Positions 1-50,942 of a stretch of 50,942 nucleotides of DNA are shown here, in pieces; the stretch's first letter is position 1, and the number at the start of each line of letters is the position of its first letter. The translations under genes were made by a program, and so were the position numbers. The notes beneath the pieces are model-generated. The model was not told the origin of the DNA and ran no database searches. It saw nothing but the letters and a program-made list of their open reading frames with translations. Location of the stretch: NCBI GenBank assembly GCA_004028505.1, contig MTKO01000075.1, forward strand, positions 1 through 50,942, read 5' to 3'. Source of the DNA: Candidatus Electrothrix aarhusensis. Its GTDB lineage: Bacteria > Desulfobacterota > Desulfobulbia > Desulfobulbales > Desulfobulbaceae.

Positions 1-843
1 TGGGAATCTTGGGGAGAACTGGATAGGGCCGGTTTACTGGACACAGCAGTGAGCAGAACAGACGGACTGAGCCTTGCTCAAGCCCTGGATCAGTTTGATA
101 TTGCGAGAGACAGTGCCAGTGAAGCAGCCCGTAGCCTCTACGCCAGTGCTCCGGGCAATAAAGGGCGTAATCTGGTCATGGGTTCTCAGGACACCATGTA
201 CGAGGCCTTGGATACAGATCGTGAAAACGGCTGCATCCGCAATGCCAACCATGCCTATTCCAAGGACGGTGGTTTGGCGGTGTTGTACGGAAATATTGCT
301 GAGAACGGCTGTATTGTGAAGACCGCCGGGGTTGATCCTTCTATCCTCCATTTTCAGGGCAAGGCTAAGGTCTATGATTCTCAGGAAGCATCCTGCGAAG
401 GCATTCTGGCCGGTGAGATCTCAGCAGGTGATGTCGTTTTTATTCTCTACGAAGGCCCCAAGGGCGGGCCGGGTATGCAGGAAATGCTCTATCCCACCTC
501 TTACTTGAAATCTATCCACCTGGGAGCAGAATGCGCCTTGGTCACGGATGGACGCTTTTCCGGAGGTACCTCCGGCCTGTCCATCGGCCATGTCTCCCCG
601 GAAGCAGCAGGTGGCGGGGCTATCGGCCTAGTCCGAGACGGTGATCCCATTGATATCAATATCCCGGAACGGAGTCTTTCCCTCCAGATCAGTGCTGAGG
701 AACTTGCTCAACGCAGAAAGGAAGAGGAAGCGCGTGGAGATAAAGCTTTTACCCCGAACCGCGAACGAACGGTCTCCAAGGCCTTGCAGGTCTATGCCCG
801 TTTTGCTGCCTCAGCAGATAAAGGCGCGGTGCGAATGCTGTAA
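1..843 (+). CDS. ilvD: Dihydroxy-acid dehydratase, C-terminal part (cut by window start)
   Basis: This is the 3' part of dihydroxy-acid dehydratase, which dehydrates 2,3-dihydroxy acids to 2-oxo acids in isoleucine/valine synthesis. The frame is open from base 1, so the N-terminus, with most Fe-S cysteines, lies outside the window. About 280 residues are visible. Family blocks are clear: [40 protein letters not shown] and [20 protein letters not shown]. The mid-length spacing matches the E. coli-type (about 610 aa) subfamily. The GTG at position 49 is internal and not the real start. A hairpin about 40 bases after the stop probably ends the transcript. The family call is firm; only the length of the missing part is unknown. 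Confidence 0.95.
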
Positions 844-879
844 TTGAGCATACTAGCTCCGCTTAGCATCATTTTCAGT

Positions 880-914
880 GCGGTTATGCCGGATATTTTT
901 TCCGGCACAACCGC
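880..914 (+). terminator. Hairpin downstream of ilvD, likely terminator
   Basis: A 14-base arm (880-893) pairs with 901-914 with one mismatch, around a 7-base T-rich loop. It lies 37 bases after the ilvD stop. The following bases (AAATCTTACATCTTTA) are only moderately T-rich, so this is a plausible but imperfect Rho-independent terminator. Confidence 0.6.
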
Positions 915-1256
915 AAATCTTACATCTTTATGCCTCCCTTCTCAGGTATCCTCTTTTCAAGAGAGGACCGTCAACTCGCGCCACAAAACTCGTGTAAAAA
1001 TGACCCAATATTACAAATTCTTCCGAGGAAAAGGTACTCACGCCAAAGCATCAATCCAGAGACACACTTTGTGGTAGCGGTCGGATATATATATATTATA
1101 CTTTTACAACAACGTGTTATACGATTTAAAAAAAACTGGCATAGATTTAGCTAAAAACAATACAAGTATAACTAACAGTTACATGTCGACCCATTTTCCA
1201 GAAAGCCATTTTTTGTTTTATTCACTTCGGAAATTTCAACACAAAAGGCAACTATT
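915..1256. other. Intergenic region with AT-rich upstream DNA
   Basis: No convincing gene is visible. Small open frames here lack a ribosome binding site and family resemblance. From about 1085 the DNA becomes very AT-rich (alternating TA near 1087-1100), which fits a promoter region for the CZB-domain gene at 1257. I could not assign definite -35/-10 boxes. Confidence 0.4.
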
Positions 1257-1616
1257 ATGGATATTATGAATTTACAGATGGCAACTATTGCTCATTTACA
1301 GTGGAAATCAAAACTCTCCGACTTTTTTTACGGGGTGGAAGACTTAAGTCATTCACAGGTACCTGACCATTGCACCTGTGACTTCGGAAAATGGCTGAAT
1401 GCCAGCGGCTTACAAGAATTTTCAATTTTTCCGGAAATGAGAGAACTGGTGCCTTTGCACAAAGATATCCATGATAGAATTAAGCACATGGTTCAGATGC
1501 CGAAAGAAATAAGAAAATCCGACACAGGCAAAAAGGCATTAAAAGAGTTTAAGGCAAAATGCGACAAGTTTGTCCAGTTACTGGAAACGGTAGAAACTCA
1601 GGCTAAAAGCGCGTGA
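1257..1616 (+). CDS. Stand-alone CZB (chemoreceptor zinc-binding) domain protein
   Basis: A 119-residue protein made of little more than a CZB domain. CZB domains bind zinc through a 3His/1Cys site and usually sit at the end of chemoreceptors or diguanylate cyclases, where they sense zinc or hypochlorous acid. The expected ligands are visible: H13 in AHLQW, C41 in CDFGKWL, and H68 and H72 in LHKDIH. There is no signal peptide or membrane segment, so it should be cytoplasmic. The ATG at 1257 is preceded only by a weak AAAGGCA; ATG 1266 is an alternative start. It is convergent with the hybrid kinase at 1692-5548. A free-standing CZB protein may act as a soluble zinc or redox sensor partner, but its target is unknown. 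Confidence 0.75.
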   Translation: MDIMNLQMATIAHLQWKSKLSDFFYGVEDLSHSQVPDHCTCDFGKWLNASGLQEFSIFPEMRELVPLHKDIHDRIKHMVQMPKEIRKSDTGKKALKEFKAKCDKFVQLLETVETQAKSA

Positions 1617-1691
1617 CAAAAACGATCCACGCTGCCTGCTTAAAAAGCACCTTAGTTTGACACCCGCCCCTCGATGTGGTAGATCATTGTA

Positions 1692-4036
1692 TCAACTAAA
1701 AAAACGATCCAGTTCCGCAAATACCGCATCCAACTCCCTGGTGACTCTGCGGAACTGCTCCTCTCTCGCCTCCTCTGACCCATTTTCCCGACAAAGAATT
1801 TCTAACTGCCGAGCCTCCTCCTGAAGCCGGGTTGCACCCACCGTTGCGGCTATCCCCTTCAAGGTATGCGCCATTCGAGTCGGGGCATCAAGGTCATCCC
1901 CTGTGAGTGCCTCCTGAAACTGACAGGCAAAATCGCCCTGATCTTTACGAAAGAGCTGCAAGACCTGCCGATAAATCTCAGGATCATTCATGGTATTTTC
2001 CATCCCTGTCCCGGCCTCAATACCTGCAAGACCAAAGAGACTCATAGGCTCCTTTCGGGCCGATATTTTTACTGTCTCTTTCTCTTCCTGCTTCCGCTCT
2101 TTGACAGACAGAGGTATCTCGGGTCGAATCAGGCGTACCATCGTAGCAAACATCTCCTCTTCCCGAAATGGTTTACCGATATGCCCGTTCATTCCGGCGT
2201 CCCTGCTCCTCTCCCGATCACCAGACATAACATTTGCTGTCAGGGCGATAATAGGCAAATCCTTATGCCGAGGATCCTTGCGAATCTCAACACAGGCCGT
2301 ATATCCATCCATGACCGGCATCTGAATATCCATGAGCACGCCGTCGAACTCCTGCTCACCAATGGCGGACAAGGCCTCTTCACCGTTTCCGGCAACAGTC
2401 ACAATCATACCTTGGCGGCTCAGCATAAGTTCGGCAAGTTCCTGATTAATTTTATTATCTTCCACCAATAAAATCTTAACCCCATCCAGACGCGTGATAT
2501 CCTCTGCAAAAACAGATATTTCCTTAAGAGAAGCAAGGGCATTACCGATCCGCTGGGGCAAGATAAAATGAAAACTCGATCCTTGACCGTATGCGCTCTC
2601 GGCCCAGATCTTTCCGTCCATCATTTCGACAAGGCGCTTACAAATGGACAGTCCCAATCCGGTACCGCCATATTTACGAGTAATCGAATTGTCTGCCTGA
2701 CTGAAAAGCTGAAACAACCTTTTCTGCTGATCCGGGGTCATCCCGATGCCGGTATCTGTTACACTGAAATGAAGAACCACCTGAGTTTCTGTTCGCTCTA
2801 TCAATTCAACAGAGACAGCGACACTCCCCTTTTTTGTAAATTTAATCGCATTATTAACTAAGTTCACTAAAATCTGACCGAGACGCAGAGGATCGCCCTG
2901 CAAGGCATTAGGGACATTATCGGCAATATCAATATGTAGGAGTAAACCTTTTTCAGCCACCTTCAACCCAATGAGATTATGCAAATTTTCAAATACGGCA
3001 TGGAGCTGATAGTCAATAATCTCCAGGCTCATCTTCCCGGCTTCAATCTTGGAAAAATCCAAAATATCATTGAGAATCCCCAGCAGCAATTCAGCAGAGA
3101 GATGCGCTTTATCAATATAATTTCTCTGCTCATTTGTAAGTTCCGTCTCCAGGGCGAGTTTGGACATCCCGATAATAGCGTTCATCGGGGTACGAAGCTC
3201 ATGGCTCATATTGGCGAGAAATTTTGATTTTGCCTGACTGGCCGCCTCAGCATGCTGCTGTGCTTCAATAAGTTCTTGTTCTATTTTTTTCCGCGCGGTT
3301 ATATCCAGTACCGAACAGATGGACTGCACGGGATTGCCATCACCATCGTACTCAGCTTCACCCCGCCCAAGCACATATCTAACCCTCCCGTCATTCATCA
3401 ATAATCTGTTTTCAATAGAGAAAGAACTCCGACCAAGCACGGACTGGGTGTAGGTGTCGCTGACCATCTGCCGATCATCGGGATGCACAACTTCAAGAAA
3501 TGAGGCTAGGGAGGCCTTGGTAATTTCCGGGTCAAGTTCCAGGATTCTATACATCTCCGGCGACCACTCCTGCCCGTTATCAGAAAAATACTGCCGCCAA
3601 CTACCGAGTCCAGCAATCTGCTGGGTCTGAGCCAGGAATTGCTCACTCTTTTTCAATTTTTCTTCTGCTAATCTCTCCGTGGTGATATCACGCCCAATAA
3701 TGACCAAAGCTCTGCGTCGTTCATCAGGAAAAAATAGCGGCATCTTCCTGACCTCAAAAATTCGATCCTGCTCATCTTCCCCTGGGATCTCCTCATAGTC
3801 GATAAACATATCTTTCGCCTGCCAAGCTTTTTGGTCGCTTGCGATACAGGCGAGATGGGCCTTTTCCCACTCAGGTCGTGCTTCAGCAAGCTCAGCATCA
3901 GTCCTCCCTTGCCAGGGAAATTCTTCTATTTTAAACAAATTTCTTGCTGTTCGATTGGTCAGCTGCCAACGGCCTTTTCCGTCCTTGAGAAAAGCAGCAT
4001 CAGGCAAGGTCTCCATAAAGGTAATCAGGCGCTCAT
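1692..4036 (-). CDS. Hybrid histidine kinase, C-terminal portion (PAS-PAS-HisKA-HATPase-REC-HPt)
   Basis: C-terminal part of a hybrid sensor kinase whose N-terminal part is at 4025-5548. In order: a PAS domain ([20 protein letters not shown]), a second PAS/PAC (about residues 125-240), HisKA with [20 protein letters not shown], a GHKL ATPase with N (NLVNNAIKF), G1 (DTGIGM) and G2 (GGTGLGL) boxes, a REC domain with [11 protein letters not shown], and a C-terminal HPt with MAHTLKGIA. This is a full internal phosphorelay. The first ATG (4016) lies inside a PAS domain that continues without a gap in the other segment, so a 1-base deletion near 4037 has probably split one gene. It has no separate ribosome binding site. 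Confidence 0.85.
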
Positions 4037-5548
4037 AGTTTCCCTGTATCTGGCTTCAGCCTCTTTTCTCTGGGTGATATTGATATGCACCCCCATAAAT
4101 CGTTGCGCCCGCCCCTGGCCATCACGACTCACGACGCGGCCCACATCCCGAATCCACTTCCACTGTCCGTCAACAGTGCGCACTCGATATTCAGTACAAT
4201 AGCAGCTATCATCGCTATCCAAAAAAAGCTGACGGACCGTCCTGACTTCCTCAAGGTCATCAGGATGGATCAACTCCACCCATCGTTCCATCGTAAAGGG
4301 TAAACTCTCCCGAAGATATCCCAGCATGGTAAAAAAAATATCGTTGGTATAGACGACATCGCCATGTTGCGGTCGCCAATCCCACATGCCCAGATCTGCT
4401 ACTTCCAAAGCAAGGGCCAGCTGTTGACGACTTTCCTCCAGCCCAGCACCGGACTCTGCCAGCTGAAGCTCGGCCCTGCGCAGCACATGGTAATAAATAA
4501 CCAGAAGGACAACCGCTAGCCCCAACAGGGTGAGAAGAAAAAAATTATTCATCCGCCGGGCAAGCAAAAGTTCTTTTAACTCGTCATGAACAAAAATCAG
4601 GCTGCCCACATGCCTGCCGGAAACATCAACCAACGGACGATCATGTATCAGATAAAACATGTTCTCCGGAAAAACAAAGCGATGAAGAAAGCTCTGGAGC
4701 CTATGCTGCTCCATCTGTTCACTCCCGAGATAGGCAAACCGTTCAGGTAGGGTATTGATCATAATTACCCTGTCTGAAAATGCAGACCAATCAGCTGACC
4801 GGTTCAACATCGCCATGCCCAGCAGCCAACCCTGGTGTTTAAGAAATTTTTTATTCACCGTTAGCAAATAACCATCAACAGTATCGGACTGACGAAAAGC
4901 AGAGGCTATCGAAGCCAATTCCCTGCCCAATTCCAGATAACCGATCAGCTGTTCGCCAGCATGCCAGGGGATAACTGCCCGTAAGGTCAGGGTTCCCAGG
5001 GGGCCGATCTCCAACCCGGAAGCAATTTCTCCGGTTTTGACCGCCTGTCGGAGAGTCACACGATCAATCCTGTCTCCATGACGTTCGGGTTGGTGGACCC
5101 TGAGAAAATTAATCCTGTCCGGTGAATGAAAATAAAAATGAGTTATATGGTAATCCTGATTCAGGATATGCTCCAAAGAACGACTCGTCTCCAGGAGCAT
5201 TTCTCGGTCTTTGGCCATAAACTGCTGCCGGAGCACCGGATTTTCGCGCAGCACGAACAGAAGTGATCTCAGGTTCTTTTCCGCTTCACTGAGCCGGTAG
5301 GAGTACATATCATCAACAGTCTCCTTCCATTCCTGATATCGAGCTGCATCCTGCTGCCGATACATCCAAAAAACCGAAAAGAGATAAACCAACCCCAACA
5401 ACACCATTCCAGCCAGGATATAGCAAAATATATCTTTTTTAATAGCATAGACACCCTGGGGGAGGTTTCCCATCACAGTATCATTCTCTCTCTTTTGTCT
5501 CATGCTTCTCTGCTTCTCCTTCATGTCTGCCTTCAACATGCAGCTCAT
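4025..5548 (-). CDS. Hybrid histidine kinase, N-terminal sensor portion (TM-cache-TM-PAS)
   Basis: N-terminal sensor half of the kinase continued at 1692-4036. A first membrane helix (about residues 42-65) is followed by a periplasmic dCache_3-like domain with [20 protein letters not shown] second helix (about 335-355, [18 protein letters not shown]) and a PAS/PAC domain come next, ending [13 protein letters not shown]. The frame then stops at TGA 4025-4027. Shifting by one base just before gives [20 protein letters not shown], the normal beginning of the next PAS domain. Several ATGs compete for the start; that at 5503 has AAGGAG upstream and may be better than 5548. The ligand of the cache domain cannot be predicted. 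Confidence 0.8.
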
Positions 5549-5868
5549 ATCTTAACGGCTTCTTTTCTCTGAGATTTTCAAGTCCTCTTTCAACGCCCCT
5601 TAGTGGTTATTTTAGTGGTTCTTTGTCAGGTACGGACAAACTCTCCAGGCAGTTTAAGGGGCCATTAAGACAGGCCAGCAGGGAATATATCCAAATGTAT
5701 TGCCGTTTTTTTTATCATCGTGTAATGAGTAGAGCGAAGTTCAATGCATAATATATCATTGTACACCTCGAAAATCGAAAAGCAAAGAAGCCGACACACA
5801 TTTTCTCTGCCAGCAACAAGACCTTACAGCTTGCCCAACAAACAAAAATACATAGGCAGGAGTTCACA
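5549..5868. other. Divergent intergenic region
   Basis: This 320-base stretch separates the kinase gene (minus strand) from the VWA lipoprotein gene (plus strand) and must carry both promoters. A short direct repeat (TAGTGGTT) occurs near 5601 and 5614. I see no convincing gene, operator or hairpin. Confidence 0.35.
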
Positions 5869-6906
5869 ATGAATATTAAAAAAATCATATCCGTTATTCT
5901 CCTTTTCGTCCTGACTTCGTGCTCCAACGTACCCAAAGAAGATATTCCGAAAAAAAATACGGCGCAGCAGAAAACAACTCAAACAACTGTTGCTCTCGAC
6001 ACGAAAACAGATAACGCAGATTCTGACGACATTCTCGATGCCATCCCCCAAGAAGGAAAAAGAATAAAAAAGGAAAAAATTGCAGGCTCTATAGACGTGA
6101 AAGAGGAGGTCGTGATGATGGCAGAAGCTCCTGCCAGAGCCATGTTCGTTGCAAGCACGGCAGTCACCCCGCCCCAACCTGAATGGAACACGGAATCCTA
6201 TAATGCCCGGCAAGAAAACGGCTTCATCAGCACGAGCAACGATCCCCTGTCCACCTTTTCCATTGACGTAGACACAGCCTCCTACAGCAATGTACGCCGT
6301 TTTATCAATGAGGGAAGCCTTCCGCCCAAGGGAGCTGTGCGTATAGAGGAGCTGATCAATTATTTTTCCTATGATTACCCTCAACCGGATAGCGAACATC
6401 CTTTCTCCGTGACAACAGAGGTCGGCCCCTGCCCTTGGAATGACAGCCGAAAGCTGGTTCGAATCGGCCTGAAGGCAAAGGATATTGACAAAAAAGATCT
6501 CCCGCCGTCGAACCTCGTTTTTCTCATCGACGTCTCAGGCTCCATGTCCGAGCAGAACAAACTTCCCCTCCTGCAAAAATCCATGAAAATGCTGGTAAAA
6601 CAGCTGGGCAAGAATGATCGGATTTCCATTGTGGTCTATGCCGGGCATGACCGCGTAGTTTTAGAACCGACAGCCGGTTCTGAACAACAGAAAATCATCG
6701 CCGCCATTGAGGCACTGGGTGCTGGAGGCTCAACCCATGCCTCCAGCGGTATTACCACGGCCTACCAATTGGCGGAACAGGTCCTTCTCCCTAAAGGCAA
6801 TAACCGGATCATCTTGCTTCGGACGGCGATTTCAATGTGGGGATCACCAGTCGTGGCGAGTTACAAAAACTGGTTGAGGAAAAGAGAAAATCAGGTGTCT
6901 TCCTGA
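5869..6906 (+). CDS. YfbK-like von Willebrand factor A lipoprotein, N-terminal portion
   Basis: N-terminal part of an envelope lipoprotein of the YfbK family (VWA plus DUF3520). The start at 5869 has CAGGAG upstream. A signal peptide ends in the lipobox LTSC (C18), so it should be lipid-anchored. The family segment [20 protein letters not shown] is present, followed by a VWA domain with the metal site [11 protein letters not shown] (DxSxS). From about 6818 the frame becomes nonsense (LLRTAISMW), while the next frame reads [15 protein letters not shown], the standard continuation, so a single base is missing near 6815-6820. The coding frame given here therefore ends artificially at 6906. In E. 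coli yfbK is uncharacterised; VWA domains generally mediate metal-dependent protein contacts. Confidence 0.85.
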
Positions 6907-7609
6907 CTGTCCTCGGCTTCGGCATGGGCAACTATCATGATGATACGATGGAAGTTCTCGCAGATAAGGGTAACGGCAACTATGCTATATTGACAGTCTG
7001 CTGGAAGCAAAAAAGGTTATGGTCAAAGAGATGAGCGGCACCCTCTTTGCCCTGGCAAGCGATGTCAAAATTCAGGTAGAATTTAATCCGGCAAAAGTCG
7101 GCGCGTACCGACTGATCGGTTACGAGAACCGGGCCCTTGCTGACGAAGACTTTAACGACGATAAAAAAGACGCCGGTGAAATCGGGGTCGGACACAGGGT
7201 CACGGCCCTGTATGAAATAATCCCGGTCGGTGCTGCTGGCCAACCGACTGTGGATCCGCTCAAATATCAAAAGACCAAGAAGAACGATTCTGATTCAAAG
7301 ACACAATACGCTAACGAGTTGATGACTGTCAAGCTGCGCTATAAACCTCTCCAAACATCCGAATCTGTCCTACTCAGCACAGTGGTGAAGGATAACAAGC
7401 TTGCACTGGAGGAGACTGGTAATGATTTCCGTTTTGCCGCCTCTGTTGCCGGTTTCGGTATGCTGCTCAGCGATTCCGAGCATGCTGACGGCGTCACTTG
7501 GTCGCAAATCCTCACCCTTGCCAAGGGTGCAAAGGGCACGGACGAAGAAGGCTATCGGGCTGAGTTCATACGCCTTGTTGAGACAGCTGAAATACTTACT
7601 GAAAAATAA
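6837..7609 (+). CDS. YfbK-like VWA protein, C-terminal portion (VWA end plus DUF3520)
   Basis: Continuation of the lipoprotein begun at 5869. Bases 6837-6985 encode the end of the VWA domain ([30 protein letters not shown]). A second frame change near 6984 leads into [16 protein letters not shown] and the DUF3520 domain up to 7609. Typical DUF3520 blocks are [27 protein letters not shown] and VAGFGMLL. Inserting one base (GC-N-TAT) restores the family sequence exactly. With both shifts repaired the protein is about 580 residues, which is normal for YfbK. The ATG at 7019 is internal. The repaired gene would be followed 15 bases later by the gene at 7625, suggesting one transcript. Confidence 0.8.
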
Positions 7610-7624
7610 ACTGTAATATTTACT

Positions 7625-8182
7625 ATGATCAGATTTTTCCCTGGAATCCTTATTCTCCAGGCAGTTACGGCAGGACTCTCGTACCTTATCATCACAGGAG
7701 GCCCTTCCACTGAAAACCACCTCTTTTTCGCCATAATCTCTCTAGATATCGCCTTTATCCTCCTCATGGCCCTCTGGTTTTCCGCCATTGCCCGACAAAA
7801 TAATTTTGCGGCAATGGAGTCGCTCAAGGAAGCCCATGCCAAAGAGCGGGAAAAACTCCGGGTTAATGCAGAGCGGCAGAAAAATAGGCTTGCGAACAAG
7901 AAGCACAAGGAGATACTCAAAGAAACAAAACAAGCCTATGCAATGGCGAATATCAAAGTAGGTACAGTTATCACCGGCCTTGTTGCTCTAGGCGGCGTGC
8001 TGCTCTACAGCCAATTTATTACCTTCGGCTCCATACTGTTGACTGCTGGTGGTGGATGCCTGCTCGGATACTTAGCTCGGGCAAAACAGGAAACCCTGTT
8101 CCGATTCCGACGTAACGAACCCTCTCTTCCTGAGCCCTCTCCTGAAGCCACCGTAAAACAAGTACCAAAAAAATTGATATAG
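7625..8182 (+). CDS. Membrane protein with central coiled coil, function unknown
   Basis: A 185-residue protein that I do not recognise. Two hydrophobic helices lie at about residues 5-25 and 33-55. A charged, Lys/Glu-rich coiled coil (about 62-105, with EREKLRVNAERQKNRLANKK) follows, then two more hydrophobic stretches (about 110-130 and 132-148) and a Pro-rich tail. It starts 15 bases after the VWA gene with no clear Shine-Dalgarno sequence, so it probably depends on translation from upstream. The topology suggests an inner-membrane scaffold with a cytoplasmic coiled coil, but no function can be given. Confidence 0.65.
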   Translation: MIRFFPGILILQAVTAGLSYLIITGGPSTENHLFFAIISLDIAFILLMALWFSAIARQNNFAAMESLKEAHAKEREKLRVNAERQKNRLANKKHKEILKETKQAYAMANIKVGTVITGLVALGGVLLYSQFITFGSILLTAGGGCLLGYLARAKQETLFRFRRNEPSLPEPSPEATVKQVPKKLI

Positions 8183-8558
8183 AGCACAACGAGACGACAA
8201 AGCAAAACAAGAGTAAAAAAAATTGTACTTCCATCTATTTATCATCCGTTTTCTTCTATAGCGCCCCTTATTCAGGGGCAGCTACCTTGGCTGAAAGATC
8301 TGTTTTTAACATAAAAAAAGTATCATTTTATGATAATTTGTTTTATTTTAAACTTGAAGGACGAGGGAATAAAAAAATTTACCCGCTTATCAGTTTACCT
8401 CTTCTGTGGCATCTGTGGCACTCAGCTTTTTATTGTTGCCCCTACCCAGAAAGAGTGCTTTACAACTGAAAGCCAACCAGCCTGATATCTTTTACGGGTG
8501 ATTTTTCCCTGAGCAAAAAGAGCTTCAATTAATTTTATGCGTAAAAGGGGAGGTTTGA
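8183..8558. other. Intergenic region, no gene recognised
   Basis: AT-rich, with a 6-bp hairpin (GCCCCT 8263-8268 with AGGGGC 8274-8279) not followed by a T-run. A 60-codon frame at 8287 lacks a ribosome binding site and any resemblance, and was left out. The region probably holds the promoter for 8559. Confidence 0.35.
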
Positions 8559-8996
8559 ATGAAATGGTTGACAAAAGCCGTAAGCATTGTCGTGGTTTCC
8601 GCTGTTCTCGTCTTGGGCGGAACAACGCAGGGACGCACCCAACCACTTAATGTTATTTTCATTGACAGCCTTTGGGGAACAGCTGTCGGTGGTATTGCCG
8701 GATTGTCTATCGGTTTACTGAGTGAAAATGATGAAGATGAGATTTTTTCCCAGTACATGGCGAAAGGTATGGGCGTGGGCGCACTGGGTGGTTTGCTGTA
8801 CGGTCTTTTTCATTGTCCCTCCCCCTACTACGGACAGATGTATCTCAATAACGGGCAAGCCAAAGGACTGTTCCACTTCAACGCGAATGACAATATCTTG
8901 GCCATAAGCCCAGGTAAGGTTATTCCTCGACAGGAATTCGATAAAGATATGGAAGAATCAACATGGCGTTTTGATCTGTTCAGCACGTCATTCTGA
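8559..8996 (+). CDS. Small exported or membrane protein, function unknown
   Basis: A 145-residue protein with a strong GGGGAGG ribosome binding site just upstream of ATG 8559. Residues 1-28 form a signal peptide or membrane helix (AVSIVVVSAVLVLGG). Two glycine-rich hydrophobic stretches follow (GTAVGGIAGLSIGLL and GMGVGALGGLLYGLF), separated by the acidic loop SENDEDE. This glycine-zipper-like pattern is seen in small envelope proteins. The C-terminal 50 residues are soluble. I recognise no family. Confidence 0.6.
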   Translation: MKWLTKAVSIVVVSAVLVLGGTTQGRTQPLNVIFIDSLWGTAVGGIAGLSIGLLSENDEDEIFSQYMAKGMGVGALGGLLYGLFHCPSPYYGQMYLNNGQAKGLFHFNANDNILAISPGKVIPRQEFDKDMEESTWRFDLFSTSF

Positions 8997-9347
8997 TTCG
9001 AACCTCTTGACTTTCTCAGCACAGAATCTTGAGCAGAAAACTTGCATCCGGGTATGATTTTCTCCTGCCGGTGAGACAAAGCATATGGCATATTATAAAG
9101 CAGAGCCTTGTAGGGTCAGGCTTTGCTTCGATTTTGAAGATGTTGAAATAAGCAGCTCTGAAAAATCATTCAGCCTAGCTGGCAAGCTCAGCGGAATCAA
9201 ACCAAAACAGGAAAAAATCCTTTGAACATAGTCTGTGTTCGCCAAGTACGTTCTTAACAAGGCTCACAACAATCCGACGTTCTGTGCTTCTTAACAAACT
9301 TTTCACTTCAATACGTTGAATTGAAGTATCAGCTATCCTATTTCCCG
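8997..9347. other. Intergenic region with one hairpin
   Basis: No gene is visible. A hairpin with 11-bp arms (9098-9108 and 9118-9128, one mismatch) is followed by CGATTTTG and could end the 8559 transcript. The poly-T tail is short, so this is tentative. The rest presumably carries the promoter of the beta-helix gene. Confidence 0.4.
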
Positions 9348-12140
9348 ATGACTCTTTTCGTACGGCATCTTTTTTTTACCATTGCAGCAATATGCCTTGC
9401 TGCCTCCCTCCCCTCGCCTGCGGTAGCAAAAATTATTTTTGTACCCAATGATTATCCATCTATTAACGGGGCTATCCAAGCTGCACAGGAAAACGATACT
9501 ATCCGAGTTGCGACAGGAAAATATTTTGAACGCATTAACCTGGGTCCGGGTATTATCCTGGAAGGCAGCTGGGACAGCAACTTCACAAAACGCGATCTCA
9601 TGGCGCATCCCTCGACATTAGGGGGAAGTAGTATGGGCGGATTTTCTGTCTTTGGTGCGGATAGGGCAGTGATAGACGGCTTTATCATCACCGGTGGCAA
9701 GCCGCCGATAATTGCCCCGGATGCCTTGATCGGACCAGGTATCTACGCGACCGGCATCACCATAACCATAAAAAATAACTTTATTACAGGAAATAATGCC
9801 GCAGGAATCATCCTTAGTGGATGCAATGCCAATATTATCAATAATATAATTATTGCCAACGGGCAGGCAGGCATTTTTCTGGAAAAAAATAGCTCCGCCA
9901 CTATCCAAGGAAACAAAATCAGCAACAACCTCACCGCCGGGATTAACGTTGGCGGTACCGAGTTATCAACAATCACCATTTCCAATAATACCATTCATAA
10001 TAACAAAAGAGCAGGAATCAACGCGACCTGGGCAACAGGTGTCATCCGCAACAACCTTGTCTACCAAAACGGCCATGCCGGTATACGAGCTACTGCAACA
10101 CCGATGCAAATTGCCAATAATACAGTTGCCAATAACCAGCTTGCCGGAATTTCCATTGGAGAATCTTCTGTTGATGCAACAATAACTAAAGCGCAAGAAC
10201 CTGAAATAAAAAATAACATCATAACCCATAACGGAGAGGCGGGTATTCACGCCAACGGTTCCGGCTATACCCATAACCTCCTCTTTGCCAATAATAAGGT
10301 CAACGGATTTCACCCTGATTTTCTCTGGTACACCCGATTACAATTCGGTGGGTACGAAGACATGGTCAGTCTGGAAAAGAGCAAAAATATTTTAGCTGAT
10401 CCGCTTTTTGTCGATCCGGCAAAACATGACTATCATCTTCAGCCCGGCTCACCGGCAATCGATAGCGGAGATCCTCATGTCAGTTTTAACGATAAAAATT
10501 TTGGTCCCTCTTTGGGCGCTGACAAAAATGATATGGGCATCTATGGTGGCCCCTTCACTTTCCCGGAAGAACGTTCTGAAAATATCACTCCTCTCACGGA
10601 CATAACTCTTCCTGACCAAAAATTTTATGCCGGGGAAAAAATTCTTCTCAGCGGCGAAAAAAGCTCTGACCCCAATGGTGATGCAATTTCCTACCAGTGG
10701 CGCTTACTGGCCAAACCCGCAGGAAGCAAAGCAACCTTATCTGCTTCTGCAAAAGAAAAAACTAAGCTTGTCTGCGATCAAGGCGGCACCTACAGGGTGA
10801 GCCTGAGCGTTACTGATCGCTGGGGACTCCGCAGCAGTCCCAAAACGACGACCCTGAGCATTGATCCTGATAAGCCGCCCACAGCAAAAATAAGCAAACA
10901 GACAAACCCGGTGAACGTCGGTGACACAGCCAAACTGTCTGCCCATGATAAAAAGAAACAAAACGGCGACGATCTCAAATTCTTCTGGAGATTTGTCAAA
11001 AAGCCTTCTGCAAGCAGGGCAACCCTTGTCGATGCCTCTACAGCAAAACCGACCTTTGTTATGGATGCTCCGGGCTGCTATACTGTGCAGCTTCAGGTGA
11101 ACAACGGCAAGAAATACAGTGAGCCGGACACTGCCCATATCTGCTCTCGTCAAAGTCTTTTTCTCGGGCAAAGGATCGTACCGGACGAGTATCCGACAAT
11201 ACAAAGTGCCCTTGATGCTGCGGAGGTCAATGATAAAATCATCGTCAATGCCGGAATATACAAAGAAAACATCATCGTTGATAAGGTTGTCGACCTCATC
11301 GGGGTTGGCTGGCCAGTCATTGACGGTGGCGGGAAAGACAATAACGACGCAACTGTTTTTATTTGTTATCTCGACAACATGACCTCTGGTAAAATGCAGG
11401 GATTTGTTATAACCGGCGGCGGTGCAGGAATCTTCGGCCACGGTCTGCAAATATTGAATTCCAGTCCAGAGATTTTCAATAACCGAATTCGCAGCAATAA
11501 ACATGTGGGGATCGGCATCCACGGCCATAAACGTTTTACGGAGAAAACCAAGATCCACAATAATGTTATCTTTGATAATGCTATCGGCGTAAGTCACGGC
11601 CTGGGTACCTATGGGCAGGTCTATGACAACACGATATACGATAATAAGGTAACAGGTATCGGAGTCCGTGGCCTGTCCAAACCAACACTCAGAAACAACA
11701 CTATATACGATAACTACGTGGGGATAGGCGTCAGAGAAGAAGCGTATCCACAGATTATAGATAACGAAATCCGTGATAACGTGGTCGGAATTGCCATCAA
11801 TCCCGGCACAGCCAATGCTGTTTATGCTGAAGAGGAAAGCAGAATTCGGATCAGAAATAATTCTGTGTATCGTAATCGCCAATGCGGCATCTTTATTTCT
11901 TCACTCCATAGAAACGGCCTTATTACGCAAGGAAATATCATAAAAAACAACAACACATCGGACACACCGAGAAAGAGAAGCGGTGGTGCCGTTGTCGGGT
12001 ATCCGCAAGAGAGCCTCTCAAATATTTTCTTGAGGAGTAACCAGATAAAAGAAAATAACGGAAAAGATATTCAGCAATTCAAGGAGATGGCAAGTTCATT
12101 TGGCGAGATAGGCAACTCTGATAATCGACGGCCTTTTTAG
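9348..12140 (+). CDS. Exported right-handed beta-helix protein with PKD-like domains
   Basis: A 930-residue secreted or surface protein. ATG 9348 gives a clean signal peptide (MTLFVRHLFFTIAAICLAAS, cleavage near AVA-K); TTG 9321 extends it without benefit. Residues about 30-330 form a parallel beta-helix of NosD/pectate-lyase type, with repeated motifs such as NNFITGNNAAGI and NNTVANNQLAGI. A middle part of about 180 residues holds two PKD/Ig-like domains (GEKSSDPNGDAISYQWR and HDKKKQNGDDLKFFWR). A second beta-helix starts at VPDEYPTIQSALDAAEVNDK and runs to the end. The phrase 'DYP-I-AI-AA-NDTI-V--G-Y-E-I' opens both helices, so the protein looks internally duplicated. Such proteins often bind or cleave polysaccharide, but no catalytic residues are evident. 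Confidence 0.8.
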   Translation: MTLFVRHLFFTIAAICLAASLPSPAVAKIIFVPNDYPSINGAIQAAQENDTIRVATGKYFERINLGPGIILEGSWDSNFTKRDLMAHPSTLGGSSMGGFSVFGADRAVIDGFIITGGKPPIIAPDALIGPGIYATGITITIKNNFITGNNAAGIILSGCNANIINNIIIANGQAGIFLEKNSSATIQGNKISNNLTAGINVGGTELSTITISNNTIHNNKRAGINATWATGVIRNNLVYQNGHAGIRATATPMQIANNTVANNQLAGISIGESSVDATITKAQEPEIKNNIITHNGEAGIHANGSGYTHNLLFANNKVNGFHPDFLWYTRLQFGGYEDMVSLEKSKNILADPLFVDPAKHDYHLQPGSPAIDSGDPHVSFNDKNFGPSLGADKNDMGIYGGPFTFPEERSENITPLTDITLPDQKFYAGEKILLSGEKSSDPNGDAISYQWRLLAKPAGSKATLSASAKEKTKLVCDQGGTYRVSLSVTDRWGLRSSPKTTTLSIDPDKPPTAKISKQTNPVNVGDTAKLSAHDKKKQNGDDLKFFWRFVKKPSASRATLVDASTAKPTFVMDAPGCYTVQLQVNNGKKYSEPDTAHICSRQSLFLGQRIVPDEYPTIQSALDAAEVNDKIIVNAGIYKENIIVDKVVDLIGVGWPVIDGGGKDNNDATVFICYLDNMTSGKMQGFVITGGGAGIFGHGLQILNSSPEIFNNRIRSNKHVGIGIHGHKRFTEKTKIHNNVIFDNAIGVSHGLGTYGQVYDNTIYDNKVTGIGVRGLSKPTLRNNTIYDNYVGIGVREEAYPQIIDNEIRDNVVGIAINPGTANAVYAEEESRIRIRNNSVYRNRQCGIFISSLHRNGLITQGNIIKNNNTSDTPRKRSGGAVVGYPQESLSNIFLRSNQIKENNGKDIQQFKEMASSFGEIGNSDNRRPF

Positions 12141-12269
12141 CATGTAGGTGGGGCACGGAAAATAAACAGAATAAGAGCAACATCAATTGCAGCGAGTTGA
12201 TTGGCAGATGATGGACAGGAGAACACATTGCCTGATTAGATCCCGTACCAGCCGCCGGTTCAGCGGAGA

Positions 12270-12331
12270 GAGGGTTACAGCCCGATTACCCATCACTTTG
12301 ATTAATCGGGGGCTGTCCCCGAATTACCACT
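12270..12331. repeat. Palindromic repeat between beta-helix and GHKL-nuclease genes
   Basis: CAGCCCGATTA pairs with TAATCGGGGGCTG after about 12 bases, giving a hairpin, and GGCTGTCCCCGAATTACC follows. The GGCTGTCCC text recurs on the other side of the AT-rich gene near 14430. It may end transcription from 9348 or be a REP-like element. Confidence 0.45.
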
Positions 12332-12360
12332 GATTTTTACAATAGACCTCTTCTAGAAAA

Positions 12361-14355
12361 ATGCGAGATATGTCATCATTAATTACAACACATAATGAAT
12401 TTTCTGGTGCAGCGCAAATAACTGATGAAGGAATAAAGGATCATTTCAAGAAGTTTGATCCTATCCAAGCTATCTTTGAACTTGTTTGGAATGGGCTTGA
12501 CGCTAATGCGACATTGGTAAAAATTGAAATTAAATATAACGAGTTAGGCGGATTGGATTATGTGTCCATTTTAGACAATGGTGAAGGAATTGATGTTTCT
12601 AATATTGATGAAAATTTTGAACGATTTAACGAATCATCAAAAAAACATAATGAAGACAAGCATGGTTCACATGGAAAAGGACGATTGTCGTTTCACAAGC
12701 TTTGCCGAAAGGCAGTATGGTATACCAAGAGGCATGATTACAACGTAGTAATTAACATTGACGGTAATTCAATAAAACAATTTAATGGCAGTTACATTGA
12801 AAAAACAAATCAAAATAAATATTTAACGGCTATAGAATCAGGAACATACGTTGAACTATTAGGACCATATAAAGATTTACCATTAGAAAACAAAATTATT
12901 GAAAAACTTAGCAAGGAGTTTGGATGGTTTCTTGCTATAAATAATGACCGTAATATTTATATAAATAATTCTAAAATAGAAACACCTTTATGTGACATTT
13001 ATAAAGATGACTTTGACTTTCAGAACGAAAAATTCAAAATAATTGTTATTAGGTGGAACGAAAAGCCTACATCAGCTAAATCTTACAACTATTTTATTGA
13101 GAATAAAAGCAGGGTAGTTTACAAAGAATATAGTAAATTCAATAACAAAAAAGATTTTTATATAAGTTCTTACATTTCGTCTAATTGGTTTAATAGTTAC
13201 AATCATGATATCCTTCCTATAGATCCAAATTACAACAATACAAGAAAATTTATTACTGCAATAAATAATAAATTATATAGCATCCAAAGTGAAATATATA
13301 GTGAGTTTCTAAAAAAATATGTGGATAAAAAAATATGTGAATTCGAAGAGCAAGGGCTATTCCCCCGTTACGATAATCTTCCCAAAGAGTATGCTGAATT
13401 CAGAGAAAAACATACAAAAGAATTAATTAAGAATATATATTTAGCTGATCCAATTATATTTAACTCTCTTAATAAAAAACAAAAGAGTATTTTTATTAGA
13501 TTACTTGATCGGATTTCGGTATCCAATGAAAACAACTATCTTTTTGATATACTTGAAAGTGTTTTAGAACTTAGCCCAGATGATATGAAACGCTTTGCCG
13601 GTCATTTACAGCGGACAAGCTTTGAGCACATAATAAGCACAATTGAGGTACTGCAACAGCGTGAACTGTCTGTCCATAAATTGAGTGAGATTATGGAAAA
13701 ACGCTATAAGGATGTTGGAGAAACACCTGATTTGCAAAAAATAATAGAAAATAACACTTGGTTATTCGGCCCTCAATACACTACTATTGGGGCAGAAGAA
13801 GATACGTTTTCTCGTATTGCCAAGGAATTAAAAAAACAGATTAAAGAAGAAGTGTCTGAGGCTGATATAGCAGAAGGGGCAGATATCGAAGGGGTTAATA
13901 AGCAGGTAGATCTTTTTTTGGCAAGAAAAATTCCTTCTTATGACTCTCAAGGAAATCAAATCTATAAGTGTGTTATTATCGAGATTAAGAGGCCTGGAGT
14001 CTCTTTAAATAAGAAACATTTATATCAGCTTGATGAGTACGCTGAAATTATTGAAAAACATCCTGCATTTTCCAGTCAAAAAATGCGTTTTGATCTTATA
14101 TTGATAGGTAGAAAGATTTCTAGAGAGGACAAAATGATACATCAAAGATTGTCAAGTTTGAAGGATAAAGCAGAGCTTGGCCTCATCACCGATTCAGATC
14201 GTATCAAATGTTATGTTAAGGATTGGTTTACTATATTTGATGAGTTCAGACTTTCAAATGACTATCTATTGAAAACCTTAAATACTAAACTTGACAACCT
14301 GTCTAAAGAATCAACAGAAGACCTTGTCAGTGTGCTGCAAACTCAGCCCCGTTAA
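12361..14355 (+). CDS. GHKL ATPase fused to C-terminal PD-(D/E)XK nuclease, probable defence protein
   Basis: A 664-residue two-part protein. The N-terminus is a GHKL (Hsp90/MutL/gyrase-like) ATPase: E40-x3-N44-x2-D47 in ELVWNGLDAN, the ATP lid motif DNGEGID (72-78) and the glycine loop GSHGKGR (102-108). The C-terminus from about residue 455 reads LQKIIENNTWLFG, then D517 in QVDLFL and E541-x-K543 in IIEIKRPG. These are the D...ExK metal ligands of a PD-(D/E)XK nuclease, resembling the Shedu (DUF4263) effector. By family logic, nucleotide-driven movement of the GHKL part would control DNA cleavage. The gene is AT-rich with AAT/AAA-heavy codons unlike its neighbours, has a weak ribosome binding site and is flanked by palindromic repeats, all signs of transfer. 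Phage defence is inferred. Confidence 0.75.
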   Translation: MRDMSSLITTHNEFSGAAQITDEGIKDHFKKFDPIQAIFELVWNGLDANATLVKIEIKYNELGGLDYVSILDNGEGIDVSNIDENFERFNESSKKHNEDKHGSHGKGRLSFHKLCRKAVWYTKRHDYNVVINIDGNSIKQFNGSYIEKTNQNKYLTAIESGTYVELLGPYKDLPLENKIIEKLSKEFGWFLAINNDRNIYINNSKIETPLCDIYKDDFDFQNEKFKIIVIRWNEKPTSAKSYNYFIENKSRVVYKEYSKFNNKKDFYISSYISSNWFNSYNHDILPIDPNYNNTRKFITAINNKLYSIQSEIYSEFLKKYVDKKICEFEEQGLFPRYDNLPKEYAEFREKHTKELIKNIYLADPIIFNSLNKKQKSIFIRLLDRISVSNENNYLFDILESVLELSPDDMKRFAGHLQRTSFEHIISTIEVLQQRELSVHKLSEIMEKRYKDVGETPDLQKIIENNTWLFGPQYTTIGAEEDTFSRIAKELKKQIKEEVSEADIAEGADIEGVNKQVDLFLARKIPSYDSQGNQIYKCVIIEIKRPGVSLNKKHLYQLDEYAEIIEKHPAFSSQKMRFDLILIGRKISREDKMIHQRLSSLKDKAELGLITDSDRIKCYVKDWFTIFDEFRLSNDYLLKTLNTKLDNLSKESTEDLVSVLQTQPR

Positions 14356-14400
14356 GACATACAAGAAAAGGCCAGCACCCTGCCCGGATTCCGCATTCAT

Positions 14401-14507
14401 GCCCCGCGATAAATCACGGGGCTATTATCGGCTGTCCCTCCGGGACACGGAAGGAAGACCGTCCTGGAGGGACGGCACCGAACATAGCCCAGGGTTTGAA
14501 CCCTGGG
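14401..14507. repeat. Cluster of palindromic REP-like repeats
   Basis: Four hairpins lie in about 105 bases: CCCCG/CGGGG near 14402-14421, GTCCC/GGGAC near 14433-14445, CCGTCC/GGGACGG near 14459-14475, and a perfect 9-bp CCCAGGGTT (14488-14496) with AACCCTGGG (14499-14507). They separate the converging GHKL-nuclease and cobB genes and could end transcription in both directions. Such clusters are typical of REP/RAYT elements; no transposase gene is nearby. Confidence 0.6.
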
Positions 14508-14512
14508 GCCTC

Positions 14513-15524
14513 CTACCCAGCTGCCGCCCGCAACAACCCAGCCGCCCATTCCGGGGTACCCGGCGCAAGGACATGGGTGTACAGAGCCAAGACATTATTC
14601 TTCACCAGGCCGTCACGCTTCTCCTGAAAACCAGTGCCCCGCTCCATCTGCAAGGCCAGATCTTTCGGGCCTCCATCCCAGCTTTCCACAACCGAATAGC
14701 GGAACTCATGCCCCTTTACTTGGGTACCCAGGGGATAGAAAGGGTTTTCCTGCTCAACCGTAAAGGCAGAATAGCCATGCGCCTGCGGTTTTGCAGACAT
14801 GCTGAAGGTCACCGGAAAGACCCCGGCAAGGGGATATTCAGTTCCATCAAGAATGATTGACCTGCCGAGAAAAATCAGACCGCCGCATTCCGCATAAATG
14901 GGTAGCCCCTGCTCTGCTGCCTGACGAACCGAATCACGAAAAGAGACATTATCGGCCAGCTGCCGGGCACTGGTTTCTGGGAATCCGCCACCGATATACA
15001 GGGCATTCAAATCCTCGGGCAATGCCTCGGCAGTCAAGGCATTGATCATGACCAACTCTGCCCCGCCCTCTTGCAGGGCCTCCAGGTTTTCCTGATAATA
15101 AAACTGAAAGGCTGCATCCCGAAGGACACCGATCCGCACCGCCTTAGTGCTTGTGACCGGCTTCGCTGATCCAGCGTCTGTCGGTATAGGAATCGGGCTG
15201 AAGCGTCGCTGCGCCATCAAACCAATGATTCGCTCCAGATCAAAATGCTCTTCCGCGATGGCGGCTAAGCGATCCACAACAACATCGCTCTCATCCTGCC
15301 CGTACTCCTGATGCGGGGTCACCCCGAGATGGCGCATGGGAAAGATATCCGTCTTCATGCGCGGAATGATGCCCACCACCGGGATGCCAGTGTATTTTTC
15401 CACGGACTCGGTGATAATACGCTCATGGCGTGGCGTGGCGATCTGGTTGAGAATGACCCCGGCAATGCGGACTCGCTTATCCAGCTCTCGGCAACCGAGA
15501 ACCAGAGCGGCAACAGTCCGGGTG
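14513..15524 (-). CDS. cobB: Cobyrinate a,c-diamide synthase, C-terminal portion
   Basis: C-terminal two-thirds of CobB/CbiA, which amidates cobyrinic acid with glutamine and ATP in cobalamin synthesis. The frame before the first ATG reads TRTVAALVLGCRELDKRVRI and AGVILNQIATPRHERIITES, then EKYTGIPVVGIIPR, so the ATG at 15403 is not a start. The glutamine amidotransferase part carries the nucleophile block YAECGGLIFLG and the family block ALYIGGGFPE. The triad His lies in VKGHEFRYS. A one-base deletion near 15524 separates it from the N-terminal part. The gene ends next to a palindromic repeat cluster. Confidence 0.85.
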
Positions 15525-15947
15525 TCTTACTGCAATTCACCACCAGCAAGACCGGAAGATCCCGTTGCACAGCCAAATCAGCAGTGGAGAATTCCCCCTC
15601 TGCCGTCACCCCGTCATACAGGCCCCTGTTGCCTTCGATCAGGGCGTAATCAGCTCCGACAGCCTGTCGCTCAAAGGAATCAGCAAGAGTGGTATCGGAC
15701 ATGAGATAAGGGTCCAAATTATAGCAGGGATGACCCGCTGCGGTGGTCATCCAGCCCGCATCGATATAATCCGGCCCCTTTTTAAACGGCACCACCCGAT
15801 GCCCGCTGCGTCGCAGGGCCGCTGTCAAGCAACCGAGGCCACGGATTTACCGGAACCACCGCTCAAGCCAGCAATGACTAGGCATCCGGTTGCAGCCTTC
15901 TCCGGTTGCATTTCCACATTCACTACCTGTTCATCTGACGCTGTCAT
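15525..15947 (-). CDS. cobB: Cobyrinate a,c-diamide synthase, N-terminal portion
   Basis: N-terminal ATP-binding part of CobB. The start at 15947 overlaps the ppx stop (ATGA), so the two genes are translationally coupled. The P-loop is in LVIAGLSGGSGKSVASV. A one-base deletion near 15830 then breaks the frame before LTAALRRSGHRVVPFKKGPD, which carries the standard VPFKKGPDYIDAGW block. A second deletion near 15524 breaks it after LPVLLVVNCSK. With both repaired, the protein is about 480 residues, normal for CobB. The start of the open frame at 15828 is internal. Confidence 0.85.
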
Positions 15948-16355
15948 GAAGAAAACCTGAGAGTAAAACCAACCTGTTTTAAATAATCAGCCTCCTGCTC
16001 CAGACTGGCAAGCTGGAGGGGATGTCTGTCCAGTTCCCCCTCGGCAAAGCGAAGGGTGAGGCTTTCTTCTTTGGCAATGACCTCCTCAACAATCGCTGTC
16101 TCGTCCTTGCGGGAACGATGCAACAGGGTTGCCAGTCGCAGCAGCACCGCAAGCCGCAAGGCAGTTACTCGCTTTGCCGCAGGTAAAGCCCTCAAGATAT
16201 TTTTTGATATCTTCTTGCGATGACAGCGCACCAGTATACTCATCCACTCCTGCTCTTCGAAAGAAAATCCCGGTAGATCAGCATGGTCCACCAGATAGGC
16301 CCCATGTTTCTGATAACCGCTCAGCGAGACAGCCAGACCGATTTCATGGAGACTG
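15944..16355 (-). CDS. ppx: Exopolyphosphatase Ppx/GppA, C-terminal HD-like portion
   Basis: C-terminal helical domain of the exopolyphosphatase at 16321-17445. Read from about 16355, the frame gives SLHEIGLAVSLSGYQKHGAY, LVDHADLPGFSFEEQEWMS and ILVRCHRKKI, the classic C-terminal Ppx region. An ATG at 16291 is internal. It is separated from the catalytic part by a one-base deletion in GGCTGGC-AGTCTCC (about 16354-16356). The stop overlaps the cobB start by four bases. Confidence 0.8.
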
Positions 16356-17445
16356 CCAGCCAGTAGAGGAGCTCTGCATCCTCGGGTTGTAAATGCCAGG
16401 CCTCTTCGCAGCTGCTCAAAAGGCGATGGGCGGTCCTATTGACCCGAACAGCATGTTTATGGCTGATCTGAAAGCGCTGCTGAACACTTGCGATGGTTTT
16501 CAGGCGGGTATCTTCACTCTGGCTGCGGCCCAGGCGTTCATAGAGCAATCCTTCCCGCAAGGCCCCGTCAGAGACCTGCATGGTCTCAATCTTCAGAGCC
16601 TCAAAAGTGGCAATGAGGACTGCCAGCCCCCCGGCGATAACCGGTTTCCGCTCAGCCTTCAGGCCGGGCAGATCCAGCTTATCCAAGTGGCCTGCCGCAA
16701 TCATTCGCTCCCGTATTTGGTAGAGGCTGTCCAGGGTGATATGATACGGGCTGAGCTCCAAGGCCTGAACAATCCCCCCCACGGTTTTGATGGTACCCGA
16801 GGCCCCGGCGGCTGAGGCCCAATCCGCTTTCTGGAAATATTTCCTGACCGGTCGAAGCTCCAAGTGGGCAGCTGTTTTGGCCTGGGCCCAGGCGCTCTTG
16901 TTTAAATCCCCATTGCGAAAAAACTTGAGACTCATGCTGACACAGCCCATATTGAGGCTGCGCAGATGCAGGGGCTCGAAATTTTCTCCGATAATCAGCT
17001 CGGTACTGCCGCCGCCGATATCCATGACAAAACGCTTTCCCTCTTCAGCAACCAGGGAATGAGACACCCCGAGATAGACGAGACGAGCCTCTTCCTTTCC
17101 GCCGATAACAGATATGGGATGGCCCAGGGCCTCGCTGGCTTTTTCAATAAAACTCCGGGATTTCTTGGCCTGACGCAGGGTTTTGGTGCCCACAGCAGCC
17201 ACAGTTCCGGGCGGAAAATTACGCACCCGTTCACCAAAACGGTGAAGACAGTCAAGGGCGCGTTGACGGGCCTCTTTGGAAAGCCGGTTCTGCTCATCAA
17301 GCCCGGCACCGAGGCGCACCATCTCTTTCAGCTTGTCCAGGATGTGGATATGACCGTCTTCAATCCGGGCCACAACCATGTGGAAGCTGTTGGAGCCGAG
17401 GTCAATGGCAGCAAGGAATGCGGGGGGTTGGTTTTGCTCGTTCAC
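16321..17445 (-). CDS. ppx: Exopolyphosphatase / pppGpp phosphohydrolase Ppx/GppA, catalytic portion
   Basis: Catalytic part of a Ppx/GppA phosphatase, which removes phosphate from polyphosphate chains or pppGpp. ASKHA-fold motifs are clear: AAIDLGSNSFHMVVARI at residues 11-27, GGKEEARLVYLGVSHSL, the phosphate loop FVMDIGGGSTELI, and ASGTIKTVGGI. The last residues of the open frame (LAVSMKSVWLSR) are out of frame; the true continuation is at 15944-16355. The repaired length, about 500 residues, matches E. coli Ppx. It heads a ppx-cobB pair on the minus strand. Whether polyphosphate or pppGpp is the main substrate cannot be told. Confidence 0.9.
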   Translation of the reverse strand: MNEQNQPPAFLAAIDLGSNSFHMVVARIEDGHIHILDKLKEMVRLGAGLDEQNRLSKEARQRALDCLHRFGERVRNFPPGTVAAVGTKTLRQAKKSRSFIEKASEALGHPISVIGGKEEARLVYLGVSHSLVAEEGKRFVMDIGGGSTELIIGENFEPLHLRSLNMGCVSMSLKFFRNGDLNKSAWAQAKTAAHLELRPVRKYFQKADWASAAGASGTIKTVGGIVQALELSPYHITLDSLYQIRERMIAAGHLDKLDLPGLKAERKPVIAGGLAVLIATFEALKIETMQVSDGALREGLLYERLGRSQSEDTRLKTIASVQQRFQISHKHAVRVNRTAHRLLSSCEEAWHLQPEDAELLYWLAVSMKSVWLSR

Positions 17446-17515
17446 GGCATTACAGTACGGTATGGGTTATATTTCGGAGACTTCCCTCTCCCTCTCATAC
17501 GACTTCCCTGTTCTC

Positions 17516-17893
17516 TCATTTCAGCGTGGACAAATAGCTGATGATATCCGCCCGATCTTGATCGTTTTTCACGCCTATAAAAGCCATCTTTGTTCCGGGA
17601 ATGAAGTCTTTTGGATTCTTGAGGTAAATACCAAGCTGTTCCTTATCCCAGACAGCATGATGCGTTTTTTTATGAAATTCATTTGAGTAAATATATTCTT
17701 CAGCCGTTCCGGCAACCCGCCCGACAACACCGAACAGGTACGGCCCGACCTTGTTTTTCTTTGCAGGCGTCAGGTCATGACAAACAACGCACTGCGATTC
17801 AGCAATTCTTTTGCCTTTTTCCAAGGACTCCTCGGCAAAAGCATTGTTCAGGAGGAAGATAGAAAACAAGCACAGCGGAATAATTTTCTTCAT
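17516..17893 (-). CDS. Small periplasmic cytochrome c (class I)
   Basis: A 125-residue class I cytochrome c. The start at 17893 is preceded by AAAGGAGT; an upstream ATG would add ten residues ahead of the signal peptide. Residues 1-20 are a signal peptide (MKKIIPLCLFSIFLLNNAFA). The single haem motif C35-V-V-C38-H39 and the axial ligand M103 in GTKMAFIG are present, matching mitochondrial-type cytochrome c (KVGPYLFGVVGR, NPKDFIPGTKMAF). It would shuttle electrons in the periplasm. It lies upstream of ppx on the same strand, 70 bases away. A respiratory role is likely; its partner is not in view. Confidence 0.9.
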   Translation of the reverse strand: MKKIIPLCLFSIFLLNNAFAEESLEKGKRIAESQCVVCHDLTPAKKNKVGPYLFGVVGRVAGTAEEYIYSNEFHKKTHHAVWDKEQLGIYLKNPKDFIPGTKMAFIGVKNDQDRADIISYLSTLK

Positions 17894-18018
17894 GGTGTTA
17901 CTCCTTTGTTTTTTAAGGAACATTTCATGTTGATCTCCTCTTTTTTACAATCTCCTGCGGCGGGGTGTTTAGAGAAAATACAGGGAGTTGCCTCCGCTGT
18001 GAATCAACGGAACCCGTA

Positions 18019-18125
18019 CCCCAAAGGGGTTATATCTACCCAGCTCGGGGTAACACCCCGAGTGACTGGCCCTGATGTGCTCAGGGTGTTACCCTGAGCT
18101 GATATATAAAGCCCCTTCAGGGCAT
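18019..18125. repeat. Cluster of palindromic REP-like repeats
   Basis: Four short palindromes sit in about 105 bases: CCCC/GGGG near 18019-18029, a perfect CTCGGGGT (18044-18051) with ACCCCGAG (18055-18062), a perfect CTCAGGGT (18080-18087) with ACCCTGAG (18091-18098), and GCCC/GGGC near 18110-18124. The last two big hairpins are variants of the same text, GGGTxxxACCC. They fill the gap between the NACHT gene and the cytochrome c gene. Confidence 0.6.
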
Positions 18126-18194
18126 TGTGCTGCCGTCATATATCGTCGCAGCCCTGTCTGCCCGGTATAAAAGGACGAAAACAGAAGACAGGAG

Positions 18195-20305
18195 TCAGGA
18201 ACCAGCAGCCGGGGAGAACACCACGCGAAACCCTATGCCTTTGATCAAATCGCCAGGAAAGTACCTGTCGCGAAGCGAGCAGCGGACGTACTGCGGGGTA
18301 TCGTGCCAGGACCCGCCCCGGATAACTCTCCCTTCACCCTTGACAGGACCCGGAGGAGTCTTGACTGTCCCCTGCCGCTGACAGTCCGCGTAATACTTCT
18401 CTCCGTACCAGTCCCCACACCATTCCCAGACATTGCCGTGCATATCATGCAAGCCCCAGGCATTGGGTTTCTTCGTCCCAACAGGATAGGTTTTCTTACC
18501 GGAATTTTCTGTATACCAAGCATGCTCACCAAGATGCTTTTCATCATCACCGAAACACCAACTGAACTCACTACCTGCCCGGCAGGCATATTCCCATTCC
18601 GCCTCCGTAGGCAAACGATAGGTGAGCCCGGTTTCCCGAGTCAACCAAACACAATAGGCTGTAGCATCCTGCCAACTGATATTAATCACCGGTCGCTGTC
18701 CCCTACCCCATCCCTCATCGTCTGGCTTTCTTCGTTCAGCTATCTCACAAAAAATATCATATTCCGCAAAGGTGACCGGATAACGACCGATGACAACGCT
18801 GTCCAGCTCTACCTCATGCATCGGTTGTTCATCCTTATCACCATCTCCTTGAATATCACCCATTCGAAAACGACCTCCGGGCAGAAGCACCATCTCCGGG
18901 CCAGTATCACCGTTACGGAGTCGATGCTGTATTTGCAAAGGAACAGGCCAAGAGGCTTTGTACCGCCTGACATAAGCAATCGGATCGAATGCCTCGGGGA
19001 GGATTATCTGATCAAAATACTCAGCTATTCCATCGGCAAGATCAATAAACCGTACCAGCTGGTCCGTAGCCCGCAACGGTTCTTTGTCAACAAGCTGCTT
19101 GTTAACCAACCCCCAGGCCAAGAGAAATTCTTGTATCGTATAATGACTGAAACGAAAAGCTCGGTCAGAGTTGCGGTTGAGCAAAGAACGCCCACCCAGT
19201 TCAAACTTTTCCAGCCAGGCAATATTCTCATCCGCCTGAATTAACTGCTGCAAACTTTCTTCAGAGATGATCCTCCGGTCACCTCCGCCCCGCTCCATCT
19301 GTTCAGCAATCCGCAAACAGGCGTGAAACAATTCTTTGCGCTCCGGTACCCGCTGTTGATCATGCTGTTCCCGGAGCTTACGTACCTCCCGATCCAGCCA
19401 TTCAGCCACCAAGGCCTCATACACCGTATAGGCATTCCAGTCTTGGCGGCACTCCGCAACAAGAAGTTTGTCGATATGCTGAAGCAGCATAGGCCGCATC
19501 CGCAGATCCTGCATGTGCTCCAACAAGCAAACAGCCTTTTCCCGATCTTTCTTAATCTGACCAGCCTGAAAACGAAGATAATGATACCAGTTCAGAGACA
19601 GTTTTCGATGAATGAATTCCTGTACCTGAACATCGGTAAAAGGAGCAAGATAGAGCACCGGACAGTGGTAACCGGAAAGTACCTTGATCTCCGGTCGACC
19701 GAGTCGGTCAGATTCCATTTCCGGAAAAAACTGGGTACGGCTAGAGACAATCACCCGGCGAAAATCCTCGCTGGCCCGCAACAGATCCAGCAGGCGGTCA
19801 CGGATTCTTTTCCAGGCCTGGGGATCCTCATCCAGAGCATCCAGCAGAAGCACCGTTTCCCCTTTATTCGGCAAGGCCTGGACTCGCTCCAGAGTGTCAT
19901 CACCCAACTTCAACAATGCGCAATTATGTCCCGGTGGCCAGAAGCTAGTCAGATGCATAAGCTTGATCATGAGCAGCAAGGAGGTCTTGCCCATCCCAGC
20001 ATCGGAAAGGATGAACATCTGGTGACGCCCGTCCTTTTCTAAAGGCAGGCTCCCCTGAAAAAACTCGTTAATTCGCTCAAAGGCGGGTTGACGGGCTGCG
20101 GCCAGCAGATCCTCCTGCATCACATCCGCCGGATTGCGGTCCTGAAGATAGGGCTCAATATAGAGGCCCTTCAGCGTTTCCGGGTCAACAAACTCGTCCC
20201 GCAAACGACCCAGTTCTTTTTTGTGTTCATGCTTATCCGCCTGAGCTTCTTCCAAAGCGGCTTAATCCACGCGGACTTGATAAAATTCAGGATTTCCAGA
20301 GGCAT
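18195..20305 (-). CDS. NACHT NTPase fused to FGE-sulfatase (C-type-lectin-like) domain
   Basis: An STAND-type NTPase of about 700 residues. Numbering from the internal TTG at 20255, it has Walker A SDAGMGKTS (84-92), Walker B VLLLDALDED (135-144), a helical middle, and a C-terminal FGE-sulfatase domain from about 445 (LPGGRFRMG, ISWQDATAYCVWL, RLPTEAEWEYACRAG, NVWEWCGDWYG, RVIRGGSW). The true start is probably ATG 20305, giving MPLEILNFIKSAWIKPLW, joined after one missing base near 20254. NACHT proteins of this size are bacterial NLR-like sensors and several defend against phage. The last 40 residues resemble a DGR variable region (see separate entry). Defence is inferred; the domains are seen directly. 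Confidence 0.8.
18216..18317 (-). other. Candidate DGR variable region at the NACHT-FGE C-terminus
   Basis: The segment from GGSW to GFRVV lines up with the usual target pattern of diversity-generating retroelements, where variable residues replace template Asn. At the expected positions the codons are CAC, GAT, ACC, TAC, CTT, GAC, TAC, TTT, GAT, ATC and GGC: nearly all end in C or T, as AAC/AAT-derived codons would. The fixed residues (GGSW, P, R, R, R, P, IGFRV) are kept. Ordinary FGE domains share this frame, and no template repeat or reverse transcriptase lies in the window, so this is only a candidate. Confidence 0.35.
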
Positions 20306-20668
20306 ATTTCAGACCATTTTTATAAGATCGTCAAGATATCAATCTTCACCTTCTAATCAAGATTCCTGATAAAATCAACAGGCACAAACTCTGTCAGCCA
20401 AACACCGTTGTCTGACAAGAAAAAAAATGTCTGTCATCAGACATTCTCTTTGCGTCAATTTCTAAAACAACAAAACGCCCATACCTCGCACCGACCCGAT
20501 ACGCCTGCTCTCTTGTGCCGGAAAGATGAACATGTTGACGGCTCATACACTGTAAACCTTGCGAGCGAATTGAGGGGGAAAAACGGGTCGCCGTCCCATG
20601 ATAGAGAACCGGAGGCGGTTCTGCGCAAGTTCAGGATCAACAAGAATGGAAGAATGGAAAGGAGGTGT
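20306..20668. other. Intergenic region upstream of the NACHT gene
   Basis: No convincing gene. A 62-codon minus-strand frame (20455-20643) lacks resemblance and a good ribosome binding site. The region contains the terminator at 20418-20445 and, between it and 20305, presumably the NACHT promoter. Confidence 0.35.
20418..20445 (-). terminator. Rho-independent terminator, minus strand
   Basis: On the minus strand, AATGTCTG-ATGA-CAGACATT (perfect 8-bp stem) runs straight into a run of T (20425 downward). It would end transcripts from panE (stop at 20669), separating them from the NACHT gene. Confidence 0.75.
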
Positions 20669-21616
20669 TCAGCGCCGCTCCATAAATCTGATCACATTAT
20701 AAAGCATCTCGTTACACGGTACCGCAATCCCCTGCTCCTTCCCTAAGCGAATAACCGCCCCGCACAGGGCATCAATCTCGGTCTTTTTCTCGGCCTGGAT
20801 ATCCTGCAAGGTGGAAGAGCAATGCTTAGCCGCAAGGGGAACTATAGTCCCGTAAAATGCCTCCATATAGTCTGCAGCACTGGCCCAATGGGTGCTATAA
20901 CCCGCCGCCTCCATTACCCTGAACACCTCATGGATAACCTCATCCATGATCCGGCGAGAATTCTCCTGCTCTGCCAAGGCCCCGTAAGGCACGTTGAAAA
21001 TCGCACCCAAAGGATTCAGGGCGCAGTTGAACAACATCTTGGCCCAGAGATCGCGGGCAATATCCGGCGCAGCCTCGCAGGGGATCCCCCCTTGATTGAT
21101 CGTTTCGCAGAGTTTTTCTATGGGAACAAGGCCAGCCCCGAACAGGCTACCGATATGGATGGGTTGAACATGGGCGGTAATCTCCACCTGATTGCTCTGC
21201 GGCCTACAAAACCCGGTGATTACCCGAGCATTAAAAATGCGCTCTGCCGGAAGATGCTCAACAAATATATCCGCATTGCCCCAGCCGTTCTGAACCAGAA
21301 TAATAACGCTCTGCTCATGGAGAAGTGAAGAATGGTCAGCAATATCTTGGGCCACTGCTGGGGAATCAAAGGATTTGGTACAAACAAGGATATAATCGTA
21401 AGGCTCCCCGGACAAATCATCACTACAGGAAAAGCAACCGAATTCTTGGGGATCGGCGTGATACTCGCCAAAGATACCGGTTTGCCGCAACCCCTTTTCT
21501 TGCAGACTGGTCCGCGTATTTTCACGGGCAAGAATATCAACCTCTTCTTTCATCTTGAGCAGGCATCCAGCAAGCCCGAGCCCGACAGCACCGCCACCGT
21601 AAATCAATGTACGCAC
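20669..21616 (-). CDS. panE: 2-dehydropantoate 2-reductase family protein
   Basis: A 315-residue ketopantoate reductase (ApbA/PanE) family protein. The family reduces 2-dehydropantoate to pantoate with NADPH in pantothenate and coenzyme A synthesis. The start is GTG 21616 with GGGAGAGG upstream. The N-terminal Rossmann motif is GGGAVGLGLAG (7-17). YDYILVCTKSFD and VIILVQNGWGN are standard blocks, and the active-site lysine lies in LWAKMLFNCALNPLGAI. Paralogues with other 2-oxo-acid substrates exist, so the symbol is by family. It is the last gene before a strong minus-strand terminator. Confidence 0.85.
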   Translation of the reverse strand: MRTLIYGGGAVGLGLAGCLLKMKEEVDILARENTRTSLQEKGLRQTGIFGEYHADPQEFGCFSCSDDLSGEPYDYILVCTKSFDSPAVAQDIADHSSLLHEQSVIILVQNGWGNADIFVEHLPAERIFNARVITGFCRPQSNQVEITAHVQPIHIGSLFGAGLVPIEKLCETINQGGIPCEAAPDIARDLWAKMLFNCALNPLGAIFNVPYGALAEQENSRRIMDEVIHEVFRVMEAAGYSTHWASAADYMEAFYGTIVPLAAKHCSSTLQDIQAEKKTEIDALCGAVIRLGKEQGIAVPCNEMLYNVIRFMERR

Positions 21617-21722
21617 AACATCGCCTCTCCCTGTCCCAACTCTTGCCCTCTTCTGCCCATTGCCATAATCTATGGCTCTGCATCACAGATGCTATATCAC
21701 ATTCCTAATATAATTTCTTCTA

Positions 21723-22217
21723 TTACTCAAGAGTCTTTTTCCACTCTTTAAATTCCGGAAAACTGTCTTCGAAGGCACATTCAAACCAATATATCCTTTT
21801 AGGATCATCCTGTTCCAACTCAAGCAGCCAAGTCTTCAAAAGATCCAAAAACCTATCTCGTTCTTCCTCACTCGGCAATATTTCCTCATATTTTTCAGTC
21901 GGCTCTGAAACCTCATTTTTTGGTTCCCCATCAACTACCGAGCCCTGATAACCACTTTTTCCTTCCTGTATCGCTGTGCATTTCGATCCTTCTCCGGTGA
22001 GTACCCATTCTGGAGAAAGATTATATTCCATAGCGACCAAGTATGCCCATTCAATGGGGAAATCCCCTGCTTTTTTTCGAGCAGATATACTCGGTTGCGT
22101 CTTTCCAATCACTTCACCTAATCCATTAAAATTACTTATACTCGTCTCTTTTTTTATACGCCCCCATGCAGCTGCGAAATTATTTTTATATTTTTTTATA
22201 TCTTTCCTTGTTGACAT
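21723..22217 (-). CDS. CI-like phage repressor (helix-turn-helix)
   Basis: A 164-residue DNA-binding protein of the bacteriophage CI repressor type. The helix-turn-helix is in LGEVIGKTQPSISARKKAG, followed by the family hallmark FPIEWAYLVAMEYNLSPEWV and LTGEG. The rest is acidic and helical, with no LexA-like Ser/Lys protease motif, so it would not self-cleave in the classic way. ATG 22217 has AAAGGTAG upstream. It is divergent from 22393, with an 8-bp inverted repeat in between that could be its operator. The gene is AT-rich compared with panE. It probably regulates the phage-like neighbour and itself. Confidence 0.75.
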   Translation of the reverse strand: MSTRKDIKKYKNNFAAAWGRIKKETSISNFNGLGEVIGKTQPSISARKKAGDFPIEWAYLVAMEYNLSPEWVLTGEGSKCTAIQEGKSGYQGSVVDGEPKNEVSEPTEKYEEILPSEEERDRFLDLLKTWLLELEQDDPKRIYWFECAFEDSFPEFKEWKKTLE

Positions 22218-22243
22218 GTCTACCTTTTCGGAATATAGAAAAC

Positions 22244-22267
22244 ATGATATTGCTTTTCAAATATCAT
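22244..22267. promoter_or_regulatory. Inverted repeat, candidate operator of the CI-like repressor
   Basis: ATGATATT (22244-22251) and AATATCAT (22260-22267) are perfect 8-base arms around an 8-base centre. The site lies in the 175-base gap between the divergent repressor and 22393 genes, 27 bases upstream of the repressor start, a usual place for an autoregulatory operator. Confidence 0.45.
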
Positions 22268-22392
22268 TTATCGCCAATCAATTTTTCACAGCGGGCAAAA
22301 CAAAAGAACTAATATTTTTTACATACTGCTCACATGAAATATAATTCTGTCTACTCAGCAAAAACAGGCAAAAAAATCTTCCAGGAGAAAAG

Positions 22393-22707
22393 ATGACAGC
22401 AACACAGACTGATCCTTCAAATTTTTTTCTGAAGACCAGAATCAAAGGATGCGTGACAGATGTCAAACACATAAAATTGAACGATAAACAAGGATTTTTC
22501 CGTACCTTAGTGACAGTCCCTCCTGTCGACGAGTATGCCCATCCATCCACCTTTACTATAAATGCATCCTCTCCACTCGGTCTGGACGGCCAGAATGTGG
22601 ATGTTATCTGCCTGGTCAGGTCAGTCAACATACCAGAATGTTATCATGTTCAACTCTGGCTTGACGAATCTTCAGAGGTATCTTCATATACATCCGTCGG
22701 CAATTAA
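22393..22707 (+). CDS. Possible phage single-stranded DNA-binding protein
   Basis: A 104-residue protein with CAGGAGAAA just before ATG 22393. The core (FRTLVTVPPVDEYAHPSTFT, then INASSPLGLDGQNVDVICLV) resembles in layout the short ssDNA-binding proteins of filamentous phages, which are beta-rich OB-fold proteins with a 'DEYxxPxxFxVxSxxxLGxxGxxVxV' pattern. That is a recollection of the pattern, not a search. The divergent CI-like repressor next door fits the arrangement of a filamentous-phage lysogeny region. No replication or coat genes follow, so at most this is a remnant. If the resemblance fails it is simply a small unknown protein. Confidence 0.45.
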   Translation: MTATQTDPSNFFLKTRIKGCVTDVKHIKLNDKQGFFRTLVTVPPVDEYAHPSTFTINASSPLGLDGQNVDVICLVRSVNIPECYHVQLWLDESSEVSSYTSVGN

Positions 22708-22774
22708 ATTTTTTGCCTGTTGCAGCGTATGTACGTTTTTACCCCTGTGCGCCATGCCTGCCGCCACCAAGATC

Positions 22775-23500
22775 TTACACATGCCCGTCCCCCCGATCAA
22801 ACTCCTGCCAAAGCTTCTGATACATGCGATTCATGACCGTTTCCACCTGCTGTCGGTATTCCTCCACCCGCGCAGAGGTCAACTTGGGTTCCACATAAAT
22901 CGGGTCACCGTATTGCAAAATAATGGGACTGAAAGGCATGGGAATAACCGAATGGTCCCAGGATTTGAAAGCCTTATAACGCTTTGTCGCCCAGACAACG
23001 GGCACGATCGGCGAGCCGGATGTTGCCGCCAGCATAATAGCGCCGGGCTGCATCTTCAAAGCCGGTCCCTGAGAGCCGTCGGCCACGATCCCGGCATTCT
23101 TACCTTGCTTGACATGATCCACCATCCCCTTCAGCGCCCTGACCCCGAAACGATTGGCTGAACCGCGCACGGTCTCAAATCCGAGAAGACCAGCCACCTG
23201 GGCAATGTATTCACCATCCTTGCTCGCACTGACCATAGCCACACCGGGATATTGTCGCAGATGGTAAAGCATATAAAAGACGGAATAATGCCATATCGGC
23301 ACCACCGCCCCTCCTTGGCCCATTACTTTCTGCAAATTCTCCTGCCCTCGAATCTGTACAGGACAGGTGCCGAACCAGATACTGGTCAAGGCGACATAAA
23401 GCCGGGGGACAACCGCAAGAGACGTTTTATAAACAAGGTCATTCACACAAACAGCTCCATCTTCCAACCGAAGTCGGGAAGGGATACCAGCTCTTACCAT
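22775..23500 (-). CDS. DUF374 lysophospholipid-acyltransferase-like protein
   Basis: A 241-residue DUF374 protein, related to the LpxL/PlsC acyltransferases of Gram-negative membranes. Family features include VVPIWHYSVFYMLYHLRQ (a variant of the H-x4-D/H site), MVSASKDGEYIAQVAGLLGF, the block TVRGSANRFGVRALKGMV and the loop GIVADGSQGPALKMQPG. It probably acylates a lipid A or phospholipid precursor at the inner membrane. It starts 16 bases after the upstream transglutaminase gene and is likely co-transcribed with it. That linkage may be accidental, but it makes a membrane lipid enzyme the last gene of the caspase-transglutaminase operon. Confidence 0.75.
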   Translation of the reverse strand: MVRAGIPSRLRLEDGAVCVNDLVYKTSLAVVPRLYVALTSIWFGTCPVQIRGQENLQKVMGQGGAVVPIWHYSVFYMLYHLRQYPGVAMVSASKDGEYIAQVAGLLGFETVRGSANRFGVRALKGMVDHVKQGKNAGIVADGSQGPALKMQPGAIMLAATSGSPIVPVVWATKRYKAFKSWDHSVIPMPFSPIILQYGDPIYVEPKLTSARVEEYRQQVETVMNRMYQKLWQEFDRGDGHV

Positions 23501-23516
23501 CTTTTATCAGATCTTA

Positions 23517-24986
23517 TCAGCTGTTTGAAAACTCGATCAACTGTTCCACAATAGCAGCCAACGGAGCCTGTTCATATTCCGCAGCCATTGAAGCACTCTG
23601 CTGCCACTGCTGTGCCAACGGCTGACCACTCTGCCAATTTTCATCCAGCGAAATATGTCGTTCTGCTGCCGTCAGAAGGCGCTCGCCCTGAACCGGGGTC
23701 CAAAGAAAATCTGGATGCGCATTCTGGTACCATTCTCCTCCGATGATATTTCCGGCAAAGTCAAGTTCAAGATCATAGAGATATTTAACCGTCTTTACCT
23801 GATCATCGGCTGCGCTGTCAGTTTCCGTGTGCTCTGGAACTTTCTCAACGATATAGGAAACCTTCATCTCAACCCCTACAATACTATCGGTCTCATTACT
23901 ACGAAATTGAGCAAATTTATCATTGAAAAAATCACCGACAGCCACCTTTGCCTCAGCCACCGAATCAACATAATACATACTTTTCGGATGAAAATAACGG
24001 TAACTATAGGACACGATCGGTTGATTCCAAACTTGATAATCATAGGTAGCATCCATCACCATGCTGCGACGGGAGGCTCCAATCTGATTAACAATGGACA
24101 GATGCCAAGTGCCTGGATTCGTATCAAAACAAATCTGGGAGAGAATCCGACCGGTCTGCGGATCCTTGGCCGGGTTCTTATCGTTACAACGTCCACCGAT
24201 AAACCGGGAACGACATTTCACCTTTGCCCACAGCAAAGTGGCCAATGCCTTCACGTCAGCAGGATAAAAAGTGATATAGGTACTTCCATCAGCAGCGAGA
24301 ACTGTGGCTGTCCCAGTGGGGCGAGGTAACATATAAGAAGCCGGGGCCCAGCCGTGACAAAGCCCCATCCAGGTCTCGACCTTCCCGCTCCGAACATAAT
24401 ATTTCCTTCCCTGCTCCCACATCTTTCGGGTCAGCGAATAATCTATATCACCAACAAGGATATCGTATTTTTCTGCCGGAGAAAGACGATTGATCGCCTC
24501 AGTGTTTCCTTGCGCCACAATTTCGGCAGCTGGGTATTGTTTGATGTAATCGTAGTTTTCTTTCCAATCTCCTGAAGCAGGAAAATTGGGATCGGCGTAG
24601 CGGTTTCCAAGAGAACCGAGATACAGGGCCCAGTAATCATCAGACCAAGGAGATTCTTCCAGGCTGGCACGCATAAGCCCATTCTCTTCCATACTCTGCA
24701 AGCCGGAGAAACGAAGCTCGTCAACAAAGCCGTCCGCTTCATCATTATCCGCAAAGGCAGCCCTGCCCACAGCAATCTCGTCCCGTTCACTGACCTGCCG
24801 GCGCAAGGCATCACGGGCCTCGACATGGGCATTCTGCTCAATACCTGTCTGGTCAAAAATACTTGCGTCCGAGGAATCAAGCGTTTCCCCGTCATATTTG
24901 AGGGGAACTCGATTCATGAACTCCACAGGATTTTCATGAAATTCCTGCACGCCCGTATTGAGCTCTTTTTCCTGTTCATCAGACAT
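23517..24986 (-). CDS. Transglutaminase-elicitor-type protein, shorter paralogue (B)
   Basis: A 489-residue protein with a strong AGGAGGAGAG site before ATG 24986. The core matches the transglutaminase-elicitor family (papain-like fold, known from Phytophthora GP42). The presumed triad is C210 in GLCHGWAPASYMLPRP, H295 in NPGTWHLSIV and D312 in MDATYDYQVWNQP. There is no signal peptide, so it should be cytoplasmic. It is homologous over its whole length to the protein at 27385-29082, including N-terminal blocks (GRAAFADNDEADGFVD, PWSDDYWALYLG) and a shared tail, QAPLAAIVEQLIEFSNS. It follows the 25123 gene by 136 bases. Members cross-link proteins via Gln and Lys; the bacterial role is unknown. 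Confidence 0.75.
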   Translation of the reverse strand: MSDEQEKELNTGVQEFHENPVEFMNRVPLKYDGETLDSSDASIFDQTGIEQNAHVEARDALRRQVSERDEIAVGRAAFADNDEADGFVDELRFSGLQSMEENGLMRASLEESPWSDDYWALYLGSLGNRYADPNFPASGDWKENYDYIKQYPAAEIVAQGNTEAINRLSPAEKYDILVGDIDYSLTRKMWEQGRKYYVRSGKVETWMGLCHGWAPASYMLPRPTGTATVLAADGSTYITFYPADVKALATLLWAKVKCRSRFIGGRCNDKNPAKDPQTGRILSQICFDTNPGTWHLSIVNQIGASRRSMVMDATYDYQVWNQPIVSYSYRYFHPKSMYYVDSVAEAKVAVGDFFNDKFAQFRSNETDSIVGVEMKVSYIVEKVPEHTETDSAADDQVKTVKYLYDLELDFAGNIIGGEWYQNAHPDFLWTPVQGERLLTAAERHISLDENWQSGQPLAQQWQQSASMAAEYEQAPLAAIVEQLIEFSNS

Positions 24987-25122
24987 GATTCTCTCCTCCT
25001 GATTTTACGAGTAAAATATTTCATTCCTCCCTATCATTCCAAACTTCTGACGGGAGAGGTGTTTCTCTTTCTTTGCAATAAAACGTACATCGGTGGTAAC
25101 CCGGTATACGGCCTTGCCTTCT

Positions 25123-26286
25123 CTACACTTCCATACTGTCCAGGCGATGGATAAGCCAAAGAGATGTCGTCAGCAAGCTGCCAGCAATCTGAGCGGTCAA
25201 GGAACCCGGCGAAACAATAACTTTTCTTTGTTCGACCGCCTGGGAGATGCGATCCCAATTGGAACGGAGCATTGGCGGAGCTGGAAAAACCGGGCGCATT
25301 TCAGCCGCCTGATGCAGCATAAAGGCCTGAAGATCTGGATGCTCAAAAAAATCAGCAGGCAGCTTTTTGAGCAGGGAAGCCAGCGAGGCGACATCAATAC
25401 TTCTCCCCTGTCCTGACAGAGAATGCGCTGCAAAGATAACCTGCATAGGATTCAAGTATTCTTCCCTGAGCAGGCTGGACACAGCAACCTCTGTAACCAC
25501 CTCACGCCCATGCAGCAAACCAAGCCGGAGAAGCTCCACCTGACGAGCAACCTCATCTGCGGAATCAAAACCTTGGCCCACTTCCGTCATTAACACAGAA
25601 GCAGAGGGCAAGGCGGCCCGGTATGCATCGACATCGGTGAGCCAGTCCGCTTCGGATAAGGCAAAAATCTGGGTCTGCCAGCCTGCCACTGTCCTTATAA
25701 ACATCTCATAGGATTCTCCTGGCTCTACCTCCACCCGCAGGCGATACGTCCCAGGATCAACTTCAAGATGCAGGGCGAAAAATCCGTTTTCCTGATCACA
25801 GGTTCCCTGACTCGACTCAGCAAGCAGGGTGCCGTCAAGATTGTGCAGAGTGATTCCTTCCCAAGGGACAGAGGCTGATACCAATGCAGATCCCGATACA
25901 GACTCAACTTTATCCCGGATAAACAAAAAGAGACATGAACCTTCCCCTTTTTTTTCGCTGGCTGACCGGGAAAACTCCTCGGCAGCGTTCCGATGCACTT
26001 CCTGCTCCGTTCCCATCCCGGCAAAGGGCACCGGTGAGTTGAAGTCTACCGGAATGCCATCAACCTCCTGGGGCCCTGCTTCAGGGCTCACCTCAATCAG
26101 CTGATCAACCTGCTTTTGCCCGATACGAAACCGGGCTTTATATATACCTGGCGCAACCAAAGCTTCAAGTTGCCCGACATCATTAGCTATCAACTGAAAA
26201 AGACTGTTGACCAAAAAAATCTCACTCAAATGGTCATGTGCTCGTACAGTAAGCCTGATCTGCTTTTCAGACGGTAATTCCTGCAT
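25123..26286 (-). CDS. Caspase-operon accessory protein with beta-sandwich-like repeats, unknown
   Basis: A 387-residue protein that I do not recognise. Two segments share a 'L-x-PGxY+x+x...g...e' pattern: LEALVAPGIYKARFRIG near residue 45 and LHLEVDPGTYRLRVEVEPG near 175. The same pattern occurs in the neighbouring 114-residue protein, so all three look like one beta-sandwich type. The C-terminal half (about 215-387) is helical (VARQVELLRLGLLHGREVVT, LASLLKKLPADFFEHPDLQA). It overlaps the preceding gene by 20 bases, indicating coupled translation. No signal peptide is seen. A binding or adaptor role beside the caspase is possible but unproven. Confidence 0.6.
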   Translation of the reverse strand: MQELPSEKQIRLTVRAHDHLSEIFLVNSLFQLIANDVGQLEALVAPGIYKARFRIGQKQVDQLIEVSPEAGPQEVDGIPVDFNSPVPFAGMGTEQEVHRNAAEEFSRSASEKKGEGSCLFLFIRDKVESVSGSALVSASVPWEGITLHNLDGTLLAESSQGTCDQENGFFALHLEVDPGTYRLRVEVEPGESYEMFIRTVAGWQTQIFALSEADWLTDVDAYRAALPSASVLMTEVGQGFDSADEVARQVELLRLGLLHGREVVTEVAVSSLLREEYLNPMQVIFAAHSLSGQGRSIDVASLASLLKKLPADFFEHPDLQAFMLHQAAEMRPVFPAPPMLRSNWDRISQAVEQRKVIVSPGSLTAQIAGSLLTTSLWLIHRLDSMEV

Positions 26287-26611
26287 GATTCGGCACCTCG
26301 AATATTTGCTGACGGTCTGTATTTTTCACCGCAATCTTATAGAGTCCAGGCTCCAGTTCCAGGGTCAGGCTTGAAGAATTCGCCTTTTCTTCTCTGATTT
26401 TCTGAAAATTTCCGTCGGAAAGCACCAAGGTCTCTTCTCCCTTATAGGATTCCAGGGCAACTCTGACAGGAACAGTTTGCGCTGATTTACGGTAAAGAAA
26501 GGTTATATCCCGGGAGGAGTCTAATCTGATCTCAGGCGGCTCTATATGGGCATCACCGGCAAAGGCATCAATACTGTTATGGATCTGATCCTTGATCTGC
26601 TGCCCGGTCAC
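26267..26611 (-). CDS. Small caspase-operon accessory protein, unknown
   Basis: A 114-residue protein starting with GTG 26611, which overlaps the caspase TGA stop (GTGA). It has a short helical start (TGQQIKDQIHNSIDAF) and a beta-rich rest ending LTLELEPGLYKIAVKNTDRQ, the same PGxY motif seen twice in the next protein. It overlaps that gene by 20 bases. The tight coupling caspase-114 aa-387 aa suggests a fixed stoichiometry. No known family was recognised. Confidence 0.6.
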   Translation of the reverse strand: MTGQQIKDQIHNSIDAFAGDAHIEPPEIRLDSSRDITFLYRKSAQTVPVRVALESYKGEETLVLSDGNFQKIREEKANSSSLTLELEPGLYKIAVKNTDRQQIFEVPNHAGITV

Positions 26612-27267
26612 TCTGCCTGCTTGGGTCGAGCTGTTTGTAAGGCATGCAGAAATGTTTTGGTGAAAATGCCTGAATCTCTGCCGTCTTCAAAACGCCTTTC
26701 CCGAGCCACTCGCCCTCTTCCCACAGCAAAGGCGGAAAAAAAGCGTACCTGATCTGCCCCGGTTCGTCCCTTTGTCGTGGGATACTGGGGTTCTTTCACC
26801 TCATGATAGGAGTTTATCGTGCGACAGCAGTCCATGAGCAAGACGATTTCATCAAAGACCGCATGGCGACGCAGCCAGTCCACATAATCGGTGATCGCCA
26901 CATGCCAGGGAAACATCTTCTGTGCATTGGCAGCATAGAGGGCTGTTGTTCCCATATCACCGGGATCACCGAAACCATGCCCAGCAACAAAAATATAGAT
27001 CCGCTCGCCGCATCTTCCCTGCACGCCCTTGGTGATAAAGGGCTCAAACAAGGCTTCAATCTGATTCGGGAAGGGCAAGGCAGCATCTTTCTCAAAATCC
27101 GTGGATACAATGCATTGGATATGCCCTTCCGGGACATTGCCGCCCTGTGGATCACGCAACCAAGCAGAAAAATCTTCAGCATCGTTGACCGGCCCCTTCA
27201 GGGAAGGCAAGCCGCTCACCGGGTAGCTATTGATTCCGATAACGATGGCATGATGTTCATTCTTCAT
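26608..27267 (-). CDS. Caspase-like (peptidase C14) protease
   Basis: A 219-residue caspase-fold protease. ATG 27267 begins MKNEHHAIVIGINSYP, the standard first strand; the longer frame upstream is not needed. The catalytic dyad is visible: H97 in YIFVAGHGFG and C148 in LLMDCCRT (second Cys, by alignment with the DxC motif of metacaspases). GPVNDAEDFSAWL is the usual helix after the first strand. There is no attached sensor domain and no signal peptide, so partners must supply activation. It sits between two transglutaminase paralogues and directly before two accessory genes. Bacterial C14 proteases often serve in abortive infection or regulated cell death; here that is inferred from family only. 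Confidence 0.85.
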   Translation of the reverse strand: MKNEHHAIVIGINSYPVSGLPSLKGPVNDAEDFSAWLRDPQGGNVPEGHIQCIVSTDFEKDAALPFPNQIEALFEPFITKGVQGRCGERIYIFVAGHGFGDPGDMGTTALYAANAQKMFPWHVAITDYVDWLRRHAVFDEIVLLMDCCRTINSYHEVKEPQYPTTKGRTGADQVRFFSAFAVGRGRVARERRFEDGRDSGIFTKTFLHALQTARPKQAE

Positions 27268-27384
27268 CTTTATTATTCTTTGCAGACGTTGCAGACATCT
27301 CTGATGAAAGAGCATAATAAGATTTTCCCTTTGCCCGCCTCCTGGACCCAAAATCAGTTCAGGTCATTAACTCAGGCGATCAAA

Positions 27385-29082
27385 TCAGGAGTTGGAGAAC
27401 TTGATCAGCTGCTCCACAATGGCAGCCAGAGGTGCCTGCTGATATCCTGATGTCGTCGCCGCAATCTGACACCACTCCTTGGAAAGCGGCTCCTCACTTT
27501 TCCAGGATCCTGATATCCCATAGCGTTTTTCCCAGTAAGAAACAGCTCTGCTCCCTTTTTCTGGGGTCCAGAGAAAATCCGGATGCGCATTCTGATACCA
27601 TTCACCGCCGATAATATTACCCATAGCATCAAGTTCCAAATCATAATAATAACGAACTGTCTGCACCCTGTCGTACTTGGAACTGTCTTTTAAACGATGG
27701 TCAGGACGGGTCTCCACGATATAGGAAATATCCATGGCAATCCCCACAATAGTATCGGTTTCCCCATCCCTATACTTCCTGAACCTATCGTTATCAAAGC
27801 TTGTTCTCAAAACAGACGCCTCTGCCAGAGAACGGGCATAACGCATCTTTTGCGGATTAAAGTGCCTGTACTTATACCCGACAATAGGCTGATTCCAAAC
27901 TTCATAATCATAGGTGGCATCAAGCACCATACTGCGCTGTGAAGCCCCTATCTGGTTAACCACAGCAAGATGCCAAGTGCCGGGATTGGTATCAAAACAT
28001 TTTCCAGACAAAATTCGCCCGGTCTGTGGATCGACTGCTGGATTCTTTTCATTACAGCGGCCACCAATAAATCGCGATGCTGTTTTAACCTTTGCCCAAA
28101 GAAGGGTAGAGAGCGCCTTAATATCTGAAGGATAAAAGGTGATAAATGTTTTGCCATCCGCAGCTAAAACTGTTGCGACAGCCGTGGGCCGAGGAAGCAT
28201 ATAGGCAGCTGGGGCCCAGCCGTGACAAAGTCCCATCCACGGCTCAACCTTACCGTTACGGGTATAATAGTACTCCCCTGCCTCCCACATCTTTTCAGTC
28301 AGCGTCATATTTTTATCGCCAACCAAAATATCATATTTTTCCGAAGGGGAAAGTCTATTTACGGCATCGCTGTCACCGCTTTCCATAATCTGCAAAGCAG
28401 GATTATTCTCGATATAATCAAAATTGTCCTTCCAATCCGAGACCCCAGGAAAACGCGGATCAGCATAGCGATGGCCTAGCATCCCCAGATAAATAGCCCA
28501 ATAATCATCCGACCAGGGCTGTTCCTCCAATCGAGCACTCATCTGCCCGTTATCTTCCATTCCCCGTAATCCCGAGTACGGAAAGGTGTCGACAAAGCCA
28601 TCTGCCTGATCATTTTCCGCAAATGCGGCCCTCCCAGCAGCGATGACATCCAGTTCGGTCAGCTCCTGCCGTTTCTCATCACGAGCATCAACAAAGACCT
28701 TCTCACCCACTGCCTCAGCGTCAAAAAGCGATGCCGATACCTCCGAACTGATCTGCTCCCCCTGCTCATCATACTTTACAGGTAACTTGTCCATAAACGT
28801 GACTGGATCAGCTTGCAACTCGTCCAGCCCTGCGTTGATCAGCTCTTCATCCGTCTGCTGTTCACCCGCTGTATGGCCAACAGGATCAAGAGCAACGTCA
28901 GCATCACTGCTGTTTGCTGTCTGCCCCTGGTCTAAGCCAGCTTGCTCCACACCCGCTAGCTCTGCGTCCGCTGGTTCCGACGGCTCAGTCTCTGCAACCG
29001 GTCCTGGTGCTGAAGACGGATCGGCAGATCCTTTCAAAAAATTAAATAAAAAGCAGTTATGCTTTTTTTCCGGTGTAGCCAT
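27385..29082 (-). CDS. Transglutaminase-elicitor-type protein, longer paralogue (A)
   Basis: A 565-residue protein with AGGAGGAG before ATG 29082, first gene of the caspase operon. Residues 1-80 are an acidic, Ala/Glu/Ser-rich, low-complexity extension absent from paralogue B. The presumed triad is C286 in MGLCHGWAPAAYMLPRP, H371 in NPGTWHLAVV and D388 in LDATYDYEVWNQP. Like its paralogue it lacks a signal peptide and ends in QAPLAAIVEQLIKFSNS. The conserved N-terminal part (about 80-270), ahead of the catalytic Cys, may be a pro-domain as in other transglutaminases. A tempting but unproven idea is that the neighbouring caspase cleaves in the acidic extension or pro-region. Confidence 0.75.
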   Translation of the reverse strand: MATPEKKHNCFLFNFLKGSADPSSAPGPVAETEPSEPADAELAGVEQAGLDQGQTANSSDADVALDPVGHTAGEQQTDEELINAGLDELQADPVTFMDKLPVKYDEQGEQISSEVSASLFDAEAVGEKVFVDARDEKRQELTELDVIAAGRAAFAENDQADGFVDTFPYSGLRGMEDNGQMSARLEEQPWSDDYWAIYLGMLGHRYADPRFPGVSDWKDNFDYIENNPALQIMESGDSDAVNRLSPSEKYDILVGDKNMTLTEKMWEAGEYYYTRNGKVEPWMGLCHGWAPAAYMLPRPTAVATVLAADGKTFITFYPSDIKALSTLLWAKVKTASRFIGGRCNEKNPAVDPQTGRILSGKCFDTNPGTWHLAVVNQIGASQRSMVLDATYDYEVWNQPIVGYKYRHFNPQKMRYARSLAEASVLRTSFDNDRFRKYRDGETDTIVGIAMDISYIVETRPDHRLKDSSKYDRVQTVRYYYDLELDAMGNIIGGEWYQNAHPDFLWTPEKGSRAVSYWEKRYGISGSWKSEEPLSKEWCQIAATTSGYQQAPLAAIVEQLIKFSNS

Positions 29083-29337
29083 GCTCTTCTCCTCCTTATT
29101 CAGTATGACATCGCATAGATTGCATAGATCAAGATCGCATAGGATTCAGGCTTACTCAGATTCTGCTTCAAAAAATTACCATATGAACCACATGAACCGC
29201 ATGATCCACACATAATGATGAAGACACTCTTCTCTAAGCAGCCTGCTCCCTGTTCCTTTTCTGCAAACTAACAGTGAAACAACTGTAAACTGTAAAAACG
29301 AGCCGGTCACCCCAAACCTAACCCGAACTCAGTGCAA

Positions 29338-31107
29338 TTATTTTTTCGTGGATTCATCATCGTCGGAGGTTATTCCGGCGAGGAAACTACGGCCTTTGCC
29401 CATCCGTTTTGCGGCATACATGGCATTGTCCGCATGATGCAATAACTCTTCTATATCAGTACCGTGATCGGGATAGATGGCAATACCTATACTGGTCTGA
29501 ACGCATTTGCCCCCGACAGAACACTCAATAGCCCCCAGTGAAGCTATAATACGTTCTGCTGTCGCAACCGCATCATCTATTGAATCAATATCATCAAGGA
29601 TGGCTGAGAATTCATCCCCGCCGATACGAGCGACCACATCCTCCAGACGCAAACAGTCCCGCAAACGATCCGCCACCATCTGCAAAACGCGGTCACCGGC
29701 AAGATGTCCCAAGCTATCATTGATTGTTTTAAAATTATCTAAATCAAGGTAAAGCAAAGCAACTTGACTGTTCAGCCGTTTTGCCCGTGAGAAGGAACCG
29801 CGCAAACGCTCATCAAACATAACACGATTGGGAAGCCGGGTCAGCGGATCATGCATTGCCTGATGACGAAGAATCTCCTCAGCTTTCTTCCGATCACTGA
29901 TATCGGAAAACAATGCGACATAATGCGCAATACTCTGATTAGGATGACGTATAGCCGCAATGGAGAGCCATTGTGGATACTCTTCACCGTTACTCCGCCG
30001 ATTCCAAATCTCTCCCTGCCAACGGTTAGTCCGCAGCAAGATCCTCCACATCTGTCGGTAAAAATCTTCATCCTGCCTATCTGACTTAAGGAAAGAAGGA
30101 TCTCTTCCAATCGCCTGCTCACGCTGATAACCGGTAATTGCGGTAAAAGCAGGGTTAACCATAATAATACAATTTTCAGCATCAGTGACCAACATGCCTT
30201 CTGAGCTGGTCTCAAAGACTGTGTGCGCTAGCCGCAACTCGTTTTCAGCTTTTTTCTGTTCAGTAAGATCACTGATTATACATACAAAACCATTACATGC
30301 ACCGTATCCTGTCCGGCGAGGGCTGAGCCAATGCCCTCCAGGAAATACCGAGTCGTCCTTACGAATAAATTTTTTGTCTGTATAATGCTGCTCCAGCTGA
30401 CCATAACGAAGAAACTCCATAGCCTCCTCGGTTGCAGCAACATAATCAGGATGGACGATATCCTTAAGTTGCATATTTTGAAATTCGGCACGTGAATAAC
30501 CAAAGACATCGGCATAAAGGCCGTTCACCATTTCATAGGTGCCGTCCAGAGAGAGAAGTCCTATACAAACGGCTGCATTATTAAGAACAGCCTCATTGCG
30601 TGACTCACTGTCCAGCAGAGCGGCATGTGCTTTTTCTTTATCACGAATCTCTTCTTTAAGCTCTTGGTTTCGACAGGCAAGTTCATGTTGCGCTCTGCGC
30701 AGACTGATTTGGGTAGAAACTCTGGCTATAAGCTCTGAGGGCTCATACGGTTTCACCAAAAAATCAGAACCTCCGGCTTTAAAACCGCGAATTTTGTCCG
30801 CCACATCGCTCATGGCAGTCAAAAAGAGGACAGGAATATTGGAAAGGGTGGAATCGTTTTTTAATTGCGTGCAGACCTGAAAGCCGTTCATACCCGGCAT
30901 ACTAATATCAAGTAAAACTATTTCAGGCCGAGCCCTTTGACAGTGCCCAAGGACCTCGGTCGGATCGGTAAGGGATTGGCAGACAAACCCATGAGAGCGG
31001 AGAATCGACTCCAGCAAACAGATATCACTTCGACTATCATCAACAATCAGAATATACGGGACTGTTCTGTCATCACAAAGATACTGTTTTTTTTTCGATT
31101 CATGCAT
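29338..31107 (-). CDS. Response regulator with REC-PAS-PAS-GGDEF (diguanylate cyclase)
   Basis: A 589-residue regulator. An N-terminal REC domain (VDDSRSDICLLESIL, phosphoacceptor in IVLLDISMPGMNG, KPYEPSEL) is followed by a coiled linker, two PAS/PAC domains (FGYSRAEFQNMQL, ITGYQREQAIGRD) and a C-terminal GGDEF domain with intact RIGGDEF and the entry block HDPLTRLPNRVMFDERL. It should make cyclic di-GMP. There is no EAL domain. I chose ATG 31107 because it lies just ahead of the overlapping stop of the REC-PATAN gene; TTG 31113 is an alternative. It is the last gene of the signalling operon and its clearest output. Confidence 0.88.
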   Translation of the reverse strand: MHESKKKQYLCDDRTVPYILIVDDSRSDICLLESILRSHGFVCQSLTDPTEVLGHCQRARPEIVLLDISMPGMNGFQVCTQLKNDSTLSNIPVLFLTAMSDVADKIRGFKAGGSDFLVKPYEPSELIARVSTQISLRRAQHELACRNQELKEEIRDKEKAHAALLDSESRNEAVLNNAAVCIGLLSLDGTYEMVNGLYADVFGYSRAEFQNMQLKDIVHPDYVAATEEAMEFLRYGQLEQHYTDKKFIRKDDSVFPGGHWLSPRRTGYGACNGFVCIISDLTEQKKAENELRLAHTVFETSSEGMLVTDAENCIIMVNPAFTAITGYQREQAIGRDPSFLKSDRQDEDFYRQMWRILLRTNRWQGEIWNRRSNGEEYPQWLSIAAIRHPNQSIAHYVALFSDISDRKKAEEILRHQAMHDPLTRLPNRVMFDERLRGSFSRAKRLNSQVALLYLDLDNFKTINDSLGHLAGDRVLQMVADRLRDCLRLEDVVARIGGDEFSAILDDIDSIDDAVATAERIIASLGAIECSVGGKCVQTSIGIAIYPDHGTDIEELLHHADNAMYAAKRMGKGRSFLAGITSDDDESTKK

Positions 31108-31795
31108 TGCCAACGGTTTCGTCTTTACGGGTCATGGCCTCCATAATAAGGCCCATCAGACTTGAGTTGATACGCTTCTTCACCTTCTGGGAACTCGGGA
31201 TGTCTGTAAAACTTATACTTGCTCCCTCAAGAGCAATCAAGGAATAAGCTGCTTCTTCTCCATTTAATCCTTGAAATGCAGCATCAAAAACTTCGCCGTT
31301 TTCTATGTAAAAAAATCCCTTTTCATTACTCGTGGAAGTAATTTCCAACAAACAGGTTTTCTGTTCCAAGGCAATCATCTGCAAAAAGTTGGCAACAGAA
31401 ATCCCTTTCAGCATCCCACCGGGAGGCTGCGGAGCAAGGGAAGACTGAACAGCATCAACCAACTTGTTTATAGTAAAAGGCTTTTTTAGCAAACGCTGAC
31501 CAGTCTGGGCAAACTGTTTTTCAATCTCCGGGGTAGAATGCGCTGTCATAATCACACAGGGCATTTTCGGGAAGGCGTCATTGATATATGCGAGCAGAGT
31601 CAGCCCATCAATTTTAGGCATCTGCAAATCCGTAACAATAAGATCAATAGATTTTCTGTTAAGAATACCTATCGCCTCTTCGCCGTTATTGGAGAGAATA
31701 ACTTCAAAATCTTTTTTATATTTTTTAAGACTGATCCCCAGTAATCTCTGAAAACCAAGATCGTCATCAACAATTAAGACATTTTTCATTTTCAA
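31100..31795 (-). CDS. Response regulator with REC and PATAN (DUF4388) domain
   Basis: A 231-residue protein. The REC domain (VLIVDDDLGFQRLLG, phosphoacceptor in DLIVTDLQMPKIDG, KPFTINKLVDAV) occupies the first 120 residues. The rest is a PATAN/DUF4388 domain, with LKGISVANFLQMIALEQKTC, GFFYIENGEVFDAAFQGL and GEEAAYSLI. PATAN domains act in protein-protein signalling in cyanobacteria and delta-proteobacteria, not in DNA binding. Its stop overlaps the start of the GGDEF gene, so the two are translated together. Confidence 0.85.
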   Translation of the reverse strand: MKMKNVLIVDDDLGFQRLLGISLKKYKKDFEVILSNNGEEAIGILNRKSIDLIVTDLQMPKIDGLTLLAYINDAFPKMPCVIMTAHSTPEIEKQFAQTGQRLLKKPFTINKLVDAVQSSLAPQPPGGMLKGISVANFLQMIALEQKTCLLEITSTSNEKGFFYIENGEVFDAAFQGLNGEEAAYSLIALEGASISFTDIPSSQKVKKRINSSLMGLIMEAMTRKDETVGNA

Positions 31796-31826
31796 TGCTG
31801 CCCAAAGGGTTAAAAAAGAAATCCGC

Positions 31827-33029
31827 TCACGATTCTTTATCAGTTTGCTGAAAATCCAGCAGGGTACATACCATACGGTCCAACTCTTCAGCCGCCTTGG
31901 TTACCGGACGACTGACCGTTTCAAGATCTTTATTATCTCTGAGCAAACTGCCTACTGCATCAATCCCGAAAAGTATTGTTGCCAGATTATCCCGTATCGC
32001 TTTTCGATTTTTATCAACAAAGCTATTCACAGCAGATTCAGCAGCTTGACAGATCTGACTGTCCTCATTCATCTGTCTACGGCCCTGCTCTTGAATAATA
32101 TGCGCAAAGCTCTTCACCTCATCGTTCTCGTCAAAAAGAGGAATATGTAGATTTTTCCACCGAGCATCAGATAAAGAATTCACCCGTGGCGTATCATCGG
32201 CAAGCTTTTGGTCAATACATTCTTCACAGCGAAAGCTGGAATCCAAAAGAACCTCATGGTGCAAGGATCCGATAAGTTCAGACAGGCGCAGGGTACAGAA
32301 ATCGCGGGTGGCCTTATTGGCCCAGAGGATTCTCGTTTCCGCATCCTCTATAATAACCCTGTCCTGGACAAGATCAAGGAGAGTAAAAAGATTGGTTTTC
32401 TCCTGTTGCAGCCGCTCCAGCTCCTGCTCGATCTGAATATTATCCTGATGCAACGAGTGAATAAGGCTGTCAGATTGTTTTTTCTGCTGATCTATAAGTT
32501 GCTTAAGGCGAAGCTGGGCTGTAATTCTTGCATTAAGGATCTGAAGATTTATAGGTTTATTTATATAATCAACAGCACCGAGGGTAAAACCTCTATACTC
32601 ATCATCCTTATCATCACGAGCGCTGACAAAAATAACCGTGATTTTCCTGGTAACCGGATTCTCCTTAAGACGTTTACAGACCTCGTAACCGTCCATTCCC
32701 GGCATGCTCAAATCAAGAAGAATAAGATCCGGTTTTCGCTCTGCTGCTAGCTCAAGCCCATGCACTCCAGTCGATGCGATAGATACGGTATATTCCTTCT
32801 CTAAGGTTGTCTTCATCAGCTGAAGATGGGCAAAATCATCATCAATGAGCAAGAGATGATAATGGAGAGTATTAATAGGCTCGGTTGAGCGGAGATGAGG
32901 AATTATCGTTTCCTGAGAAATGATATTTCCACAAATCTGGCATCCGAGCGGTTTATTATCAATATGCTCCAGCTGCTCATCCGCAACTATATTTTTCCCT
33001 CCGCATTCTTCGCAAAAAATTACTTTCAT
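31827..33029 (-). CDS. Response regulator with Zn-ribbon, REC, coiled coil and PAS-like domain
   Basis: A 400-residue protein with an unusual build. The first 35 residues carry C6-x2-C9 and C30-x2-C33, a zinc ribbon. REC follows (LLIDDDFAHLQLM, phosphoacceptor in LILLDLSMPGMDG, KPINLQIL). A coiled coil (about 180-215) leads to a PAS-like domain (TRILWANKATRDFCTLRLSE) with a further Cys pair in FRCEECID. The last 80 residues are helical and look like a degenerate kinase dimerisation region without a clear His box. It starts 6 bases after the upstream kinase. A zinc- or redox-tuned relay between kinase and the downstream regulators is a reasonable guess. Confidence 0.75.
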   Translation of the reverse strand: MKVIFCEECGGKNIVADEQLEHIDNKPLGCQICGNIISQETIIPHLRSTEPINTLHYHLLLIDDDFAHLQLMKTTLEKEYTVSIASTGVHGLELAAERKPDLILLDLSMPGMDGYEVCKRLKENPVTRKITVIFVSARDDKDDEYRGFTLGAVDYINKPINLQILNARITAQLRLKQLIDQQKKQSDSLIHSLHQDNIQIEQELERLQQEKTNLFTLLDLVQDRVIIEDAETRILWANKATRDFCTLRLSELIGSLHHEVLLDSSFRCEECIDQKLADDTPRVNSLSDARWKNLHIPLFDENDEVKSFAHIIQEQGRRQMNEDSQICQAAESAVNSFVDKNRKAIRDNLATILFGIDAVGSLLRDNKDLETVSRPVTKAAEELDRMVCTLLDFQQTDKES

Positions 33030-33035
33030 TTGCGA

Positions 33036-36000
33036 TCAGCTCCTGCTATCCCCGGAGGTCAGCTTCAGCAAGGGCTGAAGATCATCCTCCAATTGCGCCA
33101 TCAGACCATGATAATCTTCGTCCTGTCCCTCTTTACTGGCAGCTTCAATTTTTCTGGCCAGTTCAGCTTCGTCTTTAAGCCCCACGCCGAGAAGAATACC
33201 TTTTGCCTTATGGCCAGCAGCGGACAGATCCTCCAAATTATTATCCTTCACAGCCTGCTTGGCCTGCTCAAAGGTCTCGGATATCGACCGGGAGGACAGC
33301 TGTATCATCTGTTCCACTTGGTCAGGATCAAGACTGTATATGTTTTTCAGATGTTCAGCAACATTTGTAAGAAGAGCATCATCGTTTTCTCTTTTTTGTT
33401 CCATCATGGCCGTACCGTCCTGTTTTTTTTCCGTTGCATTCTTCACAACTCCATCAACATACCCTGTTTGTTGAAAAGCGTGGTAAATTTCTTTTGTTTT
33501 AAACGGCTTCACAGCATAGCCGTCCATCCCTGCTTCAAGACATCGCTCTTTATCCTCCTTCATGGCATGCGCCGTTAAGGCGACAACAGGCATATGTCCC
33601 CCTGTTAGCCTATATTGCAATGCTTCTGTAAACTCTTTCGGCAATGTATGATCAGCTATCGGTTGATACCTCTTCTGTTCACAGGCCCGTATAATTTTTG
33701 TGACTGTTAGTCCGTCCATAATAGGCATCTGCACATCCATCAAAATAACATCAAAATGATGATCAACAAGAATTCTCAGTGCTTCCAGTCCATTTTCCGC
33801 CTCGATAATATGATGATTATCCTTCTGAAACATAGCCTTGGCAAGAAAACGATTGGACTCGTTATCATCAACCACCAGAATACGCAAGCCTTGTAAATCT
33901 GTTACCTTCCCTGCCGCAAAGTTTACTGCGGGAAGATCAGCTCCAACCACTTTCTTAAAACGTGCCGTAAAAGTAAAGGTGCTTCCTTGGCCAAGTACAC
34001 TGTCAACGCCGATATTTCCGCCCATCATTTTGCAGAGTCTATAACATATTGTCAGCCCTAAGCCGGTACCTTCAAAATCTCTGCTAGTACTGTTGTCCAC
34101 CTGAACAAATTTCTCAAAAATATCATCAAGTTTTTCTGGAGCAATGCCGATACCATTATCTTTCACCTGAAACTCCAGCAAAGTTTCATCATTATTGCTT
34201 TCCCGCATAAAAACCTGGACAGAAACAGCGCCGTTATTGCTGAATTTTATGCTGTTGTTTAACAAATTCACAAAAATCTGACGCAAACGCATTGCATCGC
34301 CACAGACAAAACGAGGCACCTTAGGGTCAATATTATATTGTAAATGCAGACCCTTTTCCTCTGCCTGAAACTCTACTGTCCGAACCGCATCTTGAATATT
34401 TTCTTCAAGGGGGAACACGGCAGGATCCAGCTGAAGCTTCCCAGACTCAATCTTAGAAAAATCAAGAATATCATTGAGCAAACCAAGAAGAGACTCTGCT
34501 GCCTTATTAACAGTCCCTACATAGTATTGCTGCTGCTCGTCCAGGACGGTCTCCAAAGCCAACTTACTCATGCCGATAATGGCATTCATAGGGGTACGAA
34601 CCTCATGACTCATATTGGCAAGAAAATCACTTTTGGCCTGATTCGCCTGTTCAGCCCTATCTCTTGCCAATTGCAGCTGCTGCTCTTCTTCTTTTTGTCG
34701 ACTGATATCTTTCGTTATCCAGATAGCTCCTTGCTCTAGCTCAGTGCGGTCAATAACCTTAGCGGTTAACGAGCACCAAAACTGACTTCCATCCCTGCGG
34801 CGCATCAAATGATCTTCCTGAAAAACACGATCCACCTCAAAGGAGAGTAGTGCCCGCTCATATGTCTGCTCAAACACCTTCTGATTATCAAATATCACCG
34901 AGGGAGAAATGGATATAAAAGCGTCCATGTCACTATAGCCGAACATCTTTGCAGCCACCCCACTTGCCCAAACAAAGTTTGTATCAATAACCCGAACAAT
35001 TCCGATAGCAGCATGCTCAACAATGAGTTCAAGTTTCGCCAGCTGTGCTTTTAACTCTTTCTCCAGGTCAAGTCGCTGGGTAATGTCATTTTTTATAGAA
35101 AGATAATAGCTAATCTCCTGCGTATAGCGATCATAGAGCGGATAAATAGTCTGACCTTCCCAGTACCGTATGCCACTTTTGTTGGTATTACGGAGAAATC
35201 CTTTCCACGTTCCCCCATTTTTGATGGTCTGCCATATTTTCTCACTGACAGCGGTATTTTTTTCGCCAGCAGTCAGAATATCAGGGTTTGTACCATAAAG
35301 TTCCTCTCGACTATAGCCGGTCAATTCGCTGAAAAAAGGATTTGTATAGACAATATCGGCATGCTTATCAGTAATAACAATGGCGCTAGTACTCTGCTCG
35401 ACTGCTTGAGAAAAGAGAAAAAGCTGTTCCTGCTCTTTTTTTCGTTCAGAAATATCCATAAAAAAAGAAAAACAAGTCTTCTTGTCACTGCCTGGTGGTG
35501 TAATGCAAGAGGAAGTAATAAAAACATAGAGCAGCACTCCCTCCCCTAAGCGCAATTTCCCCTCATGAGAGACATCAACTCGTTTGTCAGGGCCCGTTGC
35601 CTCTTTTTCCTCTCCCCCACTGGAGGATACTTCCTTTGTTACCAGAAATTCATTGACATTACGACCGATAATCTCTCCGGAAGACCGCTGAAGAAGTTGA
35701 CAAAGGCTTTGGTTCACCTCAAGAATTATTCCCGACTCAAAATCACTCAACCAAAACCCTTGGGGATTTCGGTTGATAATTGCCTCATATTTTTCCTTAT
35801 CCTGAATTCGCTGTTCAGCCTCACGTTCAAGTGTAGCAACTGCTGACAATGCCTGTCGATGGCGTCTATTCGCCATATACAGCAAAGCAAGCATAATTGC
35901 CAAAAGCAGGAAAAGGAGCATAACAAAACTTGATGAGCCCAACGAAGCTGGTCGATAATTTTCCTCAAACCATGCCTTTTCTACAACATGGATTAACGCG

Positions 36001-36872
36001 AGGTCATCTCCCACTAAGGGTTGACAAAAAAGATAATATTCATTCCCATCCGGCGTCGTTTTATTTAAAAAACCCCTCGTTGCCAAAGAATCCAAACCAT
36101 ATGGGCTAAAGCCCAATGATTGAACCTGTTCCAGAGGAAATTGTTGACTGGCCCGCAGAACGTCCGCCTCACTCCCACTAACCTCTTGAAGAGAGACAAG
36201 ATTTTCCGTTGTATCAAAAAGAATATTGCTGTCCGTGGACAGGCCGATGCGCATTTCTTCCGGCTCGGGCGGTGTTGCGGTAAAGGCTGTAGTAAACGAA
36301 CGAAGATGAAAAAACTCCAAACTGATTTTCAGAACAATAACTCCGAGGGAAAGATTACCGTTCTTGACAGCCCGGGCATAATAAATTTCATTCTGCTGAG
36401 TGGCGACATTCATAGCGGCATACAAGTCTGAGTCACCGGTTATTGTATTATGAAAATAGCCAGCAAAGCTATAGTCATCTCCTATAGCGTCCGGTACTGT
36501 CCCATAAACACATTTCCCATCAAGAGCAAGCAGAAAAACGTCTATAATATTTTCAACATCTGCAACTGCTCCCAAATTTTTCTCAACAATCTGCTGAGCT
36601 ACCGCCGATGGTACAATACCATGCATATGCTTATCCATCGTATTAATGACCACAGGGTTACTAGCTAATATTCCTGAAATACTAGAAATCTGACCAAAAG
36701 CCTGCCGGATCCGCTCAGCCTCTTGAGCAAGGGAGTAGCGATAGGTTCTGATATCTTCCCGGACAAGATCCTGCTGATGCATATAAAAAACAAAAGCTCC
36801 GCCGAAGAGCACAAGCACAATCAGACTTATCGCCATGACTATGTACAAAAATATTATATTACTGTACTTCAT
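33036..36872 (-). CDS. Giant hybrid histidine kinase (cache-PAS3-HisKA-HATPase-REC-HPt)
   Basis: A 1278-residue inner-membrane hybrid kinase. TM1 (about 6-30) and TM2 (about 330-352) bracket a periplasmic cache-like sensor. Three PAS/PAC segments follow ([20 protein letters not shown] is the second). HisKA carries [20 protein letters not shown]; the ATPase has [17 protein letters not shown] and [11 protein letters not shown] has [13 protein letters not shown] and an extra stretch of about 20 residues before [11 protein letters not shown]. The C-terminal HPt has [11 protein letters not shown]. It lies 36 bases after the kinase at 36909 and 6 before the Zn-ribbon regulator. The ligand is unknown. 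Confidence 0.88.
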
Positions 36873-36908
36873 CCACCAAGCTCCGCAGCTGTTCCGCCCA
36901 TAAAAAAA

Positions 36909-39900
36909 TTAGGCTGTGAGTCCTTTAAGAGCCCCAACAAGTTTTTCCAACAGAGCAAAATGACTCTTTTCTATTCCCTTTGGCAGTTCTTTCTCCAAAA
37001 CAAAGGCGGTTTCAGCAAGCTGACTTAGTCCGAGATTAAGGAGGCCTCCTTTCATGGCATGGCCCTGACGCCCCCCCTCTATGCCATCTCCGTTTTCCAT
37101 ATGCTTGCGAAGATCAACAAGTCCCTGGGCAAGCGATTCGGCATAGGTAGAAAGCACTGTTTGGGCATCATCTCGTTCTAGTTCAAAATGTTTCATGAGA
37201 TGTTGCATTACGTCATCCCATGAGACGACTTCAGTTGTCTGCTCTTCCTCTTTAGCCAGAGACGAAGGTGCCTGCTCTCCGCTTTTTTTATCAAAATTAT
37301 GCAGTATCTTTAAAAGAGAATACTTCTTGTATGGCTTACTGAGATACTCATCCATCCCAGCCTCAAGGCATTGTTTCCGATCTTCATACATAGCATTGGC
37401 CGTGACAGCAACAATATACACATGTCCGCCTATGAGCCGATCATGAAGCTGGTCCGAGACCGCGTCAAGCTCAGGCAAATCAATTGCCACCCCCTGCTCA
37501 ACCTGTCGTATATAACGGGTGGCTGTCAACCCATCCATAATCGGCATCTGCATATCCATGAAGATAAGATCAAAATGCTGTCGACTTAAATACGAAAGAG
37601 CCTCAAGTCCATTATTAGCCACTGAGACCTGCTGCCCTTGTTTTTCAAGGATTATCACGGCAAGTCGCTGGTTGGCGGGGTTATCTTCAACCAGTAAAAC
37701 ATCAAGACATTGCTTGGAGGACGTTGGCACCTCCTGCTGTTGTTCTATACCTGTCATCGGATGTTTTGCCTCTTCCAGCAAGAGATTAAAAGAGAAAATA
37801 CTCCCGACACCTAAGGTGCTTTTCAGATAAATCTCACTCCCCATCAGTTGAAGAAGACGATTACTGATGGCAAGACCAAGGCCGGTTCCCCCAAAATCTC
37901 GAGTTATCGAACTGTCAGCCTGGGTGAAGTTAGCAAAGATATTCTCCTGCTGATCCTGAGAAATACCGATACCTGTATCACTGATCGTAAAAATTGCTGA
38001 GCAGTAATTTGCATGGGTGGAGCGAATATTGACCTCAAGCGTTACATTCCCCTGGTGGGTGAATTTGATAGCGTTACCCACGAGATTCAGCAGTACCTGC
38101 CTAATTCGCAAAGAATCTCCCTGTGGGTAACAGTCATCATCATTTATAACGTTCAGGCGGAGCTCAATTCCCTTTTGCTCCCCCAGTATCTTTAATGTTT
38201 GGATAACCTCTTCGGCAAGCTGCCGTGGCCTAAAAGGACGATAATCAAGTTCCAATTTACCTGCCTCAATTTTTGAAAAGTCAAGAATATCATTAATAAG
38301 TGATAAAAGGACACAGGCTGAGCTGTTGACATTCTCAACAAAGCCTTTTTGTTCAGGAAATAATTTCGTATCAAGAAGAAGTTCCGTCATTCCTATGATA
38401 GAATTCATAGGGGTACGAATTTCATGACTCATATTGGCGAGAAATTCACTCTTTGCCTTATTGGCACTGTCCGCCTGTTGCCGAGCCTTTTTCAAATCCG
38501 TTATATTCTCTTTTGTAACGATAATATGAGTTATCTCATTTTCTTCATTACGAATCGGAGAGGCAACAACATTTTCCTCATAAAGAGCGCCGTCCTTCTT
38601 TTTATTAACCAGTTCTCCAGTCCATTCGTCACCGGCTCGAACAGTAGACCACATTTTTTTATACACATCAGCCTCGGCCTTGCTGGGTGCCAATATCTCC
38701 AAACTTTGACCGATAATCTCATACGCATTATACCCGGTTGTACTGACAAAGGTTCTGTTGACGTACTCGATAATTCCATCAGTACTGGTAATGACAACCG
38801 AGTTAGAACTTTGTTCCACAGCCTGACTGAGACGTTGTATTTTCTCAAACATTTCATTTTGGCTACTCATATCCTCAAAAAGATAGAGTTCTCTTTTCGT
38901 TTCCTTATGCCTGTCACTCCCGATAGAAACCTGACGGACCTTGCTCCAGAACGGTTGCTGCTCTCTCACTCCGAGCTCTGTCTTTTTCACCATGGAAAAC
39001 ATTCGTCCACTGCCGTCCCAGCATTCGGCTTCTTTTCCGGCAAAAATAACTGATCGAAAATCAGACCAAGGCATCTCCAATATCTCATCAAAAGAGTAGC
39101 CAAACATACTCTCAAAAGTCGTATTCACCCGAATAATCCGTTCATCCTGAACCAGAATAAGCCCGAGCATGGTATTATCCAGAATAACCTTCAGCTCAGC
39201 TAGAGCCGAATGAAGGCGTTCATCCATCTGCCGAGCAGCAGTAATATCCTGGGCCATCAGCATAAGCCCGCTGGCAATTTCCCGGCCCTGTTCGCTCTTT
39301 GCTTTAATAGGTGAAAGATAGACTTCAATAATCAGCTGATTATGTCCCCCTTTGTCCGCCTCCTTTATTCTTCCGTCCGCATCATGAGAAAGGTCAGATG
39401 TCCCTACCGTAAAGGTATACGACCCCTTTCGCAGTGCATTATCAATTAAAACATTGAATTGTTCCTCACGATTTTTTATGTGAGGATGAAATTCAGTTAC
39501 TTTTTTCCCAACGACCTCTTCGGCCTTAAAGCCAAAAAGTTTCTCGGCAACCGGATTAAAATACGTAACGACGAGATTCATATCCGTCGCAACAATACCC
39601 ATAACCTGTGATGATCTCAGAAGATTATCTATAAAAATATTTCGTTGACGAAGCTCTGTTGTCTTTGCCTCAACGATATCCCAAAGTTCTTCATCTTTCC
39701 GCTGAATCAAATTCAGCATATTATTAAATTGATTAATCAGCGGTGTAAACTCGTTGGTCACGCTGGACTCAATTCTATTGTTCAAATCCCCATCGCTGAT
39801 CTTATGAACAAGCTGATTCAGCTCTTTAATAGGATTAAGAACCGAGCCTGTAATGAAAAAAATCAGCATGATGGAGCAACAAAGGCCGACAAAAAGAATA

Positions 39901-40802
39901 ATTATAAAATGTTGCCCGAATTCTTTTTTGGTGGCCAGAACCAACCTAGAGGGATGAGAAAGAATAATAAAACTGGTCGTGCTGTTTTCCATTCCCGGAA
40001 TATATTTAATTTTCACATACATTTTTTCTTTAAAAAAAGAGCTTTCATGTATGAGATCAATGGCACCGGGTAACAGCACTGATGATTTATAAAAAGGATA
40101 CTTATCGCCTTCTCGAAGAATATCCTCAGGGGGGAGAGTCGTTGCAATAACACTGTTGTCACTAACGAGGGTTATATCCATGTGGGAATATATGGGGAAA
40201 CGCAACAGGAAGGAGCTGTCCATAAGATAACAGCTAAAAACAAAAAATCTTTGTGAAGAATACGGCAACATGACAGGAACAGCGGCAATCATATAAAAAA
40301 GTTTCCGGCCTTGTGGTTCCATGCCAATGCCGGAATCGACCATGATAATGGTACTAAAAGACTGACCCGTTGCCATTTTTTCCTGAATACCCTGATATCG
40401 GGCCAACGACGTGGCGATATCAAGGGACTTTTCGGAAAAGGCAATAACTTCATTGGCAGTATTGCTCAGAAAGAGTATATCACCACTCTTTTTTCCTTTA
40501 AGAGCGCGAAACATCGCAACCAAGGACTGTTCTCCGTCTGCATCCTGCATCTGACGGAGGACAAGCTCATCCGCCATGCCCTTGGCTGTGAATAGCAACT
40601 GGCGAGTAAAGAGCTCAAAACAGGTGCTCGCAACGCTTTCAGTGTTGAAAAATTCTGTTGCAACGTCCCTTTCTATTTTCTGACCGGTCACATAATAGCT
40701 TATCAGGATACTGGTTCCACTGATCAAGGTGACCAGAACCAGAACTGTAAGCATCATGCTGAAACGGAGTCGCCTGTAAAAGGGAACGCTTTCGCTTTGC
40801 AT
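36909..40802 (-). CDS. Giant hybrid histidine kinase (sensor-HAMP-PAS3-HisKA-HATPase-REC-HPt)
   Basis: A 1297-residue inner-membrane hybrid kinase, first of the five-gene signalling operon. TM1 (about 15-38) and TM2 (about 305-328) enclose a periplasmic sensor. A HAMP domain (SVLNPIKELNQLVHKISDGD), three PAS/PAC domains and HisKA ([20 protein letters not shown]) follow. The ATPase has NLVGNAIKF, DTGIGISQ and GTGLGLAI. REC has LIFMDMQMPIMDG and the same kind of insertion before HVYIVAVTANAM as its neighbour kinase. HPt has RQGHAMKGGLL. Both kinases share the layout, so one may have arisen by duplication with a new sensor. Confidence 0.88.
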   Translation of the reverse strand: MQSESVPFYRRLRFSMMLTVLVLVTLISGTSILISYYVTGQKIERDVATEFFNTESVASTCFELFTRQLLFTAKGMADELVLRQMQDADGEQSLVAMFRALKGKKSGDILFLSNTANEVIAFSEKSLDIATSLARYQGIQEKMATGQSFSTIIMVDSGIGMEPQGRKLFYMIAAVPVMLPYSSQRFFVFSCYLMDSSFLLRFPIYSHMDITLVSDNSVIATTLPPEDILREGDKYPFYKSSVLLPGAIDLIHESSFFKEKMYVKIKYIPGMENSTTSFIILSHPSRLVLATKKEFGQHFIIILFVGLCCSIMLIFFITGSVLNPIKELNQLVHKISDGDLNNRIESSVTNEFTPLINQFNNMLNLIQRKDEELWDIVEAKTTELRQRNIFIDNLLRSSQVMGIVATDMNLVVTYFNPVAEKLFGFKAEEVVGKKVTEFHPHIKNREEQFNVLIDNALRKGSYTFTVGTSDLSHDADGRIKEADKGGHNQLIIEVYLSPIKAKSEQGREIASGLMLMAQDITAARQMDERLHSALAELKVILDNTMLGLILVQDERIIRVNTTFESMFGYSFDEILEMPWSDFRSVIFAGKEAECWDGSGRMFSMVKKTELGVREQQPFWSKVRQVSIGSDRHKETKRELYLFEDMSSQNEMFEKIQRLSQAVEQSSNSVVITSTDGIIEYVNRTFVSTTGYNAYEIIGQSLEILAPSKAEADVYKKMWSTVRAGDEWTGELVNKKKDGALYEENVVASPIRNEENEITHIIVTKENITDLKKARQQADSANKAKSEFLANMSHEIRTPMNSIIGMTELLLDTKLFPEQKGFVENVNSSACVLLSLINDILDFSKIEAGKLELDYRPFRPRQLAEEVIQTLKILGEQKGIELRLNVINDDDCYPQGDSLRIRQVLLNLVGNAIKFTHQGNVTLEVNIRSTHANYCSAIFTISDTGIGISQDQQENIFANFTQADSSITRDFGGTGLGLAISNRLLQLMGSEIYLKSTLGVGSIFSFNLLLEEAKHPMTGIEQQQEVPTSSKQCLDVLLVEDNPANQRLAVIILEKQGQQVSVANNGLEALSYLSRQHFDLIFMDMQMPIMDGLTATRYIRQVEQGVAIDLPELDAVSDQLHDRLIGGHVYIVAVTANAMYEDRKQCLEAGMDEYLSKPYKKYSLLKILHNFDKKSGEQAPSSLAKEEEQTTEVVSWDDVMQHLMKHFELERDDAQTVLSTYAESLAQGLVDLRKHMENGDGIEGGRQGHAMKGGLLNLGLSQLAETAFVLEKELPKGIEKSHFALLEKLVGALKGLTA

Positions 40803-41099
40803 AGGAGTGAAGAGTCGTAAATAAGAAGCAGTAGAGCGATACCTCTGCCTCGCTCCGCCTCAGTTTAAGACACAGCCCCAGAAATCGGGCGGAACAAGGA
40901 GCCGGACAGCTGTCTACGGCAATGCTGCAGCCGGTGGAACAGAAAATCGTTGGACCTGAGAAACAAATCCGACATTTTCAATGCCGGAAGTTCATGAAAA
41001 AACCAGGGCAATTACCAAAAACGCTTGGAAACTACCCCTTCCCCGTAACGTCTAAAAAAAAATTCCCAGACGACTAACTGACGTTTCTCTGATGGATTA

Positions 41100-41507
41100 T
41101 CAATGGATCCCGGCTGCGTTCATCTCCGCAGTGTATTTATGATCAACGACAAAAATATGATCAATCAGCCAGTCAATAACCGCCTTGGAAATTTTAACCA
41201 CCACAAACATGGCTCGTCCCTTCTCAATTTCAACCAGTCCTTCATTCAGCTGGTCGGTAAAAATGACATGGGCTCTCTTATGAGCAGCAATACCGGAGTA
41301 CCCTATTCTCTCCAAGGCCTTTTCTTCTTCAGCAAGATGATATTTTGTATAGTCGATCAAGTCTCTAAGAACCGGTTCAATAACCTCTGCCCCCTTGCCG
41401 CTTTTCATCATCTCATGCAGCTGATTAGCAATATCAAAAAGTTTCTTATGATGACTGTCAAACCGTGAAACGCCTACACTGTATTCATCTTTCCAAGGAT
41501 AAAGCAT
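41100..41507 (-). CDS. Bacteriohemerythrin
   Basis: A 135-residue O2-binding di-iron protein. ATG 41507 has GGAGAAG upstream and begins MLYPWKDEYSVGVSRFDSHH; the longer open frame is not needed. All seven usual iron ligands are present: H20, H57, E61, H76, H80, H117 and D122. Stand-alone bacteriohemerythrins bind or carry oxygen in micro-oxic and anaerobic bacteria. It lies 300 bases upstream of the signalling operon on the same strand, so it may be transcribed separately. The link to oxygen sensing is suggestive only. Confidence 0.92.
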   Translation of the reverse strand: MLYPWKDEYSVGVSRFDSHHKKLFDIANQLHEMMKSGKGAEVIEPVLRDLIDYTKYHLAEEEKALERIGYSGIAAHKRAHVIFTDQLNEGLVEIEKGRAMFVVVKISKAVIDWLIDHIFVVDHKYTAEMNAAGIH

Positions 41508-42045
41508 TTTTCTTCTCCGCGATATATAGTTATAACATAAAGAATGCATTATACATTCCATTTCAGCCTTGTTAACAGCGAAGACTACAGAACCCTCCAT
41601 TCTCCCCGGACCTCTTCCCGTTCCCTCTCCAAGAAGAGGGAAAGAGCATATATCCGATTTTACACAGAGGCCTCGAAAAACACAACTTAATATTAATAAG
41701 TTGCATCCTTTACTCTCTTCCTACAAACAACAAAATAAACAAAATATTTAAAACTATCCCTACAACATACCGTTGCGATGAGCATATCATGTTACAGACA
41801 GGTGTTCAAGAATTGAGTTAACCAATCTCGATAATGCGAATCGATTCCCCCAAAAAAACGAAATTTCATATCGTTACTTATATAAAGTAAATTCATTTCA
41901 GATATACTGAAATTTTGGTTGAAAACGGAAGAAAAATTCGGGATATTACTCTTCGATGAGATTATATACAATATACTACTTATACAGGATAGTCTCCCCT
42001 CTGTAACGGATTCTCTCTCTACAGAATATTACCCAGGAGTTTTCA
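41508..42045. other. Divergent intergenic region with a palindrome
   Basis: More than 500 bases, AT-rich, between the hemerythrin gene (minus) and the persulfide-dioxygenase-like gene (plus). No gene is visible. It must hold two promoters; the palindrome at 41895-41913 is the best regulatory candidate. CCAGGAGT just before ATG 42046 is a good ribosome binding site. Confidence 0.4.
41895..41913. promoter_or_regulatory. Palindrome, candidate operator
   Basis: ATTTCAG-ATATA-CTGAAAT: 7-base arms around a 5-base centre, about 130 bases upstream of the sulfur enzyme gene. The size fits the operator of a dimeric regulator. No regulator gene is adjacent. Confidence 0.4.
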
Positions 42046-43221
42046 ATGGCAATTTACAGCTACCAAGCAATCGATCTGTTCCACTGGCTCACAGATAAAG
42101 AAGATATTGTTGTTCTTGATGTACGGAACGAAAAAGATTTTTCTCGTTTTCATATAGAATCTCCGTATCCTTTTGAACTCCATAACGTCTCCTATTATGA
42201 TTTTATGGAAGTAGAAGAGGAGGCAGTCGCACGCGTTCCATCTGATCGTCGCATTCGCATTGTCTGCGCAAAAGAAGGGTCTGCAAAATATGTTGCGGAA
42301 ATCCTCGATAAAAATGGTTTTACAGATGTGGGGTATCTTTCAGGAGGCTTTAAGAGCTGGGGCAACATGCTGGTACCAAAATTGGTAACCGATGAAAATG
42401 ACTATCAACTCTATCAGTTTATCCGACCGGGAAAAGCCTCATGCTCCTACGGATTTCTCCATAATAAAGAGATGATACTGTTCGACCCTTCGCGCAATAT
42501 AGACTTCTATCTTGATTTTGCTGCGGAGAAAAAATGCACCATCACTAAAACTTTTGAAACCCATCTTCAGGCGGATTATATCTCTGGCTCCAGAATACTC
42601 TCGGAAAAAACAGGCGCGATATTCTACGGCAACCAAAGGGATTTCGGCGATTCAAATAATCCATACACACCAGTTATCGATGGTGAGCTGCATCGTTTTT
42701 CAGACAGCAACAGCAGCCCGGCAGTTAAAGTACTGTGTACTCCCGGCCATACGCCAGGCTCTACGTCGTATATCATCAACGACCGCTACATGATCTCTGG
42801 TGACACCGTCTTTATCTCTTCGGTGGGTCGACCCGATCTCGGGGGACAAGCTGCTTCCTGGGCAATCATGCTCTATAAAACAATCGGCATGATCAAAAAT
42901 CTTAATAGGAATCTTGCCGTTCTCCCTGCCCATTACATGAACTGGGAAGAAGCGAATGACCAGCTGATCTTTACAACCTCCCTCGGAGATGCTATTGAAC
43001 GAAATAAAACAATTTACTCCATTGCAAGTGAGAAAGAATTTATTCAGTTCATCCGGGATAATATGCGAGATCAACCCGAAGAATATGCCGCTATCAGATT
43101 AATTAATGCCAATAAAGAGCAGGTGGACAGCACGCGAGCAGAAGAGCTGGATATCGGCAAAAATGAATGCGCAGCCACAGCCTATGCCAAGACGCAAGCA
43201 GAAAAAGATGCTGCTTCGTAA
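42046..43221 (+). CDS. Rhodanese / metallo-beta-lactamase fusion (persulfide-dioxygenase-like)
   Basis: A 391-residue protein of the CstB/SdoA type with the rhodanese domain first. The rhodanese part has VVLDVRNEKDFSRFHI and the nucleophile C74 in IVCAKEG. The MBL part has ETHLQADYISGS (173-178 HLQADY instead of HxHxDH), CTPGHTPGS (H235) and SGDTVF (D253). The three residues that bind the single iron in ETHE1 (first His, later His, Asp) are kept, while the second zinc-site residues are replaced by Q and Y, as in mononuclear persulfide dioxygenases. It should oxidise or transfer persulfide sulfur, useful in a sulfidic habitat. There is no signal peptide, so it should be cytoplasmic. Confidence 0.85.
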   Translation: MAIYSYQAIDLFHWLTDKEDIVVLDVRNEKDFSRFHIESPYPFELHNVSYYDFMEVEEEAVARVPSDRRIRIVCAKEGSAKYVAEILDKNGFTDVGYLSGGFKSWGNMLVPKLVTDENDYQLYQFIRPGKASCSYGFLHNKEMILFDPSRNIDFYLDFAAEKKCTITKTFETHLQADYISGSRILSEKTGAIFYGNQRDFGDSNNPYTPVIDGELHRFSDSNSSPAVKVLCTPGHTPGSTSYIINDRYMISGDTVFISSVGRPDLGGQAASWAIMLYKTIGMIKNLNRNLAVLPAHYMNWEEANDQLIFTTSLGDAIERNKTIYSIASEKEFIQFIRDNMRDQPEEYAAIRLINANKEQVDSTRAEELDIGKNECAATAYAKTQAEKDAAS

Positions 43222-43276
43222 GCTGGAAATACTTTTTTCCACGCGTCGACCTGTCGACGGGGAGAGGAACCTCACC

Positions 43277-44125
43277 ATGTGCATAATGATACGCTGCCTC
43301 ACCCGTTATACCGTCCTCGCTCTTTGTGCTGCATGGACTGCATTTCCCCTTCCTTCCACCGCAGCTGCAACAGCTGCACCTCTCACTCAGCAAGACGCTT
43401 TACCCACAACACCAAAAGCGGATCGTCTTATGACCCAAGCGGAACCACGGGTCAAAAAAGAGCTCGCACGCAAGGGCATGCGCCTCGGGCAGCCGGTTTT
43501 TATGCGCATCTTCAAGCTCTCAAAGCAGCTTGAACTATGGCTGTACAACAGAGGAAAATTTAGACTCTTCAAAACGTATCCTATTTGCAGCTACTCCGGG
43601 TATGTTGGGCCGAAACTGGCTGAGGGGGATTGGCAAAGCCCGGAAGGTTTTTACACGGTCTCTGCCGAACAGATGAACCCGAAAAGCAGATTTCATCTCT
43701 CTTTCAACATCGGATACCCCAACAGGTCCGATGTTGAAAGAAGCTGCACAGGCAGTGCCATCATGGTCCATGGCAATTGCATCTCACAGGGATGTTTTGC
43801 AATGGGCAATGAACAGATAGAGGAAATCTATCTTCTCGCTTATCAGGCCTTTCTTCACGGGCAAGAACAGTTTAATATCCACATTTTTCCCTTTCCTATG
43901 ACCCGTGATAACTTGGTCAAATATCGCTACTCGCCTTGGTACGACTTTTGGTCAAATCTGGCTGCTGGCTATAATGCCTTTGAGCAAACACGGCAGGTGC
44001 CAATAATCTCCACAGCCGGAGGAAGATATGTCTTTGAGGATGAAAAAAAGCAGTGGATACGGAAACGCTGGGTATTGATACAGAAAGAGAAGAGTCTACA
44101 GGAGAAACAACATCAGAGGAGATAA
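43277..44125 (+). CDS. L,D-transpeptidase (YkuD family), YafK-like
   Basis: A 283-residue exported enzyme. ATG 43277 is preceded by GGGGAGAGGAAC. A signal peptide (TRYTVLALCAAWTAFPLPST) leads to a YkuD domain with LELWLYNRGKFRLFKTYPI and the catalytic block IMVHGNCISQGCFAMG (His and Cys of the HxxxxSxGC signature). The arrangement resembles YafK/DpaA, which act on meso-Dap links of peptidoglycan or on lipoprotein anchors. It lies 55 bases after the sulfur enzyme gene, so it may share its transcript, without an evident functional link. Confidence 0.88.
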   Translation: MCIMIRCLTRYTVLALCAAWTAFPLPSTAAATAAPLTQQDALPTTPKADRLMTQAEPRVKKELARKGMRLGQPVFMRIFKLSKQLELWLYNRGKFRLFKTYPICSYSGYVGPKLAEGDWQSPEGFYTVSAEQMNPKSRFHLSFNIGYPNRSDVERSCTGSAIMVHGNCISQGCFAMGNEQIEEIYLLAYQAFLHGQEQFNIHIFPFPMTRDNLVKYRYSPWYDFWSNLAAGYNAFEQTRQVPIISTAGGRYVFEDEKKQWIRKRWVLIQKEKSLQEKQHQRR

Positions 44126-44159
44126 AAAAAGCTGTTCCGCATCATAAAACGGAACAGCT
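44124..44159 (-). terminator. Rho-independent terminator for the sleB-like gene
   Basis: AGCTGTTCCG (44130-44139) and CGGAACAGCT (44150-44159) form a perfect 10-bp stem. On the minus strand the stem is followed by seven T. It lies 36 bases past the stop of the minus-strand hydrolase gene. Confidence 0.85.
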
Positions 44160-44195
44160 GGAAACAGCGTTTAAAAGCGCAAATTAAGCGATCGG

Positions 44196-44561
44196 CTAAT
44201 TTCGATAAAAAATATGTTCTCCATACTGAGCAACATAGTTTTTTTGGCCAGCCCATTTCGGATGCACATCTTCACGATGGTAAAAGGTGGCACCGTCTGT
44301 AAAATCAGGGGTGGTCATCGCTTTCATTGCGGTCTGGAGGCAATCGACAAAGGCATCTGTCTCCTTGGGCATATATGATTTCTGCAAAAACGTCCAGCTG
44401 AACTGGCGAGGGGCAGTGACAGTCTGCTCTACTGTTTTTTTATTTTGGCTTGCCCGGTTCAACGTAACATGGGCAACAGCAAGCTGGCCGATTTGCGGTT
44501 CACTCCTGGCTTCATGATAGACATTAAGAGTGAGCCACAGTAAGCCTTCAAGAAAACTCAT
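44196..44561 (-). CDS. Cell wall hydrolase, SleB family
   Basis: A 121-residue SleB-type (PF07486) hydrolase domain protein. ATG 44561 has AGGAAAAGG upstream; an earlier frame start is not needed. Family blocks are LTLNVYHEARSEP (E17 as the likely catalytic acid), AVAHVTLNRA, PRQFSWTF and GATFYHREDVHPKWA. SleB acts as a lytic transglycosylase on spore cortex, but in non-spore-formers these proteins act in wall turnover. The first residues are hydrophobic but no clear signal peptide is seen, so how it reaches the wall is unclear. A perfect terminator follows. Confidence 0.88.
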   Translation of the reverse strand: MSFLEGLLWLTLNVYHEARSEPQIGQLAVAHVTLNRASQNKKTVEQTVTAPRQFSWTFLQKSYMPKETDAFVDCLQTAMKAMTTPDFTDGATFYHREDVHPKWAGQKNYVAQYGEHIFYRN

Positions 44562-44944
44562 ACACCTTTTCCTCGTATAATTAGGGAGATTTGTACTAAC
44601 ACACAAAAACGGCTACTTTTTAACCTATCCCCTGTCATAAAGCAAGTGTCTATTTGTTTTACTGATCTTTTTAACACTCAAGCACCTGTATTTATAAAAA
44701 ATAAAAAAGTCATCTTTAATCATTTTTCATCATTTTTCCTCTCTCCCACGTACTGTTTCAAGTCGCTTCAACCTGAAAATCCTTTTCTGCACCCTCGCTC
44801 CTTTCCTCATGCAAGGCATTTTCTTGTATGGTATTATTCACTGAATATTTGAATCCACGCCCTCTATTCGTTACCAACAACGCTGAACAACAACGTATAC
44901 GCACGGCATCTTTCTCTCCATAGAAGCCTAGGAGCATCAATAGA
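44562..44944. other. Divergent intergenic region
   Basis: About 380 AT-rich bases between the hydrolase (minus) and livH (plus). No gene is seen. It is expected to carry both promoters; TAGGAGC near 44930 may be the livH ribosome binding site, though its spacing to ATG 44945 is long. Confidence 0.35.
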
Positions 44945-45859
44945 ATGGAATATTTCCTCCAGAACCTGATCAACGCTTTGCAATGGGGCAGCTTTTATGC
45001 TGTCATCTCTATCGGCTATTCTATGGTCTACGGCGTACTGATGCTGTTCAACTTCGCTCATGGAGATATCTTCATGGTGGGCACTTATATTGGATTTGGT
45101 ATCGCCACCCTCCTCCTCGCCCTGTTCGGCGCAGTCATGCCTGGCTGGATGATTTTCCTCTTCACCGTTGCTGTGACCATGTTTCTCACTGCCTGGGTCG
45201 GTGTGTTCGTTGAAGTAGTAGGATACCGTCCCTTGCGGAGTGCTCCCAGAGCCTCTGCGGCCATCACCGGACTGATGATCGGCATTATCTTTGAAACAGG
45301 TAATCTGATTATTCTCGGTGCAAAACGGCTCAGCTTCCCCACCCTGATAGAGTCAGTCAGCTATAACATCGGCGGGATCTATTTTACCAACGTCAAAATA
45401 CTGATCATTGTGGTCTCCCTGATCCTCATGCTGGCCCTGCACACCTTTATCCAAAAAACCAAATGGGGAATGGCCATGCGGGCCATGTCCTATGATTTTC
45501 AGGCCGTACCCCTTATGGGCGTATCCATTAACGTCCTGGCCCCCCTGACTTTTGCCATCGGAGCTGGCTTGGCCTCGGTTGCCGGTATTTTATACGGGCA
45601 GGCCTATCCGGTATTGGACCCGTACATGGGCATCCTGCTCGGCTGGAAGGCCTTTGTTGCGGCCATCCTCGGCGGTAGAGGCTCAATCATGGGAGCGGCC
45701 TTGGCAGGTTATCTCCTGGGAGCCATTGAAATCTTCACAGCCATGGTCTTTCCGTCGACCTTCCGCGACCTCATTGCCTACACCATCATCCTGATTATCC
45801 TGACCTTCCGGCCACGGGGGTTTTTCGGGATGGAACACAGTACGCAACTCAGACTCTAA
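44945..45859 (+). CDS. livH: Branched-chain amino acid ABC transporter permease LivH-like
   Basis: A 304-residue inner-membrane permease of the LivH family. Typical blocks are ALQWGSFYAVISIGYSMVYG, LMLFNFAHGDIFMVGTYIG, AITGLMIGIIFETGNL, GMAMRAMSYDFQAVPLMGV and ILGGRGSIMGAALAGYLLGA. Eight or so hydrophobic helices are seen. LivH normally works with LivM, LivG, LivF and a binding protein to import Leu/Ile/Val or urea. None of these is nearby; the next gene is a phosphatase 18 bases on. A lone livH is odd, so partners must be elsewhere. Confidence 0.92.
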   Translation: MEYFLQNLINALQWGSFYAVISIGYSMVYGVLMLFNFAHGDIFMVGTYIGFGIATLLLALFGAVMPGWMIFLFTVAVTMFLTAWVGVFVEVVGYRPLRSAPRASAAITGLMIGIIFETGNLIILGAKRLSFPTLIESVSYNIGGIYFTNVKILIIVVSLILMLALHTFIQKTKWGMAMRAMSYDFQAVPLMGVSINVLAPLTFAIGAGLASVAGILYGQAYPVLDPYMGILLGWKAFVAAILGGRGSIMGAALAGYLLGAIEIFTAMVFPSTFRDLIAYTIILIILTFRPRGFFGMEHSTQLRL

Positions 45860-45877
45860 TCATCTTTTTCCTGAACA

Positions 45878-46216
45878 ATGAACCTTTTATTTATTTGCAG
45901 TAAAAACAAGCTGAGGAGTCCAACAGGAGAAGAGGTCTTTTCGGCATACAATGAAATAAACGCCATCGGCTGCGGTACCAATGCCGATGCAGCAACGCCT
46001 TTAAGCGGTGATCTCATTGAATGGGCTGATATCATCTTTGCCATGGAAAAGATGCATCAGAGAAAGATAAACCATAAATTCAGAAAAATGCTGAAGGGCA
46101 AAAAGATAGTCTGCCTTGATATAGCGGATAATTACGACAGGATGGAACCTGCACTCATCGGCCTTTTAAAAAAGAAGGTCTTCAACTATATCCCCTTGCC
46201 GGAACACATCAAATGA
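45878..46216 (+). CDS. Low-molecular-weight protein tyrosine phosphatase family protein
   Basis: A 112-residue protein with the phosphatase loop C7-SKNKL-R13-S (CX5R) at the N-terminus, FICSKNKLRSPT. Near the middle IIFAMEKMHQRKI matches the family, and LDIADNYDRMEPALIGLLKK resembles the acid-loop region (DIPDxY), with A in place of P. It is shorter than classical LMW-PTPs (about 150 residues) but matches a compact subfamily of about 110. It overlaps the metallophosphoesterase start by four bases, so the two are coupled. Confidence 0.85.
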   Translation: MNLLFICSKNKLRSPTGEEVFSAYNEINAIGCGTNADAATPLSGDLIEWADIIFAMEKMHQRKINHKFRKMLKGKKIVCLDIADNYDRMEPALIGLLKKKVFNYIPLPEHIK

Positions 46217-47331
46217 CCATGACTTTTGCTGCCTACAAAAAAAATTTCCTTACCAGCATCCTGCTTTGTGTAGCCTGCTCAGCATGTACCCTAAAAGCCG
46301 CGACGCCTTATCTGTCTTCTCCGGTTTCCCCGCCTGCCCCACTTTCTCCTCAGTCTCAGCAGCCGGAGCAACCGCAACAACCTAAAAAACCGCAGCAAAA
46401 CGCCATGCGTTTTATCGCCATCGGCGACACTCCCTACTCTGCCGATGAAGAACAACACCTGAAACAAAAAATAGCCAGCGCGATTAAAGCTGCTGCTCCG
46501 CCTTTTCTTGTTCATTACGGTGACCTGAAAGGTGGAGCTGAAAGCTGCTCTGAAGACTTATTCGTTGCACGACGAGATTTTTTTTCCAGCCTGCTGCCTG
46601 GTCGGTTTTTTTACACCCCTGGAGATAATGAGTGGACCGACTGTGATCGTTCCTTTTTAGAAGTCCCTGTTTCCGAGCTGAAAAGCCTCGATCTTCTTCG
46701 ACGCGTATTCTTTGCTCCCCCGATGAATCTTCCCGAAAGCTGGCAGTATTCCCGACAAGCCAATTTCCCGGAAAACGCCCGTTGGATGCAAAACGGAGTC
46801 TTTTTCATGACCGTACATCTGGTGTCCACCAATAACGGACGGTTGGATATTCAGCTGGATGATATTGAGTTGGCTTTGGCCTTGGTTGAGGCACGGGATC
46901 AGGCCAACCGGGTCTGGATGAAGGAATCCTTTGCCACAGCTCTAAAGGCGGATGCCAAGGCAATGGTGATTGTGACGCAGGCAGATGTGACATCGCCGGA
47001 TGCAGAAGGCCCCTGTACAGCCATCAACCGCATGCATTGCGATGCCTTTCAAAATTTCCGAGAGAATTTGGTACGCAATGCCCGTAAATTTGCCAAACGG
47101 GGAAAAACCCGCAAACCGGTTCTCCTCCTGCATGGAGATACCAATCCTTTTTGTATAGACAAGGAGTTTGGCGGAGCTCAGGCCCCAAACCTCTGGAGGC
47201 TCAATGCCTGGGGTGATTTCAAGGCACCGGCGGATGCCACCATCGTTACAGTACAACCAGAGAATCAGCAACAGCCATTTACCGCAGAGACCCTCTTGGG
47301 GCATGAAACCCCGGCGCAAAGATGTGAATAA
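46213..47331 (+). CDS. Exported calcineurin-like metallophosphoesterase
   Basis: A 372-residue exported protein. A signal sequence (FLTSILLCVACSACTLKAAT) carries Cys residues that could serve as a poor lipobox. A Pro/Gln-rich linker (about 40-62) precedes a metallophosphoesterase domain with the metal motifs GDTPY, HYGDLKGG, TPGDNEWTDC and LLHGDTNPF. In the active site the usual GNHD is replaced by GDNE, as in some subfamilies. The ATG overlaps the phosphatase stop (ATGA). The substrate is unknown. Confidence 0.78.
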   Translation: MTMTFAAYKKNFLTSILLCVACSACTLKAATPYLSSPVSPPAPLSPQSQQPEQPQQPKKPQQNAMRFIAIGDTPYSADEEQHLKQKIASAIKAAAPPFLVHYGDLKGGAESCSEDLFVARRDFFSSLLPGRFFYTPGDNEWTDCDRSFLEVPVSELKSLDLLRRVFFAPPMNLPESWQYSRQANFPENARWMQNGVFFMTVHLVSTNNGRLDIQLDDIELALALVEARDQANRVWMKESFATALKADAKAMVIVTQADVTSPDAEGPCTAINRMHCDAFQNFRENLVRNARKFAKRGKTRKPVLLLHGDTNPFCIDKEFGGAQAPNLWRLNAWGDFKAPADATIVTVQPENQQQPFTAETLLGHETPAQRCE

Positions 47332-47364
47332 CGACTCTCAGTCCACGTCTATGTACCCAGAGTT

Positions 47365-48302
47365 TTAATCAACGGCTAAGTTGCTGAGATAATGTTCTGC
47401 AGAAAGCTCTGCTGTCGCCCCTTCACCGGCAGCATTGATAATCTGGCGTGAATTCTTACTGCGGATATCACCGGCAGCGTAGACACCAGGCAGCTTAGTA
47501 CACATTTCATGATCGGTAAAAACGAAACCACCCTCATCGGTTTCCAGCTGCTCCATAGGAAGCATTTCATTATTCGGCACCACACCAATCAGGACAAAGA
47601 TCCCGGTAACCGGTAGGTTGGACGTCGAGCCGTCATTATGCTGAATATTGAGTGACTCAACGCCCTCATCATTGCCGACAATCTCGCTGACCTGAGCGTC
47701 CCAGATAAAGTTAATCTTTTCCTCGGCAAAGGCCTTTTCCTGAAGAATGGCTGTGGCCCGCAGGCTATCACGTCGATGAATCACCGTGACCTTGGAGGCG
47801 AATTTCGTCAGATGCAGAGCCTCCTGCACAGCTGTGTTGCCGCCGCCGACCACGGCGATCTCCTGATCACGATAAAACGGAGCATCACAGGTGGCACAGT
47901 AGGAAACGCCCCTGCCCTGTAATTCTTCCTCGCCGGGCACATCAAGCTTTCTCGGCTTGGCACCGGTGCTGATAATGACGGATTGCGCAGTGAGTTCCTC
48001 TCCTGACTCTAAGGTGATCACCTTTTGCTCCCCCTGAAGATCCATTGCCGTCACAGCAGCGAATTTCTTTTCCAGGCCGAAACGATCAACGTGGGCTGTC
48101 ATCTTGTCCATTAACTCAAAACCCGTGATACCGTCGTGAAAACCAGGATAATTATCCACCCAATCTGTCAACAGCACCTGACCGCCAGTAGCCCCTTTTT
48201 CGATGAGCAAGGTATCTAAACGACCTCGTGCAGCGTACATTCCTGCTGTCAATCCGGCTGGCCCGCCACCGATAATAATCAGTTGATAATCTGTTTTTTC
48301 AT
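47365..48302 (-). CDS. trxB: Thioredoxin reductase (frameshifted at the start)
   Basis: NADPH-dependent thioredoxin reductase. From the second frame it reads TDYQLIIIGGGPAGLTAGMY with the FAD-binding GGGPAG, then SYCATCDAPFYRD (redox CATC), the NADPH-binding AVVGGGNTAVQEAL and GVYAAGDIRSK. The ATG at 48302 is one base out of frame with the rest: it is followed by six A, and seven would give MKKTDYQLII in frame. A loss in this A-run is the simplest reading. A start at 48252 would lose the FAD motif and cannot be right. It lies downstream of trxA on the same strand. Confidence 0.9.
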
Positions 48303-48359
48303 AGAAAATATTTTATAAAGATATAAAAGGCGAGCAGTGCCTGCGCCCGCTATGAAAAA

Positions 48360-48381
48360 GGGCGAACACGGAGGTTCGCCC
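48360..48381. repeat. Small palindromic repeat between trxA and trxB
   Basis: GGGCGAAC-ACGGAG-GTTCGCCC: a perfect 8-bp stem followed by CTAC. This text resembles the short REP-type palindromes spread over many genomes. It could attenuate transcription between trxA and trxB. Confidence 0.6.
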
Positions 48382-48413
48382 CTACTACAGTACCTACCGG
48401 CTCCAAAAAATGC

Positions 48414-48749
48414 TTAAGATGCCTTGCTGATCAGCTCTTTGAGCTGAGCCTTGCCCACAGCGCCGGTGATGCGATCAATTGCTTCTCCGTTCTTGAACAG
48501 AATCAGGGTCGGAATGGCCTTGATGCCGAATTTCCCTGGAGTAGCCGGGCTTTCATCCACATTCATCTTGACGATCTGTACCTTGCCAGCAAATTCTTCA
48601 GCCAATTCGTCAATAACAGGGCCGATGGCCTTGCAGGGACCGCACCACGGTGCCCAAAAATCCACCAGACAAGGCAGTTCGTTTTTTTCCACCATACTTT
48701 CGAAGTCACTGTCGTTCACAGTGTTGACATGCTTGCTTTTATCTTCCAT
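48414..48749 (-). CDS. trxA: Thioredoxin
   Basis: A 111-residue thioredoxin. ATG 48749 follows GAGAGGAGATTG; a longer upstream frame is not used. The active site is C36-G-P-C39 in DFWAPWCGPCK, with the family blocks VKMNVDESPATPGKFGIKAI and PTLILFKNG (cis-Pro). It reduces protein disulfides in the cytoplasm and is re-reduced by the TrxB encoded next on the same strand. The gap to trxB holds a palindrome. Confidence 0.95.
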   Translation of the reverse strand: MEDKSKHVNTVNDSDFESMVEKNELPCLVDFWAPWCGPCKAIGPVIDELAEEFAGKVQIVKMNVDESPATPGKFGIKAIPTLILFKNGEAIDRITGAVGKAQLKELISKAS

Positions 48750-49013
48750 AATACAATCTCCTCTCTCAACTTTTTTGTTCTTTTGGTTAGGTTTAACATC
48801 TATTAAAACAAAATTAATACGAAACCGCGTTTCAGTCAACCGACTGAGAATAATTCACAGTATCTTTTTTCCAAGGAACTCATCTGGATGATTACCGACT
48901 ATTATGGACTCTACTCCGAAAAGGTCAAGGCCGATTCGGAACAGCCTCCGAAAAAGTCAGCATCAAACAGTCTTCCTGCGCCCTACCCGGCTCCTCTTCA
49001 ATCTGACCGGAAA

Positions 49014-49241
49014 TCATTGACCTAATGACTGCTTGATCTTCTCTAATTCCTGCGCTTCTATTCCGGTCGAACGGGCAATAATGTCGATTGCAATATCCTG
49101 CGCCAAAAAATTTCTCGCTATTTCAAGTTTATTTTCTCTTTCTCGCTCACGCAGTTTTTCCTCATATAAATCTACATTCTCCGCATACTGTTCCTCAAAA
49201 ATAATACGCCGGATTTGCTCTTCAGATAAGTCGAATTTCAT
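49014..49241 (-). CDS. Short C-terminal remnant of an Rpn/PD-(D/E)XK-type transposase family protein
   Basis: A 75-residue frame with GAGG upstream of ATG 49241. The end, ARNFLAQDIAIDIIARSTGI, then EAQELEKIKQSLGQ, matches the C-terminal tail common to Rpn-family nuclease/transposase-like proteins. The catalytic nuclease domain is missing, so this is either a remnant or a solo tail protein. Palindromic repeats related to such elements lie just upstream (49271-49318). Confidence 0.55.
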   Translation of the reverse strand: MKFDLSEEQIRRIIFEEQYAENVDLYEEKLRERERENKLEIARNFLAQDIAIDIIARSTGIEAQELEKIKQSLGQ

Positions 49242-49270
49242 AAACAACCTCTTCGGGTTACAATCTTGCA

Positions 49271-49318
49271 AGGTGCATTCTATGCACCATTTTCGTGCGA
49301 GAGCCGTACCCTACCCGG
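49271..49318. repeat. Palindromic repeat copy 1
   Basis: Contains GTGCAT-TCT-ATGCAC (49273-49287) and ends CCCTACCCGG. It is closely similar to the copy at 49546-49594 in the same orientation, and its last ten bases recur at 48981-48990. The pair brackets a small membrane-protein gene. Confidence 0.65.
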
Positions 49319-49332
49319 CTTCGAGTAACAGT

Positions 49333-49524
49333 TTACTTCTTGATGAGCAGCCATTCCACGACAAAAGAGATCATAAGAAGAATGGCTGCATACTTGCAAG
49401 ACAGCGGAATGATATTCCTCATGATGTAGCGAAGGAAAGTCTCAAGATTCATGTGACAGGACAGCGGCTCGCTAACAAGTCCGGTCGCGAAAATTCCCAT
49501 TATGAGTCCAGCTTTTCCAATCAT
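49333..49524 (-). CDS. Small membrane protein, unknown
   Basis: A 63-residue frame starting MIGKAGLIMGIFATGL at ATG 49524 (an earlier ATG lies within the repeat). Two hydrophobic segments are seen, the second being AAILLMISFVVEWLLIKK. It lies exactly between two direct repeats. No family was recognised, and it may be a cargo gene of a mobile element or simply chance. Confidence 0.4.
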   Translation of the reverse strand: MIGKAGLIMGIFATGLVSEPLSCHMNLETFLRYIMRNIIPLSCKYAAILLMISFVVEWLLIKK

Positions 49525-49545
49525 TACCCTGGCCCAACAGCTTTC

Positions 49546-49594
49546 AGGATGCATTCCATGCACCCTTTTTATGCAGAGTCCGCACCCTACCCGG
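49546..49594. repeat. Palindromic repeat copy 2
   Basis: Second copy of the 49271-49318 repeat: ATGCAT-TCC-ATGCAC near its start, ending CCCTACCCGG. Differences are a few substitutions and one or two gaps. Confidence 0.65.
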
Positions 49595-49599
49595 TCATC

Positions 49600-50061
49600 T
49601 TATGATGGCACTTCATATTTTTCAATTGCACTTCTTGAAATTATAACTTTATCTGCTATGGCACTACTGGATACTCTAAAGCTTTTATTCGGTTTCAGAT
49701 GCGCTGTAATGCTTTTGGAACTCTTTGAAAGTAGACGAGATACTTCTTTCTGTTCAATAAAACATATTTCCATTTTTTTGCTTTTTGTGTCTTTGCTTCC
49801 GCAAATCAACGCAAGCTCTGTGCTTGTATTGATTTGTTCCAACTGTGATTTTGTAAAAGAGAAAGTCCAACTTATACCACCCTTTATTAAATTTCTTGGA
49901 TTGCTACTATGCTTAAAGAATATATTTACGTCATTAATTCGATACACAGACCATGATTCTGTAGTATTTGTTTCGATTAACCTAAGAGTAACTGGCTTAT
50001 CTCTTCTCACCAATCTTGCCAATACAACACCATGAAACAACTCATATTCCTTTAACGACAC
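49600..50061 (-). CDS. AT-rich gene of unknown function
   Basis: A 153-residue soluble protein with GTG start 50061 and AAGGAG upstream. The sequence is beta-rich and positively charged toward its C-terminus (FRVSSSAIADKVIISRSAIE). I do not recognise it. It is richer in AT than aroA upstream and sits next to repeats, which fits recent gain. Confidence 0.5.
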   Translation of the reverse strand: MSLKEYELFHGVVLARLVRRDKPVTLRLIETNTTESWSVYRINDVNIFFKHSSNPRNLIKGGISWTFSFTKSQLEQINTSTELALICGSKDTKSKKMEICFIEQKEVSRLLSKSSKSITAHLKPNKSFRVSSSAIADKVIISRSAIEKYEVPS

Positions 50062-50146
50062 ATTATTCTCCTTAAATCATATAACCATATTAACAAGTGC
50101 AAATTCCCCATACTGTCAGGAATAATATATTGCCGTATTCCCCCCC

Positions 50147-50942
50147 CTACCCCAACATTCCCTCAAACCGCTCCCAAAAATCAGGAAAAGACTTAGCCAC
50201 ACATTCCTCACCGTGGACTTTCACCCCAGGAACCCCCAACCCGGCCACAGCAAAGCACATAGCGATCCGATGATCCTCAAAGGTCTCGATATCCGCCCCG
50301 TGCAGATTAGCACCGCCAGCCTGCCCGTGAATGATCATCCGATCCTCTTCCTCTTCGATATCAGCCCCCATCTTCCGCAACTCACTGACCATAACCGCCA
50401 GCCGGTCACATTCCTTGATGCGAAGATGGGCGATATTATTAATCACTGTGGTTCCTTCGGCAAAGGCAGCCACAACAGCCAGTGTCGGCGCGACATCCGG
50501 CATATTGCCCATATCCACCTCAATCCCTACCAACTGCTCCGGCCCCTGCACCGTAATCCCCCCTTTGCACCGCTCTACTTCGCAGCCCATCCGCTCCAAC
50601 AGAGGCACAAGCTGGGCATCGCCCTGTAAGGAAGGCACGGGCACGTTGGCGACATTGACCTTACCGCCAGTAACAGCGGCAGCGGCCCAGAAATACGAGG
50701 CCCCGGAGGCGTCGCCTTCAATCTGATATCGGGTGCCACGATAGCAACCTTGCGGTATGCGAAAATGATTCATGCCCGGAGCAACCTCGCACCAGATGCC
50801 GAAAGCTGCCATCACGGCCAGGGTCATCTCTACATAGGGACGAGAAAAGACCTCTCCTTCCACGGTCAGCTCGGCCTTTTTATCTGCATAGGGAGCAACC
50901 AACAGCAGAGAGGAAAGATATTGACTGGACTTCCCTTCCGGC
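50147..50942 (-). CDS. aroA: 3-phosphoshikimate 1-carboxyvinyltransferase (EPSP synthase), C-terminal part
   Basis: C-terminal 264 residues of EPSP synthase, which joins shikimate-3-phosphate and PEP on the way to chorismate. The frame is open to the window edge, so the N-terminus is missing. Family blocks are PEGKSSQYLSSLLLVAPYAD, EGDASGASYFWAAAAVTGG, RIKECDRLAVMVSELRKMGA and ETFEDHRIAMCFAVAGL (second family signature). The substrate-binding region looks intact. Confidence 0.95.
   Translation of the reverse strand, partial: PEGKSSQYLSSLLLVAPYADKKAELTVEGEVFSRPYVEMTLAVMAAFGIWCEVAPGMNHFRIPQGCYRGTRYQIEGDASGASYFWAAAAVTGGKVNVANVPVPSLQGDAQLVPLLERMGCEVERCKGGITVQGPEQLVGIEVDMGNMPDVAPTLAVVAAFAEGTTVINNIAHLRIKECDRLAVMVSELRKMGADIEEEEDRMIIHGQAGGANLHGADIETFEDHRIAMCFAVAGLGVPGVKVHGEECVAKSFPDFWERFEGMLG

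What the first reader, a model, noticed from the sequence alone, without database searches (positions are those of the whole stretch)
22775..29082. Operon pairing a caspase-like protease with two transglutaminase-elicitor paralogues
Directly seen: one strand, in order, TGase-like A, C14 caspase, a 114-aa and a 387-aa accessory protein (overlapping starts), TGase-like B, then a DUF374 acyltransferase. The caspase has H97/C148 and both TGases keep Cys-His-Asp. Neither has a signal peptide. Known: C14 proteases in bacteria take part in abortive infection, and eukaryotic transglutaminases are activated by proteolysis and act in cell death. Inference: the caspase may switch on intracellular protein cross-linking as a stress or antiphage response. 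I know of no described system with this set.
Basis: partly seen in the sequence, partly recalled or inferred. Interest (0 to 1): 0.85.

Follow-up and report, generated by a model that had tools for sequence, protein, structure and literature searches.

The report
Caspase-linked protein cross-linkers in cable bacteria
Cable bacteria, the electricity-conducting filaments of sediments, carry a conserved gene set in which a caspase-like protease and a partner protein sit beside enzymes of a protein-cross-linking family that seem to stay inside the cell, and the same protease pair sits beside other enzymes in unrelated bacteria, which points to a switchable response inside the cell.

Summary
The gene set is real and its core is conserved. 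The window is from a cable bacterium near Candidatus Electrothrix marina. One correction: the "114-aa protein" is the caspase's C-terminal domain, cut off here by a one-base frame change; 11 of 11 other cable genomes with the cassette read it as one protein.

TGase A-caspase-p387 (the 387-aa protein) occurs in 12 of 13 cable genomes found and in none of the other 244 genomes of the order. The order of the three genes is kept in the second genus, where the flanking genes differ.

The caspase-p387 pair was also found at seven loci outside cable bacteria. In six the gene in front is an alpha/beta-hydrolase (three), a Zn-metallopeptidase (two) or a subtilisin (one); in one locus caspase and p387 are fused. 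The transglutaminase fills that variable slot, so I read it as the effector the protease controls. Cable TGases form one clade within a branch without signal peptides, shared with Leucothrix relatives; most other bacterial relatives look secreted.

The inferred caspase-TGase link is thus supported indirectly. Activation by cleavage, cross-linking and cell death are inference, and antiphage use is unproven. Paper searches found nothing joining these parts.

The parts
27385..29082 (-). TGase A, 565 aa, PF16683, with N-terminal HNCxLxN..KG-like peptide and low-complexity linker
26608..27315 (-). Caspase (peptidase C14) catalytic part; frame ends early here; start at 27315 or 27267
26267..26611 (-).
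25123..26286 (-). p387: partner of the caspase; probably beta domains plus a helical end (poor model)
23517..24986 (-). TGase B, 489 aa, PF16683, without the A-type extension
22775..23500 (-). DUF374 acyltransferase-like gene; neighbour conserved in Electrothrix only, not core

Best explanation
A protease switch coupled to an intracellular effector. The caspase and p387 act together as a sensor-protease unit in the cytoplasm. When triggered, the caspase cleaves and so switches on the enzyme encoded beside it: an alpha/beta-hydrolase, a Zn-metallopeptidase or a subtilisin in other bacteria, GP42-type transglutaminases in cable bacteria. TGase A is probably held at a surface, most likely the inner membrane, by its N-terminal peptide and flexible linker; TGase B is free. 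The active TGases would cross-link proteins of the affected cell and disable it while it stays in the filament. Shown: the gene set, its conservation, conserved catalytic residues, no signal peptide by hydropathy, the exchange of the neighbouring enzyme, one caspase-p387 fusion. Inferred: contact, cleavage, cross-linking, tethering, cell death, the trigger.
For: TGase A-caspase-p387 together in 12 of 13 cable genomes; p387 in 12 of 257 genomes of the order. Order kept while flanks differ between the genera. Exchange of the front enzyme with the same pair: homologous alpha/beta-hydrolases in G491, G826 and on Mesorhizobium onobrychidis pOM4 (33-37% identical in the two comparisons made; Pfam matches weak or none); astacin/matrixin-like Zn-metallopeptidase in G1098 and on Sinorhizobium terangae pCB3126_2; S8 subtilisin on Mesorhizobium huakuii p_2. 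Caspase and p387 are one 901-aa protein in S. terangae. Caspase His/Cys in 12 of 12 cable genomes; TGase C 90/90, next His 88/90, later His 92/92, Asp 92/92, cable 24 of 24. TGases without signal peptide and in one branch with those of the Leucothrix order. In 4 of 43 loci of that order a ~2000-aa CHAT protein (another caspase-fold class, recalled) lies directly upstream of the TGase; two of the four were scanned and carry hydrolase, CHAT and TPR-S domains. Those four TGases form one clade, so this is one event.
Against: G074 (95% complete) has a TGase but no p387 match and no caspase beside it. 38 of 43 loci of the Leucothrix order and 65 of 65 loci L014-L078 show no caspase or CHAT hit within the flank held, so this TGase family works without the switch elsewhere. 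S. mexicanum has no clear front enzyme. The S. terangae fusion has no Pfam C14 match at 0.01, only the PADLOC caspase model (E 8e-6) and a readable GHG...DAC pattern. No cleavage site is known. The frame change in this window would, if real, truncate the caspase here.
Confidence: 0.55

Rival explanations
1. Structural cross-linking: the TGases are housekeeping enzymes of filamentous sulfur bacteria that harden envelope, septum or junction proteins, and the caspase is a maturation protease with no role in death or defence.
For: Present in all 13 cable genomes found and in 36 of 63 genomes of the Leucothrix order; in 22 of 40 regions of that order the TGase lies beside a tadA-like gene by motif, a stable chromosomal setting; tails that look like tethers; conserved flanks in Electrothrix; purifying selection.
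Against: Cytoplasmic enzymes would have to reach periplasmic structures; the caspase-p387 pair is found with a hydrolase, peptidases and a nuclease elsewhere, some copies on conjugative plasmids beside insertion sequences.
Confidence: 0.25
2. Dedicated antiphage abortive infection: the same switch as in the best explanation, with phage as its trigger. This is a narrower reading, so its odds overlap with it.
For: Caspase with an exchangeable enzyme resembles bacterial conflict systems (PMC7159879 and PMC8195603, passages and one section read); plasmid-borne relatives.
Against: Present in every cable genome found and vertically kept; no PADLOC system; no p387 or TGase match in 50,697 phage records, which says nothing about defence itself.
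Confidence: 0.2
3. Opposite sign: the caspase is a brake that destroys the TGases, or the TGases act as deamidases or peptidases rather than cross-linkers.
For: The family is papain-like in fold with an unusual active site (PMC10318531, passages); activity is untested for any bacterial member seen here.
Against: The exchange of unrelated enzymes in the same slot fits activation better than degradation (inference).
Confidence: 0.12
4. Chance neighbours without a functional tie.
For: The genome has five further caspase-domain stretches; TGases occur without the caspase elsewhere.
Against: Conserved order in 12 genomes with different flanks; overlap of the caspase and p387 reading frames.
Confidence: 0.03

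Closest known systems
GP42 transglutaminase / PF16683 TGase_elicitor (Phytophthora, Vibrio)
   Same: Same family: Pfam E 1e-40, 3tw5 E 1e-24, CH motif and VWNQP stretch kept
   Different: 46 of 63 other bacterial relatives show a signal-peptide-like start, and a Vibrio plasmid copy is annotated with a ricin-type lectin domain; cable members have no such start, and A-type members carry a terminal extension
EACC1-caspase two-gene conflict systems (PMC7159879)
   Same: Constant caspase with a variable effector, enriched in multicellular bacteria; the EACC1-type caspase model is the nearest NCBIfam model
   Different: 29.8-52.1 bits against a cutoff of 140; partner is p387; the effector is a separate gene in front, not a C-terminal fusion
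VMAP ternary systems with caspase plus alpha/beta-hydrolase (same paper)
   Same: Caspase paired with a neighbouring alpha/beta-hydrolase gene, as in G491, G826 and pOM4; rare transglutaminase-like peptidase domains are mentioned
   Different: No MoxR, vWA or VMAP match among the nine window genes scanned; the passages read name neither PF16683 nor a p387-like partner
NucA-peptidase system (System 3, same paper)
   Same: Alphaproteobacterial Endonuclease_NS, trypsin and S8 peptidase genes; two of the seven caspase-p387 loci outside cable bacteria (G1098, S. mexicanum) have an Endonuclease_NS-trypsin protein downstream, and pOM4 has trypsin
   Different: The section read does not mention a caspase; no endonuclease match in the cable cassette
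CHAT proteases
   Same: Directly upstream of the TGase in L012, L187, L190, L196
   Different: The cable protease is C14, not CHAT, and no p387 match was found in the Leucothrix pacifica genome G259

Membership tests
TGase_elicitor (PF16683) | Pfam gathering score | tested here: met
   139.7 and 138.6 bits, cutoff 25
TGase_elicitor (PF16683) | Cys-His (CH) motif described for GP42 | tested here: met
   C 90/90, H 88/90, cable 24 of 24; motif from PMC10318531 passages
TGase_elicitor (PF16683) | Secretion, as in GP42 and most bacterial relatives (a usual trait, not part of the Pfam definition) | tested here: not met
   0 of 24 cable frames show a signal-peptide-like stretch, against 46 of 63 others
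TGase_elicitor (PF16683) | Transglutaminase activity | not testable with these tools
   no assay
Peptidase C14 caspase (PF00656) | Pfam score and His/Cys pair | tested here: met
   37.9 bits, cutoff 21.4; His/Cys in 12 of 12 cable genomes
EACC1-associated caspase system | NCBIfam NF047832 cutoff | tested here: not met
   45.9 bits against 140
EACC1-associated caspase system | EACC1 gene beside the caspase | tested here: inconclusive
   no named match for the neighbours, but no EACC1 model was run
VMAP / MoxR-vWA ternary system | MoxR, vWA and VMAP genes | tested here: not met
   no such Pfam match among nine window genes scanned
Antiphage system in PADLOC | full gene set of a listed system | tested here: not met
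   caspase model only, plus a weak BrxC match to TGase A
NucA-peptidase system | NucA endonuclease and trypsin core | tested here: not met
   absent from the window genes scanned; present beside the pair in G1098 and S. mexicanum

The most novel reading that the evidence does not exclude
Filamentous sulfur bacteria share a branch of intracellular transglutaminases, and in cable bacteria a caspase-p387 switch turns them on to cross-link a dying or infected cell into an inert, sealed segment so that the filament and its conductive sheath survive: a bacterial counterpart of cornification in skin, where caspase-14 and transglutaminases act (comparison and filamentous habit recalled).
Probability: 0.2. 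Interest if true: 0.95.

Novelty: new variant of a known kind. Interest (0 to 1): 0.8.

Why it matters
It offers a testable candidate for programmed cell death or controlled protein cross-linking in cable bacteria, where the fate of one dead cell matters to the whole conductive filament. It also describes a modular pair, caspase plus p387, with exchangeable enzymes in several lineages; p387 itself has no Pfam or NCBIfam match above cutoff in the window. The pair predicts that the neighbouring enzymes are made inactive and switched on by caspase cleavage. And it shows that a transglutaminase family known from plant-pathogen elicitors has an intracellular branch.

Tried and rejected
Structure predictions of p387 and of the intact E. 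marina caspase were poor (mean pLDDT 46.2 and 47.5), so no fold search was run. PDB profile searches with p387 and caspase alignments gave one weak hit each (E 0.58 and 0.24), taken as chance. Promoter and terminator scans were near shuffled levels (12 against 9.8 and 10 against 6.6). No caspase cleavage site was searched for systematically; I only looked at the N-terminal linkers, which vary. Rejected: p114 as a gene of its own; DUF374 as a core member; a p387 match in G643 (E 5e-4), whose neighbours are chemotaxis genes. Suggestive only: likeness of the caspase C-terminal domain to the first p387 beta domain (hhalign probability 60; the second gives 1). The tether idea for the Leucothrix-order tails is a guess: 24 of 25 long tails end in a W/F/L/R-rich segment, but helical-moment z-scores run only from -0.8 to 2.7.

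Limits. The PF00656 search of the own genome missed the window's caspase, so absence counts are upper bounds on absence. That all genomes of the two cable genera were searched is inferred from unbroken handles G071-G082 plus G000; genomes without a match are not all listed. Two other genomes of the order have weak partial PF16683 matches (G216, G240). dN/dS rests on one pair of genomes. Of the 65 loci L014-L078, 41 hold at least 5 kb on both sides; of the 43 of the Leucothrix order, 34 do. L195 and L198 lack the CH motif. The name Thiotrichales and the filamentous habit are recalled. Paper searches for cable bacteria with transglutaminase, cable bacteria with caspase, Thiothrix with transglutaminase, and transglutaminase with antiphage and caspase each returned 0 papers; TGase_elicitor returned one paper, on Pythium (listing only); two searches gave nothing useful. 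The library holds openly licensed papers only, and the GP42 structure paper is not in it.
Full report
WHERE IT IS. The window is contig 61 of a 3.7-Mb genome. Its nearest named relative is Candidatus Electrothrix marina (TGase B 92% identical), so it is a cable bacterium. All genes lie on the minus strand: TGase A 27385-29082, caspase 26608-27315, a 114-aa frame 26267-26611, p387 25123-26286, TGase B 23517-24986, DUF374 22775-23500.

WHAT THE PARTS ARE. TGase A and B are PF16683 TGase_elicitor, the family of the oomycete GP42 transglutaminase (3tw5). In an alignment of 92 sequences the nucleophile Cys is kept in 90/90 and the following His in 88/90, the CH motif described for GP42 in PMC10318531 (passages read). 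A later His (92/92) and an Asp (92/92) are also kept, so either arrangement of the active site is possible; cable rows keep all four in 24 of 24. This alignment predates the Leucothrix-order set, where 41 of 43 frames keep the CH motif. The caspase is PF00656, with the GHG His and DCC Cys in 12 of 12 cable genomes. p387 has no Pfam or NCBIfam match above cutoff.

CORRECTION. In the 11 other cable genomes that carry the cassette, the caspase and the 114-aa frame are one open frame. The window differs by one base at the junction. Both halves show purifying selection against G080 (dN/dS 0.09 and 0.13; other genes 0.11-0.29). There is thus no 114-aa gene; the split is a recent mutation or an assembly error.

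CONSERVATION IN CABLE BACTERIA. PF16683 occurs in 15 of 257 genomes of the order: 8 of the window's genus, 5 of a second genus that includes Candidatus Electronema sp. KV, and two elsewhere with weak partial matches. I take the 13 as all cable genomes held, because their handles run without a gap. p387 occurs in 12 of 257, all cable. TGase A, caspase and p387 stand together in those 12. Within the window's genus 6 of 6 further regions fetched keep the two-component genes on one side and DUF374 and ApbA on the other; in the second genus none of 4 cassette regions shares a flanking gene with the window at E 1e-10. The three genes have been kept as a unit while the surroundings changed. TGase B follows p387 in 7 of 8 Electrothrix-genus genomes, and in the eighth (G079) it lies on another short contig. 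In the second genus it follows p387 in G072, where its frame is broken in two, lies elsewhere in G073 and G075, and was not found in G071. G074, 95% complete, has a lone B-type TGase and no p387 match, so the linkage is strong but not absolute.

THE PAIR OUTSIDE CABLE BACTERIA. p387 profiles found one credible further genome in 395 of the phylum (G491, E 9e-46; a second match, G643, was rejected) and 2 of 398 Pseudomonadota (G826, G1098). Plasmid searches with three p387 queries found four records. At all seven loci p387 is next to, or fused with, a caspase. The gene in front is an alpha/beta-hydrolase in G491, G826 and on M. onobrychidis pOM4. These three are homologous (37% and 33% identical to the G491 copy); their Pfam matches are below cutoff or absent, and the name rests on the GHSxG motif and on the RefSeq label of pOM4. 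It is an astacin/matrixin-like metallopeptidase in G1098 and S. terangae, and an S8 subtilisin in M. huakuii. In S. mexicanum the two genes in front gave no enzyme match, and an Endonuclease_NS-trypsin protein follows p387; G1098 has one too. In S. terangae caspase and p387 are a single 901-aa protein, without a Pfam C14 match at 0.01 but with a PADLOC caspase match. Read by eye, the starts of five front enzymes (G491, G826, M. huakuii, S. terangae, pOM4) show no clear signal peptide. The transglutaminase of cable bacteria takes the front position.

THE TGASE BRANCH. A hydrophobic, signal-peptide-like N-terminal stretch was found in 0 of 24 cable, 0 of 43 Leucothrix-order and 46 of 63 other TGase frames; the 17 others without one include five between 1.39 and 1.78 (threshold 1.8), cut-off frames and divergent copies. 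In a tree of 86 (24 cable, 43 Leucothrix-order, 19 chosen from the 63 others) the cable TGases are one clade (100/100) inside a branch with 41 of the 43 Leucothrix-order rows (99/96); two divergent copies fall outside. PF16683 was found in 36 of 63 genomes of the order of Leucothrix pacifica, but in a sample of 369 genomes of its class only in 3, all from that order; Vibrio, Shewanella and other Gammaproteobacteria also carry it and were not caught by that sample. In L012, L187, L190 and L196, 4 of 43 loci, a ~2000-aa CHAT protein lies directly upstream on the same strand; a fifth, L183, has a shorter CHAT frame on the opposite strand. Two of the four were scanned and carry DUF7379, LCAT, CHAT and TPR-S. 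No caspase or CHAT hit was found in 65 of 65 loci L014-L078 within the flank held. In 22 of 40 fetched regions the TGase lies beside a tadA-like gene by motif. 25 of 40 TGases have a tail of 45-144 residues, 24 ending in a W/F/L/R-rich segment. Cable TGase A has a comparable extension at its N-terminus, rich in His and Cys in the second genus.

MECHANISM. A constant caspase-p387 pair with an exchangeable enzyme is best explained as a switch: a signal activates the caspase, which cleaves and activates the enzyme beside it. In cable bacteria the enzyme is a transglutaminase, which implies protein cross-linking as the outcome. I give 0.55 to the switch as a whole. Its purpose (cell death, phage response, hardening of a cell or junction) is open. 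Presence in every cable genome found argues for a core programme; relatives on conjugative plasmids argue that the pair itself belongs with conflict systems.

WHAT IS KNOWN. Caspase-centred systems with variable effectors in multicellular bacteria were described by Kaur et al. (PMC7159879, passages and one section; PMC8195603, passages). These name EACC1-caspase, VMAP caspase with alpha/beta-hydrolase, and NucA-trypsin systems, and rare transglutaminase-like peptidase domains, but in what I read neither PF16683 nor a p387-like partner. The E. marina caspase falls below the EACC1-type cutoff (45.9 against 140 bits). I file the cassette as a new variant of a known kind. Four paper searches for the combination returned nothing.

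CHANGES ON CHECKING. 

Noticed in passing
window 26608-26611: A one-base frame change splits the caspase from its C-terminal domain only in this window; mutation or assembly error.
   Followed up: partly
L106, L086, L013, L090 (TGase A N-termini): In the second cable genus the TGase A linker is rich in His and Cys, like a metal-binding stretch; conductive fibres of cable bacteria hold nickel (abstract start of PMC12093952 in the listing).
   Followed up: no
cable TGase A and B (tree): A and B of one genus group together although the A-type N-terminus is shared by both genera, suggesting gene conversion of the cores.
   Followed up: partly
L162-L200: TGases of the Leucothrix order often carry Pro/Thr/Ser-rich tails ending in segments like SWLSRLLRRWFG, and 22 of 40 lie beside a tadA-like gene.
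   Followed up: partly
window 18195-20255: A 686-aa protein with an FGE-sulfatase domain and a weak nSTAND3/NACHT-like part; a related gene lies at the same side in G077 and G081. Possibly another conflict-type protein.
   Followed up: no
L079-L083: Five further caspase-domain stretches in the own genome, two in frames over 1100 aa.
   Followed up: no
L215 about 6300-8100 (G076): A frame of 494 codons with a signal-peptide-like start lies between TGase B and DUF374; G081 has a gap of similar size.
   Followed up: no
L011 5536-9747: A patatin-like phospholipase gene lies divergent from the TGase of a Thiotrichaceae genome.
   Followed up: no
L195 and L198: Two very divergent PF16683 copies in the Leucothrix order without the CH motif, each beside a frame of 855 codons.
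   Followed up: no
L055, L059: A record titled Streptomyces griseus holds TGases that group with Bdellovibrionota-type ones; the bin is probably mislabelled.
   Followed up: no
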